This document shows positions 1 through 64,000 of a DNA stretch of 64,000 nucleotides, in pieces (position 1 is the first letter of the stretch; every line of letters starts with the position of its first letter). This DNA comes from Cyrtodaria siliqua (Eukaryota > Mollusca > Bivalvia > Adapedonta > Hiatellidae). The stretch is from contig JAWPHD010008237.1 in assembly GCA_037043455.1 (NCBI GenBank), forward strand, positions 1-64,000, read 5' to 3'. Under the pieces are notes generated by a model. That model was not told the origin of the DNA, searched no databases, and saw nothing but the letters and a program-made list of their open reading frames with translations. The position numbers and the translations under genes were made by a program.

Positions 1-1220
1 CTTGTTTTGTTTTTATGTAAAAACGGTCGTATGTACTTGACACGTGCTCTAATGCCCCTTGGCAGAAGGCTTTATAAACAGATCTTGACTGATTGGGTCT
101 TTGTATTGAACATATCACTCACCAGTTGACTCAAGCCATCTAAGGATTAAGTAATCGTCAGTTTTCGCCTCTCTTTTGATTGGTTCTAAATTTCATACGC
201 CGAGAAACTCGGTGAAAAGTCACAACTCAGTTTAATCTTTTATTCAAAAATGGACGGATTTAACGATGGATATGATGTCTTTGTTTTTATTTTATTCCTT
301 ATCGTTTTTGGATTGTTCTGTTTCCATTTATTTCAGTTTAATGAATACACTGCAATATTTTATCATTTTAAGTCTAAGTATTCGTGAATATGTATTTATT
401 GCGTTTGCATTGCTGCATCAATTCATGCATAATAGGGCCAAGAATTTACTTTTTAATTTGTACCACTCACGTTGAGCTCGATTTTTAAAGAATGAATGCT
501 CTACCACAAGCACAGATTTCGGTTGCATGTGCCATCTTGTTGTATAGTACACACCACGCAAATGACAGACAATTAGTTTGATGTTTAACGTAATTTTACA
601 GAACTTTTTAGGCTATGTATGACGGTCGTTTTTTTTATATTGCAGGCAGACCACCTTGTATTTTTGGGTATAACCAGTACTTTATACCTCCCGCCATCTG
701 TAAGAGGTCCTGAAAAAGTCTTGACTATGAATATCTATGGAAGTACAATAACGATAAACAACAACATAATGTGTTGATAATCTGTTGAACAGCAATTCAA
801 TTAAAAACCTTCGCCTTCCTATATGTTTTCATTATTAACATACATGTATATTTTCGTTTTCAATCAAACGGGTCTGTTAATGCATTCAGTGTTTATGAAC
901 ACAGAACCGGACTGGTGTGCGCGACATAGCTGTATGAATGATTCGACCGACCAGGTACGGGGTATGTCATGAATGAATTGTAAGTAAGCATTTTCTCTGA
1001 TAATATGTTCCTGATATTTGTATCTGAGATTCTGGATTACATATTTGTATGTACAGGTTACTCGAAAGGTTACTGTCACAAGCCTAGATATTAGTAACGA
1101 CCTAATGGTTATCTAAGCGTCCCGCATTTTCTACACATGTCGGTCTATAGTTATTCATAGATTGCTTTTATTTATATCAGTTACCGAGATATAATTGTGT
1201 ACCTTGTGTCTTGATTCGTG

Positions 1221-2930
1221 TCAACACCTACAACCGCGTAGTGCACTTTCTACAAATCGGCACCTACAACAGTGTCCCGCACTTTGAACAGATCAGCACC
1301 TACAAAAGCGTCCCGCATTATCTACACGTCACGTCATGAAACGACCAATTATTTTTGCTATTGACACCAATGTTACATTATCACAAATTCATGATTTGCT
1401 GAAGCTTCATCTCAAGTATGGATAATGTAGCAGTGAAACGTTCATATAGTCAAATAGTTTTCCATTTGAAAAAAACAACAACAAAAGGTGGAGTAACAAG
1501 ACATGTAAGAATTTTTTTGTTAACTAAACATGTCAAGGGTAGAGCTGTTTTCATTGATACTACTCACAAAGTGTATGCATAGATTCGAAATTTGGAAAAT
1601 GTTCATCAATTATCCAGTAAAAGTCATCAATACCCGTCTTACACATACAACAACAAAACTGAATAGAAATGGGCTTACAATGTCCATTTCCAACAAAAAA
1701 CGAAGGATTACTTTTTATTATATAAACTTCACTCGACTACACCTTGAAGGTTTATATGCACCGCTAATATTTATATTTGATATTCCATACCGACTATAAC
1801 CAGAGGTCAACACCTACAACAGTGTCCCGCACTTTCTACACATCATCAGCTAAAACAGCGTCCCGTACTTTATTTACGTCAATGCCTGCAACAGCGTTAT
1901 GCACTTTCAACATTCAATACATACAACAGAATCTCGCCAAAATCTCGCACTTACTATGCGCCAACACCTACAACAACGTCTCGCACGTTCAACACGTAAA
2001 CACACAATATTTTCCTGCATTTTCTACATCTCCAACGCCTGCAACAGAGCCCCGCACTTTCCTCACGGAAACACAAAGTATCGTCCCGCACTTTCTACAC
2101 GTCCAACACTTTCTCTACATTCAACACCTACAACAGCGTCCCGCACTTTCTACACGTAAACACACACAATATCGTCCAGCACTTGCTACACGTCCAACAC
2201 ATTCAACAGCGTCCCGCACTTTCGACACGTTAACAAATACAATATCGTCCCGCACTTTCTACTCGTCAACAATTACAGCAGCATCCCGCACTTTCACTAC
2301 GTAGAAACACAATATTTTCCCGCACTTTCTACACGTCCAACACCTACAACAGCGTCCAACACTTTCAACATAAAACACATAATATCGTCCCACACTTTCC
2401 TCGGGTCCAACTCCTGCAACAGCGTCCCGCACTTTCAACACGTAAGCACATACAATATCGTCCCGCACTTGTTACGCCTCAACACTTTCAACAGCGTCCC
2501 GCACTTTCAACTCTTTGACACATACAATAACACACCACATATTCTTCACGTGCAACACGTCAATACCTACTATAACGTCTGTATCTTCTACACGTATACA
2601 CCTACAAAAGCGTACTCCGACATTTTACACGTCCACGCATCTGAATCTGAACCTGAAACTGTACAAAGTATGACCTGTTACGACATATACACTTCGGGAG
2701 AGAGGCTGTTGCTATTAGTAGCATTTTACGACAGGTTATTTGAAGTTCTCCACTGATGGCGAAACGGTTTTCAAGATGGTTCCAGTCTATAATTGTTTTT
2801 GGAAAAAAGAGCGAACAAAATGGATTAAACAAAAGCGCCCTATACTTTTACACGTCAACACCTTTAACATCGTCCGCACTTTGTACTCGTCAACACCTAC
2901 AACCAATTTGATCTAACGCAAGCATGTGTT
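1221..2930. repeat. Degenerate 36-bp minisatellite (copy 1)
   Basis: Blocks of an imperfect unit of about 36 bp, readable as CAACACCTACAACAGCGTCC followed by CGCACTTTCTACACGT, occur at 1221-1330, 1803-2520 and 2845-2905. Because 36 is a multiple of three the array stays open in several frames and gives a repeated TPTTASRTF-like peptide, but there is no promoter, conserved start or splice context, and the same array recurs in the duplicate at 7629-7745 and 8228-8482. Confidence 0.8.
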
Positions 2931-2949
2931 TGTTATCTAACTGTATAGT

Positions 2950-4440
2950 CGTTCTATTACAATACAACTGAAGAGAATATAAGTTAAAAGGTGTAATCGG
3001 ACACTAGGATTCCTACGCAGACATTTCAAGGACGGTTCCTTCAATAGCCGCAAACATACACCACCATGGTTCGTTCGGCTCTTGAGTACTCCTCCACAAC
3101 ATGTGACCCACACCTCCAGCAAGATAACAAGACACTTGAACAAGTACAGTGGAGAGCAGCATGCTATTTACACATGTACACTAATATTTCACCACAGTAT
3201 GCGTGACCAAAAATGGATAACCAACACCATGGGGAAAGTCTTGAAGATCGACACCGCAACCGTAGGCTCCCGATGCTAAACAAAATTCAACACGACCTAG
3301 TTGACATCAGCAATAGTGAGCAAACATGTACATACAGCAGTCCGACAGCAGCGTCGGGTGGAACCAACGCCTATTCCAGAAGAGAATAACGAGTGCAACT
3401 TATAAAGTTCCTTATTGTCTGGGAAAATACGGGACTGGAACGAACTATCAACCAATCATCACAGACCCTGATAGCTTCCAAATTCGCACCCAAACCTACA
3501 TTATCATCTTGAAACGTAAGGAAATGCGTTACGTACATATACATATAACTTGGGCGTGTACCCACCATTAATAAGGGCACCCACGAATCACCACCGCCCT
3601 TCTGTACATAATGTTAATCGCTCAACTGTATATAGTCATTTTGGGTGATAAGTGATTCCGTCCCTGATGAGCCGTCCCGTAGGACTAATTGCATTCTGTC
3701 CAGAACCCGGGCCTGTTGCAGGAATAAGATCTAGATAAAGAACGTCACAATGTGCCCACTAAACAACTGCTGACTAAACAACTAAGTCGCTATTAATCAG
3801 CGTTTCGAACCATTCGCAACTTCTCGATGACTTCTTTGAAGAAAGATCCCAAAGAATGACGGGATTGTTTGAGTTTTCACAAATGCGAATCCCCAAACTG
3901 GCGAATATCGAACTTCGAAAGAGCAAGATGTCCGGTTATAAGAAGCTTTTTTAGTTGACACTTATGTTACGTTACACACAAAAGTTGCGTACAAGCGGAG
4001 ACACTCAAGTATGCGTTGCATAAGGCCTGTTCGCAATAAATGTTCTATGCATCGTATGTTCGCAATCATGTACGTTGCGTACGCGTATGGATCGATAAAC
4101 AAGACATCAAAACAAGAACGCAACGTATGACGCATTAAATAAATGTACGCACTGATTGTACGCCTCGCATGTACGCGACGAGTGTAAGTAACGTACAGGC
4201 AAGGGAAAGTAGCTTCTGGTTCCTGTAACGTCTCCATTGGAAAGACGCAGATCTTACGGATTGCGGGAGATAAGCAGTACTGGTTCTACCCAACAAAATG
4301 TATGTGGTCTGCCTCCAACACGAACATATGGACCGTCAAATATAGCCTAAAATGTGCTGAAAATTACGTCAAACACGATTCAACAATCAAATCTGGTTCC
4401 AGTGCAGTTAAACGTGGCAGTCCATCTTCAGCAAACACGG
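2950..4440. other. No recognisable gene
   Basis: Unique-looking AT-rich sequence. Short open frames here have no familiar domain. A GTACG-rich stretch lies near 3960-4200 and a hammerhead-like CTGATGAG core at 3664 lacks its partner GAAA. I see nothing else. Confidence 0.5.
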
Positions 4441-4752
4441 ATGACGCTTTTCTTCGTGCAGTCACTTTTCTAAAAGAAAACGACGAGGACAAAATATCTT
4501 ATCTGTCAATGATTTAATACTTAAAATAGAAGAATTTCTAGGATATTCGGGTATAGATTCAAAAACATAAAGATACGTATTTAAGGTCGTTTATACATGA
4601 CGCTTTTCTTCGTGCAGTCACTTTCCTAAAAGAAAACGACGAGGACAAAATATCTTATCTGTCAATGATTTAATACTTAAAATAGAAGAATTTCTAGGAT
4701 ATTCGGGTAAAGATTCAAAAACATAAAGATACGTGTTTACGGTCGTTTATAC
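4441..4752. repeat. 156-bp tandem duplication (two units)
   Basis: 4441-4596 is repeated at 4597-4752 with only a few substitutions. The unit starts ATGACGCTTTTCTTCGTGCA and ends GGTCGTTTATAC. The near identity shows a recent local duplication. Confidence 0.9.
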
Positions 4753-4908
4753 GACCGAAAAATTATAACAGGAATAAAGTCGTTACCTGTAGAAATACTG
4801 CTTCTTCGCTGCATAATTTCTAATACGAACCAAAAATTGCAGATTCGTAGTTAGAAAAGCTATGGCTTATTGACACCGCGGCAAATATAATAAGAAATGA
4901 ATAGAAAA

Positions 4909-5236
4909 AAAGTATGATAATATACCTTTGGAAACAGCCGAGCACAACACATACGAAATATTGCAGTCTCGGTTTGATTGAGACTGTTCATGAGCGGTAG
5001 TGAAATATGCTAGCTACCGCTCACGCCCTCTAGCCCCGGGTTGAGCAGAACTCAATATTCCTGAAATCAATACTACACAGTTTTAACCATCCCGAAGATG
5101 GCATGCATACGGCGGTGGACATGGAGTTTTACGCTTCTCCATGTCGTACGGCGTATGGTCCCAGTATCTAATAAAATTAAATGCCCAGAGGAGCGAAATA
5201 AACACAATGGAATTTAGTTGGGAGCAGCGGTTATGA
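4909..5236 (-). mobile_element. Family A dispersed repeat, copy A1
   Basis: Reverse-strand copy of the family described at 25625-26368. It begins with the complement of the shared end (AGTATGATAAT...CCTTTGGAAAC), carries the hairpins CAGTCTC/GAGACTG and GAGCGGTAG/CTACCGCTC, and ends at GGTTATGA. The sister duplication at 8580-8600 lacks it, so the insertion lies between AATGAATAGAA and GACGAGATTTTGAG. It is truncated relative to the full unit of about 600 bp. Confidence 0.75.
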
Positions 5237-5426
5237 CGTGTTTGACGAGATTTTGAGTAAATATCGTCAAACAAGCAAATTCGGAATAAGTTGTTCCAAC
5301 ACTTAACATTTTTAAGACAACTTTATTTACGAGGAAAGACGCTGATGATGCATCGGTTGGCCAGGCAGTCATACAATATGTTCGGCCACGTTCGATTATT
5401 ACACCTTTACTAGTTGTACTTCAAAA

Positions 5427-5992
5427 AAGAGTATGATAATGGACCTTTGGAAACGGCCGAATAGGACAAATACGAAATATTGCAGTCTCGGTTTGATTCA
5501 GACGGTTCATGAGCGGTAGTGAAATATGCAAGCTACCGCTCACGCCCTCTAGCCCCGAGCAGAACTCAATATTAATAAAAATCAATAGTACAAAATTTTA
5601 ACCATCCCGAAGATGGCATGCATATGGCGGTGGACATGGAGTATCTTTCTTCCCCATATCGTACGGCGTATGGTCCCAGTATCTAATAAAAATTAAATGC
5701 CCCGAAGAACGAAATAAACATAATGGAATTTAGTTGGGAGCAGCGGTTATGAAGCCTGCATATCACAAGTAACAGTCAAAAGACTGAATTAACAAGCAGA
5801 CAACATATCCTATAAGTGGTTAAACAATACCCAGAGCCTTTAATCGGCCGGAATAGTGGAACCACTGAATCGAAAATTAAGTAAGAAAACAAAAAGAAAT
5901 GAAAATGTACCACCGATAATTAAATATAAGTATCAGGCTCAGCGATCTCCAAAGATCGAATGAATAACAGTACTAATTGCAAGCGCGGGGAG
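5427..5992 (-). mobile_element. Family A dispersed repeat, copy A2 (near full length)
   Basis: Second reverse-strand family A copy. It contains the terminal block (AGTATGATAATGGACCTTTG), both hairpins, the middle block with the complement of CTGCTCCCAACTAAATTCC, and the far end with complement of GATCTTTGGAGATCGCTGAG. The empty equivalent is in the sister duplication near 8695, where GACGCTGATG runs directly into CTTGGAT. Confidence 0.75.
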
Positions 5993-6440
5993 ACAAGCCA
6001 TCTTGGATCCGAATTTATTACTGATTCTCTCTCTAACCATGGATGTCCGGCTGCGAAGGGATACAAAACGGGACATGTCTTCAGTATGCTGCAGATATTG
6101 TGGACCACACTATTCGCGAAAACCTAAAAACCTTTCAAAGAATGGGCATAATTGCATCTGTTACACTGTTATAACATGTAATTTTAAATGCAAACCAGTA
6201 CCAGAGTAGGTCTCACAGCGAGTGAAGTGACTTCTATTTAGAAAATACAAATTTCGTATTTTATGTCTAGAAGCAAATGCAAGCCAGTCTTGAAATTCAA
6301 ACATCGGTCTTCGTTCTAATCAATAGTTAGATGAATGCTGATATACTTTGGAAGACCTCTTGGTTACTCCGTCCTCGAAGACCATCATGGAATTACTTTA
6401 TGCAAATAGTAAACAATAGCCAACAGTAAATCGTCAGCCA

Positions 6441-9400
6441 TTAAAAGGAGTTTACTCAAGGCATCTACGGATTAAGTAATCGTCAGTTTTCGTCTCGCTT
6501 TAGATTGGTTCTAAACTGCATACGCCGAGGAAACTCGGTGAAAAGTCGCAACTCAGTTTGATGAAAATGGACGGATTTAACGATGGATGTGATAAGTCTG
6601 TGTTTCTATTTTATTCCTTATCGTTTTTGGATTGTTCTGTTTTCCATTTATTTCAATCTAATGAGTACACTGCTATGTTTTAACATTTAAGTCTAAGTAT
6701 TCGCGAATATGTATTTATTGCGTTTGCATTGCTTCAAAAAAGTGTCAATTCAATTCATGCATAATAGGGCCATGTATCTACTTTTTAATTTCTACCACTC
6801 ACGTTCAGCTCGAATTTTTAAGAAATGAATGCTCTACCACCAGCACTGATTTCGGTTGCTTGTGTCATCTTGTTGAATAGTAAAGTCATTTTACACTACC
6901 TTTTAGGATATAGTTGACGGTCGTTTTTTATTGTGGTAGAGCCAGATCACCCACGTATTCCTGGGTAGAACCAGTACTCTATACCTCCCGCCATCCGTAC
7001 GAATCGACACATTCTGACTTACAAGTTGAGCTCGCAGTGGGATTCCAACCCGAACGGTGAGAAGCGAGAAGGTTTTCATCGCAACGGCTTTAACCCCTGG
7101 ACCCCGGAGGCCTGAAAATGACAGACTATGAATATCTATGGAAGTATAATAACGATAAACAACAACATAGTGTGTTGATGATCTGTTAAACAGCAATTCA
7201 ATTTAAAATCTTCGCCTTCCTGTATGTGTTCATTATTAACATATTTTTCGTTTCCAATCAAACAGGTCTGTTTGTGCATTCAGTGTTTAGAAACGGACTG
7301 GCGTGCGCAACAAAGCTGTGTGAATGTTCGGCCGACCAGGTACGTGGTATGTCATAGATGAATAGAAGGTAACCATTTTCTCTGACAATATGTTCCAGAT
7401 GTTCCTGATGTTTGTATCTGAGATTCTGAATTAAATATTTTTATTTTCAGGATGCTCAAATGATTACAGTCATAAGCTTAGATTACAGTCATAAGCTTAG
7501 ATATTTGTAACGACCATTAACATGATGATTGTCTAAGCGTCCCGCATTTTCTACACGTCATGTCGGTCTATAGTTATTCATAGATTGTTTTTATTTTATA
7601 TGCCATACAGAGATATGATGTCTTGATTCGTGTCAACACCTACAACCGTGTACTGCACTTTCTACATGTCGGTACCTACAACAGTGTCCCGCACTTTTAA
7701 CAGGTCAGCACCTACAAAAGCGTCCCGCATTATCTACACGTCACGTCATGAAAACACCAATTATTTTCGACATTGACACCAATGTTACTTTATTAAAAAT
7801 TCATGATTTTCTGCAACTTCATCTCAAGTATGAATAACGCAGCAGTGAAATTTTCATATAGAAAAATACTTTTCCACTTGAAAAGCAACAAAAAAGGGTG
7901 GGGTAACAAGACCTGTAAGAAAGTTATTGTTTGTTTACTAAACAGATCAAGGGTACAGCTGTTTTCACTGATAGCTGCTCACAAAGTGTATGTATAGATA
8001 AATGTTCATCAATAATCCAGTAAACCTAATACTCTTCTTACACATAAAACAACAAAATTGAATAGAAATTGCCAATTTCCCTTATAATGTCCCCATTTCC
8101 AACAAAAAAGGAGGGATTATTTTTTATTATATAAACTTCATTCGACTGCACCTCGGAGGTTTATATGCAACCTAATTAGTTATTCATCTCCAATATTTAT
8201 ATTTTATATGCCATACCGACTATAACCAGGGGTCAGCACCTACAACAGTGTTCCGCACTTTCTACATGTCAGCAACTACAACAGCGTCCCGCACTTCATA
8301 CACGTCAACGCCTGCAACAGCGTTATGCACTTTCAACACATCAATACCTACAACAAAATCTCACACATTCTACATAACACCTACAACAACGTCCCTCACG
8401 TTCAACATGTAAACACAACATATCGTCCCGCACTTTCTACACGTCCAACACTTTCTACACGTCCAACACCTACAACAGAGAATGGAAGAATATCTTGGAT
8501 ATTCGGGTGTAATTTCTACTGCGAGCCAAATAAGGCAGATTCGGTGTTAGAAAAGCCATGGCTTATTGACACCGCGGCAATGAATAGAAGTTCCACAACG
8601 ATTTTGAGGAAATATCGTCAAAACAAACCAATTCGGAATCTGCTGTTGCAACACTTAAAATCTTTTTGACAACACTATTTACGGGGAAAGACGCTGATGG
8701 GAATCTTGGATTCAAATTTCTTACTGATTCACAATTTAACGTTGAATGTTCGGCTGCCATTATGTGGTCCTGCCTTAATTCTATTAAGCGATGGGAAATC
8801 TTATATTAGCAGGATTTTATAACGGATATTTCGACAATAAAACACCTTTAAAAACATGTTTTTACTGAACAAATGCGATGACCTGTTTAAATTTACTTGT
8901 TAATTTTTTTAATTTTACAATATGCAAACATTTTCAGCCGAAATTAAGGTTTTGTTTCATACCCAAGCCAACCCGTTTTCGCTTCTTTGAGAAGGGGTTT
9001 GATGAGTTATGAAATTTAATACTCGGACCACGTAATGGAAAATTTGAGCAAAATGCGGTGGTTCACCAAGGTGTTGATATGGAAGGGATACAATACGGGA
9101 CATGTCTTCAGTATGCTGCAGATATTGTGGACCACACTATTCTCACTTCAGATGGCCTAAAAACCTTTCAAAGAATGGGCATAATTGCAACTGTTACACT
9201 GTTATATCAGGCAATTTTAATTGCAAACCAGTACCTAGAGAAAGTCTCACAGCGAGTGAAGTGACTGCTATTTAGAAAATACAAATTTCGTATTTTATGT
9301 CTAAGAGCAAATACAAGCCAGCCTTGAAATATAAACAACTGTCTTCGTTCTAATCAATAGTGACGATGAATGCTATTATATTGGGGAAGACCTTTTGGTG

Positions 9401-9480
9401 ACTCAATCCTCGAAGACCGTCATAAAATGACTTATGCAAATGATACACAATAGCCAGCATCCTGTTAAATCGTCAGCCAT
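6441..9480. repeat. Diverged tandem duplication, copy 2
   Basis: Head-to-tail partner of 127-6440 without the two family A insertions, so it serves as the empty-site reference. The boundary is recognisable because the end of copy 1 (CGTCAGCCATTAAAAGG) runs directly into the start block (CATCTACGGATTAAGTAATC). A short frame at 9058-9264 has a counterpart in copy 1 near 6060-6210, but the frames differ by indels, so coding is doubtful. Confidence 0.75.
7629..8482. repeat. Degenerate 36-bp minisatellite (copy 2)
   Basis: Same imperfect unit as at 1221-2930, in two blocks, 7629-7745 and 8228-8482, separated by the non-repetitive sequence shared with copy 1. It has fewer units than copy 1, which is usual for minisatellites. 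Confidence 0.75.
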
Positions 9481-10700
9481 GTTCATGCCCATGACTGACA
9501 TGAAATATAGTGATGAAAACTGGATGTGAACTGAATACTTTCAGCAAATTTATGTCTGATCAAACGGACAAATACAACAGTACTTCCGTATTGACGTTTG
9601 ACCACACTGTGTGGTGGAAAGCAGTCGAAATTCAGCAGCTAGTGGGACATAACAGTTTAATGAAAAATATTGTGCTAAGACTAGGATAACTTTTTGAAGC
9701 ATTGATACTCTGATGGGAGACTCAGGGCTACACGAACTATTGAATGGTAGATTCAGCAGGAGGTCTAATTTTAAACGAAAATGCCATTTCACGAGCCTCA
9801 GATTGATGCAGTTTTAAATGCGATAATTTTGTTGAGGTTTAACGGTATTTCAGTCCATTCAAAAACATACTGATTCAAAGTCATGAAGATACATTACCTC
9901 CCTCTGACGTGCAAACAACCCGAGTGCAGTATCGATATTATTGGACGATCTTTTCCACACAGTTCTTTTTACCAGTATACCTTCAAATACAAATTTTCAC
10001 TGCTGTTGCTTTCCATGTAACACTTTATTTCCAACAAATATTTCACGCGCGAAACATTCAACCCATTCCTCTCCAATGTTTTCGCCATTTAGTTCTTTAA
10101 GTACTTTGATTATTAAGTATAGGATTGCGATAAAACTTGCATATTATACAACTTACGAAACAATTTCAGGAAAATCAAAGACGCTCTAATTCTAAACCCA
10201 TCCTGGAGATATACCCTTTCCAAAACAACCCCCTGGCTGTATAGGTACTGTAGGTACTGCTTGAGGCAGGTATATTTAGAAACTTCATTCTTCATCTCCA
10301 GACATGCCAAAACTGTTTAACATAAAATCCTGAGATTTTTAAAATTGAAGATCTAAAAGCGCAAATTTAAATTTTTTATGCAATTAATACTTTTCAATTG
10401 TTTGATAGTTATAGCAAATAATAGATTAGCATACTTCAACATGCACAAAAATACAGTGTTTTAGAGAGGATTTCGTAATTAGATTAGAAATACCCGTGAA
10501 AGTGCACATTATTTTCTACACAGATGAGTGCTAAATGCAAATACAAAGTCTGCATAACTCTTAATTGAATTATATTCATCATAAACTACCACACATAAGG
10601 AGTTTCTATCTCCTCACACCACACTTGCTATTTCAATTAGATTGACAAATTATAGTAGCCAGAGATATATTTCTGCTATTGCACATGCTATGTCACTGAA
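9481..10700. other. No recognisable gene
   Basis: AT-rich sequence in which I see no repeat unit, no domain and no long frame. Overlapping short frames near 9900-10300 look like chance. Confidence 0.5.
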
Positions 10701-10719
10701 GGAACTTATATGTCCTTAG

Positions 10720-10978
10720 GCGTTAATTGCATGTTCAGCCAGTGCATTACACGGATGACCCCCCATTGATTTGACACTTGTAAATACTCGTCTGGCTAGG
10801 GAGCGTAACAGGACCAATATAGGAAATAGCAGGTTACAATTGACTACTCCATTTTTAAAGTCTTTGGTATGACGCGGTCAGGGGACTCGAACCCACGACC
10901 TCCTGAATGCAAGGCAGACGCTCTAACCAGTACTCGAACCCACGACCATCCCGAATGGGTGGAGGGCACCGGGTCCGA
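10720..10978 (-). mobile_element. tRNA-derived SINE
   Basis: On the reverse strand a tRNA-like head is visible. It has an A-box-like TGGTTAGAGCG, an anticodon-region-like CTGCCTTGCATTCAGGAGG resembling tRNA-Ala, and a perfect B box GGTTCGAGTCCC. A second GGTTCGAGT lies just upstream, so the head is partly duplicated. It continues into a non-tRNA body downstream. An intact tRNA is excluded because the acceptor ends do not pair. RNA polymerase III internal promoter elements are the expected drivers. Confidence 0.65.
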
Positions 10979-11219
10979 CGTTTTTCAGCAATATATTCTG
11001 AAAATGCAACAAATTCATCAAATGCTATGTAGAAAAGACGTTGGTTTGTTTCACCGTTCTTGATGTTTAGCACTAGCCGTGCTCAAGATACTTATTAGTT
11101 TCTACATCTTCATTTTAAGAAACTGAGTGTCCTATTTGACCCTAATGTTTCTGTCGGTGGTAGAAAAACAAAAATAGTGAAATGATAGGACAGAAAATTG
11201 AAGCAGAAGACAGGTAAAG

Positions 11220-11760
11220 TTTCCAAACCGTGTTTTCATCACCTTCAAATTTGAACTACTCCGTAGCATCAGACCAAACCGGATGTCCGGTTACAGGTAC
11301 ACTGGCATAGGAACGTTTCATTTATATGGGGGTCAAGTGGAAACCTCAAACTTTGTTAAACGTAACAAAAAAAAAAGTGAAGCACCAATAGTTGTGCGAA
11401 CGCCGGATTGCGAATTTAACATTTTAACTGAAAAATCTGTGTGAAAATGGGGGATAGTCCAGGTAAATAACATGACATAGTTAGGGTTATTTTCATATAA
11501 CATTTGTAATGATATTGAACAAGTGTAAAGTTTCAAAGCTTTTCGCCTATTCGTTTTTGAGAAATGAGGAAAAAACAAAAACTTTAACGAAAACTTCAAA
11601 ACTCGTAGACGGACGGACGGATAGACGGACAGACAGATGGAAATCGCCAAACTGTAAGGCAAAACAAAAAATCTGTACATTATGGTGGAGTCTAGACCCG
11701 ACAAATTTGCTATTATTTCGGGCGTTTATTTAAGCCAAAGGTTTTTCAGCTATGTAAGTG
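11220..11760. repeat. Mollusc-type interspersed repeat with GACGGACA run
   Basis: Contains a run of imperfect GACGGACGGACGGATAGACG near 11607-11640 after an AC-rich block. Open frames on both strands (11333-11704 and 11509-11733) are repeat translations rather than genes. Similar runs end the repeats near 46890 and 51400. Confidence 0.5.
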
Positions 11761-12339
11761 AGTAATTTTAACAAAATGTAAATACATTATATATAGTTTA
11801 TATATAATTGGAACTGGCAATTTTAGTGGTAAATAAAAACACCTTAGTTTTGAAATTCGGTTTAGAAATAAATATTTTACAGCCATCAATTTAGATGAGG
11901 CTTTTTGTATGTAAATTCCTATCTATCTGTCTACATCCTGCATTACCCTCTTTCAGGTATTATGTACATCTGCCGTATTGCTGGGACAGCAAAAAACTAA
12001 GAAATCTCAAATATAACTTCAGCTAGCCTCAATAGTTTGCTATCAATTTTTCAGGATGTCTTAATTTCGGTTTGCCCAACTTATTAAAACCATTTTTGGA
12101 TAAAAGGTCGAAGCGCCCCAATATGCAACATAGAGTAAAAATACTTTTTGAACTTCCCCTACCCTCACATGTCAGTCAAATTATTCGGATCTCGGGAAGG
12201 AGGCTGTTCCAACCCCTGTCAGTGTGAGTAACATCTTGGGGCCTAACCATCGTTTAGTCACTCTAGACCTGGTGTTGTTTTAAATACTAGTAGTTATAGT
12301 TTTTTCATAATGGACCATAATGTTACTGTGCGGTAAAAA

Positions 12340-12850
12340 AGATGCGATGACAGAGTGGTTAGCTTACTTACTTACTCTGGATATAGAAGTATGGGGTTCG
12401 ACTCCAGGAGGTTCACCTCTCGAGAATTGAAAACGCACTCCCTTAGATCTAGAACTTATTCGTGCACGATAGTTAAAGCACAGGCACCCGGCACAGAGAT
12501 AGGATAGTAAAAGATGGACTTGAGTGGTCAAAATATTAATTAATTGAGTTCTGGACCCCACAAAAATGGTTATATATATGTATATATTTTACTATCCTAG
12601 CTCTGTGCCGGGTGCCTGTGAGTTAAAGTTACTGTGAAAGTATGTCATTCTTCCTACGGATGTAAAGCCGTTGGTCCCTTATGCAGGGAGAGACATACCC
12701 TTTTCAGGTTAAAAATCTCGCTGAACTTCTGTGGTTATCACAAAAAAGCCTGCAGGTAAACTCATCCACAGAAATGAAACTGTGATAATCAAAAGTATGT
12801 GTACAATACGTCAATAGTATTGGAAGACAGAAAGAAAGAAAGAAATAAAA
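12340..12850 (+). mobile_element. tRNA-derived SINE, interrupted
   Basis: The head GATGACAGAGTGGTTAGC plus the B box GGGTTCGACTCC at about 12393 is tRNA-like. After an inserted MITE the body resumes and includes GGATGTAAAGCCGTTGGTCC at about 12657, a sequence type shared with the tail at 20830-20950. It ends in a GAAA-rich run near 12827-12850. The SINE is split by the 142-bp element at 12479-12620. Confidence 0.6.
12479..12620. mobile_element. hAT-type MITE, 142 bp
   Basis: Terminal inverted repeats begin CACAGGCACCCGGCACAGAG and pair over about 34 bp with one mismatch. The direct repeat AGTTAAAG flanks it exactly (12471-12478 and 12621-12628). An 8-bp target duplication and a CA start are typical of the hAT superfamily. 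The interior is only about 75 bp and encodes nothing, so it depends on a transposase elsewhere. Confidence 0.85.
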
Positions 12851-13790
12851 AAAGATGGATCGGTAATAAGCACCTTGCTCACTAATTGTTTACTAACAGA
12901 CCATACGTCATGGTGTGATGACGTGCGATGATGACGTAAATCAATGACGTCTTGTCATTTTATTATAATTTCCGTAACATTTCCGGAAATTGCCAGGTTG
13001 TTCGGGTTTGGCACGAATGAAAACGGAATAATCTGGTCGATTGTCGTCAATGGCTTTCAATAGTGGACGATCCGAATACGGAAATCTGCGAAGAATTCCG
13101 ATTGCATTTATGGTTTTACGGGAAAACGAGATGGCGATAATGATAAACAAATGAAAGATGTTTTTTAACGGTAATTATCAAATCATTTGTTTATCCAAAT
13201 CGGTTAGCAAGACATATACATTTCTGCGACACGAAATCAACCTTTATTAAATTGTGAATTGTGTTGACCAATTTTGGCCAATGAACAATGTGCAAGGTAA
13301 CACTTTGGGCTACGCTTCCGGTTAATGGCCGTTTTGGCGACATAGGTAAAAATGCAATTTCAATGTCATTTTTGGATGGGTTCGAGAAAGATTTTTAATG
13401 TTTTTTCACCTCATTCTGCTTGAAAACCACCATTCTTAATGATTTCTACGAATGCTGATCTTCTTAATTTCGTAACAAAATATGCTACTTTACGGTTGTA
13501 GTCGCCCATAAACTACCGTAAATGACCGAAAACTTTTCAAAAGGATGGATTGGTACGTTTACTTTTCGCCTGCATTATACCATAAGAGCTCGTTTGCGCT
13601 CGCGTCGCTTCGCGACGCTAGCTGTGCTCGCTATCAGTTATTCTTTTTGTGGGGAGAGGGTGGTGGAGGAGTGTGGGAAGACGGGGGTTTTGTTTAACTT
13701 GAATCCACCCTTAAGTCCATATAAGTGTATACATACAATTGGAATATCAAGATTATATTTGTTTGGCATTAATACCCATCAAAATACTTA
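12851..13790. other. No recognisable gene
   Basis: Contains several TGACGT half sites near 12905-12950 and short frames without recognisable domains. A GC-richer palindromic patch lies near 13590-13625 (GTCGCTTCGCGAC). Confidence 0.45.
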
Positions 13791-14528
13791 GGATGTTTTT
13801 ACTATGTCTAATAAATGAGACCCATAGGTAGGGTAGTAGTAGGTAGGTAGTGGGGGAGGGAGGAGGATTTTTTTCTTTCTGTTAAGCTGTTATTGGCGCA
13901 ATTTCTTTTTTGTTATCTGTTATTAAGAATATTGTTACCTGTTGTCATCACATTATACACTCACCCCCATACACACACCACTCCCTCACCCTCCCACACA
14001 CAATTAATTGTATATTATTGTATAAGTATTTTGCCCGTTGTCTAGGCAGTGCCTATTTCATATTAATTTATTATTACATTTAACTTGCTTTTAACGTAAA
14101 CATATGTGTATTTGTCAAACCTTTTCCTGATTATATGTATGAGCTCTTTAGACTTTACTGGAAACACATATTGTGTTCTATCATATACTAAAAGCATATA
14201 CTAAAACTAACTGTTGCTGTTATCATTTTTTGTCATAAGGGGTCGAAATATGGCCCATTCCGTTTCAAAAAAGTATGTTTTCCCATTTTATTGCAATAAA
14301 ACTCATCCACTCGAAACCCGTTCAAAATTCGCCAGAGAACCCGGAAATATCGCCGTGTTTTGAACGTGTCCCTTTTAAACAGTCAAAGAGAGTAACCTCC
14401 CTTCATATACAACATTTGTTCTATCTCGGTCAATGTCGATCATTAATGATCGAGATTTTGCGAATGTGTATTCTAGAAATAACGCTAATTACGTTGTACC
14501 AAAATCGATAGAAATCATGCAAAATAAT

Positions 14529-14912
14529 GTAAGCATTTTTTAAATTAATTATTCCTGTTCATGAAAGAACGCCGGTAAGTTATTACGGGCAAAGCTCGAC
14601 CTGCCGAAGGCAGGTCGGGCAAAGCCCGACTATATGTTACACGTATGTACATGTATGCATGGGAATGAATATGTTAAATACTCACTAACTAACGCTACTA
14701 ATTTTCATTTTCGTAGTGCGTCAAACTTGAATTTTGTCTCCAAGATGGCAGACGACGCGGACGACGCCATTTTGAAACTTTCGGTCGCATTTTTGACCAG
14801 CTTCCTGTCTCACGATGAAGTCACGCAGACGTGATTAACAGTTGAATGCCAAAAGTAACTTACCGGCGTTCCCTTGTTAACAGAAATAATTAATTTTGAA
14901 GAATGCTTACAT
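14529..14912. repeat. Foldback element, arms about 60 bp
   Basis: The left arm starts GTAAGCATTTTTTAAATTAA and reaches GAACGCCGGTAAGTTA (14567-14582). The right arm mirrors it from TAACTTACCGGCGTTC (14856-14871) to GAATGCTTAC (about 14912). The interior carries a second perfect hairpin, GACCTGCC-GAA-GGCAGGTC near 14600. A related GAACGCCGGT-like end occurs at 20545. It looks like a non-autonomous DNA element nested in family B. Confidence 0.65.
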
Positions 14913-15333
14913 TTTTATGAAAGATTGCGTGTACCCAGGAGTTTTTCTGTTTTTCTATATGTTTTTCAGTATTTCTAGGACTCTGAAGCGCTTCAATTTT
15001 GAAGCGTCTGTGATCGGTGTAGATCGTACGTTTCGCACGTCGTAATCGGTATAGATCGTAAGTTTCACACGTCGTAAAAAAAAGTTTCCACAGCGCGTTA
15101 GCTTCTCTACGACGTGCGACTATTACATGTCACAGCCTTATTCTCCGCTATTTTTACGGAAAATACGAATTATGCAATGTTTTCTTTTAATAAACAAACA
15201 AATTAACGCAGCTCTGTTGCATATTTCTTGTCAGCGTTTCTTAAATTCACATTTGCAAAACCTCGATATTCAGGACCGAGAAAAACAAATGTGTACTTAT
15301 AATAAAGGGAGACTAATCTCTTGACTGTTTAAA

Positions 15334-15334
<1 letters not shown>

Positions 15335-15364
<30 letters not shown>

Positions 15365-15366
15365 TA
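15335..15366. repeat. A-rich and AAAT microsatellite
   Basis: A poly-A stretch followed by about five AAAT units. It may be a retroelement tail, but no body is recognisable. Confidence 0.6.
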
Positions 15367-16048
15367 CATTTTTTAGACAGAATTGGTCGAATTTCGACCC
15401 TTTTATAACAAAATATGATACCAACAATTGTGATTAAGAAGAGTTTATTTTAGTTAGAAGAGTTTATTTTAGTATATGATAGAACAAAATATGTGTTTCC
15501 AGTAAAGAGATCCTACATAAAATAAGGAAAATGCTAGACAAATACACATATGTTTACCTTAATCGCAAGTTAAAAATGTAACAATTATGTTTTAATATGA
15601 AACAGGCACTGACTAGATAACGGTCAAATAACTTTGATACAATGAATGATTAATTGTGTATGGAATGGATGGGGACTGGAGTAAGAATTTGATAAATAAT
15701 AACAGGTAACAAAGATTAATTAAATATTCTCAATAACACTAAACAGATGACAAAAAATAAATTTCACTAATAACAGTTTAAGAGATGAAAAAAAACTTGC
15801 CCCTCCCCCTCCTCAACACCACCAGAGCCTTTTACTAGGTCCAGGGCTTTTTTTCAAGGAAATTGGGAAAAATAAGCGCGAGACTGTCCAAATTGGGGAA
15901 AAAAATAGCGTGATTTTCGTTGTTTTGGGAAGAGTTTTTTTTTAAGGGGAAATTTTATTAAAATGTAGTTTTAGGTAAAATATTGATAAGGTTTTAGAAC
16001 TGAGTTATTTTAACATACAAACTATGTTAAGTATGTCACTTTATTACC

Positions 16049-16049
<1 letters not shown>

Positions 16050-16080
<31 letters not shown>

Positions 16081-16084
16081 TATA
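16050..16084. repeat. Poly-A plus TA dinucleotide microsatellite
   Basis: Fifteen A residues run into about ten TA units. Confidence 0.85.
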
Positions 16085-19000
16085 CATTTTTTGTTTTTAA
16101 TGGGAATTTTTTACCCCAAAATTGGGAAAAAATAGAGGTTTTTGCAATTGGGAAGAGGCCGAATTTCTGCCCCTGTTAAATAGGTTAAAAAGGCCCTGAG
16201 GTCTGGAAAGGAGCTTTTTTGCCTAGAATGTGGGAAAGATCCATGACTGGGAAATGACATTAAATGGGGAAAACTGCATGATTTTGTAATTTGGGTGGGG
16301 AAGTGGCCTTATACGGACCGCTGCAAAAAAGGGTTAAACGACCTGGACTACCTACCTACCACTACCTATGAGTCTCATTCATTAAACATAGAAAAAACAT
16401 CCTATGTATTTTGAAGGATATTTATGCCAACAAACAGACCTTGATATTTCAATTTTATGTATACACTTACATTCCGTTGGACATGCTAGAATAAATAATA
16501 AACATGTCGCTAGATTCTCTGAGATTATCTACAGTGGTTTGGTCAGAGAAGGCTCGGATTACAAATAAACATGTGTTCACCGTGACCGGACCATAACCTT
16601 TTAAACGCTGCCGACATCTTTTATGAGAATAAAACAAATCTAGTTTTTCCGAAAACCGTTCAGTTTGTTAGCCCCCGAAAATTGAAATACGCGGACTCAC
16701 ACAAATACTGCACCAGAAATGTTTGCGCATATTTTCTGTGTAAAGGAAAATATCAAATAAAGTCTGCACTCAAATCTATCCGTATCTTATTGTTCTCAAG
16801 TTTAATTATTACAGATACAAAATAAAACAAAAAGCTGACCTTCCTACTTATTGTTGCAGTTAGCAAGGGTATTATTTTATTAAGCCTTACAAATATATTT
16901 ATTTACATATTTGTGCAAAGATCTATCTATAACTATTTCCTGACTTTAAGATCTGATCAAATTTATAGTTAGTTCTGTCCCTTACAATTAAATAGAGATG
17001 GCTAAAAAGTGTACATGCTATCAAATTGCTTTGCCCGTTACATAGGTAGTGCCTATTTCATATTATTTGCTTTCTATTGTTAATCAGATCGTTGTGACTT
17101 CACCATGAGACAGGAAGCTGGTCACAAGCTAGACCGTAAGTTTCAAAATGGCGGACTCGCGCCATTGGAGACGATATTGAAGTTGGACGCATTATGAAAA
17201 TGAAAATGAGTTGTGTTAGTGAGTTTACCATATTCATTCGCATGCATACGTGTAACATATAGTCGGGCGAATTGCCTTCGGCAGGTATAGCTTTGCCCGT
17301 AAAAACCGAGTCACAGAACTTTTATAACCTACTGAAAGTAAGGTAAAATCTTAACATCTTGGTAGTAGAATATTATGAATAAGATAAACAAGAAACCTGC
17401 ATTGAATGATCTAGACTGAATCAGTAAAACATAAGAAAAATCTCATTTTCAAATAATTCCGTAAGTATGCGGAGATTCATTAGGACAAATCCGTCAAATG
17501 CAGCCAAAACAACGTCACAACTGTCAGATGACGTCACAATATTGACGTCACGTCACGTTTGTTTTCGTAAGGTGGATGAGATTTCATTTGAACAAAGCCG
17601 TAAAATACAGGTCTCTGTGTGTATTTTTCGCGAGGGGTACACATTGGTTTCTTATTGTGTTTACGCCTCCCTTCGCTCGGCGTTCACATCATTATACCTC
17701 GGTCTTATTAGTGTACACCGTGCTTCGTTCTGTTTGTTTTTACGACAACGCTTCACTGGACGCTTTACTTGCGTCAAGTGCTTCAGAGACCCAGAAATAT
17801 CAACAACAGATAGAGGTTGCAGAAAACTAAATATTTTCCCATAGACCTCCTGTGGCTCCTGTCAGCTAATATCTCAAGAATTATACACCAGATTTTCTTT
17901 AAATTACCTTATTTCATACATATTTCCATCACACAGCCTTTGAAAGTGTGAAAAAGACAACTTTTCCAGCTCAACCTCTCTGCACATGTCTGTGTTGACA
18001 AACACTATTGAATCCGCACTGAATATTGACATGTAATTTCAATGGATGTTACATTTTCGAAAACATGAAAAAATATTTTTTTTATTTAATTTAATGATCC
18101 TAGCTGATGGGGATTATTTTACCTATAGTTTATGCATATTGAATATTTCAAAGCTATATCTGCTGACCTCTGTGAATTTTCACTTCTGTACTGAATCGTA
18201 CACAACAAAAGGCGGGGCTTAAGCCAGGCTATATTTAGCTGTACGCAGACTAGAATGCCTCCCGCCTTCGGCGAGGCGGAAGTTTCTAAAAAAAGATCGA
18301 TCTCCCACGAAGATGGGTGATTTTGATATTTTTTAAATCTTCTGTACATACCGTACAGTTTTACGTATATACCGTAAAACTGTGTCTATCCTAGATGTAT
18401 CTACTACGCATACAAAAATAATTACAGCGCATATCGTTTCGCATTTTCTTATAAAATATATGTATTGTTTGTCTCTATACAAACACACCATTTTTAATGA
18501 ATACCGGAAGTATATGAAGTAAACATACATTATACAATTAATGCACCATCCAGACGTGTGTGTACTTTGTAAGACAAACGTCTGTGGGTGTGTTGTTAAG
18601 GAGTATAGTCCCTCTTCCCTATTAAACGTCTGAAACCTTCTAATGTAAAATGCTTTTTTGAATCGTTGGGCTTGTTTACCGAGATTCTGGTTCTGATTGG
18701 CTGACACATACACCCAGACTTGTAATCTAGATCATCTGCGACGCTTGCTTGTTTTCAAGACAAACGTCTAGATAAGTCCTCCTCAACAAAGTTTAATTTT
18801 TGCCGATACCCTGGTAAGATTTCTGATTGGCTGTGACAGGAACACCTGCTATCCAAGATATACCGAAAGGCAGAAAGACAATATATTTATAATATGAAAT
18901 AGGCACGACCTATGTAACGGGCAAAGCACTTTGATAGAATGTACACCTTTTACAGTTATAGGTCTTAAATATCTATCCATTTTTATTTTAAGGGTGAGAA

Positions 19001-20829
19001 CTTAATATAAATTTGGTCAGATTTTAAACTTAAAGTCTTGAAATAGTTATAGATATGACTTTCCGCAAAATATGTAAACAAATATATTTCTAAGGCCTAA
19101 TAAAAATAATACCCGTGTTTACTGCAACCTTGTTAGAAACAATGGGTAGGAAGCTTTTTGTTTTATTTTTTGCTTGTATTTTTTATCCGTAATAAGACTA
19201 CTTTAAACCCGAGAACAATAAGATACGGATAGAATTAAGTGCAGACTTTATTTGATATTTTTCGTTGCACAGAAAAGATGCCCAAGCAATTTTGGCGCAG
19301 TTTTTTTGTGAGTGTACTTGAATTTTCAGGCGCTAACAAACTGAACAGTTGTCGGAAAACATAGATTTGTTTTATTCTCATAAAAAGGAGTTGTCGGCAG
19401 CTTTTTAATTGAGTTGGTCCGGTCACGGTAAACACAGGTATTATTTTATATGTCCTAATATTTAAATGTCACTCTCGTGTTAGAAAAGTGTCAATACTGT
19501 AGATAATCTCAATGAATCTAGCAACATGTTTATTATTTATTCTTTTTGGGGGGATGGGGGATGGTGTGTGGGGATACATGGGGTCTGCTAAACTTGAATC
19601 CAGAATTAAGACCAATGGCATGTAAGTGTATACATTAAATTGGAATATCAAGTTTATATATGTTGGCATAAATATCCATCAAAATGCTTAGGATGTTGTT
19701 TCTATGTTTAATGAATGAGACTCATAGGTAGTAGTTGGTAGGTAGTCGAGGCCTTTGTACCCTTCTTCGCAGCGGTCTGTATAAGGCCCCTTCCAAACCC
19801 AAATTTCTTTGAAAATCATGCAGTTTTCCCCATCTTTTAAACTTAATTAACTCTGAAAATTTCATTCCCCAGCCATGGATCTTTCCCTCCATTTTGAGGC
19901 CCCTTTCCAAAACTAGTAAAAATGCCCTGGTTGTGGGGAGGGGAGGGGTGTGGGGGTCATATTTTCTTTCTTTAAGCTGTTATTGGTGAACTTTCTTTTG
20001 TGTTATCTGTTTAAATGTTATTGAGAATATTTATTTAATCTTTGTTACCTGTTATCATCAAATTCTAACCCTACTCCCGATCCATTCCATACACAATTAA
20101 TTATTAATTGTATCAAAGTAATTTGCCCTTATCTATGCAGTGCCTGTTTCATATTAAAAAATATTGTTACATTTAATCAACATTGCTGTTATCATTTTTT
20201 TGTCATCAGGGCCGAAATTTGACCCATTCCGTTTCAAGAAAAGTATTTTTCCCCATATTATTGCAGTTAAACTCACCTACTCGGAACTCATTTAAAAATG
20301 GACGGAGAACCCGGAAATCCGGAAATCTCGCTGTGTTTTGAACGTGTCCTTTTTAAACAGTCAAAGAGAGTAGCCTCCCTTTATAAATACATTTGTTCTG
20401 TCTCGGTCAATTGTCCTGGTTTCGATCGAGATTTTGCGAATGTGTATTTTAGAAATAACGCTAATTACGTTGTACCAAAACCGACAGAAAACCTGCAAAA
20501 AAATGTAAGCATACTTTAAAATTCATTATATCTGTTCATAATAAAACGCCGGTGAGTTATTTTTTACTTTCAACGTCTTTGTCTTTGTGACTTCACCGTG
20601 AGACAGGGAGCTGGTCAAAAACGAGACCGGAAGTTTCAAAATGGCGGAATGGCGGGCGTCCGTCATTTTGGAGACTAAATTGAAGTTGTATGCATATGAA
20701 AATGAAAATTAGTAGCGTTAGTTAGTGAGTATTTACCATATTCATTTGCATGCATACGTGTAAGCTATAGTCGGCAGGTCGTGCTTTACCCGTATAAACA
20801 CAAAGGGGGTAACTTCATCATTATATCAA

Positions 20830-20965
20830 TCCTCCGTGGTGCCACTGGGTTCCATCGGTGTGTTCTTGGGCAATACACTTCTCCTTAGCCTCGTCCGTCG
20901 GATGGGACGTAAACCGGGCGGTCCCGTGTATCGGTCTATCCTCCGAGCACGTTAAAGAACTATTG
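20830..20965 (+). mobile_element. SINE tail fragment
   Basis: Contains TGTGTTCTTGGGCAATACAC followed by CGTCCGTCGGATGGGACGTA, the conserved-domain type sequence found at the 3' side of several invertebrate SINE families. The tRNA-like head is missing, so this is a 5'-truncated copy. Related sequence is at 12657 and, more weakly, near 49905-49945. Confidence 0.5.
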
Positions 20966-21039
20966 CTTTATTGACCTTGGTTACATGGTAGAAACTTCAT
21001 TTTTTATGGGATTCAGAGTTGTCCGTCGTCCGTCGTTAA

Positions 21040-23150
21040 CTTTTGTCTCGTTAAGTCGATATGGCCTTCATTTTTCATCCGATATTAACCAATCTTTACC
21101 AGATGGTTAATATCAATAAAAACTCAAAAGAATTTGAAACCCAGCAAGATTGAATCAGTAACAGCGGAATTATGGCCCTTGATTTAGTTAAAAATGCTAT
21201 GTTTTGCCTTGTTAAGACGATAGTGCCTTCATGTTTCATCCGATCCTTACCAAACTTTACCATATTGTTAATATCAATAAAAGCTCGAATCAGTTTGAAC
21301 ACCAGTTAGATCCAACCAGTAATAACGGAGTTATGGCCCTTGATTTAGGGAAAATTGCTATATTTTGCCTCGTTAAGATGATAGGGCCTTCATTTTTCAT
21401 CCGATCTTTACCAAACTTTAACAGATTGGTAATATCAATGAAAGCTCGGAAAAGTTCGAAAACCAGCTATATCGGAATTATTTGCATTTGAATTATTCGG
21501 AAATGCCATTTACAGCCTTGTGAACACTTTAGCGCCTTCATTTTGTTGATATCAATGAAAGCTCGGACGAGTTTGAAAACCAACCAGATCGAACCAGTAA
21601 TACCGGAGTTGTGGCCCTTTTTCAATTTTTGTTAATGTACACTGGAAACCCCAGGGGTCGTGGGTTCAAATCTCACTTGAGGCAAATTTTTTTTCATAAG
21701 AAACATTGGTTCATGGGTTCAATGCTTTTTAATTATTATTTTTATATTTTTTTTTTTTGAATATTTATATTTTTTAATTTAGTTTTACATAGAATTATAG
21801 GGAAGAACTTCAAAAATCTTCTTCTCTGAAACTACAAGAGATAAAAGTTTAATATTTTTTATTTATTATCTGCTTATGGATCCTCTACCAAGTTTGTTCA
21901 AATGGTGACCCTGGAGTCAAATTTGGCCCTGTCCCCGGATCACATGTTTTACATAGACTTTTATAGGGAAAAACTTAAACAATCTTCTTCTCTGAAATTA
22001 CCAGAGCTAGAGGTTTAATATTTTGTATTTACCATCAGCTCATGGACCTCTACCAAGTTTGTTCAAATGGTTACCCTGGAGTCAAATTTGGCCCCGCCCC
22101 TGGGTCACATGTCAATCTTGGTTTGTGTGTTTATATTAACGAAAGTTTGATTTGTTTTAAAGCTAGCCAAACTTGATCCAAATACATCCCTCCCCTATAT
22201 CTTGGTAATTGAAGACACTTTATCAAAAACTAGTTTGATAGTGCCATATCTGCCACACCAATCCTTCTATCCCCCACCCACCCCCACCACACCACAAAAA
22301 TGGAACCATATAGCCAGTAGGGCCTTCATTTTCATCCGATCTTTTCCAAACTTAACCATATTGTTGATATCAATGAAAGGCGCGACGAGTTTGTAAACCA
22401 GCCACATCGGGACTAGTAATACCCGGAGTTATGGCCCTTGATTTTTCTGAAAATTATCCTATATTTTGCCTCGTGAACACATTGGGGACCTTCGTTTTTC
22501 ATCAGATATTTCCAAAACTTTACCAGATTGTTGATATCAATAAGCCCGGAAGAGTTCGAAAACAAGCTAGATCGGACTAGTAACTCCGGAGTTAGAGCTC
22601 TTGATTTTCTGAAATATTCTATAGTTTGTCTTGTTAACATGATAGGGCCTTAATTCGCTTATCATCTGGGCCCAGTTGTTCAAAGATCGATTATCTTAAC
22701 GCTCAATTAGTGAAAACTTTTCAAATTTCATATTCTCATACGGAATATGTTTTTGTATCACCAAACGTATTAATTTGAGTTTCTTCTGAACATAAAACGT
22801 TTAAATGCTAAATTTCTGGCTGCTTTTTAAGTAATCGAGCGTTAAGCTAATCGATCTTTGAACAACTGGGCTCTGATCTTTTCCAAACTTACAAACATCA
22901 CCAGAGTGTTCATATCAATGCAAGCTCAGAAGAGTTCAAAAGCCAGCCTCATAGGAACAGTAAAACCGGAGTTATGGCCCTTGACTCTCTTAAAAAATGC
23001 TATATTTGACCTTGCTTACATTATAGAAGCTTCGTTTTGCATTGGATCTTTACCAAACTTGGCCAGATTGTTAATATTAATGAAAGATCAAACGAGTTCT
23101 AAAACCAGCCAGTTCAGACCGGTTACACTGGAGATTTCTTTAAAAAATGC
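21040..23150 (+). repeat. Degenerate tandem repeat, unit about 160-180 bp
   Basis: The phrases CATCCGATCTTTACCAAACTT, TTGTTAATATCAATGAAAGC and CGGAGTTATGGCCCTTGA recur in order at about 21060-21200, 21230-21370, 21390-21480, 21540-21620, 22320-22450, 22490-22640 and 22870-22990. Units are imperfect and spaced irregularly by insertions. Open frames across it are not conserved between units. A tRNA-like scrap (GGTCGTGGGTTCAAATCTC) lies at about 21656. Confidence 0.7.
22669..22871. mobile_element. Foldback MITE, about 203 bp
   Basis: Ends are inverted repeats of about 40 bp beginning G(G)GCCCAGTTGTTCAAAGATC and mirrored by GATCTTTGAACAACTGGGC. The flanking TCTG at 22665-22668 and 22872-22875 looks like a 3-4-bp target duplication. 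It splits a unit of the surrounding tandem repeat. No coding capacity. Confidence 0.75.
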
Positions 23151-23189
23151 TATATATGTATGAAACCACTAATTACATTCCCCATAGAA

Positions 23190-23360
23190 CTCATTGTTAA
23201 AATGCTACATATATTCATGATTTGCTGCAACTTCATTTCAAGTTTGGATAATGCAACAGTGTCATTTTCATATAGAAAAATAGCATTGCCTTTGAAAACT
23301 CGTAAGAAACTGTGCGGTAACAAGACACAAGTCAAGGGTTCAGCGGAAAAGCAGTAGTTC
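23190..23360 (+). repeat. Third copy of the 1.4/7.7-kb repeat segment
   Basis: Shares TTCATGATTTGCTGCAACTT and CATATAGAAAAATA blocks with 1390-1520 and 7795-7915. It shows that part of the duplicated 0.1-9.5 kb block is itself a dispersed repeat. Confidence 0.7.
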
Positions 23361-23499
23361 GGCTTTGCACATTATTGTAAACATTCAAATAAATAACTTT
23401 TGTGAAAATTGTTAGGGCTGCCATATAATGTACTTGTTGCCGGCAGGGTTGGCTGTGCCTGTCTGTTGCACAGCCTGAAAGGGTGATCTGCATTAAAAA

Positions 23500-24048
23500 C
23501 TAGACATGCATGTTTGTACAGGCATACATTTGCCTATGGTTGTAATCAAAATACTTTTTGACGGTCGATCTACTATTGATATTGCTTAAAGAGCTATAAC
23601 TGGCAGACAGGGGACCCATGTAAAGCAACCACAGCTTGTAGTCAATTCGACCAAATGACATTAACGGATTGGAAGCCAAACGTAGCCTAAACTGTTGGTC
23701 ATAAGTTTTCCATCCAAGGCCACTATGCCTCTTTGCACCGGTTCGAATTGTCTGCATATATTTAAGAACTTCTTGCAATTTATCCGGGTGCCCCGCCAGA
23801 AATATACTCGAATAAATAATAAAAGCATCAGTCCAACTCTCTATAGTTACAATCTTGTTTGCGAAAGTTGACGATTTGACTAGAAGTTCACCGGACTGGC
23901 TAACCATCAACATTCTTTCGTTATCATCCCGAACCTGGCAGTCAAGCAAGCCAGCTAAATCAATATACTGGCCAGAAACAATCTTGGCCCTACCAGTAGG
24001 CAATACCTGACACCCAAGTTCGGAATGTATACTTTGTAAAGCCCCCAA
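23500..24048 (-). pseudogene. Retroelement gag-like protein, truncated
   Basis: A 182-codon reading frame with GQYIDLAGLLD near residue 26, SWTDAFIIYSSIFLAGHPDK near residues 71-90 and GLGWKTYDQQFRLRLA near residues 110-125. This arrangement resembles the nucleocapsid/gag-like ORF that accompanies tyrosine-recombinase or LTR retroelements in bivalves (family memory, not searched). After KYFDYN, where a Cys/His knuckle would be expected, the reading frame passes into unrelated sequence and stops, so the 3' part is lost. No reverse transcriptase or recombinase follows on the same strand. The first methionine is uncertain because sequence upstream is also open in neighbouring frames. Confidence 0.5.
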
Positions 24049-24211
24049 CGGTAGCTCCTTACCGCTAACCAGAGGTGGTCTAAATGCTTCACCTTGTCCC
24101 GACTCATCAAGAGCCCTCCACCACAGGCTGGTTCCTCCACCACGGCATCTACCTGGACCCCACGCGACGTCTTCTGTACGCCAGGTCTGGTCTCGGAGAC
24201 TTTACCGAGAC

Positions 24212-24270
24212 AATTTCGTATGTGTCGTTTTCGGCCGTTACCAAAGGTCCATTATCATACTCCTTTTTTT
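24212..24270 (+). mobile_element. Family A fragment, copy A3
   Basis: Only the terminal block is present: TTTCGTATGTGTCGTTTTCG, then GGCCGTTACCAAAGGTCC and CATTATCATACTCC with a T run. Confidence 0.7.
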
Positions 24271-24662
24271 AGTATTCAAATAGTTACCACTATATATATT
24301 GCTTTATGTCCTCCCGTAATTATGAACATACAGTAGATATCATTCAGATTCAAATTGTTACCACTTATTATGATGCTTTATGAACACAAGTAATATAGTA
24401 GATTTCATTCAACAAGATGTTTCCTTGACAACGTTCACACGTTTCTAAACAATATGTAATTTAAATTGTGGATATCTACGCTTTCCCTGAACTCTTCCTG
24501 TTCTTTTCTCATTATGTCTTGTTTTCATATTGAACTCATTTTCTTTCAAAGTATTTGCCATTGTCCTTCATTATATAGTCTTGCGGGCATTTATTTGTTT
24601 ACACTGTTCTGTTTGATTGGGATGACAATAGGGTAAGAGTAAGTCTAAATTTTGTTACGAAC

Positions 24663-25624
24663 CTGCTGGACACATTCTTACTGGAAATCTTGATGTAAAT
24701 GAGGATAAGAGGATTCGGCATTTAATTGCCAAAGGGCCTAAGTATCGCCTTCCATCTGATATTGATTTTAATGCCTGTCGCAATGAAATTGCGGGTTCTT
24801 TAACAGATTTCTGTACAAAGTGGTGTAAGCGAGAAAAAGCAGATAAACATGCATTACTGCTTGGATGAAAACTATTTCAGAAATTGTTGAATTGCGTATT
24901 GTATGTTACGAATCAAATCCATCCCTGCTTCCACAGCCTACTATTTACAATTTACGACACCTTAAGACGGGTATTCAGAATTTACATACTGCATTTGCTC
25001 TAGTTCCAGCAGACAAAGCTTCCAACAAAATAATTATTGTCTGACGACTACATTATATCAATACTTTAAATGCTGAGCTAGCGAGCACTTCTGCTTATCT
25101 AACTACACTCACCTCTACTGGAGACGGACATTGTTTCCCAGCATGTGACCTTTATGGAGACTATACAGGTTTCTGTAATTAGTAAGCAGACGCAGCTCCC
25201 TACAATGTACTGGATACCCAAACTTCACAAAATTCCTTACAAAGCACGTTTTATCGCTAATTCTAGTTCATGTACCACGACCAATATATCAAAACTATTG
25301 ACTTCCTGACTTTCCGCGATTACAGAACATATTGTAAAATATTGCGGAAAGGCTTTCGAGAACTCAGGAATCAATCTGTTTTGGTATATCAAATACTCTG
25401 GAGAAGTTCTTGACAAACTACGGTGTAAGCATTTTCATGCCTCTTCTCTAAGCACCTGCGACATTTCTACGCTGTATACTACACTACCACATAATCTTAT
25501 GAAAGAAAAATTGCTTCAGCTTATTAAGAAGATATTTGCTAGAGAAGGTACAACTTTTCTATCTTGTAATAATACCAGGGCTTTCTTTACTAACGACCCC
25601 ATTGATAAGTATAATTCGTGGACT
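24663..25624 (+). pseudogene. Penelope-like RT, N-terminal half (broken)
   Basis: Frames read GHILTGNL, then GPKYRLPSDIDFNACRNEIA (24663-24868, stop at a TGA), later FALVPADKAS near 24995, and MYWIPKLHKIPYKARFIANS near 25205-25265, which is the fingers region with the conserved KARFI. It continues as CDISTLYTTLPHNLM, the first catalytic aspartate region of the reverse transcriptase palm, before the family A insertion at 25625. At least three frame changes are needed to read through. The assignment to Penelope-like elements rests on recognising these blocks, not on a search. Confidence 0.65.
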
Positions 25625-26368
25625 CGGGGAAAGAGGGCGTGAACGGTAGCTAGCATATTCACTACCGCTCATGAACGGTCTCAATCAAACCGAGACTGCA
25701 AGATTTCGTATGTGTCGTACTCGGCCGTTTCCAAACGTCCATTATCATACTCTTTTTTTATAGCACAGTGGCGTTGCTTGTGCAGTGTGGCGGCAGTAAA
25801 ACGTCTCCCCGCGCTTGCAGTCAGTACTGTTATTCATTCGATCTTTGGAGATCGCTGAGCCCGATACTTATATTTAGTTATCGGTGGTACATTTTCAATT
25901 TCTTTTGTTTTCTTACTTAATTTTTGATTCGTTGGTTCCACTACTCCGGCCGATAAAAGGCTCTGGGTATTGTTTAACCACTTATAGGATATGCTGTGTG
26001 CTTTTTAATTTAGTCTTTTGGCTGTTACTTGTGATACGCAGGCTTTATAACCGCTGCTCCCAACTAAATTCCATTATGTTTATTTCGCTCTTCGGGGCAT
26101 TTAATTTTATTAGATACTGGGACCATACGCCGTACGACATGGGGAAGCAAATAACTACCGCCGTATGCATGCCATCTTCGGGATGGTTAAAATTGTGTAC
26201 TATTGATTTTATGAATATTGAGTTCTGCTCAACCCGGGGCTAGAGGGCGTGAGCGGTAGCTAGCATATTTCACTACCGCTCATGAACAGCCTCAATCAAA
26301 CCGAGACTGCAATAGTTCGTATGTGTCGTGCTCGGCCGTTTCCAAAGGTCCATTATCATACTCTTTTT
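25625..26368 (+). mobile_element. Family A repeat, copy A4 (reference copy)
   Basis: The best copy of a repeat with a unit of about 600 bp, starting ATAGCACAGTGGCGTTGC (25763) and ending CATTATCATACTC plus a T run (26368). A partial tail of a preceding unit (25625-25762) sits in front, so the insertion has the same terminal block at both sides about 470 bp apart. The terminal block has two hairpins, GAGCGGTAG/CTACCGCTC and CAGTCTC/GAGACTG. It splits the reverse transcriptase between SWT and the next codons TGTACTGATG. Nothing in it encodes a protein. Confidence 0.8.
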
Positions 26369-27230
26369 GTACTGATGTTTGTAGAGCCTTATCTTTTCTT
26401 TTGGATAACATCTTTATAAGATACGGTAAAACTATTTACCGCCAGGTGGTTGGTATTCCAATGGGTACTAACTGTGCGCCACTTGTTGCAGATGTTTTTG
26501 TACTGCTATGAAAGAGATTTTATGTTGAGTTTGTCACCTGCTAGCCAGGGTGAAATTATTGATGCCTTTAATAACACTTCTCGGTATCTTGATGACATAC
26601 TCAATATTGATAATCCGTTCTTTGCTCATATGGTTACTAACATTTATCCACCAGAGCTCACGTTGAATAAAGCCAACAGTTCGCATACAGTAGCAGCAAT
26701 TCTCGATCTTCATCTCTCGATTTCAAATGATTGTATTCATACTAAAATCTATGATAAGAGAGATGATTTCAATTTTAACATCGTTAACTATCCACACTTG
26801 GATGGAGATGTACCTCGTGCTACCTCATACGGGGTGTATATCTCCCAGCTCATTTGATTTGCTAGAGCGTGTAATGATGTTTTATAGACTTCAGTTATCG
26901 AAATCAAGTTATTACAAGTAAACTTCCACAGCAGGGTTTTCGTTATCACAAACTACGTAGATCTTTCTCTAAATTCTACCGCCGCAACGAGGGCCTGCTG
27001 GAAAAGTACAACACCAACCTTAAAACTCTTCTGCGACTAGGCATATCACAACCCTCATTTAATGGAGATGTGGTCTATAAACTTCGAAAGTTAAAGGGGT
27101 CTGACGGGTTTCCTGACCGCTTTACAAATTTAATCAGGAAGTTCGTTAGTAAAGGATATAACCCTTTGGTTTTACAGCGCACTGCGTGTTTAGTGGTGAT
27201 ATCATATCTTTCCTTGTATTCATCTTTGTG
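26369..27230 (+). pseudogene. Penelope-like RT, C-terminal half (broken)
   Basis: Resumes directly after the family A insertion. The frame at 26323-26511 reads YRQVVGIPMGTNCAPLVAD, then the frame at 26450-26857 carries SRYLDDILNIDNPF, the YLDD catalytic box, and IYDKRDDFNFNIVNYPH, followed by SYGVYISQLI, all typical of Penelope-like reverse transcriptase. A one-base frame change lies near 26505. The remainder (KFYRRNEGLLEKY, then GFPDRF, then LQRTACLVV) is in a third frame and ends near 27200 without an endonuclease domain. Confidence 0.7.
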
Positions 27231-28199
27231 ATTGTTGTTTGTTTCTGTTCGGGATTTTGGTTGATTATGGTCCTAGAATACTACATTTCCGGATCGACTT
27301 TTATTTTTAATTTTGGAGCACCCTACAACCTGGTTTAAACGTCCATTCCCAAACCCGCCAGTGGTCATTTTTCCAACTGACCGTTCCATGGCGGTAGCCG
27401 TATTATCAGCCATTTTTGTGTGTGTAATTTCATATCTTGCCTTTAATTCATCTTTGTAGTTGTTGTTTGTTTCTATGCGTGTTTGTGGTTGACTGTGATC
27501 ATTGAATGCTATATTTCCTGTTCAACTTTTATATCTACTTTTTGTATAAAAATATTAAAGATATGACCAGAATATTACAGTAAAAGGGAATGTATGGCTC
27601 TCAAAAGGTAAAATGAGAAAACTGGTCCTATAGAAATCACAGCACCCAAACGCAATAGCACCGTAGATCAGAACTGTACTACAAACAAAGGGCAAATTAA
27701 CTATACAATGAAAAAGACAATACACAACAGAACGTGTGGTGAAGACGGGGTTACCGACTTAGAACGGTCAGTAGGCAATAAGGCCCTCAGGTTATCTTAA
27801 ATCGATTTTAAGTGAACACAACCTCGCTATTATCCTGTCTACAGTGCTCCAATTGACAAGACAGTGTAAATTCAACTAAATCACATTAAAAAAAATCTCT
27901 AACAGTCTAGTTCACATCCAGAGAAATTGCGAGACGATACACGTATAGGATATTATAAAGATATATATAAAAAAAAAGCATAATCAGAAACACCTCAGGA
28001 TGAATCCAGCAGTTGCAGTCAAAGAGAAAACCAATCTACAACCAGAAACCCCGAGGGACGAAGGTTCATGCACCAACCTCCCCTTACAGGGTTTCAGAAG
28101 ATGCCATCATGGAGACCCACGAGATTGTCCGGTCATCGCACAAGAGAAGAGTGAAGCGTAGTGACTGGCTGTAGAGGGGTCAATCACCAAACATGAAGT

Positions 28200-28601
28200 G
28201 TGCTGTAATATTAAAGGGCCGTATCCTTCTCTTTACGGATTTCTTGATTAATTTTGTAAAGTGGTCAGGAAATCCGTCAGACCCTTTAATTTCCGAAGTT
28301 TGTAGATCACATCTCCATAGAATAAAAGTTGTGAAGGTTGTGAAGGTCGCAGACATATTTTAATGCTGGTGTTGTACATTTTCAGCAGGTTTTCGTTGCG
28401 GCGATAGAACTTAGAGAAAAATCATCTACGTAGTTCATGATAACGAAAACCTTGCTAAAGAGGTTTACTCGTAATAACTTGATTTGATAATTAAAATCCT
28501 GTACATCGTTACATGGCCTAGAAAAACGAATTGGCTGGGAGATATGAACCCCGTATGATGTAGAACTAAATGTGGATAGTTAACGAAGTCAAAGTTCAAG
28601 T
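28200..28601 (-). pseudogene. Penelope-like RT fragment, downstream half
   Basis: Read on the reverse strand from 28601, frames give NFDFVNYPHL, GFISPSQF and later EIKGSDGFPDHFTKLIKK, paralleling the sense copy at 26770-27140. Stops (for example TAG and TAA within the first 150 bases) and frame changes show decay. Confidence 0.65.
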
Positions 28602-28992
28602 AAAAATAAGTATAACATATATATATATGCCAAAGTATACAACAAAGCTATCAACCATTATGAAATCCAAGAAGCTGTATACTAGGATTGTCCATTTGTT
28701 CCTTTACCTGTACAGATTGTTGATATAAATATTGAAATTTAAATGAGATGATTTCTGATGTTTGATGGATAACTCCTTTTTTTCCATTGTATGTGGATAT
28801 TTATTATTCCTCCTCTTTGCATGTATTTTATTGTTTTTTCTGACACTTCAGTGGGACCAGGCCATCGGGAAAAAAGTTTTAGTATTTTTCAATTGTCATT
28901 GTTCTATTTTTCTATCAATATGTGTTGCACAGGATATATTGTTGAGTCTACCAGACAGCCAAGCGTTGTAAAAAGAACATTCTTCTTAAATT

Positions 28993-30105
28993 ATGTCTGA
29001 AAAGGTAACATTTATGTCAATGAATGTCCAAGGTCTCGGTGATAGAAACAAACGTAAAGATGTCTTTCATTTTTTAAAACAAAAGTCCTTTTCAGTTTAT
29101 TTCCTACAGGATACACATTTTGTACTTAAAGATGAACAATATATACGTGCAGAATGGGGATATGAATGTTTTTTTAATAACTTCAATAGTCAATCGAGAG
29201 GGGTAGCAATTTTATTTAATAACAAGTTTGAATATAAATTACATAAACAGGAAGGGGATGCAGATGGTAACAAGCTTATTTTAGATGTTACAATTAATGC
29301 GAAAAGAATGACTTTAATAAATATTTATGGTCCAAATAAAGATACACCAGATTTTTATATAAATATTAAGGAAGATATCGATAGATATGGAAATGAAACT
29401 GTTCTAGCAGGAGATTTTAATCTGGTTTTACATCCTCAAGTCGATACTCATAATTATGTTAACATAAATAATCCAAAAGCCAGAGAAAGTGTTAAAACCC
29501 TTATTGATGACTGTACCTTGATTGATTGCTGGAGAGAATTAAACTTTGATAAAAAGGGTTTCACATGGAGACGTCCAAATACAAATAAAATGGCTAGACT
29601 AGATTTCTTTTTAATATCTGAACATTTATTTACTGACATTGAAGATAGTACCATTTTACCTGGGTATCGAACCGATCATTCAATAATTACTACATCATTT
29701 GTATTTGGAAAGTTCAAAAAGGGGAGATCTTACTGGAAATTTAACAATTCTCTCCTTAAAGACAATACTTATGTTGATGAAATTAAAAAAGTAATCCAAA
29801 ATACAAAAAATCAATACGCAACAAATAATCAAAATATAAATTTACAAATTAAAGACATACCTTGTCAAGATTTAATATTGGACATTGATGATCAGCTCTT
29901 TCTTGAAACATTATTGATGGAGATTAGAGGAAAAACAATATCCTACTCATCATTTCTTAAAAAAAAAGAAGATAAAACTGAAGCAAAACTACTACAAGAA
30001 ATAGAGATACTAGAAATATGTTTAGATATTGATTTAATAAGCTTAGAAAGCAAAAGAAAAAGGTTGTTTGAATTGCGACAAAAAAAATGGATGGATTTAA
30101 GGTAA
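28993..30105 (+). pseudogene. LINE ORF2, endonuclease part
   Basis: The 370-residue frame shows an exonuclease-endonuclease-phosphatase fold as used by LINEs to nick target DNA. It has MNVQGLGD near residue 10, FLQDTHF near 38 (metal-binding acid, here Asp instead of the usual Glu), INIYGPN near 108, LAGDFNLV near 137, RLDFFLIS near 202 and the terminal TDHSII near 227, holding the catalytic Asp-His pair. The frame continues into the linker but shifts near 30090, where the next frame (30087-30338) takes over. The endonuclease itself looks complete. Confidence 0.85.
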
Positions 30106-31159
30106 GGTCAAAAGCCAAATGGTTAGATGAAGGAGAGAAAGTAACTAAATTTGTTTGTTATTTAGAAAACAGGAATTTTGTAAGTAAATGTATACCATCC
30201 CTAATTTCAAATGAAGGAAATATTTTAAAAGATCAAGATTCAATCTTAAAAGAAACTAGAAACTTTTATTACTCTTTGTATTCACACAAACAAGTAAAAA
30301 ATATGAATTGTTTAGAGATTTTCCTATACCCAAGCTAACTAGAGAGCAACAACAAAATTTAGAAGGCCAAATAGAATTACATGAACTATTATTTTGTTTA
30401 AAAAAGGCAAAAAATCTTAAGAGCCCTGGCTCTAGTGGTTACACCATGGAATTTTATAAGTTTTTCTGGATAGATATACGAATTTTCCTCTTGAGATCCA
30501 TTAACCATGGTTTTTTGAAAGGTGAATTATCAATCACACAAAAGGAGGGAATTATAACATGTATACCAAAGACAAACAAAGACAGACATTATTTAAAAAA
30601 CTGGAGACCAATATCTTTATTAAATTGTTCGTATAAATTAGCATCAGCATGCATTGCACAGCGTTTAAAACAAGAACTTCCCTTTCTTATAAATGATGAC
30701 CAGACTGGCTTTCTGGCAGGGAGATATATAGGTGAAAATATTCGTACTATTTATGATTTGTTTTATTATACCGAGAAGAATGATATACCAGGATTATTAC
30801 TTATTGCAGATTTTGAAAAAGCCTTTGATACTCTTTCCTGGTCTTTTATTGAGGAGGTTTTAACCTTTTTTCAGTTAGGACAAGGTATAAGAAAGTTGAT
30901 AAAAGTCTTTTACACAAACATTAAATCTTGCATTTTAGTTAACGGCCATCTGTCAGAGTGGTTTTTTATTCACCGAGGCTGCCGACAGGGAGATCCGCTC
31001 TCCCCATACATTTTTATTCTGTGTGTCGAAATATTGGCTGTACTGGTCCGGACAAATAAAGATATTAAAGGAGTTAAAGTAGGAGATACTGAATATTTAA
31101 TTTCTCAATATGCCGATGACACCTCTCTTATATTAGACGGCACCGAAAAATCCCTCAAA
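30087..31159 (+). pseudogene. LINE ORF2, reverse transcriptase part (frameshifted, split)
   Basis: Two frames, 30087-30338 and 30308-31159, follow one another with frame changes near 30090 and 30320. The second carries the reverse transcriptase: PKTNKDRHYLKNWRPISLLN near residues 100-118, NDDQTGFLAGRYIGENIR, LLIADFEKAFDTLSW (first catalytic Asp), GCRQGDPLSPYIF and ISQYADDTSLIL (YADD catalytic pair). A few codons after YADD, at about 31159, the sequence passes into an unrelated insertion. The reading frame resumes at about 33594. Confidence 0.85.
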
Positions 31160-31326
31160 GGTGAAATATGGCGTGTCTTTTGAGTATATATTCGGAAATA
31201 TATATATATAATATACAATCTGTTAAAATCTTATACTTATTGGTTGTCCCGTTTCCTCACAGTAGCCAATTTTATCTCATAGCGCACACGCTTCGAGTTT
31301 CGCCCTGGTAAGTGTCACGTGATCCT

Positions 31327-31339
31327 GTGACGTCATTGG
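31327..31339. promoter_or_regulatory. CRE/ATF-like site with CCAAT box, left
   Basis: GTGACGTCATTGG lies 79 bases before the THAP start codon. It contains the full palindrome TGACGTCA and a reverse CCAAT motif, and it is the exact inverted match of the site at 33376-33388. Confidence 0.5.
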
Positions 31340-31417
31340 TACCAAACGATTAGCAGTGTCGCATTGAGTTGTATAGTATTGTCTATGTAGGATTACATTT
31401 TATGGTACTTGTTAAAA

Positions 31418-31789
31418 ATGCCGTGTGCTGTTGCTGGGTGAAAACGTTTGCATAAAGAAGGACAAGATGATAACCTAAGTTTCTTTCGTTTCCCTGATCG
31501 AGGTATTGATATATTAAGATCTGAAGTGTGGTTAGACCGTTACCGAAGAAAATCGCCCCACTCGTCGAGAAAGTGGGAACCTACGAAAGACGCGCGAGTT
31601 TGTAGCAAACATTTTGAGTTGACTTCGTGGGAAGTCCATCCTTTGGTTTCATTATCTTTGAATTTGGAGAACAAAAGGCCATGCATATTAAAAGCAACAG
31701 CGGTACCAACGATATTAGACTATAAAAATGAGAAGTGCATTACCCGCCGTCTCCAAGCAAGTTGTATTCGCCTATTCGACCGGCGTTGA
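31418..31789 (+). pseudogene. THAP-domain protein exon with nonsense codon at a zinc ligand
   Basis: THAP domains are C2CH zinc-binding DNA-binding modules found in host genes and in P-element, Kolobok and related transposases. Here the ATG at 31418 starts MPCAVAG, then a TGA at 31439-31441 sits where the second zinc-ligand cysteine is expected. The frame then runs on with FFRFP, an RK-rich stretch, VCSKHFE (the Cys and His ligands), and near its end AVPTIL, the hallmark THAP C-terminal motif. No transposase domain follows. One substitution therefore seems to have disabled an otherwise recognisable domain. It could be an exon of a host-derived gene copy, but its place in the insertion favours a transposon gene. 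Confidence 0.75.
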
Positions 31790-33147
31790 GGAGGAAATTC
31801 ATACATGAAGTAAGATTAAAATTTATGTTCAATTATCTTAGTACCTCATCAGGTATACGTATGATAATTTGAAGAAAGGTGTATAGTCTTAGATCTTTAT
31901 ATACACCGTGAATGATTAGCTGTTGAATTAGAAGCAATTGCGTCTTTACGTGAATCAATGAAGAGTTGACGGCGCCAATAATATGTAGCCGTCATTTTTT
32001 AAAATATTGGTAAGAACGTTCAGCATATAAATTTAAATGAATCCGGTGAAATAAACACTGTGTCTTTGTTCCCAAATTTTAATTTTAATAATTTTAAATT
32101 ATAAACCCCTTCTGCCAATAGTTTTATAAATATATATTATCAACATATATAGGTCTATGGATTTGAAAAAAAAATACAAAATGTTTCATGGATATCTATT
32201 ACAAGGCAGAACATTAACAATATTACTAGCTTTTATATTAATTCAGTAATGTTTTATGGCAAAACTACAACAATAACGCCTCTTAGCTCGTGCAATAAGT
32301 AAAACAAGTGTAATAGAATAATATACTTTATATTATGGTAATTGCATATGTTTGGTCTGTTTTCGATCTGTATATCAGGAGTAAGTATACATGAGTAAGT
32401 ATACTTACTAACTGTCTATCGTGCTCATAATACATTTGGCTATATTATTTAAATCATAGTATTTTTCTGTCTTTGTGCGCGACAATTAGAGCTCGCATAT
32501 CATGTGATATATCCGTCTTGTGCAATACGCGTCTGCCCTCGGCGGTATTACACTGCTCAAGTAATTGCAATAAACAGGAAATATATCATAAAACTAGGTT
32601 TCCCTAAATGGTGCGTGCTTTTGTGATATACCGACGTATGTACCCTAATTAGGCTGTACTTCAATAGTGCACCGCAGTATTTGATTAGTCTGTATCGATA
32701 TTTGGGGTCAGTGGAGACTAGAGAGCGTGTCATATTACAAACACCGCTCCTAGAGTTTGGTGTTAATGGCGACTTATGGCAAATATATAATACTATAGAA
32801 ATTATATGCTGTTTCATTTATTATTGTTTTCATTAATTTTTTATCAATTATGGATAATATCTAATAAATATATTTGTTCCATGTCTACTTATCGGCAAAA
32901 AAAATCTGACGCTCGTATTTAGACCAGGTCCATTCATTCGGAATATACTACATTTCGCGGTTATTGTGTATGTACCAAGATATTGCAGCGTTGCGGGTGA
33001 CTTACTGTCAGATTTCGATGAAAACAATGTTTACGTTGTTTTTTGTTTGTTGTTGCTGTCAGTGTATAAAGACACTATTTTGTTAGATTAGTGAATAGTG
33101 TAATGAACCGCTGAACGTAACGAATGACATGACACGATAGTCTTTAC

Positions 33148-33321
33148 AAGCTCTCCATTTGCACCGCGTTCGACTTCATCATCAGTTGATGAATCCGATG
33201 TATTTACGTCCTCAGACACGTATTCTGGCTCAAAATCGTAAGGTTGCACATTGTGTAACCGTCTTATCACGGGCATTTCCTCTGACTCGGTATCATGATC
33301 GCTTAATTCTCGCATTTCCAC
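33148..33321 (-). CDS. Acidic first exon, possibly P2X7-like C-terminal family (putative)
   Basis: Starts with ATG at 33321 and reads MEMRELSDHDTESEE, then VQPYDFEPEYVSED and a Ser/Asp-rich stretch. A good splice donor (CTT|GTAAAG) ends it at 33148, giving about 58 codons. The PYDFEPE phrase in a short acidic leader resembles first exons of P2X7-C-terminal-like genes that are abundant in bivalves; this is family memory and weak. CRE-like TGACGTCA and an ETS-like CACTTCCGG lie 60-75 bases upstream, as in a housekeeping-type promoter. No following exon was found between here and the THAP exon. Confidence 0.35.
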
Positions 33322-33375
33322 ACAAGGTATACTGTTTTGCGTTCAGTCCCAATGTAAACAAAAAATAGTTTGTTC

Positions 33376-33396
33376 CCAATGACGTCACTTCCGGTA
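33376..33396. promoter_or_regulatory. CRE/ATF-like plus ETS-like site, right
   Basis: CCAATGACGTCAC is followed at once by TTCCGG, so a CCAAT box, a CRE and an ETS-type motif are stacked within 20 bases. It is the mirror image of 31327-31339. Confidence 0.5.
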
Positions 33397-33593
33397 ATTC
33401 GCGCAAGAGTTTTTCCCCTTAGATTTTTTTCGATGTTTTAGCAATGCCTGTTCGCCTGTTCGATTTTTATCTTTAAAAACATATTTTTACTGAACATACA
33501 TCAATGGCATAGTAATAATCGTATTTATAATGATATTTAATACTTAAAAACATATCAAAAGCGGATTTGTTGATTTAGGACCAATTTCTGCTT

Positions 33594-35200
33594 TAAACAT
33601 GCTCTAATTGTTTTAAAATTCTATGGAGATATTTCAGGTCTTAATGTTAATGTTGATAAAACCAGAGTTATATGGTTTGGGAAAAACAAAGGTTCAAATA
33701 TAAAATTATGCACAGATACAGATCTTAACTGGAATCAGGGTGAATTTTTGATCTTAGGAATAACAATGTCAACAAATTTAAGGAATGTGATTGCCTTAAA
33801 TTATGATAGGAAAATAAACGAAATTAAATCATTACTAATGTCCTGGTCAAAAAGAATCCTCACACCTTTTGGAAAAATCACTGTTATAAAAAGCTTAGCT
33901 CTACCAAAGTTAAATCATTTATTTTCATCATAACCTAATCCACCTGAGGAACAGGTCACACTGTTGCAAAGAATGTGTTTTAATTTCCTCTGGAATAACC
34001 ACCCAGACAAAATTAAGAGATCTGTTGTAACTCAAGACTATGATTATGGTGGACTTAGAATGATCAATATTAAACAGTTCATATATTCTCTGAAATTAAC
34101 ATGGATTAGAAGACTTTTGATTGGAAACAAAAAATGTATGGAAATCCATAAACATATGTACCCATTCACCACCAATATGCTATTTTCGGTAATGATTATG
34201 TAAAGAAAAACGTGCAAGAAATAGGCAATCCTTTCTGGAAGGATGTTTACACAAGTCTTAACATCTTACTAGATGTTAAAAAATCACTGTCATGGAAAGA
34301 TTTCTTAACACAACCATTATGGTACAATAATAACATTAAGATTGGAAGATCATGTGCTTTTTATAAAAGATGGTATGATAAAGATATTTTATTTATTAAT
34401 GATATAATGGATAACAGTGGTAATCTTCTCTCTTTTACACTATTTATCGAAAAGTTTGCTGCAAAGTCACATTTTTTAGAATATGAGGGTATGACTGCAG
34501 CAATACGGGACTACCTTCAAAAACAAAATTTCTCTCATCTTGCCATTAATTTAGAAAATCCAGTTTGCCCATCTGTAGTGTCCCTTATAACAAGCTCACA
34601 GAAAGGCTGTCGTTCCATTTATGATATACTTAATAAATCAAATGTACATCCAACATCTATAGCCAAATGGGGGCAATATGGTTTAAATATAGACAGAGAA
34701 TGGAAGGACTTATTCAAAATACCTATCAGATGTACAAAAGACACCAGGTTACAATGGTTTCAGGCAAAAATAAACCATAGAATTACTGCTACAAACATCC
34801 TTTTGACAAAAATGAAGATAAAAAATGATAATTCTTGTAGCTTTTGTACAGAGTCTCCAGAAACCATTACACATTTATTTTGGGAATGTAAATATATTAA
34901 AACATTTTGGGATATTTTTAAGATTACTTGCAATGATAATAATATAATAATCCAACCGGAATGGACTATAAAAGAAATCATATTTGGGTCTAGTCAATAT
35001 GATATTGTTTTAAATTAATTAATTTTGCATGCAAAATACTTCATATATAAATGTAAGTTAGATGGAAGATTGCCACTGTTCATTAATTTCAAACCACAAA
35101 TTAAATACATATATCAAACTGAAAAATTAAATGCAATTAAAAGTATTGCATTTGATAAATTTGAAAAACCTTGGTCGACTTATAAATCTCTACTTAATTA
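33594..35200 (+). pseudogene. LINE ORF2, C-terminal part
   Basis: Continues the reverse transcriptase after the insertion with FYGDISGLNVNVDKTRVIWF, the region after the palm that anchors the thumb. A TAA at 33931 interrupts it, then RMCFNFLWNNH and YDYGGLRMINIKQFIYSLKL follow, with a frame change near 34200. The long frame 34212-35018 ends with the zinc-knuckle-like CSFCTESPETITHLFWECKY (Cys-x2-Cys, His, Cys) typical of the LINE C-terminal domain. A single in-frame TAA at 35016 precedes the last 60 or so codons, which end near 35200. The lesions show an inactive copy. Confidence 0.8.
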
Positions 35201-35976
35201 GTTTTTGTCTTAATTATTAAGTTACACTGTGCAACACATCTACCTTATTTTTATTTTTTTCTTCTAATCTTTGATACAGAAAAAAAAAAAAAGTTCCCAA
35301 GCTAACTTATGTTCCCCGCTGTTCCCACTGAATAATGAAGAGTCACACCTCCATAGATAGATCTTGTCTTTTCTTTATATATTTTTATTTTTTATAACAG
35401 CATTTTTTTCACACAATCAACTATAGTAAAACTCAGCAGAGATAGTTTGTGGATTTGTATACAAACTGAAACATTCGTACTTGATTATTTTATCTTTGCA
35501 CTTATCTATGTTAAATCATTTGTTAGGTAAAATATATATGCTGGGTTTTAAAAAAAACAAAAAAAAAAAACATCTTTACAATTATCATTGAAGGGGTATT
35601 AAAGTAGCAAAATAAATATCTTGACAATTGTATTTTTTTTCCGCTTTCAAGTGTAAAAGGGACATACAGCAATCTGGTTTATTTGTAAATAAAACTTTTG
35701 AAAGATCCTCGGTGTCCCTCTTTCAGAAATGTGTATTTTAAATCTTCTTTTGAAATTGTAAAGATGTTTAAAAAAAAAACTCCCTATTTATACAGCTTCT
35801 AATTATGATATGCATTTTTCTATGTAAGTATATGTGAAAACTGTTTATATATAAATATGATGCATATTACATACATATCTGTACGGTTTGTTGAGGGGTG
35901 GCCCACCCCGACCCTCACAAACCTATTACGGGGTGAATAAATGGATTACCATTCATTTGGTAATCGAAATTAAAAA

Positions 35977-36340
35977 AAAAATAAGTATAAAAGTCTCTCT
36001 CATCAAAGCTTTTAGTATGTATGTAATCATTTGAAATCGAGAGATGAAGATCGAGGAACGCTGCTTTGTTATCCAAACTAATGGATTTATTCAACGTGAG
36101 CTCTGACGGACATATTAGTGAACATATGAGGAAAGAATGGATTATCAATATTGAGTATGTCATCCAGATAAAGGGATGTATTATTAAACGCATCAATAAT
36201 GTCTCGCTGGCTAGCAGGTGACAAATCAACATGAAATCTCTTTCATAACACTATAAGACAAATCTGAGACAAGTGGCGCGCAGTTAGTACCCAATGGAAT
36301 ACTAACACCATGGATGCCTGACAATATAAGTCAGAGACAA
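35977..36340 (-). pseudogene. Penelope-like RT fragment, upstream half
   Basis: On the reverse strand, frames read SIPLGTNCAPLVSD near 36290, then YLDDILNIDNPFF near 36160, the catalytic box, and PSELTLNK, AAFLDLHLSIS and SFDERDF, ending at the LINE target site at 35990. A frame change and a TGA near 36230 break it. It continues beyond the LINE at 28601. Sequence upstream (above 36340) is replaced by family A units. Confidence 0.7.
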
Positions 36341-36387
36341 TTTAAAAACACAAAGCATATATATAGCTCTATAAACTCAGACTCGAT

Positions 36388-38032
36388 GTATCTTCCAGCC
36401 TTTAAACTTCTGAGTATTGTTTAATCACCCTTAGGATAGGTTGCCTGCTTTATAATTTAGTCTTTTGATTGTATCCTTTGTTCCGAAGGCTTCATAACCT
36501 TTGCTCCCAGCTAAATTCCATTTTGTTTATTTCGCGCATTGTTTTCTCGTGTAGAGCAACCGCGTTTTGTTAGAAACTGGGATCATACGCCGCTGGCCAT
36601 GGAATGGTTTGAAAATACCGTATTGAAGGTTCCATGTTCACCGTCAAATGTATACGATCTTCTGCTCAACCCGGGGCTAGAGAGCGTGAAAGGTTGCAAG
36701 CATTTTTCACTATCGTTCAGTCTCAAACTGAGACTGCAATTTGTTTTGTTTTTATCGTGTTCAACGATTGCCAAATTTCTCCTTTCATACTTTTTTATAT
36801 ATCACAGTAGCGGTTGCCTGTGAAGTGTGGCGGCGGTAAAACGGATCCCCGTGCTTGCAATCAGAACTGATATTCATTCCGATCTTTGGAGATCGCTGAG
36901 CCTGATATTTACAGATATCGGTGGTACATTCACAAATACATTTGGTTTCTTACTTGAATTCCGAATAGGTGGTTCCACTACTCCAGCCTTTAAAGGTTCT
37001 GAGTATTGTTCAATCACCCTTAGGATATGTTGCCTGCTTTTTAATTTAGTATTTTGACTGTTACTTGTGATACGCAGGCTTCATAACCTCTGCTCCCAGC
37101 TAAATTCAATTTTATTTATTTCGCCCATTGATTTCTCATTTAGTGCAACCGCGTTTTGTTAGAAACTGTGACCTTACGCCGCTGGCAATGAAATGGTGTG
37201 AAATACCGCATTGAAGGTTACATGTTGACCGTCATATGCATACCATCTTCGGGATGGCTCAAATTTATATACTATTGGCATTTTAATTATTGAGTTCGGC
37301 TCAACCCGAGGCTAGAGGGCGTGAATGGTAGCAAGCACTTTTCACTACTGTTCCTGAACAGTCTATAATACTCTTTTTTTATAGCACAGTGGCGTTGCTT
37401 GTGCAGTGTGGCGGCATTAAAACGTCTCCCCGCGCTTGCAATCAGTACTGTTATTCATTCGGTCTTTGGAGATCGCTGAGCCCGATACTTATATTTAATT
37501 ATCGGTGGTACTTTCTCGTTTCTTTTTGTTTTCTTACTTAATTTTCGATTCAGTGGTTCCACTACTCTGGCCGATAAAAGGCTCTGAGTATTGTTTAACC
37601 ACTTATAGGATATGTTGTCTGCTTTTTAATTTAGTCTTTTGACTGTTACTTGTGATATGCAGGCTTCATAACCGCTGCTCCCAACTAAATTCCATTATGT
37701 TTATTTCGCTCTTCCGGGCATTTAATTTTATTAGATACTGGGACCATACGCCGTACGACATGGGGAAGCAATAAATTCCATGCCACCGCTATATGCATGC
37801 CTCCTTCGGGATGGTTAAAATTTTGTACTAGAGGGCGTGAGCGGTAGCTAGCATATTTAACTACCGCTCATGAACAGTCTCAATCAAACCTAGACTGCAA
37901 TATTTCGTATGTGTCGCTTTCGGCCGTTTCCAAAGGTCCATTATCATACTCTTTTTTAATCAAACCGAGACTGCAATATGTTTTGTATTTATCCTACTCA
38001 ACTATTTCCAAATTTCTCCTTTCATACTTTTT
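36388..38032 (+). mobile_element. Tandem family A units, copies A5-A7
   Basis: Three head-to-tail units: 36388-36799 (5'-truncated and most diverged), 36800-37376 and 37377-37959, followed by a stray terminal block at 37958-38032. Unit starts resemble ATAGCACAGTGGCGTTGC and ends resemble CATACTCTTTTTTT. A5 and A6 resemble each other more than A7, which is close to A4. The frames at 36539-36823 and 36827-37057 are repeat translations. Confidence 0.75.
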
Positions 38033-38526
38033 TCCAGGGAAAAGAGTGTTTTCACTCCGGCGCTAGTATGTCGGTAACAAGGAATATAGTTCTAAAACAA
38101 TATGTAAAATATATGCATATGGGGAGAAAGAGAAAGTTAGGTCATTATTACTGTATTAATATAGTCCCCATATTTAGATTGGGTGGGGGAAGCAACGTAT
38201 GTTTCAGCGTGAACATCCTGATCATGCTAAATATATCCAAACCGTCATTTAATAAGTTAAAAATATCTTGTTTACATATACCTGCCTAAGGAATTAAACC
38301 AAAAGTGGCTGTTCTTACTCGCTTGAAAATCTTGGAATAAGGCCTGGACAATCATGCCTGTATAAGTAATAATATACCAATAACAGATCTGATGTATATT
38401 CATAAATAAAATGGTATGATAAGAGGTCTGATGGGTGTGTTTTAATGTTAATGTGTTAAATAGTAGACGAACTTTCTATCCCTCTATTTTTAAGTGCAAT
38501 TCGAACAGATGTGGTGCATGTAAATA

Positions 38527-39333
38527 TACTCAGCAAAAATAAAAAGTATCCACTTTGTTTTTCTGCAACATTTGAGACTGTAAGAAAGAACTAACAATTG
38601 TAGCATGATTTTCTTTTAATAACATCTTTGTTCACACAAAATGTCATCGAAATATACCGAATGAATCAAATTTTAAAAACATAGTTGTGAAAACGAATTT
38701 AACAAAACTTAACACATGTAAAGATTAGCGACAATAGCACAGATTTAGCAGTCTAATCCCAATCAAATACACAGAAAAATGTTCAAAACCTCGCTAATAT
38801 CTCATGCGTTACACCGAATACACTCAAAAATGCGACGTCGCATGCTTCTGACGTAACGACTGACGAAGCATCGAGCATATTTGGGACATCGTGTATGTCA
38901 GGATGACCCTATCCAACGTGTTCAGGACCTTGCAGCAGCACTTGTCTGCGAATGGAACGCATTAGCTCAGAATTCGTCAGTCGTTACGTCAGAAGCATGC
39001 GACGTGGCATTATTGCGTGTAATCGGTATAACGGTGGACACACGAGATATTAGCGAGGTTTTGAATTTTTTCTGTGTATTTGAATGGACTTTGACTGCTG
39101 AATCTGTGCTATTGTCGTTACCTTTACATTTGTTAAGCTTCGTTAATTTTGTTTTCACACCTATGTTTTTAAACTGCGATTTATTTTTTTATTATTCGGT
39201 ATATTTGGATGAAATGTGTTAACATCAAACAAATATTTTATTAAACGAAAATCATGCTACAGTTAAGAGTTATTTCTTACTGTGTCAAATTTTTCAGGAA
39301 AACAAAGTGGATACTTTTTATTTTTGCTGAGTA
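38527..39333 (+). mobile_element. Tc1/mariner derivative, 807 bp
   Basis: Ends are inverted repeats TACTCAGCAAAAATAAAAAG and its mirror, each flanked by TA (38525-38526 and 39334-39335), the Tc1/mariner target duplication. The inverted similarity extends inward for most of the element, so it can fold on itself. Around 38870-38990, frames read IWDIV, then GHRVCQDDPIQRVQDLAAAL and CEWNAL, matching the C-terminal end of Tc1-type transposases in broken form. It cannot move by itself. Confidence 0.8.
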
Positions 39334-40824
39334 TACTTGTCACAAAATGCCACTATCCAATCCACGACACATGTTAGAGAATTCAGTATAAACATACCTT
39401 TAGACATTTCATGATCATATAGTGATATCGTTTGTTTTAATATGAAATCACCCTAAATGTGATACAGAGTTTGTAGGTCAATCTGGTCGCTCTATGAAAT
39501 TCGTTTTCGTGAACATTTGTATAAAATGCGTCAATAGAAACGATTTAAAAACTTTCCTTATGGCCTTATGGTATGGCAGTTTGGTTGATCGGTTGGTTGG
39601 TTGCCTGGTTCCTTGGTTATGATTGTCGAGTTTTAGTGGTGCAAACGTATTTCGGACCTTTCCCACTTACAAATTAAGATCGTGGTGTGGCAGATAAGTA
39701 AAATTATATACATGTAATTGTTGTTTCTTTAGAATGTTTATACTTGCCGTGAACATACAGCCGCCATTTTGTCCGTCATTCCGTCATTATGATTGATCAC
39801 AATTTGCATAATAACAAAATCTCTATCTTCATTTAAATCAGAAATATTGCATTTTGTAATTGTATATTTATAATTATTGTCCGGAGTATAACTCGAAAAC
39901 TTCTAATGGGACTGAAATCACTCCTGTGGAATATGTACATTGCGGGAACAGGTTAGTGCATAGAACGAAAGGTTAGATCAACAAACTTTAAGGGTGATTA
40001 TTGTGTATGCCTTATCATGAAACGTCGACAATTTGAAACACAAAATTTAAACTTGGCGTTATTAAATATGCCCGATAATCATTCCTATCTTTCCAGTTTC
40101 GTAAATTGTGTTACTTTTATCAAGTTATTCAATCAACAAATCAAATTTGTGAACAAAAAATAACAAAGCTGTATGGGTGATGTTAAAGTCATATCAATAT
40201 AAATGCGCCAAAACAAGTTTAACTACTTAAACTAAAGCACTTAGAAACTATCTGCAATGTGCGCTACGCATCAGATGGGATCACCATACTAAACGTTAGG
40301 ATCTATATCAAAAGCTGTAGTAAAAAAGATAGTGCTTATATTATACGAATATACGCTTGTATGATAGCGATCTGATTCTAATGCACTATACCATATATTC
40401 GCTGCGTACACAATCCCAATGAGTGGAAATGAAACTTCCCACAATTACAGAAGGCACTGAGAGCGAATACATTTCTTATTCTGAACACTTTTTCTGTCGT
40501 TATTCAAGTTGCCCTTTGTAATTATATATTTATAATTCTTGTCCGGAGCATCACTTGAAAACTACTGAGCGACTAAAATGAAACTTCGAACAATAATAGA
40601 TTGAAAAGCGAAACCACTCCCTTAAAATAGCCCTATCTTCATTCGTGTAATTTGATACTTATATGTATCTGGAGCACAACTTAAAAAGTACTAATGTGGC
40701 TGAAATGAATATGTGCATGATAGAGAGCAGTGCAAAGAGAAAAGTGCAGTACGCACGAATCATAACTATATCTACATTACAGTTATAGTTATGGACTCTG
40801 GTAACGTTATTCTTATAATTCTTA
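38950..40824. repeat. 1875-bp direct duplication, first copy
   Basis: Identical to 41085-42959 at a constant offset of 2135 bases with no net indel and only a handful of substitutions noticed (for example at about 40285, 40393 and 40502). It starts inside the Tc1/mariner element. The rest (39340-40824) has no recognisable gene; short frames repeat exactly in both copies. Confidence 0.95.
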
Positions 40825-41084
40825 GGTGGTTCCACTACTCCAGCCTTTAAAGGTTCTGAGTATTGTTCAATCACCCTTAGGATATGTTGCCTGCTTTTTA
40901 ATTTAGTATTTTGACTGTTACTTGTGATACGCAGGCTTCATAACCTCTGCTCCCAGCTAAATTCAATTTTATTTATTTCGCCCATTGATTTCTCATTTAG
41001 TGCAACCGCGTTTTGTTAGAAACTGTGACCTTACGCCGCTGGCAATGAAATGGTGTGAAATACCGCATTGAAGGTTACATGTTG
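40825..41084 (+). repeat. Family A piece between the duplicates (copy A8)
   Basis: These 260 bases equal 36968-37227 at a constant offset of 3857. With the flanking 1875-bp copies this is what a tandem duplication of 36968-40824 followed by loss of 37228-38949 from the second copy would leave. Confidence 0.85.
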
Positions 41085-42959
41085 GAATGGAACGCATTAG
41101 CTCAGAATTCGTCAGTCGTTACGTCAGAAGCATGCGACGTGGCATTATTGCGTGTAATCGGTATAACGGTGGACACACGAGATATTAGCGAGGTTTTGAA
41201 TTTTTTCTGTGTATTTGAATGGACTTTGACTGCTGAATCTGTGCTATTGTCGTTACCTTTACATTTGTTAAGCTTCGTTAATTTTGTTTTCACACCTATG
41301 TTTTTAAACTGCGATTTATTTTTTTATTATTCGGTATATTTGGATGAAATGTGTTAACATCAAACAAATATTTTATTAAACGAAAATCATGCTACAGTTA
41401 AGAGTTATTTCTTACTGTGTCAAATTTTTCAGGAAAACAAAGTGGATACTTTTTATTTTTGCTGAGTATACTTGTCACAAAATGCCACTATCCAATCCAC
41501 GACACATGTTAGAGAATTCAGTATAAACATACCTTTAGACATTTCATGATCATATAGTGATATCGTTTGTTTTAATATGAAATCACCCTAAATGTGATAC
41601 AGAGTTTGTAGGTCAATCTGGTCGCTCTATGAAATTCGTTTTCGTGAACATTTGTATAAAATGCGTCAATAGAAACGATTTAAAAACTTTCCTTATGGCC
41701 TTATGGTATGGCAGTTTGGTTGATCGGTTGGTTGGTTGCCTGGTTCCTTGGTTATGATTGTCGAGTTTTAGTGGTGCAAACGTATTTCGGACCTTTCCCA
41801 CTTACAAATTAAGATCGTGGTGTGGCAGATAAGTAAAATTATATACATGTAATTGTTGTTTCTTTAGAATGTTTATACTTGCCGTGAACATACAGCCGCC
41901 ATTTTGTCCGTCATTCCGTCATTATGATTGATCACAATTTGCATAATAACAAAATCTCTATCTTCATTTAAATCAGAAATATTGCATTTTGTAATTGTAT
42001 ATTTATAATTATTGTCCGGAGTATAACTCGAAAACTTCTAATGGGACTGAAATCACTCCTGTGGAATATGTACATTGCGGGAACAGGTTAGTGCATAGAA
42101 CGAAAGGTTAGATCAACAAACTTTAAGGGTGATTATTGTGTATGCCTTATCATGAAACGTCGACAATTTGAAACACAAAATTTAAACTTGGCGTTATTAA
42201 ATATGCCCGATAATCATTCCTATCTTTCCAGTTTCGTAAATTGTGTTACTTTTATCAAGTTATTCAATCAACAAATCAAATTTGTGAACAAAAAATAACA
42301 AAGCTGTATGGGTGATGTTAAAGTCATATCAATATAAATGCGCCAAAACAAGTTTAACTACTTAAACTAAAGCACTTAGAAACTATCTGCAATGTGCGCT
42401 ACGCATCAGATGGGATCACCGTACTAAACGTTAGGATCTATATCAAAAGCTGTAGTAAAAAAGATAGTGCTTATATTATACGAATATACGCTTGTATGAT
42501 AGCGATCTGATTCTAATGCACTATACCATGTATTCGCTGCGTACACAATCCCAATGAGTGGAAATGAAACTTCCCACAATTACAGAAGGCACTGAGAGCG
42601 AATACATTTCTTATTCTGAACACTTTTTCTGTCGTTAATCAAGTTGCCCTTTGTAATTATATATTTATAATTCTTGTCCGGAGCATCACTTGAAAACTAC
42701 TGAGCGACTAAAATGAAACTTCGAACAATAATAGATTGAAAAGCGAAACCACTCCCTTAAAATAGCCCTATCTTCATTCGTGTAATTTGATACTTATATG
42801 TATCTGGAGCACAACTTAAAAAGTACTAATGTGGCTGAAATGAATATGTGCATGATAGAGAGCAGTGCAAAGAGAAAAGTGCAGTACGCACGAATCATAA
42901 CTATATCTACATTACAGTTATAGTTATGGACTCTGGTAACGTTATTCTTATAATTCTTA
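41085..42959. repeat. 1875-bp direct duplication, second copy
   Basis: Second copy of 38950-40824. It carries only the right half of the Tc1/mariner derivative (right terminal repeat near 41440-41468), so the left half was lost with the deleted block. It ends at AATTCTTA, after which the sequence differs. Confidence 0.95.
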
Positions 42960-43009
42960 AACATACCATTTCTCGCAATTATAAGGGCAATGTGCATCTG
43001 CCCGTGAGG

Positions 43010-43200
43010 TACAAACATGATAATATAATATTAACAGTGGTATTTTCAGACATAAATAGCAAAAATGAGAACAAATGTCCTATAGAAACCATAGCACCCA
43101 CACGCAATGGCACCGTAGATCCGCCCTATACCACAAACAAAAAATAAATTAACTATACAATGAGAAGACAATACACAACCCAAAGAGTGGTGAATACAGG
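43010..43200 (-). repeat. Penelope-like 3'-end fragment
   Basis: Shares blocks such as CAATGGCACCGTAGATC and AACTATACAATGA with 27620-27720 and 51790-51850, in the same orientation as the antisense Penelope-like copy. Confidence 0.55.
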
Positions 43201-43505
43201 AATATATTGTGAAATGTATTAAACATCTACTAAATGTTTTGCCTCAAACGTATTACATGTAGATGCATATATACACGCATCCGCACATATACACACTTAA
43301 AGTCGTATATATATAATCACATATATATATACTCATTCAAAAAATATAATAATAATACAGTACTCACAAAAGCATATAAATTAACACATAAATACATATA
43401 AGTACCTTGACTCTATTATCTATCGAATTCGGGTTATTGCCCCTTATAATTAATACTTCTTATCGTGATTATACTTTGAAAACTTGCGCAATGGTAGAGA
43501 GCAAA
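43201..43505. other. AT-rich spacer, no gene
   Basis: Contains TATATA and ACACAT runs near 43265-43340. Nothing else is recognisable. Confidence 0.5.
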
Positions 43506-43937
43506 TATAGGAAGTGCATTGCTCAAGAACCATTACTCTATGCTCATTCGACCTTGATACCTACTGGTGAGACTGGAGGATGTGCAGAGCTCAATAACCA
43601 TTACTCTATGCTCATTCGACCTTGATACCTACTGATGGGACTGATGGATGTACAGAGCTCAAGAACCATTACTCTATGCTCATTCGACCTTGATACCTAC
43701 TGATGAGACCGATGGATGTACAGAGCCCAAGAACCATTACTCTATGCTCATTCGACCTTGATACCTACTGTTGAGACCGATGGATGTACAGAGCCCAAGA
43801 ACCATTACTCTATGCTCATTCAACCTTGATACCTACTGATGAGACCGATGGATGTACAGAGCCCAAGAACCATTACTATATGCTCATTCAACCTTGATAC
43901 CTACTGATGAGACTGATGGATGTACATAGCACACGAC
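43506..43937. repeat. 68-bp tandem repeat, about six units
   Basis: CCATTACTCTATGCTCATTC recurs at 43530, 43598, 43666, 43734, 43802 and 43870, spaced exactly 68 bases. Each unit continues CCTTGATACCTACTG and GATGGATGTACAGAG. The units differ by a few substitutions. No protein frame is kept across units. Confidence 0.95.
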
Positions 43938-44965
43938 TGATAACTATAGCTTAATATTGAGTTAGGACATAATTATTCTCATATGTTGTCTGGTATGCTA
44001 TTGCTTTTGGTCATTCTTGTTTGTTGTTGTATACGCCTTCATTCACAAAAGAATCCATTTCGAGGAGCATCCATCGGTTCTACCTGTATGTTGTTTGCTG
44101 ACTGTGCGCCATGAATGCTACATGTTCTATTCGACTTTTGTATCTACTTTTGTTTATCAAATATGCCTTAGTAAATGTTATAACCGTTTCACGCGCAAAA
44201 CAAAAGCAAAGGAGTTGACTTACCGTGTTGTTCTCGTACAAATTGCCCATTGCGAAGGAACTATGCTAGGTATTAATTTGTTGTTTTCGCTTATATTATG
44301 TATACATGTACTTGCTTATAGTATGTCCGATATTTTGCGTTGTCAATAAGAAAATGAATATTTAAACTAAACGAACATCTGTTGTTACATTTCTGTATCA
44401 GCTATTTAAAAGACTGAAATCATTGCAACATATTAAAGATACCCAACTTAATTCTTATAAAAAAAACTATCATTATCGTCAGTTGTTTCCCTTGCATTTT
44501 GTTTGCTTGTTCAGCGCTGTAACGCGTATATACTTATCACAGTGTAGAATCGAACTGTATCACCTCCCGGATGTTGCGTTGTGATTTCAATGGCGAGCTC
44601 AGTAAAGTGAATACACGTGGTTAAAAAAGTATCTATTACTTGGATTATATCTTGAAGATAGTAAGTAAAATTGTTTTAGCTAGTATCCTAATAGATTTCG
44701 TTAACGTTCTCATCTGCTTATTAATGTCAAATCGGCACATGTGACGTTAAATCACTGAAAATCGTCCGACATTTCTGATGAAATCGACACACCGACATAT
44801 GTGTAAAGCCATTTTCATCAAGTGTACGCAAGTTTAAGACCATTGATAATATAGAACGTGTTAGCTAGCATATTGATGTAAACTTCGGATGTATGAAATG
44901 CTTTCATATTGTTATTTTACCGTGTGACGGTTCCAAAATCTGAGGGATGTCTTGTGTAATGACTG

Positions 44966-46519
44966 TATGACTTATTGCATTGATTGTGTATGTCAATGGC
45001 GATTACCGATATTCAATATGTATGACTTATTGCATTGATTGTGTATGTCAATGGCGATTACCGATATTCAATATGTATGACGTATTGCATTGATTGTGTA
45101 TGTCAATGGCGATTACCGATATTCAATATGTATGACTTATTGCATTGATTGTGTATGTCAATGGCGATTACCGATATTCAATATGTATGACTTATTGCAT
45201 TGATTGTGTATGTCAATGGCGATTACCGATATTCAATATGTATGACTTATTGCATTGATTGTGTATGTCAATGGCGATTACCGATATTCAATATGTATGA
45301 CTTATTGCATTGATTGTGTATGTCAATGGCGATTACCGATATTCAATATGTATGACTTATTGCATTGATTGTGTATGTCAATGGCGATTACCGATATTCA
45401 ATATGTATGACTTATTGCATTGATTGTGTATGTCAATGGCGATTACCGATATTCAATATGTATGACTTATTGCATTGATTGTGTATGTCAATGGCGATTA
45501 CCGATATTCAATATGTATGACTTATTGCATTGATTGTGTATGTCAATGGCGATTACCGATATTCAATATGTATGACTTATTGCATTGATTGTGTATGTCA
45601 ATGGCGATTACCGATATTCAATATGTATGACTTATTGCATTGATTGTGTATGTCAATGGCGATTACCGATATTCAATATGTATGACGTATTGCATTGATT
45701 GTGTATGTCAATGGCGATTACCGATATTCAATATGTATGACTTATTGCATTGATTGTGTATGTCAATGGCGATTACCGATATTCAATATGTATGACTTAT
45801 TGCATTGATTGTGTATGTCAATGGCGATTACCGATATTCAATATGTATGACTTATTGCATTGATTGTGTATGTCAATGGCGATTACCGATATTCAATATG
45901 TATGACTTATTGCATTGATTGTGTATGTCAATGGCGATTACCGATATTCAATATGTATGACTTATTGCATTGATTGTGTATGTCGATGGCGATTACCGAT
46001 ATTCAATATGTATGACTTATTGCATTGATTGTGTATGTCGATGGCGATTACCGATATTCAATATGTATGACTTATTGCATTGATTGTGTATGTCGATGGC
46101 GATTACCGATATTCAATATGTATGACTTATTGCATTGATTGTGTATGTCAATGGCGATTACCGATATTCAATATGTATGACTTATTGCATTGATTGTGTA
46201 TGTCAATGGCGATTACCGATATTCAATATGTATGACTTATTGCATTGATTGTGTATGTCAATGGCGATTACCGATATTCAATATGTATGACTTATTGCAT
46301 TGATTGTGTATGTCAATGGCGATTACCGATATTCAATATGTATGACTTATTGCATTGATTGTGTATGTCAATTGCGATTACCGATATTCAATATGTATGA
46401 CTTATTGCATTGATTGTGTATGTCAATTGCGATTACCGATATTCAATATGTATGACTTATTGCATTGATTGTGTATGTCAATTGCGATTACCGATATTCA
46501 ATATGTATGACTTATTGCG
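44966..46519. repeat. 55-bp tandem array, 28 full units
   Basis: Units start TATGACTTATTGCATTGATT and end CCGATATTCAATATG, at exact 55-base spacing from 44966 to 46505, plus a 14-base partial. Variants mark sub-blocks: GACGTAT instead of GACTTAT in the units at 45076 and 45681 (605 bases, 11 units, apart), GTCGATGG in three consecutive units near 45980-46095, and CAATTGCG in the last three units. High identity implies recent expansion. Confidence 0.98.
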
Positions 46520-46639
46520 ATTTTTTTATTGTGATTTTGAGTAAAGTGTATGACTTATTTAGTCAATGTTTTCGTCTTTTTCAGGTAAAATGGAAGAATA
46601 TAGATGTATTTACTGCGACCATTCGACGAAAGACTTCAG

Positions 46640-46960
46640 TGAATAATAATATGCGCATCTCCTCTTGGTAGTGAAGCTTCCCATGAAGTTTCGTTGAATT
46701 CCAGCCAGTGGTTGCTGAGAAATAGCCCGGACACAAATGGTGTTATAGTATACTATATAACCAAATCAAAAGGCCATAACTCTGTGAACAAAAATCGAAC
46801 AGGAACATGCTGATAATATGCGCAGCTCCTCTTGGTAGTGAAGCTTCCCATGATGTTTCATTGAATGTGTCAAGGACAGACAGACAGACGGACAAGTCGA
46901 TTCCATTATACCCCACTTACAACTCTGTTGTTCGAGGGGTTGGGGGTATAATAAGTAAAT
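46640..46960 (+). repeat. Mollusc-type repeat ending in GACGGACA
   Basis: CTCTTGGTAGTGAAGCTTCC occurs twice (about 46662 and 46828). The second is followed by GACAGACAGACGGACAAGTC and a pyrimidine-rich ending near 46950. The frame at 46807-47166 is a translation of it. It lies inside the 44538-48664 element. Confidence 0.6.
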
Positions 46961-48600
46961 TTCGAAGCCTGAATACGGGCTTTATAATAATAACCGAGGC
47001 ACTAATTGAAAAAGTTCAAATGAATATATTGCGGAGAAACGTGATAATATGTAGCATGCATATGGATATTGATAGGTCAGAGTCAATGTCACCGTTACTA
47101 AAATATATAAATATATTGAACTATATGTCCGACTTAAATTCATTATGTCCGACTTCAATTCATTAGATTTTACGTTGCTTGAAAAAAACTTAAGACTAAA
47201 AATAAAACTTTTAAATTGTGTGTGTTTAAACATGTCAATCCTCTAAATGCAAAAAATGATGTCAACCATTATAGATTATTACGGGAAACATAAACATGAT
47301 AAATTATGTAAATACAATGTTCAATGAAAATACACGATGTTTGATAAATTATTGTCTTAAAAAGCAAATAGGGAGTTAAGAATATTCTTATGCATACGTA
47401 TATGCAGATTATCTTTGATCTGAAATATAACAATAACGTGTCGAGGAGAACAAAAAGTTCGCAATTGTTACATCACATTCCCACAAGTTTTATCAATAAA
47501 TCAATATAGATCGTGTACCAATACCTGTATATATCAATTGTTATTCCGAAATTTCTGATGTAAAAACTAACAGCACGTTGTGTATAAGTTACTACATGTA
47601 TAGTCAACACAGCAATCGGTGATATTTTTAGAACAACGCAACGCAATGAGTCAGCCATTCAGGAATTCGGAAAATACTGCATTAATTGTAATGACTTATA
47701 CCCGGTTAAAGAAGATTTCTATTATGTGTGTCCTATCATTGAAATATCTGGTTTATTTTCGTAAGACTTCGATCTAAGAAACCAAGTTATGGAATTAAAA
47801 CTAGGAAATATTGCATGCTAAAAATGTTTAAAAATAAAAAGAGATCACAATTGATCTTCAAGGAATTAAAACACGGCTTTTGATAACAAGTTTAGGCAAA
47901 AATGTCGAAATCACCAAAGAAAGGGTGTTTCAACCCAACAAAATAACTAAAATCTCCTGTTATTTGTTTTCAACATTCCAATCATATGGTTCAGTCTATC
48001 CTTTAAATTTTTATACCAAAACAAATGTGAATTTCCAAAAAAAAGGTTTTTAACCAAAAGACGCGCAATGGAAACTACAGAAATCGTCTTAAAGAGACCG
48101 AATGTCTACTTTTAAGTATTAAAGTATATCGGAACATTACATTTTAACCAAATTAACACCAGAAATCAATTAATTTAAATCGCAAGAAGGGATACATTAC
48201 CATACAAATGATTATTAATATCTGGCAAGAATTCATACAGTATGAACAATACACATGAACGAAGTTTTGCTTTATGTCTGAGTAAAGGACAAAACATTGG
48301 CAATGCTGTGTATAGTGAATGCATGATTTATACCCTGAAGCACAAATCCCGTGTATGAATAATTCTAAATAATAGATTTCTTTCTAGTATAGCCTAGTTC
48401 TTTTGCACGTGGCCGTGTCAATTTCCGAAGTTGTAAGTGATTATAATGCTTTTTTACTCAAATGTTATCCTGTCACATGATATATTCTAGAGGTATGAAA
48501 CATTGAATGTCTCTGATAGATATCAATTATCATTTGATTACTGTTTATCGATAAAAACTGTTTTAATTTTACCTTTTCAGTACGGATGTTGACTTGCTCT
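46961..48600. other. Interior of the CACAGTG element, no gene seen
   Basis: AT-rich and low in coding potential. I looked for a transposase or RAG1-like core and saw no frame longer than about 85 codons with any familiar motif. Confidence 0.5.
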
Positions 48601-48669
48601 AGTTCGCCATTTAAAAATCACATCGCAACATCCGGGAGGTGATACAGTTCGTTTCTACACTGTGCTTAT

Positions 48670-49550
48670 ATGTTTAAACTAAACATTCATCGAGAAGTGG
48701 TAAGGATAATATATGTTTTAACTTAACAAACAGTGACCTTTGGCTGTGTATTAAATATAGTGTACGAAGTCGGGGCGATGGAACTGAAAATAGTATTACA
48801 AAAACATGCTATTTTGCTGGAAATGTTTATCAAAGCGTAATTGTTTTCTGGTATAATGAATGCAACGTCATGAATACTAATTAACACTTTAACAATCCAA
48901 TGCACGCACAGCACAGTGCAGGAATTGTATCGAAAATCGGACGTGCTATTTATTTCGGAGAAGTAGGTGACAGGAAACAAAAAAGTCCCACACCATGTCT
49001 AATAAAAAGTAATCACTGATTAAATTTACTTGGTGTCCTGCTCAAACTGGCGAGATATTAAATGTAACAAGACAAGCACAATATAAAATGCGTCCCAACA
49101 ATCGAAGTTAATTTGGGAATGAGTATGTTACAGTTACACAAATGTTAGCACACCATGTCATGTCCTTAGCCTACGCATAAGTCGAGATAAAGTCGAGAAA
49201 CAGGACATCAAATTCCGGACGTGACCTATATTTCAAAGAAAGTAGGTCACACCAATGCAGAAATTAGTATACTATATCCGGTAATTTATAATAATGAAAT
49301 TCTAACAGAATGAATTATTGTTTAACGGCCCATGAACAACTTATCATTCTTTATTATTTCGAGCCGCCCAGGAGAGTGGAGAAATGTACGAGAATCCGGG
49401 AACCGTGCCCTGCTGGTACTATCGAAAAGATTCGTATGGTTCCTTAACGTGCACGGTACTCTCTGTTAGACAAGTCTGTCCGGTTTTTTTGTATTATATT
49501 TACACGAGCATATTTGTGTTTTACTTATATTGCCTATTGATGCTGCCTTG
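48670..49550. other. No recognisable gene
   Basis: The reverse-strand frame 48723-48980 has no visible domain. No repeat unit recognised. Confidence 0.45.
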
Positions 49551-49564
49551 TTGGTTAGAGTTTA

Positions 49565-49885
49565 GATCATGGCGGGGATTTCTTTATTTACACTGTCCTG
49601 TTTTTATGGGATGACAGTAGGGTAAGTGTGAGGTTTGGTGCACCCTAGAACCGGTTTAAACCCCCAGTGGCCTACTTTGCCACTGACCGTTCCAAGGCGG
49701 TAGCCCTATTGTCAATCCTTTTTGTGTTTGTGATGTCGTTTGCATTTATTATTGCTTTTGCCTTCTTGTTTGTCTGTTTGCGTGTTTGTTTCTGTGTTTT
49801 GCCTTTTCGTTTGTCTGTTTCGTGTTTGATTTTGGTGTTTTGTGGTTGACTGTCGTCCTTGAATGCTGCTTTCCCTGTCCGATTT
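49565..49885 (+). mobile_element. Short Penelope-like derivative, leader joined to 3' end
   Basis: 49565-49630 matches the leader of the sense Penelope-like copy at 24585-24640, including TTTACACTGTCCTG and GGGATGACAGTAGGGTAAG. At 49638 it passes straight into the 3' region type GGTGCACCCTAGAACCGG (as at 27322), continuing with ACTGACCGTTCCAAGGCGGT to about 49885. All coding sequence is missing. The junction lies next to AGGGTAAGTG, a good splice-donor match. Confidence 0.6.
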
Positions 49886-49904
49886 TTTCAACCATCTTCT
49901 TACC

Positions 49905-50040
49905 ATGATCCCCATCCGACGGATGAGGGTATATGTAGTGTAAAGCCTAAGGACACATCGCGCCAGTGAGGTTCGAACTCGTGATTTATGGATTCAGAGG
50001 AAAACGTGTTATCCACTGGGCATACTCGGCCCTTGCAGAT
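49905..50040 (-). mobile_element. tRNA-derived SINE
   Basis: On the reverse strand, GTATGCCCAGTGGATAACACG (A-box region) and GAGTTCGAACCTC (B box) are correctly spaced for a tRNA-like head. They are followed by TGTGTCCTTAGGC and CATCCGTCGGATGGGG, the body type also seen at 20880. The anticodon arm does not fold well, so this is a SINE rather than a working tRNA. Confidence 0.6.
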
Positions 50041-50420
50041 CTACGAAATGCCATTCCTGTAATTAGAGAGCAGTTGGGATAACTAGAAGAGATATGGCAT
50101 TATTAAAAAGCGCGCCATTGTCTCAGACTGGTAACTCTTCTTCTTCTTCTTGGTAGCGGAAAATACATTTACTTAGAGTCAAATACAAATGAAACAAAAA
50201 AAGCAAACAATTATTTTATTTACAGTCGACAGGCCGTTCAACTGACAAAACATGAACGTGTATAGCCTGTAATAATTACATTTGACAGACATAATATAAA
50301 ACTTGTACAAGATATATGCCAGGTAAGACTGAATGGTCATTACCAATTGATTCTAAAGGTGAATTAAAACAAATTGTGTACACTGTGCTAGAAACATGAG
50401 AATATAAGTAAAGTCTTATG
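50041..50420. other. No recognisable gene
   Basis: A short TCT microsatellite (near 50140) and AT-rich sequence only. Confidence 0.5.
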
Positions 50421-50423
50421 ATA

Positions 50424-50477
50424 CCCAATGTGTCGTGCTCGGCCGTTTCCAAAGGTCCATTATCATACTCTTTTTTT
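50424..50477 (+). mobile_element. Family A fragment, copy A9
   Basis: Terminal block only: ATGTGTCGTGCTCGGCCGTT then AAAGGTCC and CATTATCATACTC with a T run. Confidence 0.75.
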
Positions 50478-50689
50478 GTCAGATCAAAAGTTACCTAATT
50501 AGCAGTGACCATTCGGGCGACATCAACCAAAAGATACAGATAATACCAAATTATATTATTTTCAGAAATAAAATCTATAAATGTGTCCATAAGACACGGA
50601 TGCCCACATTTGAGTCATTATGCCATAGTATTTTGATAATGAAAATAAACAGTGATAAACACGTTCAACTTAAGTGAACAACTTCACTT

Positions 50690-51445
50690 GCTGGTCAACA
50701 TTCCTGTAAAGTTTAGCGACCATGGGTTAAATAGTAATGGAGGAGTGCGCAACACAAATTGTTCAGCCCCTATTTTGACTAAGTCAAGGGATACAACTCT
50801 GTGGTTCTTGGTCTAAAATAAAATAAAACCAGATGCGCATCTTCACTTGCTGGTTAACATTCCTGTAATGTTTCAGTGACCATGGGTTAAATAGTTATGG
50901 AGGATCACGCTACACAAGTTTTTCAGTCCCTATTTTGACTAAGTCAATGGCCATAACTCCATGGTTCTAGGTAAAAAAACAAAACATGTGCGCATCTTCA
51001 CTTGCTGATCGACATTACTGTAACGTTTGGCGACCGTGAGTTAAATAGTAATGGAGGAGGGCGCGACACTTGTTTTTCAGTCCCCATTTTGACTAAGTCA
51101 AGGGCCAAAACTCTGTGGTTCTTGGTCCAAAATAAAAATGAAAACCCAGGTGCGCATCTTCACTTGCTGGTCAACACTCCTGTAAAGTTTGGTGACCGTG
51201 GGTTAAATAGTAACGGAGGAGGGCGCGACACAAGTGTTTCAGCCCCTATTTTGACTAAGTCAAGGGCCATAACTCTGTGATTTCTGGTCCAAAATAAAAT
51301 GAAAACCCAGGTGCATTTGCTGATCAACATTCCTGTAAAGTTTCGTGACCGTGGGTTAAATAGTTATGGAGGCGACACAAGGTTTTGGGACGTACGTACG
51401 GACGGACGGACAAGTACAAATTCCCCCCACATAAGTGGCGGTATA
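50690..51445 (+). repeat. Tandem repeat, unit about 160 bp, about 4.5 units
   Basis: Each unit has CTTCACTTGCTGGTCAACAT, TTCCTGTAAAGTTT, CCATGGGTTAAATAG, GGAGGAGGGCGCGACAC and TTTTGACTAAGTCAAGGGCC in order. Units start at about 50690, 50838, 50995 and 51158. The last unit ends in ACGTACGTACGGACGGACGG, the ending also seen at 11610 and 46890. A frame at 51002-51280 simply translates two units. Confidence 0.85.
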
Positions 51446-51734
51446 AAATAAATTCTTCTGAAGTATTATACTGCGCACAAGAACTTAAATAAATCAATGA
51501 AAACTGAATAGCACAAATACGAATTTAAAATTAGTGATCACATTTGTATATATGTATTTGTTATTTCAGTCTCAAATACATTTGAAGCTCGGCTGAACAA
51601 ATTATGTTTCAAATCTGAGTATAGATTGCAAATGTGCATCTCTCTTTCTACTTCATTCCAAAATACATATTTCCGATCTGAGTTCTTATCCGGAAATGGT
51701 TTGGATGTGTTTTCCAGACAGACATAGAAAGTCA

Positions 51735-51945
51735 ACTATTGAAAACAAAAATGAGATATAAGGTCCTACAGAAACCACAGCGTCCGAGCGCAATGGCATC
51801 GTAGGTCCACACTTTACTGCAAACAAGGACTTGAAAATACAATGAAAGAGACAAAAAACAACAGAAAGGGTGGTGAAGACAGGGTTACCGACTTGGAACG
51901 GTAAATAGGCATTAAGGCCTACTGGTTAGCTTGAAACCTTGCGAA
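51735..51945 (-). repeat. Penelope-like 3'-end fragment
   Basis: Shares GTGGTGAAGACAGGGTTACC and GACTTGGAACGGT with 27735-27775, and the CACAG/CGCAATGGCATCGTAGGTC block with 27640 and 43100. Confidence 0.6.
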
Positions 51946-52500
51946 ATATTATTTCTATTGTCCCTTTGCATGTGACGAATATTGTAACATTACTTACGTA
52001 AGCTATTTGTACCTACATAATGTGACCGGTAAAAAATCATGAGAGGCCTATTTCCGGAGAGAAAGTTTATTGATACATTTTTATACCGACCGGCCTCTAT
52101 TTTTAAAAGGGTAACACCACAGCGGACCTTGTCAAATGCCGCCCTGTGACGCGAAGGTAGATTAATCGGAGTACAATATAATTTGAACCATTCTTTATAA
52201 TATTATCCACTATAATATCAGCATGAAAGAGTTTTATTCGTACCATGACCTCATTTAGTAATTTACATTTTAAAAGCTGGCTTATAGTTATAGTCTACCT
52301 GTTAGTCAATAAATTAACGAACCAAACCGTCGGTATACGTGCAACACTATATATCGAACCAGTCGATTTTACTTGCACTTATACGTATAAGAGCAACGTT
52401 TCTAACAAATATTCTCATACATTCTCAGTGTTACATGAAATACATGTTTCGTTTTAATCCTGACTACGCCAGTTAAAACTGTCTATATTTAGTCATAATA
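51946..52500. other. 3' flank of the C1q gene
   Basis: No coding feature. A reverse-strand AATAAA at 52233-52238, about 265 bases after the C1q stop, is a candidate polyadenylation signal. Confidence 0.4.
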
Positions 52501-52901
52501 TCATGCCGCAGTAATGAGGGCGCCAGTGAAATGACTGGAATAGTCAGGATAAACATACCCCCAATGGTAACAGCCGGATGGGTAAACAATGTCGCCCTTG
52601 CGTAGACTTAGGTAGGCGGCTGCAGTGGCTGACTGGTAACCATTATTAGATGTGGTCAAAGCTTTTGCAATGTAATGTGTGCCTTTTCGAATGAAGCAAC
52701 TCGTATAATAGATATCCTTCGTCTTCCTGTTATAAGCAGTTAAGGTTAGGAAAAAGTGGTATAATCCTGATATGGTACACGTGAATATGCCAGATGTACT
52801 GTTATACCCTCCACCGACGTTGGCGACAACTCTGTTAAATATCGGAATACTATTTACCAACGTCGTGTTCGGATGTGTCACAATGAATGACACGGCGTGG
52901 T
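52501..52901 (-). CDS. C1q-domain protein, last exon
   Basis: C1q domains are beta-sandwich trimers that bind varied ligands; secreted C1q-domain proteins are greatly expanded in bivalves, where they act in innate recognition. The exon is read on the reverse strand. A strong acceptor (TTCTCTTTCCAG) ends at 52902, then HAVSFIVTH opens the domain, FNRVVANVGGGYN and SGIFTCTISGLYHFFLT follow, and SSHFTGALI with a short tail closes it before TGA at 52501-52503. These are the usual strands from the N-terminal AVSF through the Gly-rich IFTxxxxGxYxF box to the C-terminal FxGxLI. About 133 residues is the usual C1q domain length. Upstream exons (signal peptide) were not found in the window. The exon looks intact. 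Confidence 0.85.
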
Positions 52902-52904
52902 CTG

Positions 52905-53700
52905 GAAAGAGAATAGTAAATACATGGTCACTATTTGTTATGATAACTAATATACTAGCTCTTTACCACAAACGAGTTAACATTGTGCATCAGAACAGTA
53001 CCAACATATGTTATACCATAATGTAGGCGTCTGATCCATATTACAAATTAAATAATGATGAGAAGATGTACAACAGGACATGAGTTTGCCTTACACTTGT
53101 ACATATAATAGAACTGAGAGTGTCCAGAAGGAGAGATGTATGTTATCTTTAAATGCAATGAGATTTATTTGTTTCCAGATATCAGTTTGTGACAAAACAT
53201 GTTTCAAAATATTGAAGAAATGAAAATCGTATTTGTACAGATAACTAAATATTTGTATTGAGATAGTGTGTGTTCGTTTGTTTAATTATTACTTTGTATT
53301 GGTGTGTTTTATGATTATTAAATTACTGCTGACCACTATATTTACATTTCCCATTGTTTAGTTCTGGCGCTGAAATCGATGTTAATCAGGCTTTGTAAAA
53401 AAATGTATTTGGTCAAATATAGTTTGTTTTTTCTAATTTTTGAAAAAAAATATGTTTTTAATATTGAACGTGTATTTTTGTATTTCATTATTAGCTCTCT
53501 GTCATCAATATGACTTTAAAAAGAGTTCTCGATGGACATCGGCTTCCCTTGTGTCTTGTGTTAGTCAGAATATTCTGAAAAAGTCTTTAGTGTTTGCCCT
53601 ACTTTTTCCTCCAATCAGACGGTGAGGAATTATAAAAAAAATGGCGAACTTATTCATGTAAATTTCTAACGATCACAAATGTTAACCATTTAATCATTAA
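52905..53700. other. Intron or upstream of C1q gene; no gene seen
   Basis: AT-rich. No signal-peptide exon could be recognised on the reverse strand. The short frames are unsupported. Confidence 0.4.
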
Positions 53701-53710
53701 TATATATGTA

Positions 53711-53900
53711 AAATGGGGGTCCTGTGGGATTTTTGAGTTGCCGAAAATACCACAGGAATTTTTTTAATTTTTTAAACACACCTATCTACAAATCAGCATG
53801 AAATGCTGATTTTGCTTGTTATTTGTTGATTTTGCCCAAATATTTCATGAAATGGTGATTTTACTTGATTTATTAAAACTTTTTTAAAAATGGGGGTAGT
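53711..53900. repeat. Hairpin cluster at the probable left edge of the virus-like element
   Basis: Two clean hairpins sit here: 53721-53756 (CCTGTGGGATTTTT pairing with AAAATACCACAGG, one mismatch) and a perfect 9-bp one at 53791-53811 (AATCAGCAT-GAA-ATGCTGATT). AAAATGGGGGT (53710) recurs as AAAATGGGGGT at 53886. Repeats and hairpins are common at Polinton ends, but without the right end a terminal inverted repeat cannot be proved. Confidence 0.4.
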
Positions 53901-54283
53901 GAAGATTGCAAGTTTAAATTTTTTTTTATAAGTTATCAAAATTATAAAATGTTTATTTAATACAAAACAAATTTGTTGATTTGTTATTAAAATTATATTT
54001 AAATTAACAATTTTCTGACCTTGAATACAAAGGTGGTGGATCGTACTCATACACATTACTTTATAAATAAAAACTAGTACTAAGAACATTTTAATTAATT
54101 ATATCATTATATTAGAAGTGAAATATGGATAAAAATCTGCAAAAAAAACCAAAAAAACATTTCTCTTTACTTATTAGTCAACACTGCTTATTTATTTAGA
54201 ACTTAATTAATATTTGTTTGTGTTTATTGATGTTATTTGTACTTTGCCTTTTTTGTCACTTGTATTATATGTTCTTCACTGCA

Positions 54284-54780
54284 CTATCTGCACAATTTAT
54301 AAATCTCTGTAACTAGAGGATATAAAGAGTATAAATAAATAAATAAATAAATCTTAAACTCTTGATCAGATATTTGTGCATCACTCAACGCTTTTGATAT
54401 TAACTGCTTTATACTATTTAACTTAGCCTCTGCCAAAGTTTTTATTTCGTGATGTTTTTGAGCTTTTACATTAAGCTTGCGTCTGATAAAATTAACGCAA
54501 ACACCTGCAGCTCCACATACTATTGCTGCTATTTCTAAAGGTAACAAAACTGGAATAGCAAATCCAATCCCAGCAATATAATAACACCTGCCGATATTAA
54601 GGTAGTGTCAATTCCATCTGTAATATTAATACCACGTTTATATTTTTTATAAAGAGATTTGCGTGTGTCTCGCTCTGTAATTAACTTTCGTTCAATCTCT
54701 GAAATCTTTTGTAATCTGTAATTTTGTCCGTCTTCCGCTGGCAACTCAGGATATATACTTGGTGCTGTCGGTTGCTTCAT
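54284..54780 (-). pseudogene. Small membrane protein of the virus-like element (frameshifted)
   Basis: Two reverse-strand frames, 54535-54780 and 54284-54547, overlap and belong together. The first begins MKQPTAPSIYPELP, continues with GQNYRLQKISEIERKL and KKYKRGINITDG, and enters a hydrophobic segment. The second begins within the same hydrophobic segment and continues with KAQKHHEIKTLAEAKLNSI and ALSDAQISDQEF. A one-base indel near 54570 separates them. The 3' end runs into an ATTT microsatellite (about 54330), where the original C-terminus appears to be replaced. I recognise the layout (basic-acidic helix, hydrophobic hairpin, helical tail) as a conserved family near such elements in aquatic invertebrates; function unknown, possibly virion membrane or internal protein. 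Confidence 0.6.
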
Positions 54781-54810
54781 TTTTAATTAATAAATAAAAC
54801 ATTAATATAA

Positions 54811-54850
54811 TTCAATTAATAATGATGCCACCGTATTTACAGCGGTAGCA
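54811..54850 (-). pseudogene. Duplicated scrap of the fibre-like gene end
   Basis: Reverse-strand reading gives TAVNTVASLLIEL, the same as the C-terminus of the gene at 55261-55738 (55268-55308), with near-identical nucleotides. It shows a local duplication or recombination next to the small membrane protein gene. Confidence 0.7.
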
Positions 54851-55260
54851 ACCGGACAGGATTTTAAGCAACGTGATTTGGTTAAGTTTTCAATCTTTGT
54901 TACTTTCAAGACTCAAAAAAATAATTATAATTATAAATATTGGTAACCACGTGTTAACATTTTCAAAAAATGACCATATTTTATAGTATACCCATACCCA
55001 TTCCTTTTAATTTTCATTTTCCTCTTCAACTTCAAATTCCTCTACCTCTTCATTTTCATTTTCCTCTTTCATTTTTTTTCCCTCATATAATTAAAACATT
55101 ATATTTTAAAAAAAAAAATAGTTCAGAGACTAAATTTTTAAACATATCTTTTAAGGGCAAGCTCTCAATACCCAGTACACTAATTATCATACTGTTATGC
55201 AATTTTGTATATAATATATTTTTTGTTGATACAAAAATCAAGCCAGCTCGTAGAATTAAA
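54851..55260. other. Spacer between two damaged genes
   Basis: Mostly AT-rich. A 21-codon acidic reverse-strand frame (55007-55072, starting MKEENENEE) follows a promoter-like AAAATATAAT, but it is too short to support. The forward frame 54970-55269 is its shadow. Confidence 0.4.
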
Positions 55261-55738
55261 TTAAATTAATTCAATCAATAATGATGCCACCGTATTTACA
55301 GCTGTAGCATTGGCAATCTTGCATACAAAGTTAACAACAGAACCAGGACCAATCTCTAAAGGTTTATCAAAGTTATCATGATTGCGTGGAATGATGTGAA
55401 GCGTTATACCATAATTTGGTTGTTCAACACCATTGACAGAAACTATTACAGTTACGTCACCAACTAATCGGTCACATGCTAAACCTATTCCCATAATTCG
55501 TCCTCACATTTTTTTCTGCCCCGCCGTTACCAAATGAGAGTATTCTGTTTGATACAAGTGGGCCCTTAGCCTCTGCAAATATTGTTATAATTCCGTATTT
55601 AAGATTATCAACTCTATTTTTTAAATGATTAAACTGGTCAACAAAAGGCGCAATTCGCCTATATAAATTTTGAACATCATTTATCAAGGCCTCTAAGTCT
55701 TCTGTTTATTTAGGTCTTGTTGGTCCATATATACTCAT
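55261..55738 (-). pseudogene. Fibre-like small beta protein (premature stop and frameshift)
   Basis: The reverse-strand start ATG at 55736-55738 follows the shared AT-rich promoter motif and reads MSIYGPTRPK, then a TAA at 55706-55708. The frame resumes as TEDLEALINDVQNLYRR and a coiled segment, then GPLVSNRILSFGNGG. Near 55490 a one-base indel moves the rest, GIGLACDRLVGDVTVIVSVN to NTVASLLIELI, into another frame. A helical stalk followed by a compact beta-rich head ending in ASLLIEL suits a trimeric fibre or attachment-type virion protein; this role is inference. Two independent lesions make this copy non-functional unless it is recoded. Confidence 0.6.
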
Positions 55739-55765
55739 TGTTTTCTTTTTATAAAAATATATTTT
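55739..55765 (-). promoter_or_regulatory. Virus-like promoter motif
   Basis: On the reverse strand TTTAAAAAATATATTTTTAT lies 10-35 bases before the ATG at 55738. The same motif recurs at 59105-59125, 62488-62506 and, in looser form, 56412-56440. Confidence 0.5.
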
Positions 55766-56410
55766 TTAAATAATTTCTAAAACACAACTCATAGGCATTC
55801 CGTGATTATCTATTTTGTAGCCATACACATCTCTAACTTCTATTTTTAATTCAGAAATTGCACCATTCATAAGACAATGATATTCAGGATAAAAACTTGT
55901 ATATACTATATCTCCAAACTGCTTATTTACTACAGGTACAACACCTATAATAGTGCTTGGCTTACCATTGAAATAATTACTACTCGTATTAACTTGTTCC
56001 AGATGAACATATAGCTGTTTATAACGAGCTAAATTAATTGGGTAATCTCCCATATTAGTACCTGTTAACCATTTTCTGTCCATGAATCCCAACATTTTTG
56101 AAAGACCGCTTGACATTCGTGTTTCTATTGGCGTATGTATAATGGCTGCACCAATTTGGACAATATTGTCCAGAATAATATTTTCATTTAGCTGTTTAAA
56201 ATCTTCTACCAAGTCTTGAAAGTTATAGAGTCCAGCTAGTACATGTTTTATTTTAGCTGGGTTTCTTGTCTTTATGATTTCATCATTAATATTATACCAA
56301 CCGATAGTGTATGTAAAACTTTTTAATCCAACGCGCTTAGTTCCATCTCTAGTATCGATATACTGTTGTAAATTAATAGAGTTGTCTATGTTTGAAATTG
56401 TATGAAACAT
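55766..56410 (-). CDS. Penton-like (minor capsid, single jelly-roll) protein
   Basis: 214 residues. In Polinton-type virions a single-jelly-roll protein forms the pentameric vertices beside the major capsid protein. I chose the ATG at 56410 (MFHTISNIDNS) because it directly follows the AT-rich promoter; 21 further codons upstream are translated promoter. Visible blocks are RVGLKSFTYTIGWYNI near residue 26, LAGLYNFQDLVEDF near 59, SKMLGFMDRKWLTG near 103, YKQLYVHLEQVNTSSNYFNG near 129-148, STIIGVVPVV and, at the end, DNHGMPMSCVLEI. A beta-rich pattern and the position beside the capsid-type gene set support the penton role; I recognise it as a family conserved in such elements but have not searched. 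The gene is intact and divergent from the 424-residue gene. Confidence 0.6.
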   Translation of the reverse strand: MFHTISNIDNSINLQQYIDTRDGTKRVGLKSFTYTIGWYNINDEIIKTRNPAKIKHVLAGLYNFQDLVEDFKQLNENIILDNIVQIGAAIIHTPIETRMSSGLSKMLGFMDRKWLTGTNMGDYPINLARYKQLYVHLEQVNTSSNYFNGKPSTIIGVVPVVNKQFGDIVYTSFYPEYHCLMNGAISELKIEVRDVYGYKIDNHGMPMSCVLEII

Positions 56411-56453
56411 TTTTTTTTTAATATATATATATATAAAAACACAAATAAAAAAA
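56411..56453. promoter_or_regulatory. Bidirectional AT promoter between penton-like and 424-residue genes
   Basis: Only 43 bases, with a T run, a run of seven AT pairs (TATATATATATATATA), and A-rich sequence up to the forward ATG. Both start codons lie within about 45 bases of it, so 5' leaders must be very short. Confidence 0.5.
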
Positions 56454-57728
56454 ATGATTTCTAAAGAATTCAAATATAACCCGGATGCTCAATATGTAAA
56501 TACTTTTAGCAAGAAAGTGATAGATATAATAAATCAAAACATAGTCATTACATCAGATGGTAAAGGCTTTAAAGCATCATTCCCCAATGTCTTTGAAAAA
56601 TACAAACTTTCATACGTCAAATCAGATGCTATAGTCCAACGCTGGGGAACAGATTGGATGTTATTTTGGCAGAATCAGTTAAACTTTGCTATTTGGTGTG
56701 CGACCACTGGCTGTGGTATTGATTTCAACAACCATCTAAAAGCTGATACTCTGGTTGGTTCGTTATTTCGATTTCATGTCTATTACCAAGTCAGAAGAAT
56801 ATTATTTGAAATGAGTGTAGCAATGCCAAAAGACTCAAATTGGAATGCGTTTAATAACACATATAACCGAAACGCATACGAGAGAATATGCAAGGAGTTT
56901 AACGTTGACTTATATTCAGACTGGAGACAGAAACAAAGCTATAATAATGGTCTAGGAACAATTTATAATTACTGGACAAATATTGGTTATCATCCTTTGG
57001 TAAATACTGTATACGACAACAAAACGATGAGTTTCACAGTCTATGAGAGTGATAAAACATATCACATTGATTACATTGCACAAGGATCTGAGGCAGACAA
57101 CAGCTGGTCTACTTTTATACTAGATAGTTCATCTGGATTTACAAGAGCAGGAGTAGAAAGAATCAATGACAGCATAAGAACATACTGCTGGGCAATTCTT
57201 GGTTCACAATCACAAACAAGAACAGATATACTTGGAACTGGGACAGCATTTGATGCACAAAAACAATTTTTAGCAAATGTAGAGGACGCAATAAATAGCC
57301 CCATCGACTTACCCAGTCAAATTTCAAGATATGAAAACACTTTAAAATATGCAAGAAGTAAAGTAAATTTTGTCTATGGAAGTGGATTGTACATGTCTCC
57401 GAGTGACATGGAATTAAGAATCGGAATAATACAAGACTGCAATAATGAAATTGTAATAGCAACCGATGCACAAGCATTAGGATTGAATAATGATGTAAAT
57501 GTAAAACCAGTGCCACCAAAAAATATTCAACCTTTTCAAGGCACCACAACAAAGAAATTTTTACCGGAACATTCTGACTTTGATAAATCATCAATACATA
57601 AAACTGTGGAGCATAACTCACCAGAAATACAAAAAATAGCGATTGGACACGAAGATAACAAAACAACTATAATTGTTGGTACTATAGTAATAGGTCTTGC
57701 TGCATTACTTATTTACGAGATTTACTAA
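56454..57728 (+). CDS. Conserved virion-type protein with C-terminal membrane anchor
   Basis: 424 residues, intact. The N-terminal two thirds are soluble and rich in Trp and Tyr: WGTDWMLFWQNQLNFAIWC near residue 65, LFRFHVYYQVRRILFEM near 104, MPKDSNWNAFNNTYNRNAYE near 123 and GLGTIYNYW near 164. After a loop region and Pro-rich linker, the last 20 residues (from IIVGTIVIGLAALLIYEIY) form a single membrane segment, so it is probably a type-II-like or tail-anchored protein facing the virion interior or lumen. The first blocks recur in the same gene neighbourhood in other invertebrate Polinton-like elements as I remember them; the function is not known. The end overlaps the convergent coiled-coil gene by 20 bases. 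Confidence 0.7.
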   Translation: MISKEFKYNPDAQYVNTFSKKVIDIINQNIVITSDGKGFKASFPNVFEKYKLSYVKSDAIVQRWGTDWMLFWQNQLNFAIWCATTGCGIDFNNHLKADTLVGSLFRFHVYYQVRRILFEMSVAMPKDSNWNAFNNTYNRNAYERICKEFNVDLYSDWRQKQSYNNGLGTIYNYWTNIGYHPLVNTVYDNKTMSFTVYESDKTYHIDYIAQGSEADNSWSTFILDSSSGFTRAGVERINDSIRTYCWAILGSQSQTRTDILGTGTAFDAQKQFLANVEDAINSPIDLPSQISRYENTLKYARSKVNFVYGSGLYMSPSDMELRIGIIQDCNNEIVIATDAQALGLNNDVNVKPVPPKNIQPFQGTTTKKFLPEHSDFDKSSIHKTVEHNSPEIQKIAIGHEDNKTTIIVGTIVIGLAALLIYEIY

Positions 57729-58821
57729 ACCACTCTTTGGCTGCCACATACAACAACCCGGAAACAAACACAAGCAAATTCCATAAATTGTTACCAAGCC
57801 AATTAATAACATTACCTGTTGCAGATAAAAGCCATGATACTATTGCACCAATAACTCCTGGAAGTGCTGCAGCAGCTTTACCAGCTAGGTTGGCAAGAAG
57901 TTTACCAAGATTAAATAGTTGTTTTTTTATCCAATCTTTTACACTTGATGGATCAGGCTTTGGAGTTGGAGTTGGAGCAGTCTCTCCTCCTTTTGTAGGA
58001 ATAATGGTCTCAACTAATACCCCAATAATCATACCAAAGGCAGTCAAAATACTAACAATAGTAATACCTTGCTCCCTAAACAAGGTTTTGATTCTCTCAC
58101 CCAATGTTGTGTCTTTTCTTAACACCTTATTTATAGTTTCTTTTATCCTGTTTATTTGACTGCGTAATGCTTCTTTGTTTTCACTCGCCGCTTCAAGTCG
58201 ATTACTTCTTTCATCTTCTAAGTTTTTTATTCTGTCACGTAGGCGCTCTTGTTGAAACTCATCCTCCTGCCCGGGGGTGCTAACCTGTTCTAATTTTTGT
58301 TTTTCTTTTGCTATATTTTTATCAAGCTCAGTGAGCTTTGAGAGATTATTAGTAAGTTCTCCACGAAAGCTTTGCAATACCTTGTCTAAACCTTGTAACT
58401 CTCGCATTGTTAGACCTTCTGTTTGTGTTTGAACAGCAGTTTTAGAATGAGTTTCATCTATTGTATTACTAAAATTACTCTCAATTATATTTACAGCATC
58501 TACTGTATTTTGTACATCTTCAGTTGTTGAAAAATGTTGCATTGATATATTTTCTCCTTCTTTTGTGAGGGTATCTCTTGTTTTTGCCAAGGCTGCTAAT
58601 TCTGCCCTACCCGGAGCCTTTCTTTCACGTGGGGCTAAATAATCAGATATTTTTAAATTATTTTTTATGAAGTCAATGCCATATTTTCTACGTAGAGTGT
58701 CCAGCACATAAAACTTGATTGGTTCGTTTGGATTATATCCCTTATAATAGGTAAGTGGAACATTATCTATCCCCAGCCGAACTGCATATAACAATATTCT
58801 ACCGTTTTCATCATTAACCAC
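57709..58821 (-). CDS. Coiled-coil membrane protein of the virus-like element; start uncertain
   Basis: 370 residues. The N-terminal globular part reads LLYAVRLGIDNVPLTYYKGY and FYVLDTLRRKYG, then RKAPGRAELAALAKTRDTL, followed by a long coiled coil (about residues 135-240). A hydrophobic segment follows near 252-275 (VSILTAFGMIIGVLVETI), then a Thr/Pro linker, a Gly/Ala-rich hydrophobic region (LAGKAAAALPGVIGAIVSWL) and a last membrane segment ending KEWFSKSRK. A stalk with several membrane segments could be a membrane-remodelling or entry-related virion protein (inference). The frame starts with GTG. No in-frame ATG exists between it and the stop of the upstream gene, while an ATG two to four codons upstream is one base out of frame, so a small deletion at the start is likely. 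Confidence 0.75.
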   Translation of the reverse strand: MVNDENGRILLYAVRLGIDNVPLTYYKGYNPNEPIKFYVLDTLRRKYGIDFIKNNLKISDYLAPRERKAPGRAELAALAKTRDTLTKEGENISMQHFSTTEDVQNTVDAVNIIESNFSNTIDETHSKTAVQTQTEGLTMRELQGLDKVLQSFRGELTNNLSKLTELDKNIAKEKQKLEQVSTPGQEDEFQQERLRDRIKNLEDERSNRLEAASENKEALRSQINRIKETINKVLRKDTTLGERIKTLFREQGITIVSILTAFGMIIGVLVETIIPTKGGETAPTPTPKPDPSSVKDWIKKQLFNLGKLLANLAGKAAAALPGVIGAIVSWLLSATGNVINWLGNNLWNLLVFVSGLLYVAAKEWFSKSRK

Positions 58822-58833
58822 TTTAAAATCATT

Positions 58834-59088
58834 TTAATAATCAATTCCGCTGACCTCAACATCAACTTCAGTAAAGAATTGATCTACTAACCACTTTTTT
58901 TGTGTAAGCTGTTCTTCTGTTTTATCTTCTCCTTCAAGCTGATCAATAAGCTTATTTTCATTTACAATTTGTCTCTGAAATTCTGAGGCAGGTTGTATAA
59001 ATTCGTCTTCGTCTTCGTCTTCAAGTATTCTATCTAAGTCTTCTTCAGTCATATCGAACGCAGGATTTTCAAATCCTCCTTCAGCCAT
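58834..59088 (-). CDS. Small acidic protein
   Basis: 84 residues, starting MAEGGFENPAFDMTEEDLD with an Asp/Glu run near residue 23 and a helical end. It precedes the coiled-coil gene by about 12 bases on the same strand and shares a 47-base divergent promoter with the capsid candidate, so both are likely expressed late together. Function unknown; acidic small proteins of this kind can be scaffold or core proteins, but nothing here proves it. Confidence 0.6.
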   Translation of the reverse strand: MAEGGFENPAFDMTEEDLDRILEDEDEDEFIQPASEFQRQIVNENKLIDQLEGEDKTEEQLTQKKWLVDQFFTEVDVEVSGIDY

Positions 59089-59135
59089 TGTTTATTTTAT
59101 TTAATTTTAAAAAATATATTTAAAAAATAAAAACA
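59089..59135. promoter_or_regulatory. Divergent promoter, acidic protein and capsid candidate
   Basis: TTTTAAAAAATATATTTAAA is at 59105-59124 and the forward ATG follows at 59136. The same short block must also serve the reverse gene, whose ATG is at 59088. It matches the motif at 62488-62506. Confidence 0.55.
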
Positions 59136-60404
59136 ATGTCGGCTTACGGAAACAAACTCAGCCCTCATAGAAAACTAAGAGAACCTCATGGTGCCAAGGG
59201 CATCCGCACAAGTGTAGTAATAACTAATAATCCCTCAACAATAGACCAAAACCAGCAACTGCTTGTGAGATTTCCCAACCTAAGTACTAATGATGTGATA
59301 GTTCCAAGTACTGCTCGTCTTGCCTTTGAAATAGAACTTAAAAGCAGAACAGACGCCAACGCTACTCTATTTCAAAATCTGGGTAGAACAATTGTGAAAA
59401 AAATGACAATAAGAATAAGTGGCAATGAAGTCATGTCAATAGATGACAGTGATATATATCATTGCTACGTAGATTTATGGAAAAGCCCTACCCAAAGATT
59501 AAACATAGCTTACCAAGGTATTGGTAAATCAAACATGCTAAAACATAGAGTTGGTGCAGGAGATAAAACCGCAGACACTGGAGATGAAGCTATAGCAGCA
59601 GCTTACGGAAATAGATTTTGTATTCCACTGGACTTTGAAATGTTAGAAAGTCATATGCCATTTTATCGAGCGGGGCTTGGTGACAGGTTAGAATATGAAT
59701 TAACGTTTAACGATTATAACAAAGTTATCAAAAGCAGTGATGCTGATGCATCTTATGTAATAGAAAATATCTGCTTGGAATTTGATACAGTTAGTGATGT
59801 TCAATTAGCCAGACAAATAAGACAGCAAATCAATGGTAAGATGTCATTTATGTATGATCGTGTTTTGCGACATAGAAAAATAATAGCAAACAAATCTGAT
59901 ACTCTTTGGAACATCAACATTAATGTACCAGCACGGAGCATGAAAGGTATTTTAATGCTGTTTGAAGACCCAGAAAGAACAAGCACAGAATCATTTTACA
60001 ACCCAAAAATTGAAAAGGTTGAAATGACAATAGAGGGAGTACCAAATCAGTTGTATAGTCAGGGCATGAGGGCATATCAACATTGGGATGAAATTAACAA
60101 ATATTTTGCCTTAACATCAAAAAGAAACAAAGAGACAGAAATAGTAGCGAGGGACTTAAACTTTACCAATGTTTCTCTTGAGACTTATCTGACAAAATCA
60201 TATGCTTTGTGGCTTGACCTTAGAACATGTGATGACAATTTATTACACGGCAGTGGAAGAAGAATAGAAAACGGCAGTGAAGGCATAACGATATTAATAA
60301 ATAAAAAAGCAGATGCAGATCAAACTTTAAATATTTATCTATATATAATACAAGACGCGCAAATCAATTTCGAAGATGGAAGATTCAAAGAAGCAGGATA
60401 CTAG
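59136..60404 (+). CDS. Major capsid protein candidate (double jelly-roll)
   Basis: 422 residues, intact. It would form the hexon-type capsomers of the virion. Blocks visible are VVITNNPSTIDQNQQLLVRF near residue 27, NLGRTIVKKMTIRISGNEVM near 86, YGNRFCIPLDFEMLESHMPF near 162, LGDRLEYELTFND near 185, RVLRHRKIIANKSDTLW near 243, NVPARSMKGILMLFEDP near 263, IEKVEMTIEGVPNQLYSQGM near 291, ALWLDLRTCDDNLLHGSGRR near 367 and a beta-strand end. The all-beta pattern, repeated twice, and the overlap with the packaging ATPase downstream support the role. It is shorter than many Polinton capsid proteins (often 500 or more), so structure prediction is the right test. The last 29 bases overlap the ATPase start. 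Confidence 0.7.
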   Translation: MSAYGNKLSPHRKLREPHGAKGIRTSVVITNNPSTIDQNQQLLVRFPNLSTNDVIVPSTARLAFEIELKSRTDANATLFQNLGRTIVKKMTIRISGNEVMSIDDSDIYHCYVDLWKSPTQRLNIAYQGIGKSNMLKHRVGAGDKTADTGDEAIAAAYGNRFCIPLDFEMLESHMPFYRAGLGDRLEYELTFNDYNKVIKSSDADASYVIENICLEFDTVSDVQLARQIRQQINGKMSFMYDRVLRHRKIIANKSDTLWNININVPARSMKGILMLFEDPERTSTESFYNPKIEKVEMTIEGVPNQLYSQGMRAYQHWDEINKYFALTSKRNKETEIVARDLNFTNVSLETYLTKSYALWLDLRTCDDNLLHGSGRRIENGSEGITILINKKADADQTLNIYLYIIQDAQINFEDGRFKEAGY

Positions 60405-61038
60405 TTTGCAACAAAAATATCCTAAATATTCACACAGTGCCATTATTTGTGGGCAAACAGGCTGTGGTAAAACAGAGTTTGTTCTTGACATACTTGAACA
60501 AGAGTATGTTGGAGTTTTTAAACATATAATTATATTGTGTCCAACCATAGAGTGGAACGAGGCTTATAAAAATAGATCCTGGATAGGAGATGTGAAAAAC
60601 CCTAAAGATAAAAAAATAATAATTGTCAATCCCGTTAGAAACGGTAAAGAAATGTTACAAGAACTGTTGCGTTTATTTTTCAAAAGATATGCTGGCCAGC
60701 CCACATTATACATTATTGACGATTGCTCAGCCACAAAAGAATTAACAAAGAAAAAAGATATGTTATCAGAGTTGGCATTCTCTGGTCGCCACGCTAAACA
60801 ATCAGTGTGGGTCATTTCACAAAGATATAATTCTGTATTGAAAGATTTGAGAGAGCAAGCAAAATGGTTGTGTATGTTTTACACTAAGGACAGAGATAGT
60901 TTTGAAAATTGTTTGAGAGAAAATGATGTTATTCCGACGTTGGAGGAGAGAACCAGAATAAGAAAAGCTTTAGCTAAGACTAAATATTCCAAGTTAATAT
61001 TGAGAACTGACCAACCAACTGGTTATTGGGTTGAATAA
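60376..61038 (+). CDS. A32-type genome-packaging ATPase
   Basis: 220 residues, intact. Members of this FtsK/HerA-related family pump DNA into preformed capsids of Polintons, virophages and large DNA viruses. The P-loop is IICGQTGCGKTEF with Walker A at residues 26-33. Walker B is LYIIDDC at 111-117, with paired Asp as usual for A32-type enzymes. The sensor-like region SGRHAKQSVWVISQRYNSVL follows near 136-155. Size is typical. The start overlaps the capsid candidate by 29 bases in a different frame, a common viral arrangement that couples expression of the two morphogenesis genes. Confidence 0.9.
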   Translation: MEDSKKQDTSLQQKYPKYSHSAIICGQTGCGKTEFVLDILEQEYVGVFKHIIILCPTIEWNEAYKNRSWIGDVKNPKDKKIIIVNPVRNGKEMLQELLRLFFKRYAGQPTLYIIDDCSATKELTKKKDMLSELAFSGRHAKQSVWVISQRYNSVLKDLREQAKWLCMFYTKDRDSFENCLRENDVIPTLEERTRIRKALAKTKYSKLILRTDQPTGYWVE

Positions 61039-61378
61039 TTTCTACCAGCAATTCTTTTTTTCTAACAGCATTGCTTTGTTGCTAATAGTAATACTAACAG
61101 AAAAGTAGCAATGTTAATAGCAATACTGACATGAAAATATAATGAAAATATCAGAAAATATAGTAATGCTAATAGCATTGCTCATAGTAAAGTAGCAATG
61201 TTAATAGCAATGCTTGCAGCAAATTAATAATGCTAATAAAAAAATAGCAATATTAATAACAATGCTATTAACAATACTATTAACAATACTAACAATTACT
61301 AGTTGCATGAATATCACAGCTAGTTGTTTTGTATTTTATATTTATTTCAAGATAAAAAATAAGATTAATAATATAAAA
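61039..61378 (+). repeat. Degenerate AGCAATG/TTAATA repeats
   Basis: Short units such as GTAGCAATGTTAATAGCAAT and GCTAATAGCATTGCT recur about 12 times between 61085 and 61300, several as small inverted pairs. The open frame that extends upstream from 61379 to 61214 (hydrophobic LITMLLTILLTILTI) is translated repeat and begins at TTG, so I do not treat it as protein. Confidence 0.65.
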
Positions 61379-61864
61379 ATGAATGCGGAAGAACTATTAC
61401 AAAATATATCGGAACATACGGAACCAGATGAATCAAAGCAACAAGAAACAAAAAAAGAAAGATTATCAGCCATAGTGGCTGGCGGTGGTAGCCGTCAATA
61501 TTTGGGTAAAGACATACAACTCACGAATATAGATAGCATGCCCCCGGATGAAATTTACAAACTTTACTGCAGGTATGAAGCAAGGCTTGGGGCAAACATG
61601 ACTAAAACTTTAGGCAATTCTTTTATTAACTTGTATGTGATTGGAGTATCAAAATATGTTAATGTAACCAATCCGCCAAAGCTGATAGAAGATTTGGAGG
61701 AAGACCCATTTATTAATCATGCTTTGACAAGCGCTGGTTGTGAGTTGTATTACAGATATGGAATGTGCTTAGCACCATTTACAGCAATACTGACAAATGT
61801 TAGACATATTGATTTTAATAAAAATAAAAATACAGATAATATAAATGGAGAATCAAGAGAGTGA
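61379..61864 (+). CDS. Conserved small protein of the virus-like element (161 aa)
   Basis: I start it at ATG 61379 (MNAEELLQNISEHTEP), the first methionine after the repeat. A charged leader is followed by LSAIVAGGGSRQYLGKDIQL, DSMPPDEIYKLYCRYEARLG, MTKTLGNSFINLYVIGVSKY, a Pro-containing turn and DPFINHALTSAGCELYYRYG near the end. The GGGSRQYLGK and YEARLG phrases look strongly conserved and I recall them from similar elements, without a known function. The protein is mostly helical with no membrane segment. The end overlaps the next gene's ATG by 20 bases. Confidence 0.65.
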   Translation: MNAEELLQNISEHTEPDESKQQETKKERLSAIVAGGGSRQYLGKDIQLTNIDSMPPDEIYKLYCRYEARLGANMTKTLGNSFINLYVIGVSKYVNVTNPPKLIEDLEEDPFINHALTSAGCELYYRYGMCLAPFTAILTNVRHIDFNKNKNTDNINGESRE

Positions 61865-62216
61865 AGTTATACCTGTTGATACACAACCTGTTGTTACACA
61901 ACCTGTTGAACAACAAAAAGTAAAAAATCCAAAACGAGTAAAAGCTGGAAAAAAAGGAGCAGCGGCAAAAGAGGCAAAGCGTTTGCTTCAAGATGTTACA
62001 AATCAAAATGCTGCAAATCAAATAACAAAAATAACAATAGGTGAAGAAGAACCAGAAAAAATCAAAATAAACGTATACAAAAATTATATTCCACCGTGTC
62101 TGGTTTTATTAGGCATTGCTGGGTTGGGTTTGTATATTTATAACAAGAAATCTGCTACACAACCTGTAGCTGTGCAACCTGTTCATGTTGCACCAAAAGA
62201 CCCGTTTGATTTTTAA
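61845..62216 (+). CDS. Basic single-pass membrane protein (123 aa)
   Basis: Starts MENQESEVIPVDTQPVVTQP with a repeated QPV motif, then a basic stretch KNPKRVKAGKKGAAAKEAKR near residues 26-45 that could bind DNA. A membrane segment follows (about 81-100, PCLVLLGIAGLGLYIYNKK), then a second QPV-rich tail ending PKDPFDF. A basic region on one side of a membrane anchor suits a small core or internal membrane protein of a virion (inference). It overlaps the upstream gene by 20 bases. Confidence 0.6.
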   Translation: MENQESEVIPVDTQPVVTQPVEQQKVKNPKRVKAGKKGAAAKEAKRLLQDVTNQNAANQITKITIGEEEPEKIKINVYKNYIPPCLVLLGIAGLGLYIYNKKSATQPVAVQPVHVAPKDPFDF

Positions 62217-62286
62217 TAATTTATTTTAAAATAATAATCATATAAAAAAAATAGCAGCAAGTATTGACGGAAAACAAATTGTAAAT

Positions 62287-62487
62287 ATGATGTATCATGC
62301 AGGAGTGGAAACACTTCTAACTGTCGGATATTCTGAAATTGGCAGAAAAATACTAAAAAGACCAGCCCCTAAAGTGGATTTTAATATGGTAGATGTTGGG
62401 ATGCTGTCTGTGGATATAATGTTAGCAATGGCTACAAAGGATATGTTGATTAAGCAAGGTATTATTCCTGCGGATATTATGAAATAA
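62287..62487 (+). CDS. Small conserved protein, probable lost start codon
   Basis: From ATG 62287 it reads MMYHAGVETLLTVGYSEIGR, then LKRPAPKVDFNMVDVGMLSV and a C-terminal helix ending GIIPADIMK. The frame is open further upstream to an ATA at 62251-62253 (reading AASIDGKQIVN after it). That ATA sits in the context TATAAAAAAA-ATA-GCAGCAAGT, closely matching TATAAAAAAA-ATG-GCAAGT at the next gene. I infer that the ancestral start was there and mutated from ATG. Translation may now begin 12 codons later. Hydrophobic central helix; function unknown. Confidence 0.6.
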   Translation: MMYHAGVETLLTVGYSEIGRKILKRPAPKVDFNMVDVGMLSVDIMLAMATKDMLIKQGIIPADIMK

Positions 62488-62514
62488 TTTTAAAAAAATA
62501 TATATATAAAAAAA
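62488..62514 (+). promoter_or_regulatory. Virus-like promoter motif
   Basis: TTTTAAAAAAATATATATAT is followed by AAAAAAA and then the ATG at 62515. It matches the motifs at 59105 and 55745. Confidence 0.55.
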
Positions 62515-62934
62515 ATGGCAAGTGCAGTAGCAATGATGATAGGTGGCGCATTAACAAATGCATTAGCGTTTAGCGGTTCAAATTATTTCTTTTCAAAAAT
62601 GGGAAGTCATTCAGATGAGGAAAGACAAAGGCATGACAAAGCAGTGGAACAATTAAACGCAGCACAAGCGGCGTGGAATAAAAAAAGAACAGAGAGATTA
62701 GATTTTATTAATAAGCAACTGCAAAAAGAGCATCATGCAGAGCAGACTTTTGATGATGTAGACCAAGCTATGAAGCAGTATTATTATACAACTGGCAAAC
62801 ATTTGCTTTTGGAACCGGAGCCCAAGTTGAGTGATTTTTATACACCATCTCCGGATCAACAGAATAGAGAAATTACGTTTATTGTGGTGGGCATGGCTGC
62901 AACTGGATTTGTGGCGTATAAATTGATTTCATAA
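62515..62934 (+). CDS. Conserved small virion-type protein (139 aa)
   Basis: Starts MASAVAMMIGGALTNALAFS, a small-residue amphipathic helix, then SNYFFSKMGSHSDEERQRHD, a coiled coil with AAQAAWNKKRTERLDFINKQ near residues 50-70, LSDFYTPSPDQQN near 102-115 and a C-terminal membrane segment (ITFIVVGMAATGFVAYKLI). I recall the same layout as a recurrent gene of invertebrate Polinton-like elements. A possible comparison is with small membrane-active minor capsid proteins, but there is no direct evidence. Intact. Confidence 0.65.
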   Translation: MASAVAMMIGGALTNALAFSGSNYFFSKMGSHSDEERQRHDKAVEQLNAAQAAWNKKRTERLDFINKQLQKEHHAEQTFDDVDQAMKQYYYTTGKHLLLEPEPKLSDFYTPSPDQQNREITFIVVGMAATGFVAYKLIS

Positions 62935-62996
62935 AAAAAAAAAATAGTTTAAAACTATAATTACTTTAGACTTTTTTGGATTTGGGATGACTAAGT

Positions 62997-63308
62997 TTAC
63001 TTTGAAAAGACTAAGTCATATGCATGATACCTATTTTTTTTGTTGTTTTTACATGGTTTCAATCCAAGTGGTCGAATATAATATGGTAGTTTAGCACTCT
63101 TCTCTAATTTATTTTTGAGATGATCAGGCGCCCTTACTTCACCGTTGTCTGATAATGTCAATACCATGGATGGACCATATTCAGTATCTACTATTTTTGT
63201 ATCTGTAATAGTGTATATTTTATTTACTTCCAAGTCTGTCCATTTGTTTGTGCTATTTTGATATAGCTCTTCGAGCAGTTCATCAAATCGTGCAGTTGTG
63301 ATTTCCAT
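62997..63308 (-). CDS. Small OB-like protein, possible ssDNA-binding
   Basis: 103 residues starting MEITTARFDELLEELYQNST. The middle has a beta-rich pattern, YTITDTKIVDTEYGPSMVLT then LSDNGEVRAPDHL, and a conserved-looking end YYIRPLGLKPCKNNKKNRYH. Alternating beta strands with basic ends fit an OB-fold nucleic-acid binder, which such elements often encode, but this is inference. It is divergent from the integrase across 44 bases, suggesting that the two are expressed together, perhaps early. Confidence 0.5.
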   Translation of the reverse strand: MEITTARFDELLEELYQNSTNKWTDLEVNKIYTITDTKIVDTEYGPSMVLTLSDNGEVRAPDHLKNKLEKSAKLPYYIRPLGLKPCKNNKKNRYHAYDLVFSK

Positions 63309-63352
63309 TTTTTCTTTATAGTTATATAAAGTTTATTCTTTAGTAGAAAAAA
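63309..63352. promoter_or_regulatory. Divergent promoter, OB-like protein and integrase
   Basis: Contains TTATATAAAG (63322-63331), a TATA-box type sequence, but lacks the TTTAAAAAATATAT motif of the capsid genes. It may be a different temporal class. Confidence 0.4.
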
Positions 63353-64000
63353 ATGGAAAAGATTTATTACAGCCCAAAAGGATTTTGGAGAGGTTACACA
63401 GTAGTTAAAAAATTAGCAAAAGAGGCTGGTGTTAGTGAAAAAAAGGCATTAGAATTTTTAAAGAAACAAGCTGTGTGGCAGATTTATTTACCTGCGCCAA
63501 AGAAAATAGTTAGACCCAGGTTTGATGTTTCTGCTAAAAATGGAGTGCATCAAGCTGATTTGTTATTTTTACCGCATGATACTTTTGGGATTGATCGTGG
63601 ACGCAAGACATATAAATATGCGTTGACTGTGGTTGATATTGCAAGTAGATACAAAGAAGCAGAGCCACTGACTTCCAAGGATAGCAAAGAAGTTGCTAAA
63701 GCATTTGAGAATATATACAGTCGGCATTTGAAATATCCAAAGTTATTACAAGTTGACCCAGGCAGAGAATTTATGGGTGCAGTATCGCAGTTGATGGCAA
63801 AACACAAAGTAAATATCAGACGGGGCAGAACAGAAATACACAGAGACCAAGCTTTAGTGGAAAGATTTAACAGAACATTAGCTGAGAGATTGTTTGGTTA
63901 TCAGTATGCTAAAGAAATAGATTCACAAAAACGCAACAGAGAGTGGGTAAAGAGATTACCAGAAGTTGTCAAAGCCATAAATGCGGAGACAAAAAAGCCT
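63353..64000 (+). CDS. DDE integrase, retroviral type (truncated by window end)
   Basis: 216 codons are open from ATG 63353 to the last base, with no stop. The N-terminal part (YYSPKGFWRGYTVVKKLAKE) is a helical DNA-binding-like region seen in Polinton and Ginger integrases. The catalytic core has Asp69 (HQADLLF), Asp135 (LQVDPGREF) and Glu170 (ALVERFNRTL), with 34 residues between the last two, as in the rve superfamily. Strand transfer by this enzyme would insert the element into the host genome. Polinton integrases are about 300-400 residues, so roughly a third lies outside the window. Intact as far as seen. Confidence 0.9.
   Translation, partial: MEKIYYSPKGFWRGYTVVKKLAKEAGVSEKKALEFLKKQAVWQIYLPAPKKIVRPRFDVSAKNGVHQADLLFLPHDTFGIDRGRKTYKYALTVVDIASRYKEAEPLTSKDSKEVAKAFENIYSRHLKYPKLLQVDPGREFMGAVSQLMAKHKVNIRRGRTEIHRDQALVERFNRTLAERLFGYQYAKEIDSQKRNREWVKRLPEVVKAINAETKKP

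Follow-up and report, generated by a model that had tools for sequence, protein, structure and literature searches.

An integrated Polinton in the genome of the bivalve Cyrtodaria siliqua, with terminal repeats whose tips are likely traded between copies

The right-hand part of a 64,000-nucleotide stretch of the Cyrtodaria siliqua genome (contig JAWPHD010008237.1, positions 1 to 64,000 of the forward strand; below, the window) carries a set of virus-like genes, and the question is what kind of element they form and how its ends behave. With high probability, these genes belong to an integrated Polinton genome whose boundaries are terminal inverted repeats and a 5-bp target duplication. Its lineage has a predicted double-jelly-roll capsid, would replicate by its own polymerase B, likely inserts by its own integrase, and likely trades DNA ends between copies.

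Extent and core genes of the element

The Polinton spans contig positions 53700-68689 (14,990 bp), the part inside the window being 53700..64000 and the remainder extending 4.7 kb past the window edge. It shows the Polinton hallmark, terminal inverted repeats with a short target-site duplication. The 5-bp duplication CATTA occupies positions 53695..53699 on the left and contig positions 68690-68694, outside the window, on the right. The left terminal inverted repeat (53700..53958) has the tip ATATATATGT, and the letters behind it are predicted to fold into a hairpin (tip type I, see below). The partner of this repeat, which the original prediction proposed to seek further to the right, is present at contig positions 68433-68689; over their first 150 nt, the two ends of this copy differ by 3 substitutions. 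The start of the repeat had been guessed to lie near 53700, and indeed matches running inward from approximately this position occur at 39 further places in the genome. A first version of the repeat, about 450 bp long, was rejected, as 53700 is where the repeat proper stops, and the 86-bp match outside it belongs to the flanks.

The open frames named in the original prediction were confirmed at their places, and the element is an integrated virus-type one with a capsid candidate, a packaging ATPase and an integrase. In particular, the A32-type genome-packaging ATPase (60376..61038, forward strand) matches Pox_A32 (E 1.2e-12) and a terminase family (1.9e-17), contains the motifs GQTGCGKTE (Walker A) and YIIDD (Walker B), and, as predicted, overlaps the capsid gene, its start being at 60376 and the capsid gene end at 60404. 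The ATPase match is broken into two blocks in two of eight copies. The retroviral-type integrase (rve, 7e-8; forward strand) has the first 216 of its 304 residues in the window (63353..64000) with the frame end at contig position 64267, and the three acidic residues expected of a DDE integrase are D69, D135 and E170 of the complete 304-residue frame.

The polymerase, reported as absent from the initial gene set, is found just outside the window, as a 1107-residue frame of DNA polymerase B on the reverse strand (contig 64252-67575). The frame itself has no match in Pfam, and its relatives carry PF03175. In the window copy the polymerase front lies in another frame and contains one stop, so this copy probably cannot multiply without help; of the 42 polymerase copies scored, only 22 are free of stops over the region matched, hence many copies are decaying. 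The suggestion that open core genes indicate recent activity thus holds for the family, and for the window copy only in part. As for a Ulp1-type cysteine protease, no peptidase family was found in ten window frames and four right-hand frames of the element; as Pfam did not recognise the polymerase either, its silence here says little.

Capsid candidate and remaining genes

The major capsid protein candidate (422 residues; 59136..60404, forward strand) has 2967 database relatives and therefore is not a chance frame. Identity among the 120 relatives listed is 77-92%, and they are spread over many contigs, one being filed under the metagenome-assembled genome (MAG) of Candidatus Thiodiazotropha endolucinida, a symbiont of lucinid clams. 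The structural model of this protein is poor (pLDDT 49.9, pTM 0.42), and the Pfam match to Capsid_N is weak (0.0021, below the cut-off). Still, the PDB matches listed for the model are double-jelly-roll capsids or a poxvirus scaffold. The best structural match is a MELD virus protein of 420 residues (12% identity, low TM-score), and an adintovirus capsid is listed as well. The listed BFVD matches have TM-scores of 0.16-0.31 by model length and rmsd of at least 16 Å, several of them being uncharacterised and two named otherwise (BTB, F-box). As the model is poor and the TM-scores are low, the assignment relies on the consistency of matches: according to Foldseek and VIA, the candidate is predicted to have the double-jelly-roll fold. 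The proposed fold check of 59136-60404 has yielded capsid-like matches, from a weak model, and the capsid length, initially regarded as unusually short, is close to that of the best structural match.

The penton candidate (214 residues; 55766..56410, reverse strand) of the original prediction is unconfirmed, as sequence searches of Pfam, PHROGs, NCBIfam and PDB sequences gave no convincing match. The adjacent conserved protein of 424 residues (56454..57728, forward strand) has 793 relatives, one of them named from Mactra antiquata, and a confident helical model (pLDDT 85.6, pTM 0.80), for which a search for structural matches found none; its long C-terminal helix (residues 394-423) is likely a membrane anchor. 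The 370-residue protein (57709..58821, reverse strand) has a coiled-coil-like region, a hydrophobic C-terminal part and weak matches only, mostly to coiled-coil types. To the right of the ATPase there are proteins of 162 residues (61376..61864), 123 residues with a hydrophobic stretch (61845..62216) and 139 residues (62515..62934), all on the forward strand, and of 103 residues (62997..63308) on the reverse strand.

Genomic copies and their variable tips

The 2.88 Gb genome contains at least 99 copies of the capsid gene at 95% identity or more, 93 of these 99 having no stops, while the first-look counts (4204 for capsid and 15905 for polymerase) are numbers of candidates, not copies. The dN/dS ratio of 0.21 shows that the capsid gene is under purifying selection in a sample of 35 copies (the window copy and 34 of 98 other places, best-scoring and chosen mainly for long contigs); such sampling leans towards genes that are intact and alike, so that dN may come out lower.

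Both ends were aligned in 22 copies, that is, the window copy and 21 of 30 other copies fetched. The other nine (L010, L012, L020, L061, L063, L066, L073, L075 and L076), left out as no repeat pair was present in the pieces fetched, could include one with unlike ends. The target duplication is 5 bp long in 17 of the 22 copies and 6 bp long in one. The copies share the tip ATATATATGT, and the sequence behind it belongs to one of five types, assigned by eye. A hairpin is predicted in four of the five types, and since type V ends lack it, the tip hairpin is not indispensable. At the same time, a hairpin is predicted in each of the four types although their letters differ, so the hairpins likely act as an end structure of replicating DNA, serving the polymerase, packaging or the integrase.

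Within each of the 22 copies the tip type is the same at both ends. The types are scattered over the capsid tree, at odds with its branching, though some copies of the same type do group there. As the tip type departs from the capsid tree, yet both ends match, the DNA ends have likely been exchanged between copies, each new end then being duplicated onto the opposite one. This could proceed as follows. Several Polinton genomes would meet in one cell during replication, and recombination within the inner repeat region that they share would provide a genome with a new tip; in a single-stranded genome the two ends may then pair, forming a panhandle, the copying of which would place the new tip on both ends. 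Alternatively, repeats could be exchanged by host-genome gene conversion and not in the course of viral replication.

A more far-reaching reading, offered tentatively as we consider it unlikely, is that of an animal Polinton lineage with interchangeable ends. Its outermost 80-90 bases would be cassettes, with five or more kinds in existence and hairpins formed by four; genomes residing together would trade them, and a cassette at one end would be copied to the other. The ends would then be fold-back hairpins in replication, packaging or integration, beside or instead of plain protein-primed ends, and the integrase would cut 5 bp apart.

Alternative readings and relation to known systems

The tips might also differ through separate infections by already distinct virus strains that had recombined outside the host genome, a reading that we place only slightly below an even chance. 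The observed spread of tip types over the capsid tree is also expected from recombination in a virus population, and the target duplications show independent insertions; on the other hand, copies within the genome are highly similar, which agrees with local spread, without proving it.

Somewhat less likely is a self-copying transposon that spreads in the germ line only, the capsid genes being carried along and no particles leaving the cell. The presence of at least 99 copies in one genome agrees with this, as do the IMG/VR contig scans, in which no relative was found using short exact stretches and three single-protein scans, which reach close relatives only. However, purifying selection on the capsid gene argues against it, as do the close capsid relatives on many contigs, including the one under the symbiont MAG, and the relative of the 424-residue protein in Mactra antiquata. 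Barreat and Katzourakis (PMC8097293) take such selection as an argument for particle formation and reinfection.

It is quite improbable that the tip palindromes arose by insertion of foldback MITE-like repeats into the ends of copies already present, although they resemble foldback elements and an identical 86-bp inverted match is present in both flanks of the window copy. In 17 of 22 copies, the shared tip ATATATATGT lies right next to the 5-bp duplication, and each copy has the same tip on both ends. Moreover, five tips were compared with the 64-kb window. The window's own tip gave a full-length match, and the first 23 and 35 nt of two others matched as well; these matches all fall at the end of the element, and the remaining two tips matched nowhere. 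Finally, the Polinton-like virus named in the title of the original prediction, to which the short capsid candidate and the missing protease could point, is rejected as extremely improbable, except in a loose use of the term: with its own polymerase B and retroviral-type (rve) integrase, both mostly lacking in Polinton-like viruses according to passages of PMC11071308, the element is a Polinton proper.

The element resembles Polintons/Mavericks (class Polintoviricetes) in polymerase B, the A32-type ATPase, the double-jelly-roll capsid candidate, the terminal inverted repeats, the target duplication and the retroviral-type integrase without an N-terminal zinc finger, and differs from them in the variable tips with predicted hairpins, the 422-residue capsid and the absence of a detected Ulp1 protease. 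As in vertebrate Mavericks described in parts of PMC8097293, core genes are under purifying selection and intact copies occur beside decayed ones. Those elements have AG-type or AGT-type ends and a 6-bp duplication, whereas here the ends are ATATATATGT with 5 bp in 17 of 22 copies; the same parts of PMC8097293 report at most 38 intact copies per genome, compared with 93 of 99 stop-free capsid genes here, a count for one gene and not for whole elements. The likeness to adintoviruses and MELD viruses was seen in the capsid structure matches. In bivalves, the Maverick copies tabulated for the hard clam number 7091 in one column and 6453 in the other, with 1.69% and 1.93% respectively (PMC8905726), so that, judged by these table counts alone, many copies are likewise present in a bivalve genome. 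As thousands of Mavericks have already been reported in this clam, the element adds a variation on a known kind.

Polintons hold a central place in hypotheses of how eukaryotic DNA viruses arose, and Maverick viral particles had not been observed, according to the abstract of PMC8097293. This genome, where similar copies number about a hundred or more, most of the scored capsid genes are open and insertions have matching ends, is a good place to seek such a particle, and the 424-residue protein, conserved and with no structural match found, is a candidate virion or surface component of a new kind. The swapped ends, in turn, would be a direct and countable trace of linear genome replication and recombination, rarely visible from sequence alone.

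Boundaries and gene content of the element

The element is a real Polinton (Maverick) with clear boundaries, comprising 14,990 bp of a 117,692-base contig in a 2.88-Gb genome. Its left end was placed at 53700, because 39 other genomic places align inward from about this point, its right end is at contig position 68689, and CATTA (5 bp) directly adjoins both ends on the outer side. The original prediction, an endogenous Polinton-like virus at 53900 to 64000, was a correct spotting with a slightly wrong label, and the frames named in it are present. The window covers the initial 64 kb of the contig. To its right, the integrase frame runs on to contig 64267, the minus strand carries a frame of 1107 residues (contig 64252-67575), and the second terminal repeat comes after it.

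Polintons that encode a polymerase, an integrase, an ATPase, an Ulp1 protease and a capsid protein are on record in PMC11071308 and PMC4028283. In Pfam, the proposed packaging ATPase was confirmed as Pox_A32 at 60376-61038 (1.2e-12), and the proposed DDE integrase by a rve match (7e-8). The HHCC pattern was not seen in this integrase; the N-terminal zinc finger is likewise absent from Polinton integrases, as described in the excerpted text of PMC2836005. The capsid candidate (59136-60404, plus strand, 422 residues) matched Pfam Capsid_N only weakly (0.0021, under the family cut-off), and the penton candidate (55766-56410, minus strand, 214 residues) had no convincing match in any library searched. 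One capsid relative is recorded under a MAG of Candidatus Thiodiazotropha endolucinida, a symbiont of a lucinid clam, and one relative of the 424-residue element protein is named from Mactra.

Judging from its sequence, the 1107-residue frame is the polymerase. Residues 560-1107 show 58-79% identity to the 120 relatives listed, in many of which PF03175 is present; some of these relatives, from Elysia crispata, are named DNA-directed DNA polymerase. The polymerase front (about 155 residues in the relatives) lies in a different frame with one stop, so the window copy is probably not autonomous; longer open polymerase frames are present in other copies. In 9 of 42 scored polymerase copies, the last 120 or so residues form a separate match block, and the open frames span 1290-1369 codons; these copies may be a subfamily with an in-frame insertion before the C-terminus.

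About 100 bp beyond the element ends, both flanks contain an identical 86-bp inverted match (window 53520-53605, contig 68801-68886); perhaps the integration site of the Polinton was a foldback or MITE-like repeat of the host. A C1q-domain frame (52501-52893, minus strand, Pfam 2.8e-15) is located to the left of the element; together with the relatives named from Mactra and under the symbiont MAG, it makes a bivalve the likely host. To the right, a 250-residue plus-strand frame (positions 6787-7539 of L009, the piece with the right-hand part of the contig) appears similar to the terminal part of a non-LTR reverse transcriptase, with no reverse transcriptase match in Pfam. The window also contains tandem arrays with a 55-bp unit (44964-46518; 28.3 copies, 99% matches) and a 68-bp unit (43524-43930), and two regions whose tandem repeats are similar, mainly with 36-bp units (1221-2527 and 7632-8469).

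Copies, selection and age

All 99 scored places of the capsid query in the genome, window included, are full length with at least 95% identity, 93 of them without a stop; this count is a lower bound, biased to intact copies. High Polinton copy number in a bivalve is already known, since 7091 and 6453 Maverick copies are tabulated for a clam genome in the excerpt of PMC8905726. Among 35 capsid copies (the window and 34 others, chosen mainly by long contigs), pairs differ in DNA sequence by 2.7% in the median and by 4.1% at most, the ratio of summed dN to summed dS is 0.21, and three copies have one stop each. The matched part of the polymerase lacks stops in 22 of 42 scored copies, and the ATPase lacks them in the eight copies checked, with the match broken into two blocks in two of these.

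Ends were compared in 30 other copies, nine of which had no repeat pair in the pieces taken; the remaining 21 and the window copy make 22. Over the first 150 nt (a shorter stretch in one copy), the left and right ends of each copy differ by 0-7%, with zero substitutions in 7 of 22 copies and three in the window copy. Measured against the family as a whole, the insertions are thus young.

Terminal types and target duplication

The tip is ATATATATGT in the 21 other copies and the window copy. With this tip as the anchor, the target duplication is exactly 5 bp in 17 of 22 copies, 6 bp in one, and missing in four, while vertebrate Mavericks have AG-type ends and a 6-bp duplication in the excerpt of PMC8097293. 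Among the open-licence papers listed in literature searches, no title or beginning of an abstract describes hairpin ends, exchanged ends or a 5-bp duplication for Polintons. In the pieces of four other copies (L014, L015, L017, L025), a stretch of roughly 80-105 bp, longer in L017, is repeated near the tip, so the terminal repeat length varies through duplication.

The sequence behind the tip was sorted by eye into five types, namely I (four copies, window included), II (three), III (three), IV (five) and V (seven). A long hairpin is predicted at or near the first base in types II, III and IV, and a hairpin from about base 20 in type I. The folding energy of the hairpin types is 5.2 to 15.7 standard deviations under mononucleotide shuffles, compared to 1.2 to 3.3 for type V, where folding prediction yielded no such hairpin.

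Farther inward, a 19-nt dyad or a partly similar stretch is found in 34 of 60 end pieces. It is fully paired in 28 occurrences, the same arm position being C-G, G-C or T-A; nine occurrences have T-G there, four show one or two mismatches of other kinds, and five, with five mismatches each, look like an unrelated stretch. All 29 loci retrieved with the window's own repeat have the G-C form. A hairpin would explain the dyad, and a binding site of a dimeric protein would explain it as well.

Probable exchange of DNA ends

Within a copy, left and right ends align from the tip inward (86.5-100% in 21 pairs), and their tip type is identical in these pairs and in the window copy. Across copies, tip types are not distributed according to the capsid tree (12 changes vs 13.3 in shuffles, 44 of 200 shuffles being as low), although certain copies of one type do group on it. 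The median capsid difference is 2.6% in pairs of different types vs 2.4% in pairs of the same type, and only 0.7% in some pairs of unlike type.

The simplest mechanism behind this pattern would be recombination within the shared inner repeat, after which one end would be copied onto the other via a panhandle. Exchange of tips before infection, within the virus population, fits equally well, while derivation of the tips from a MITE is less likely. The ends of this element are unusual, and its gene content is ordinary.
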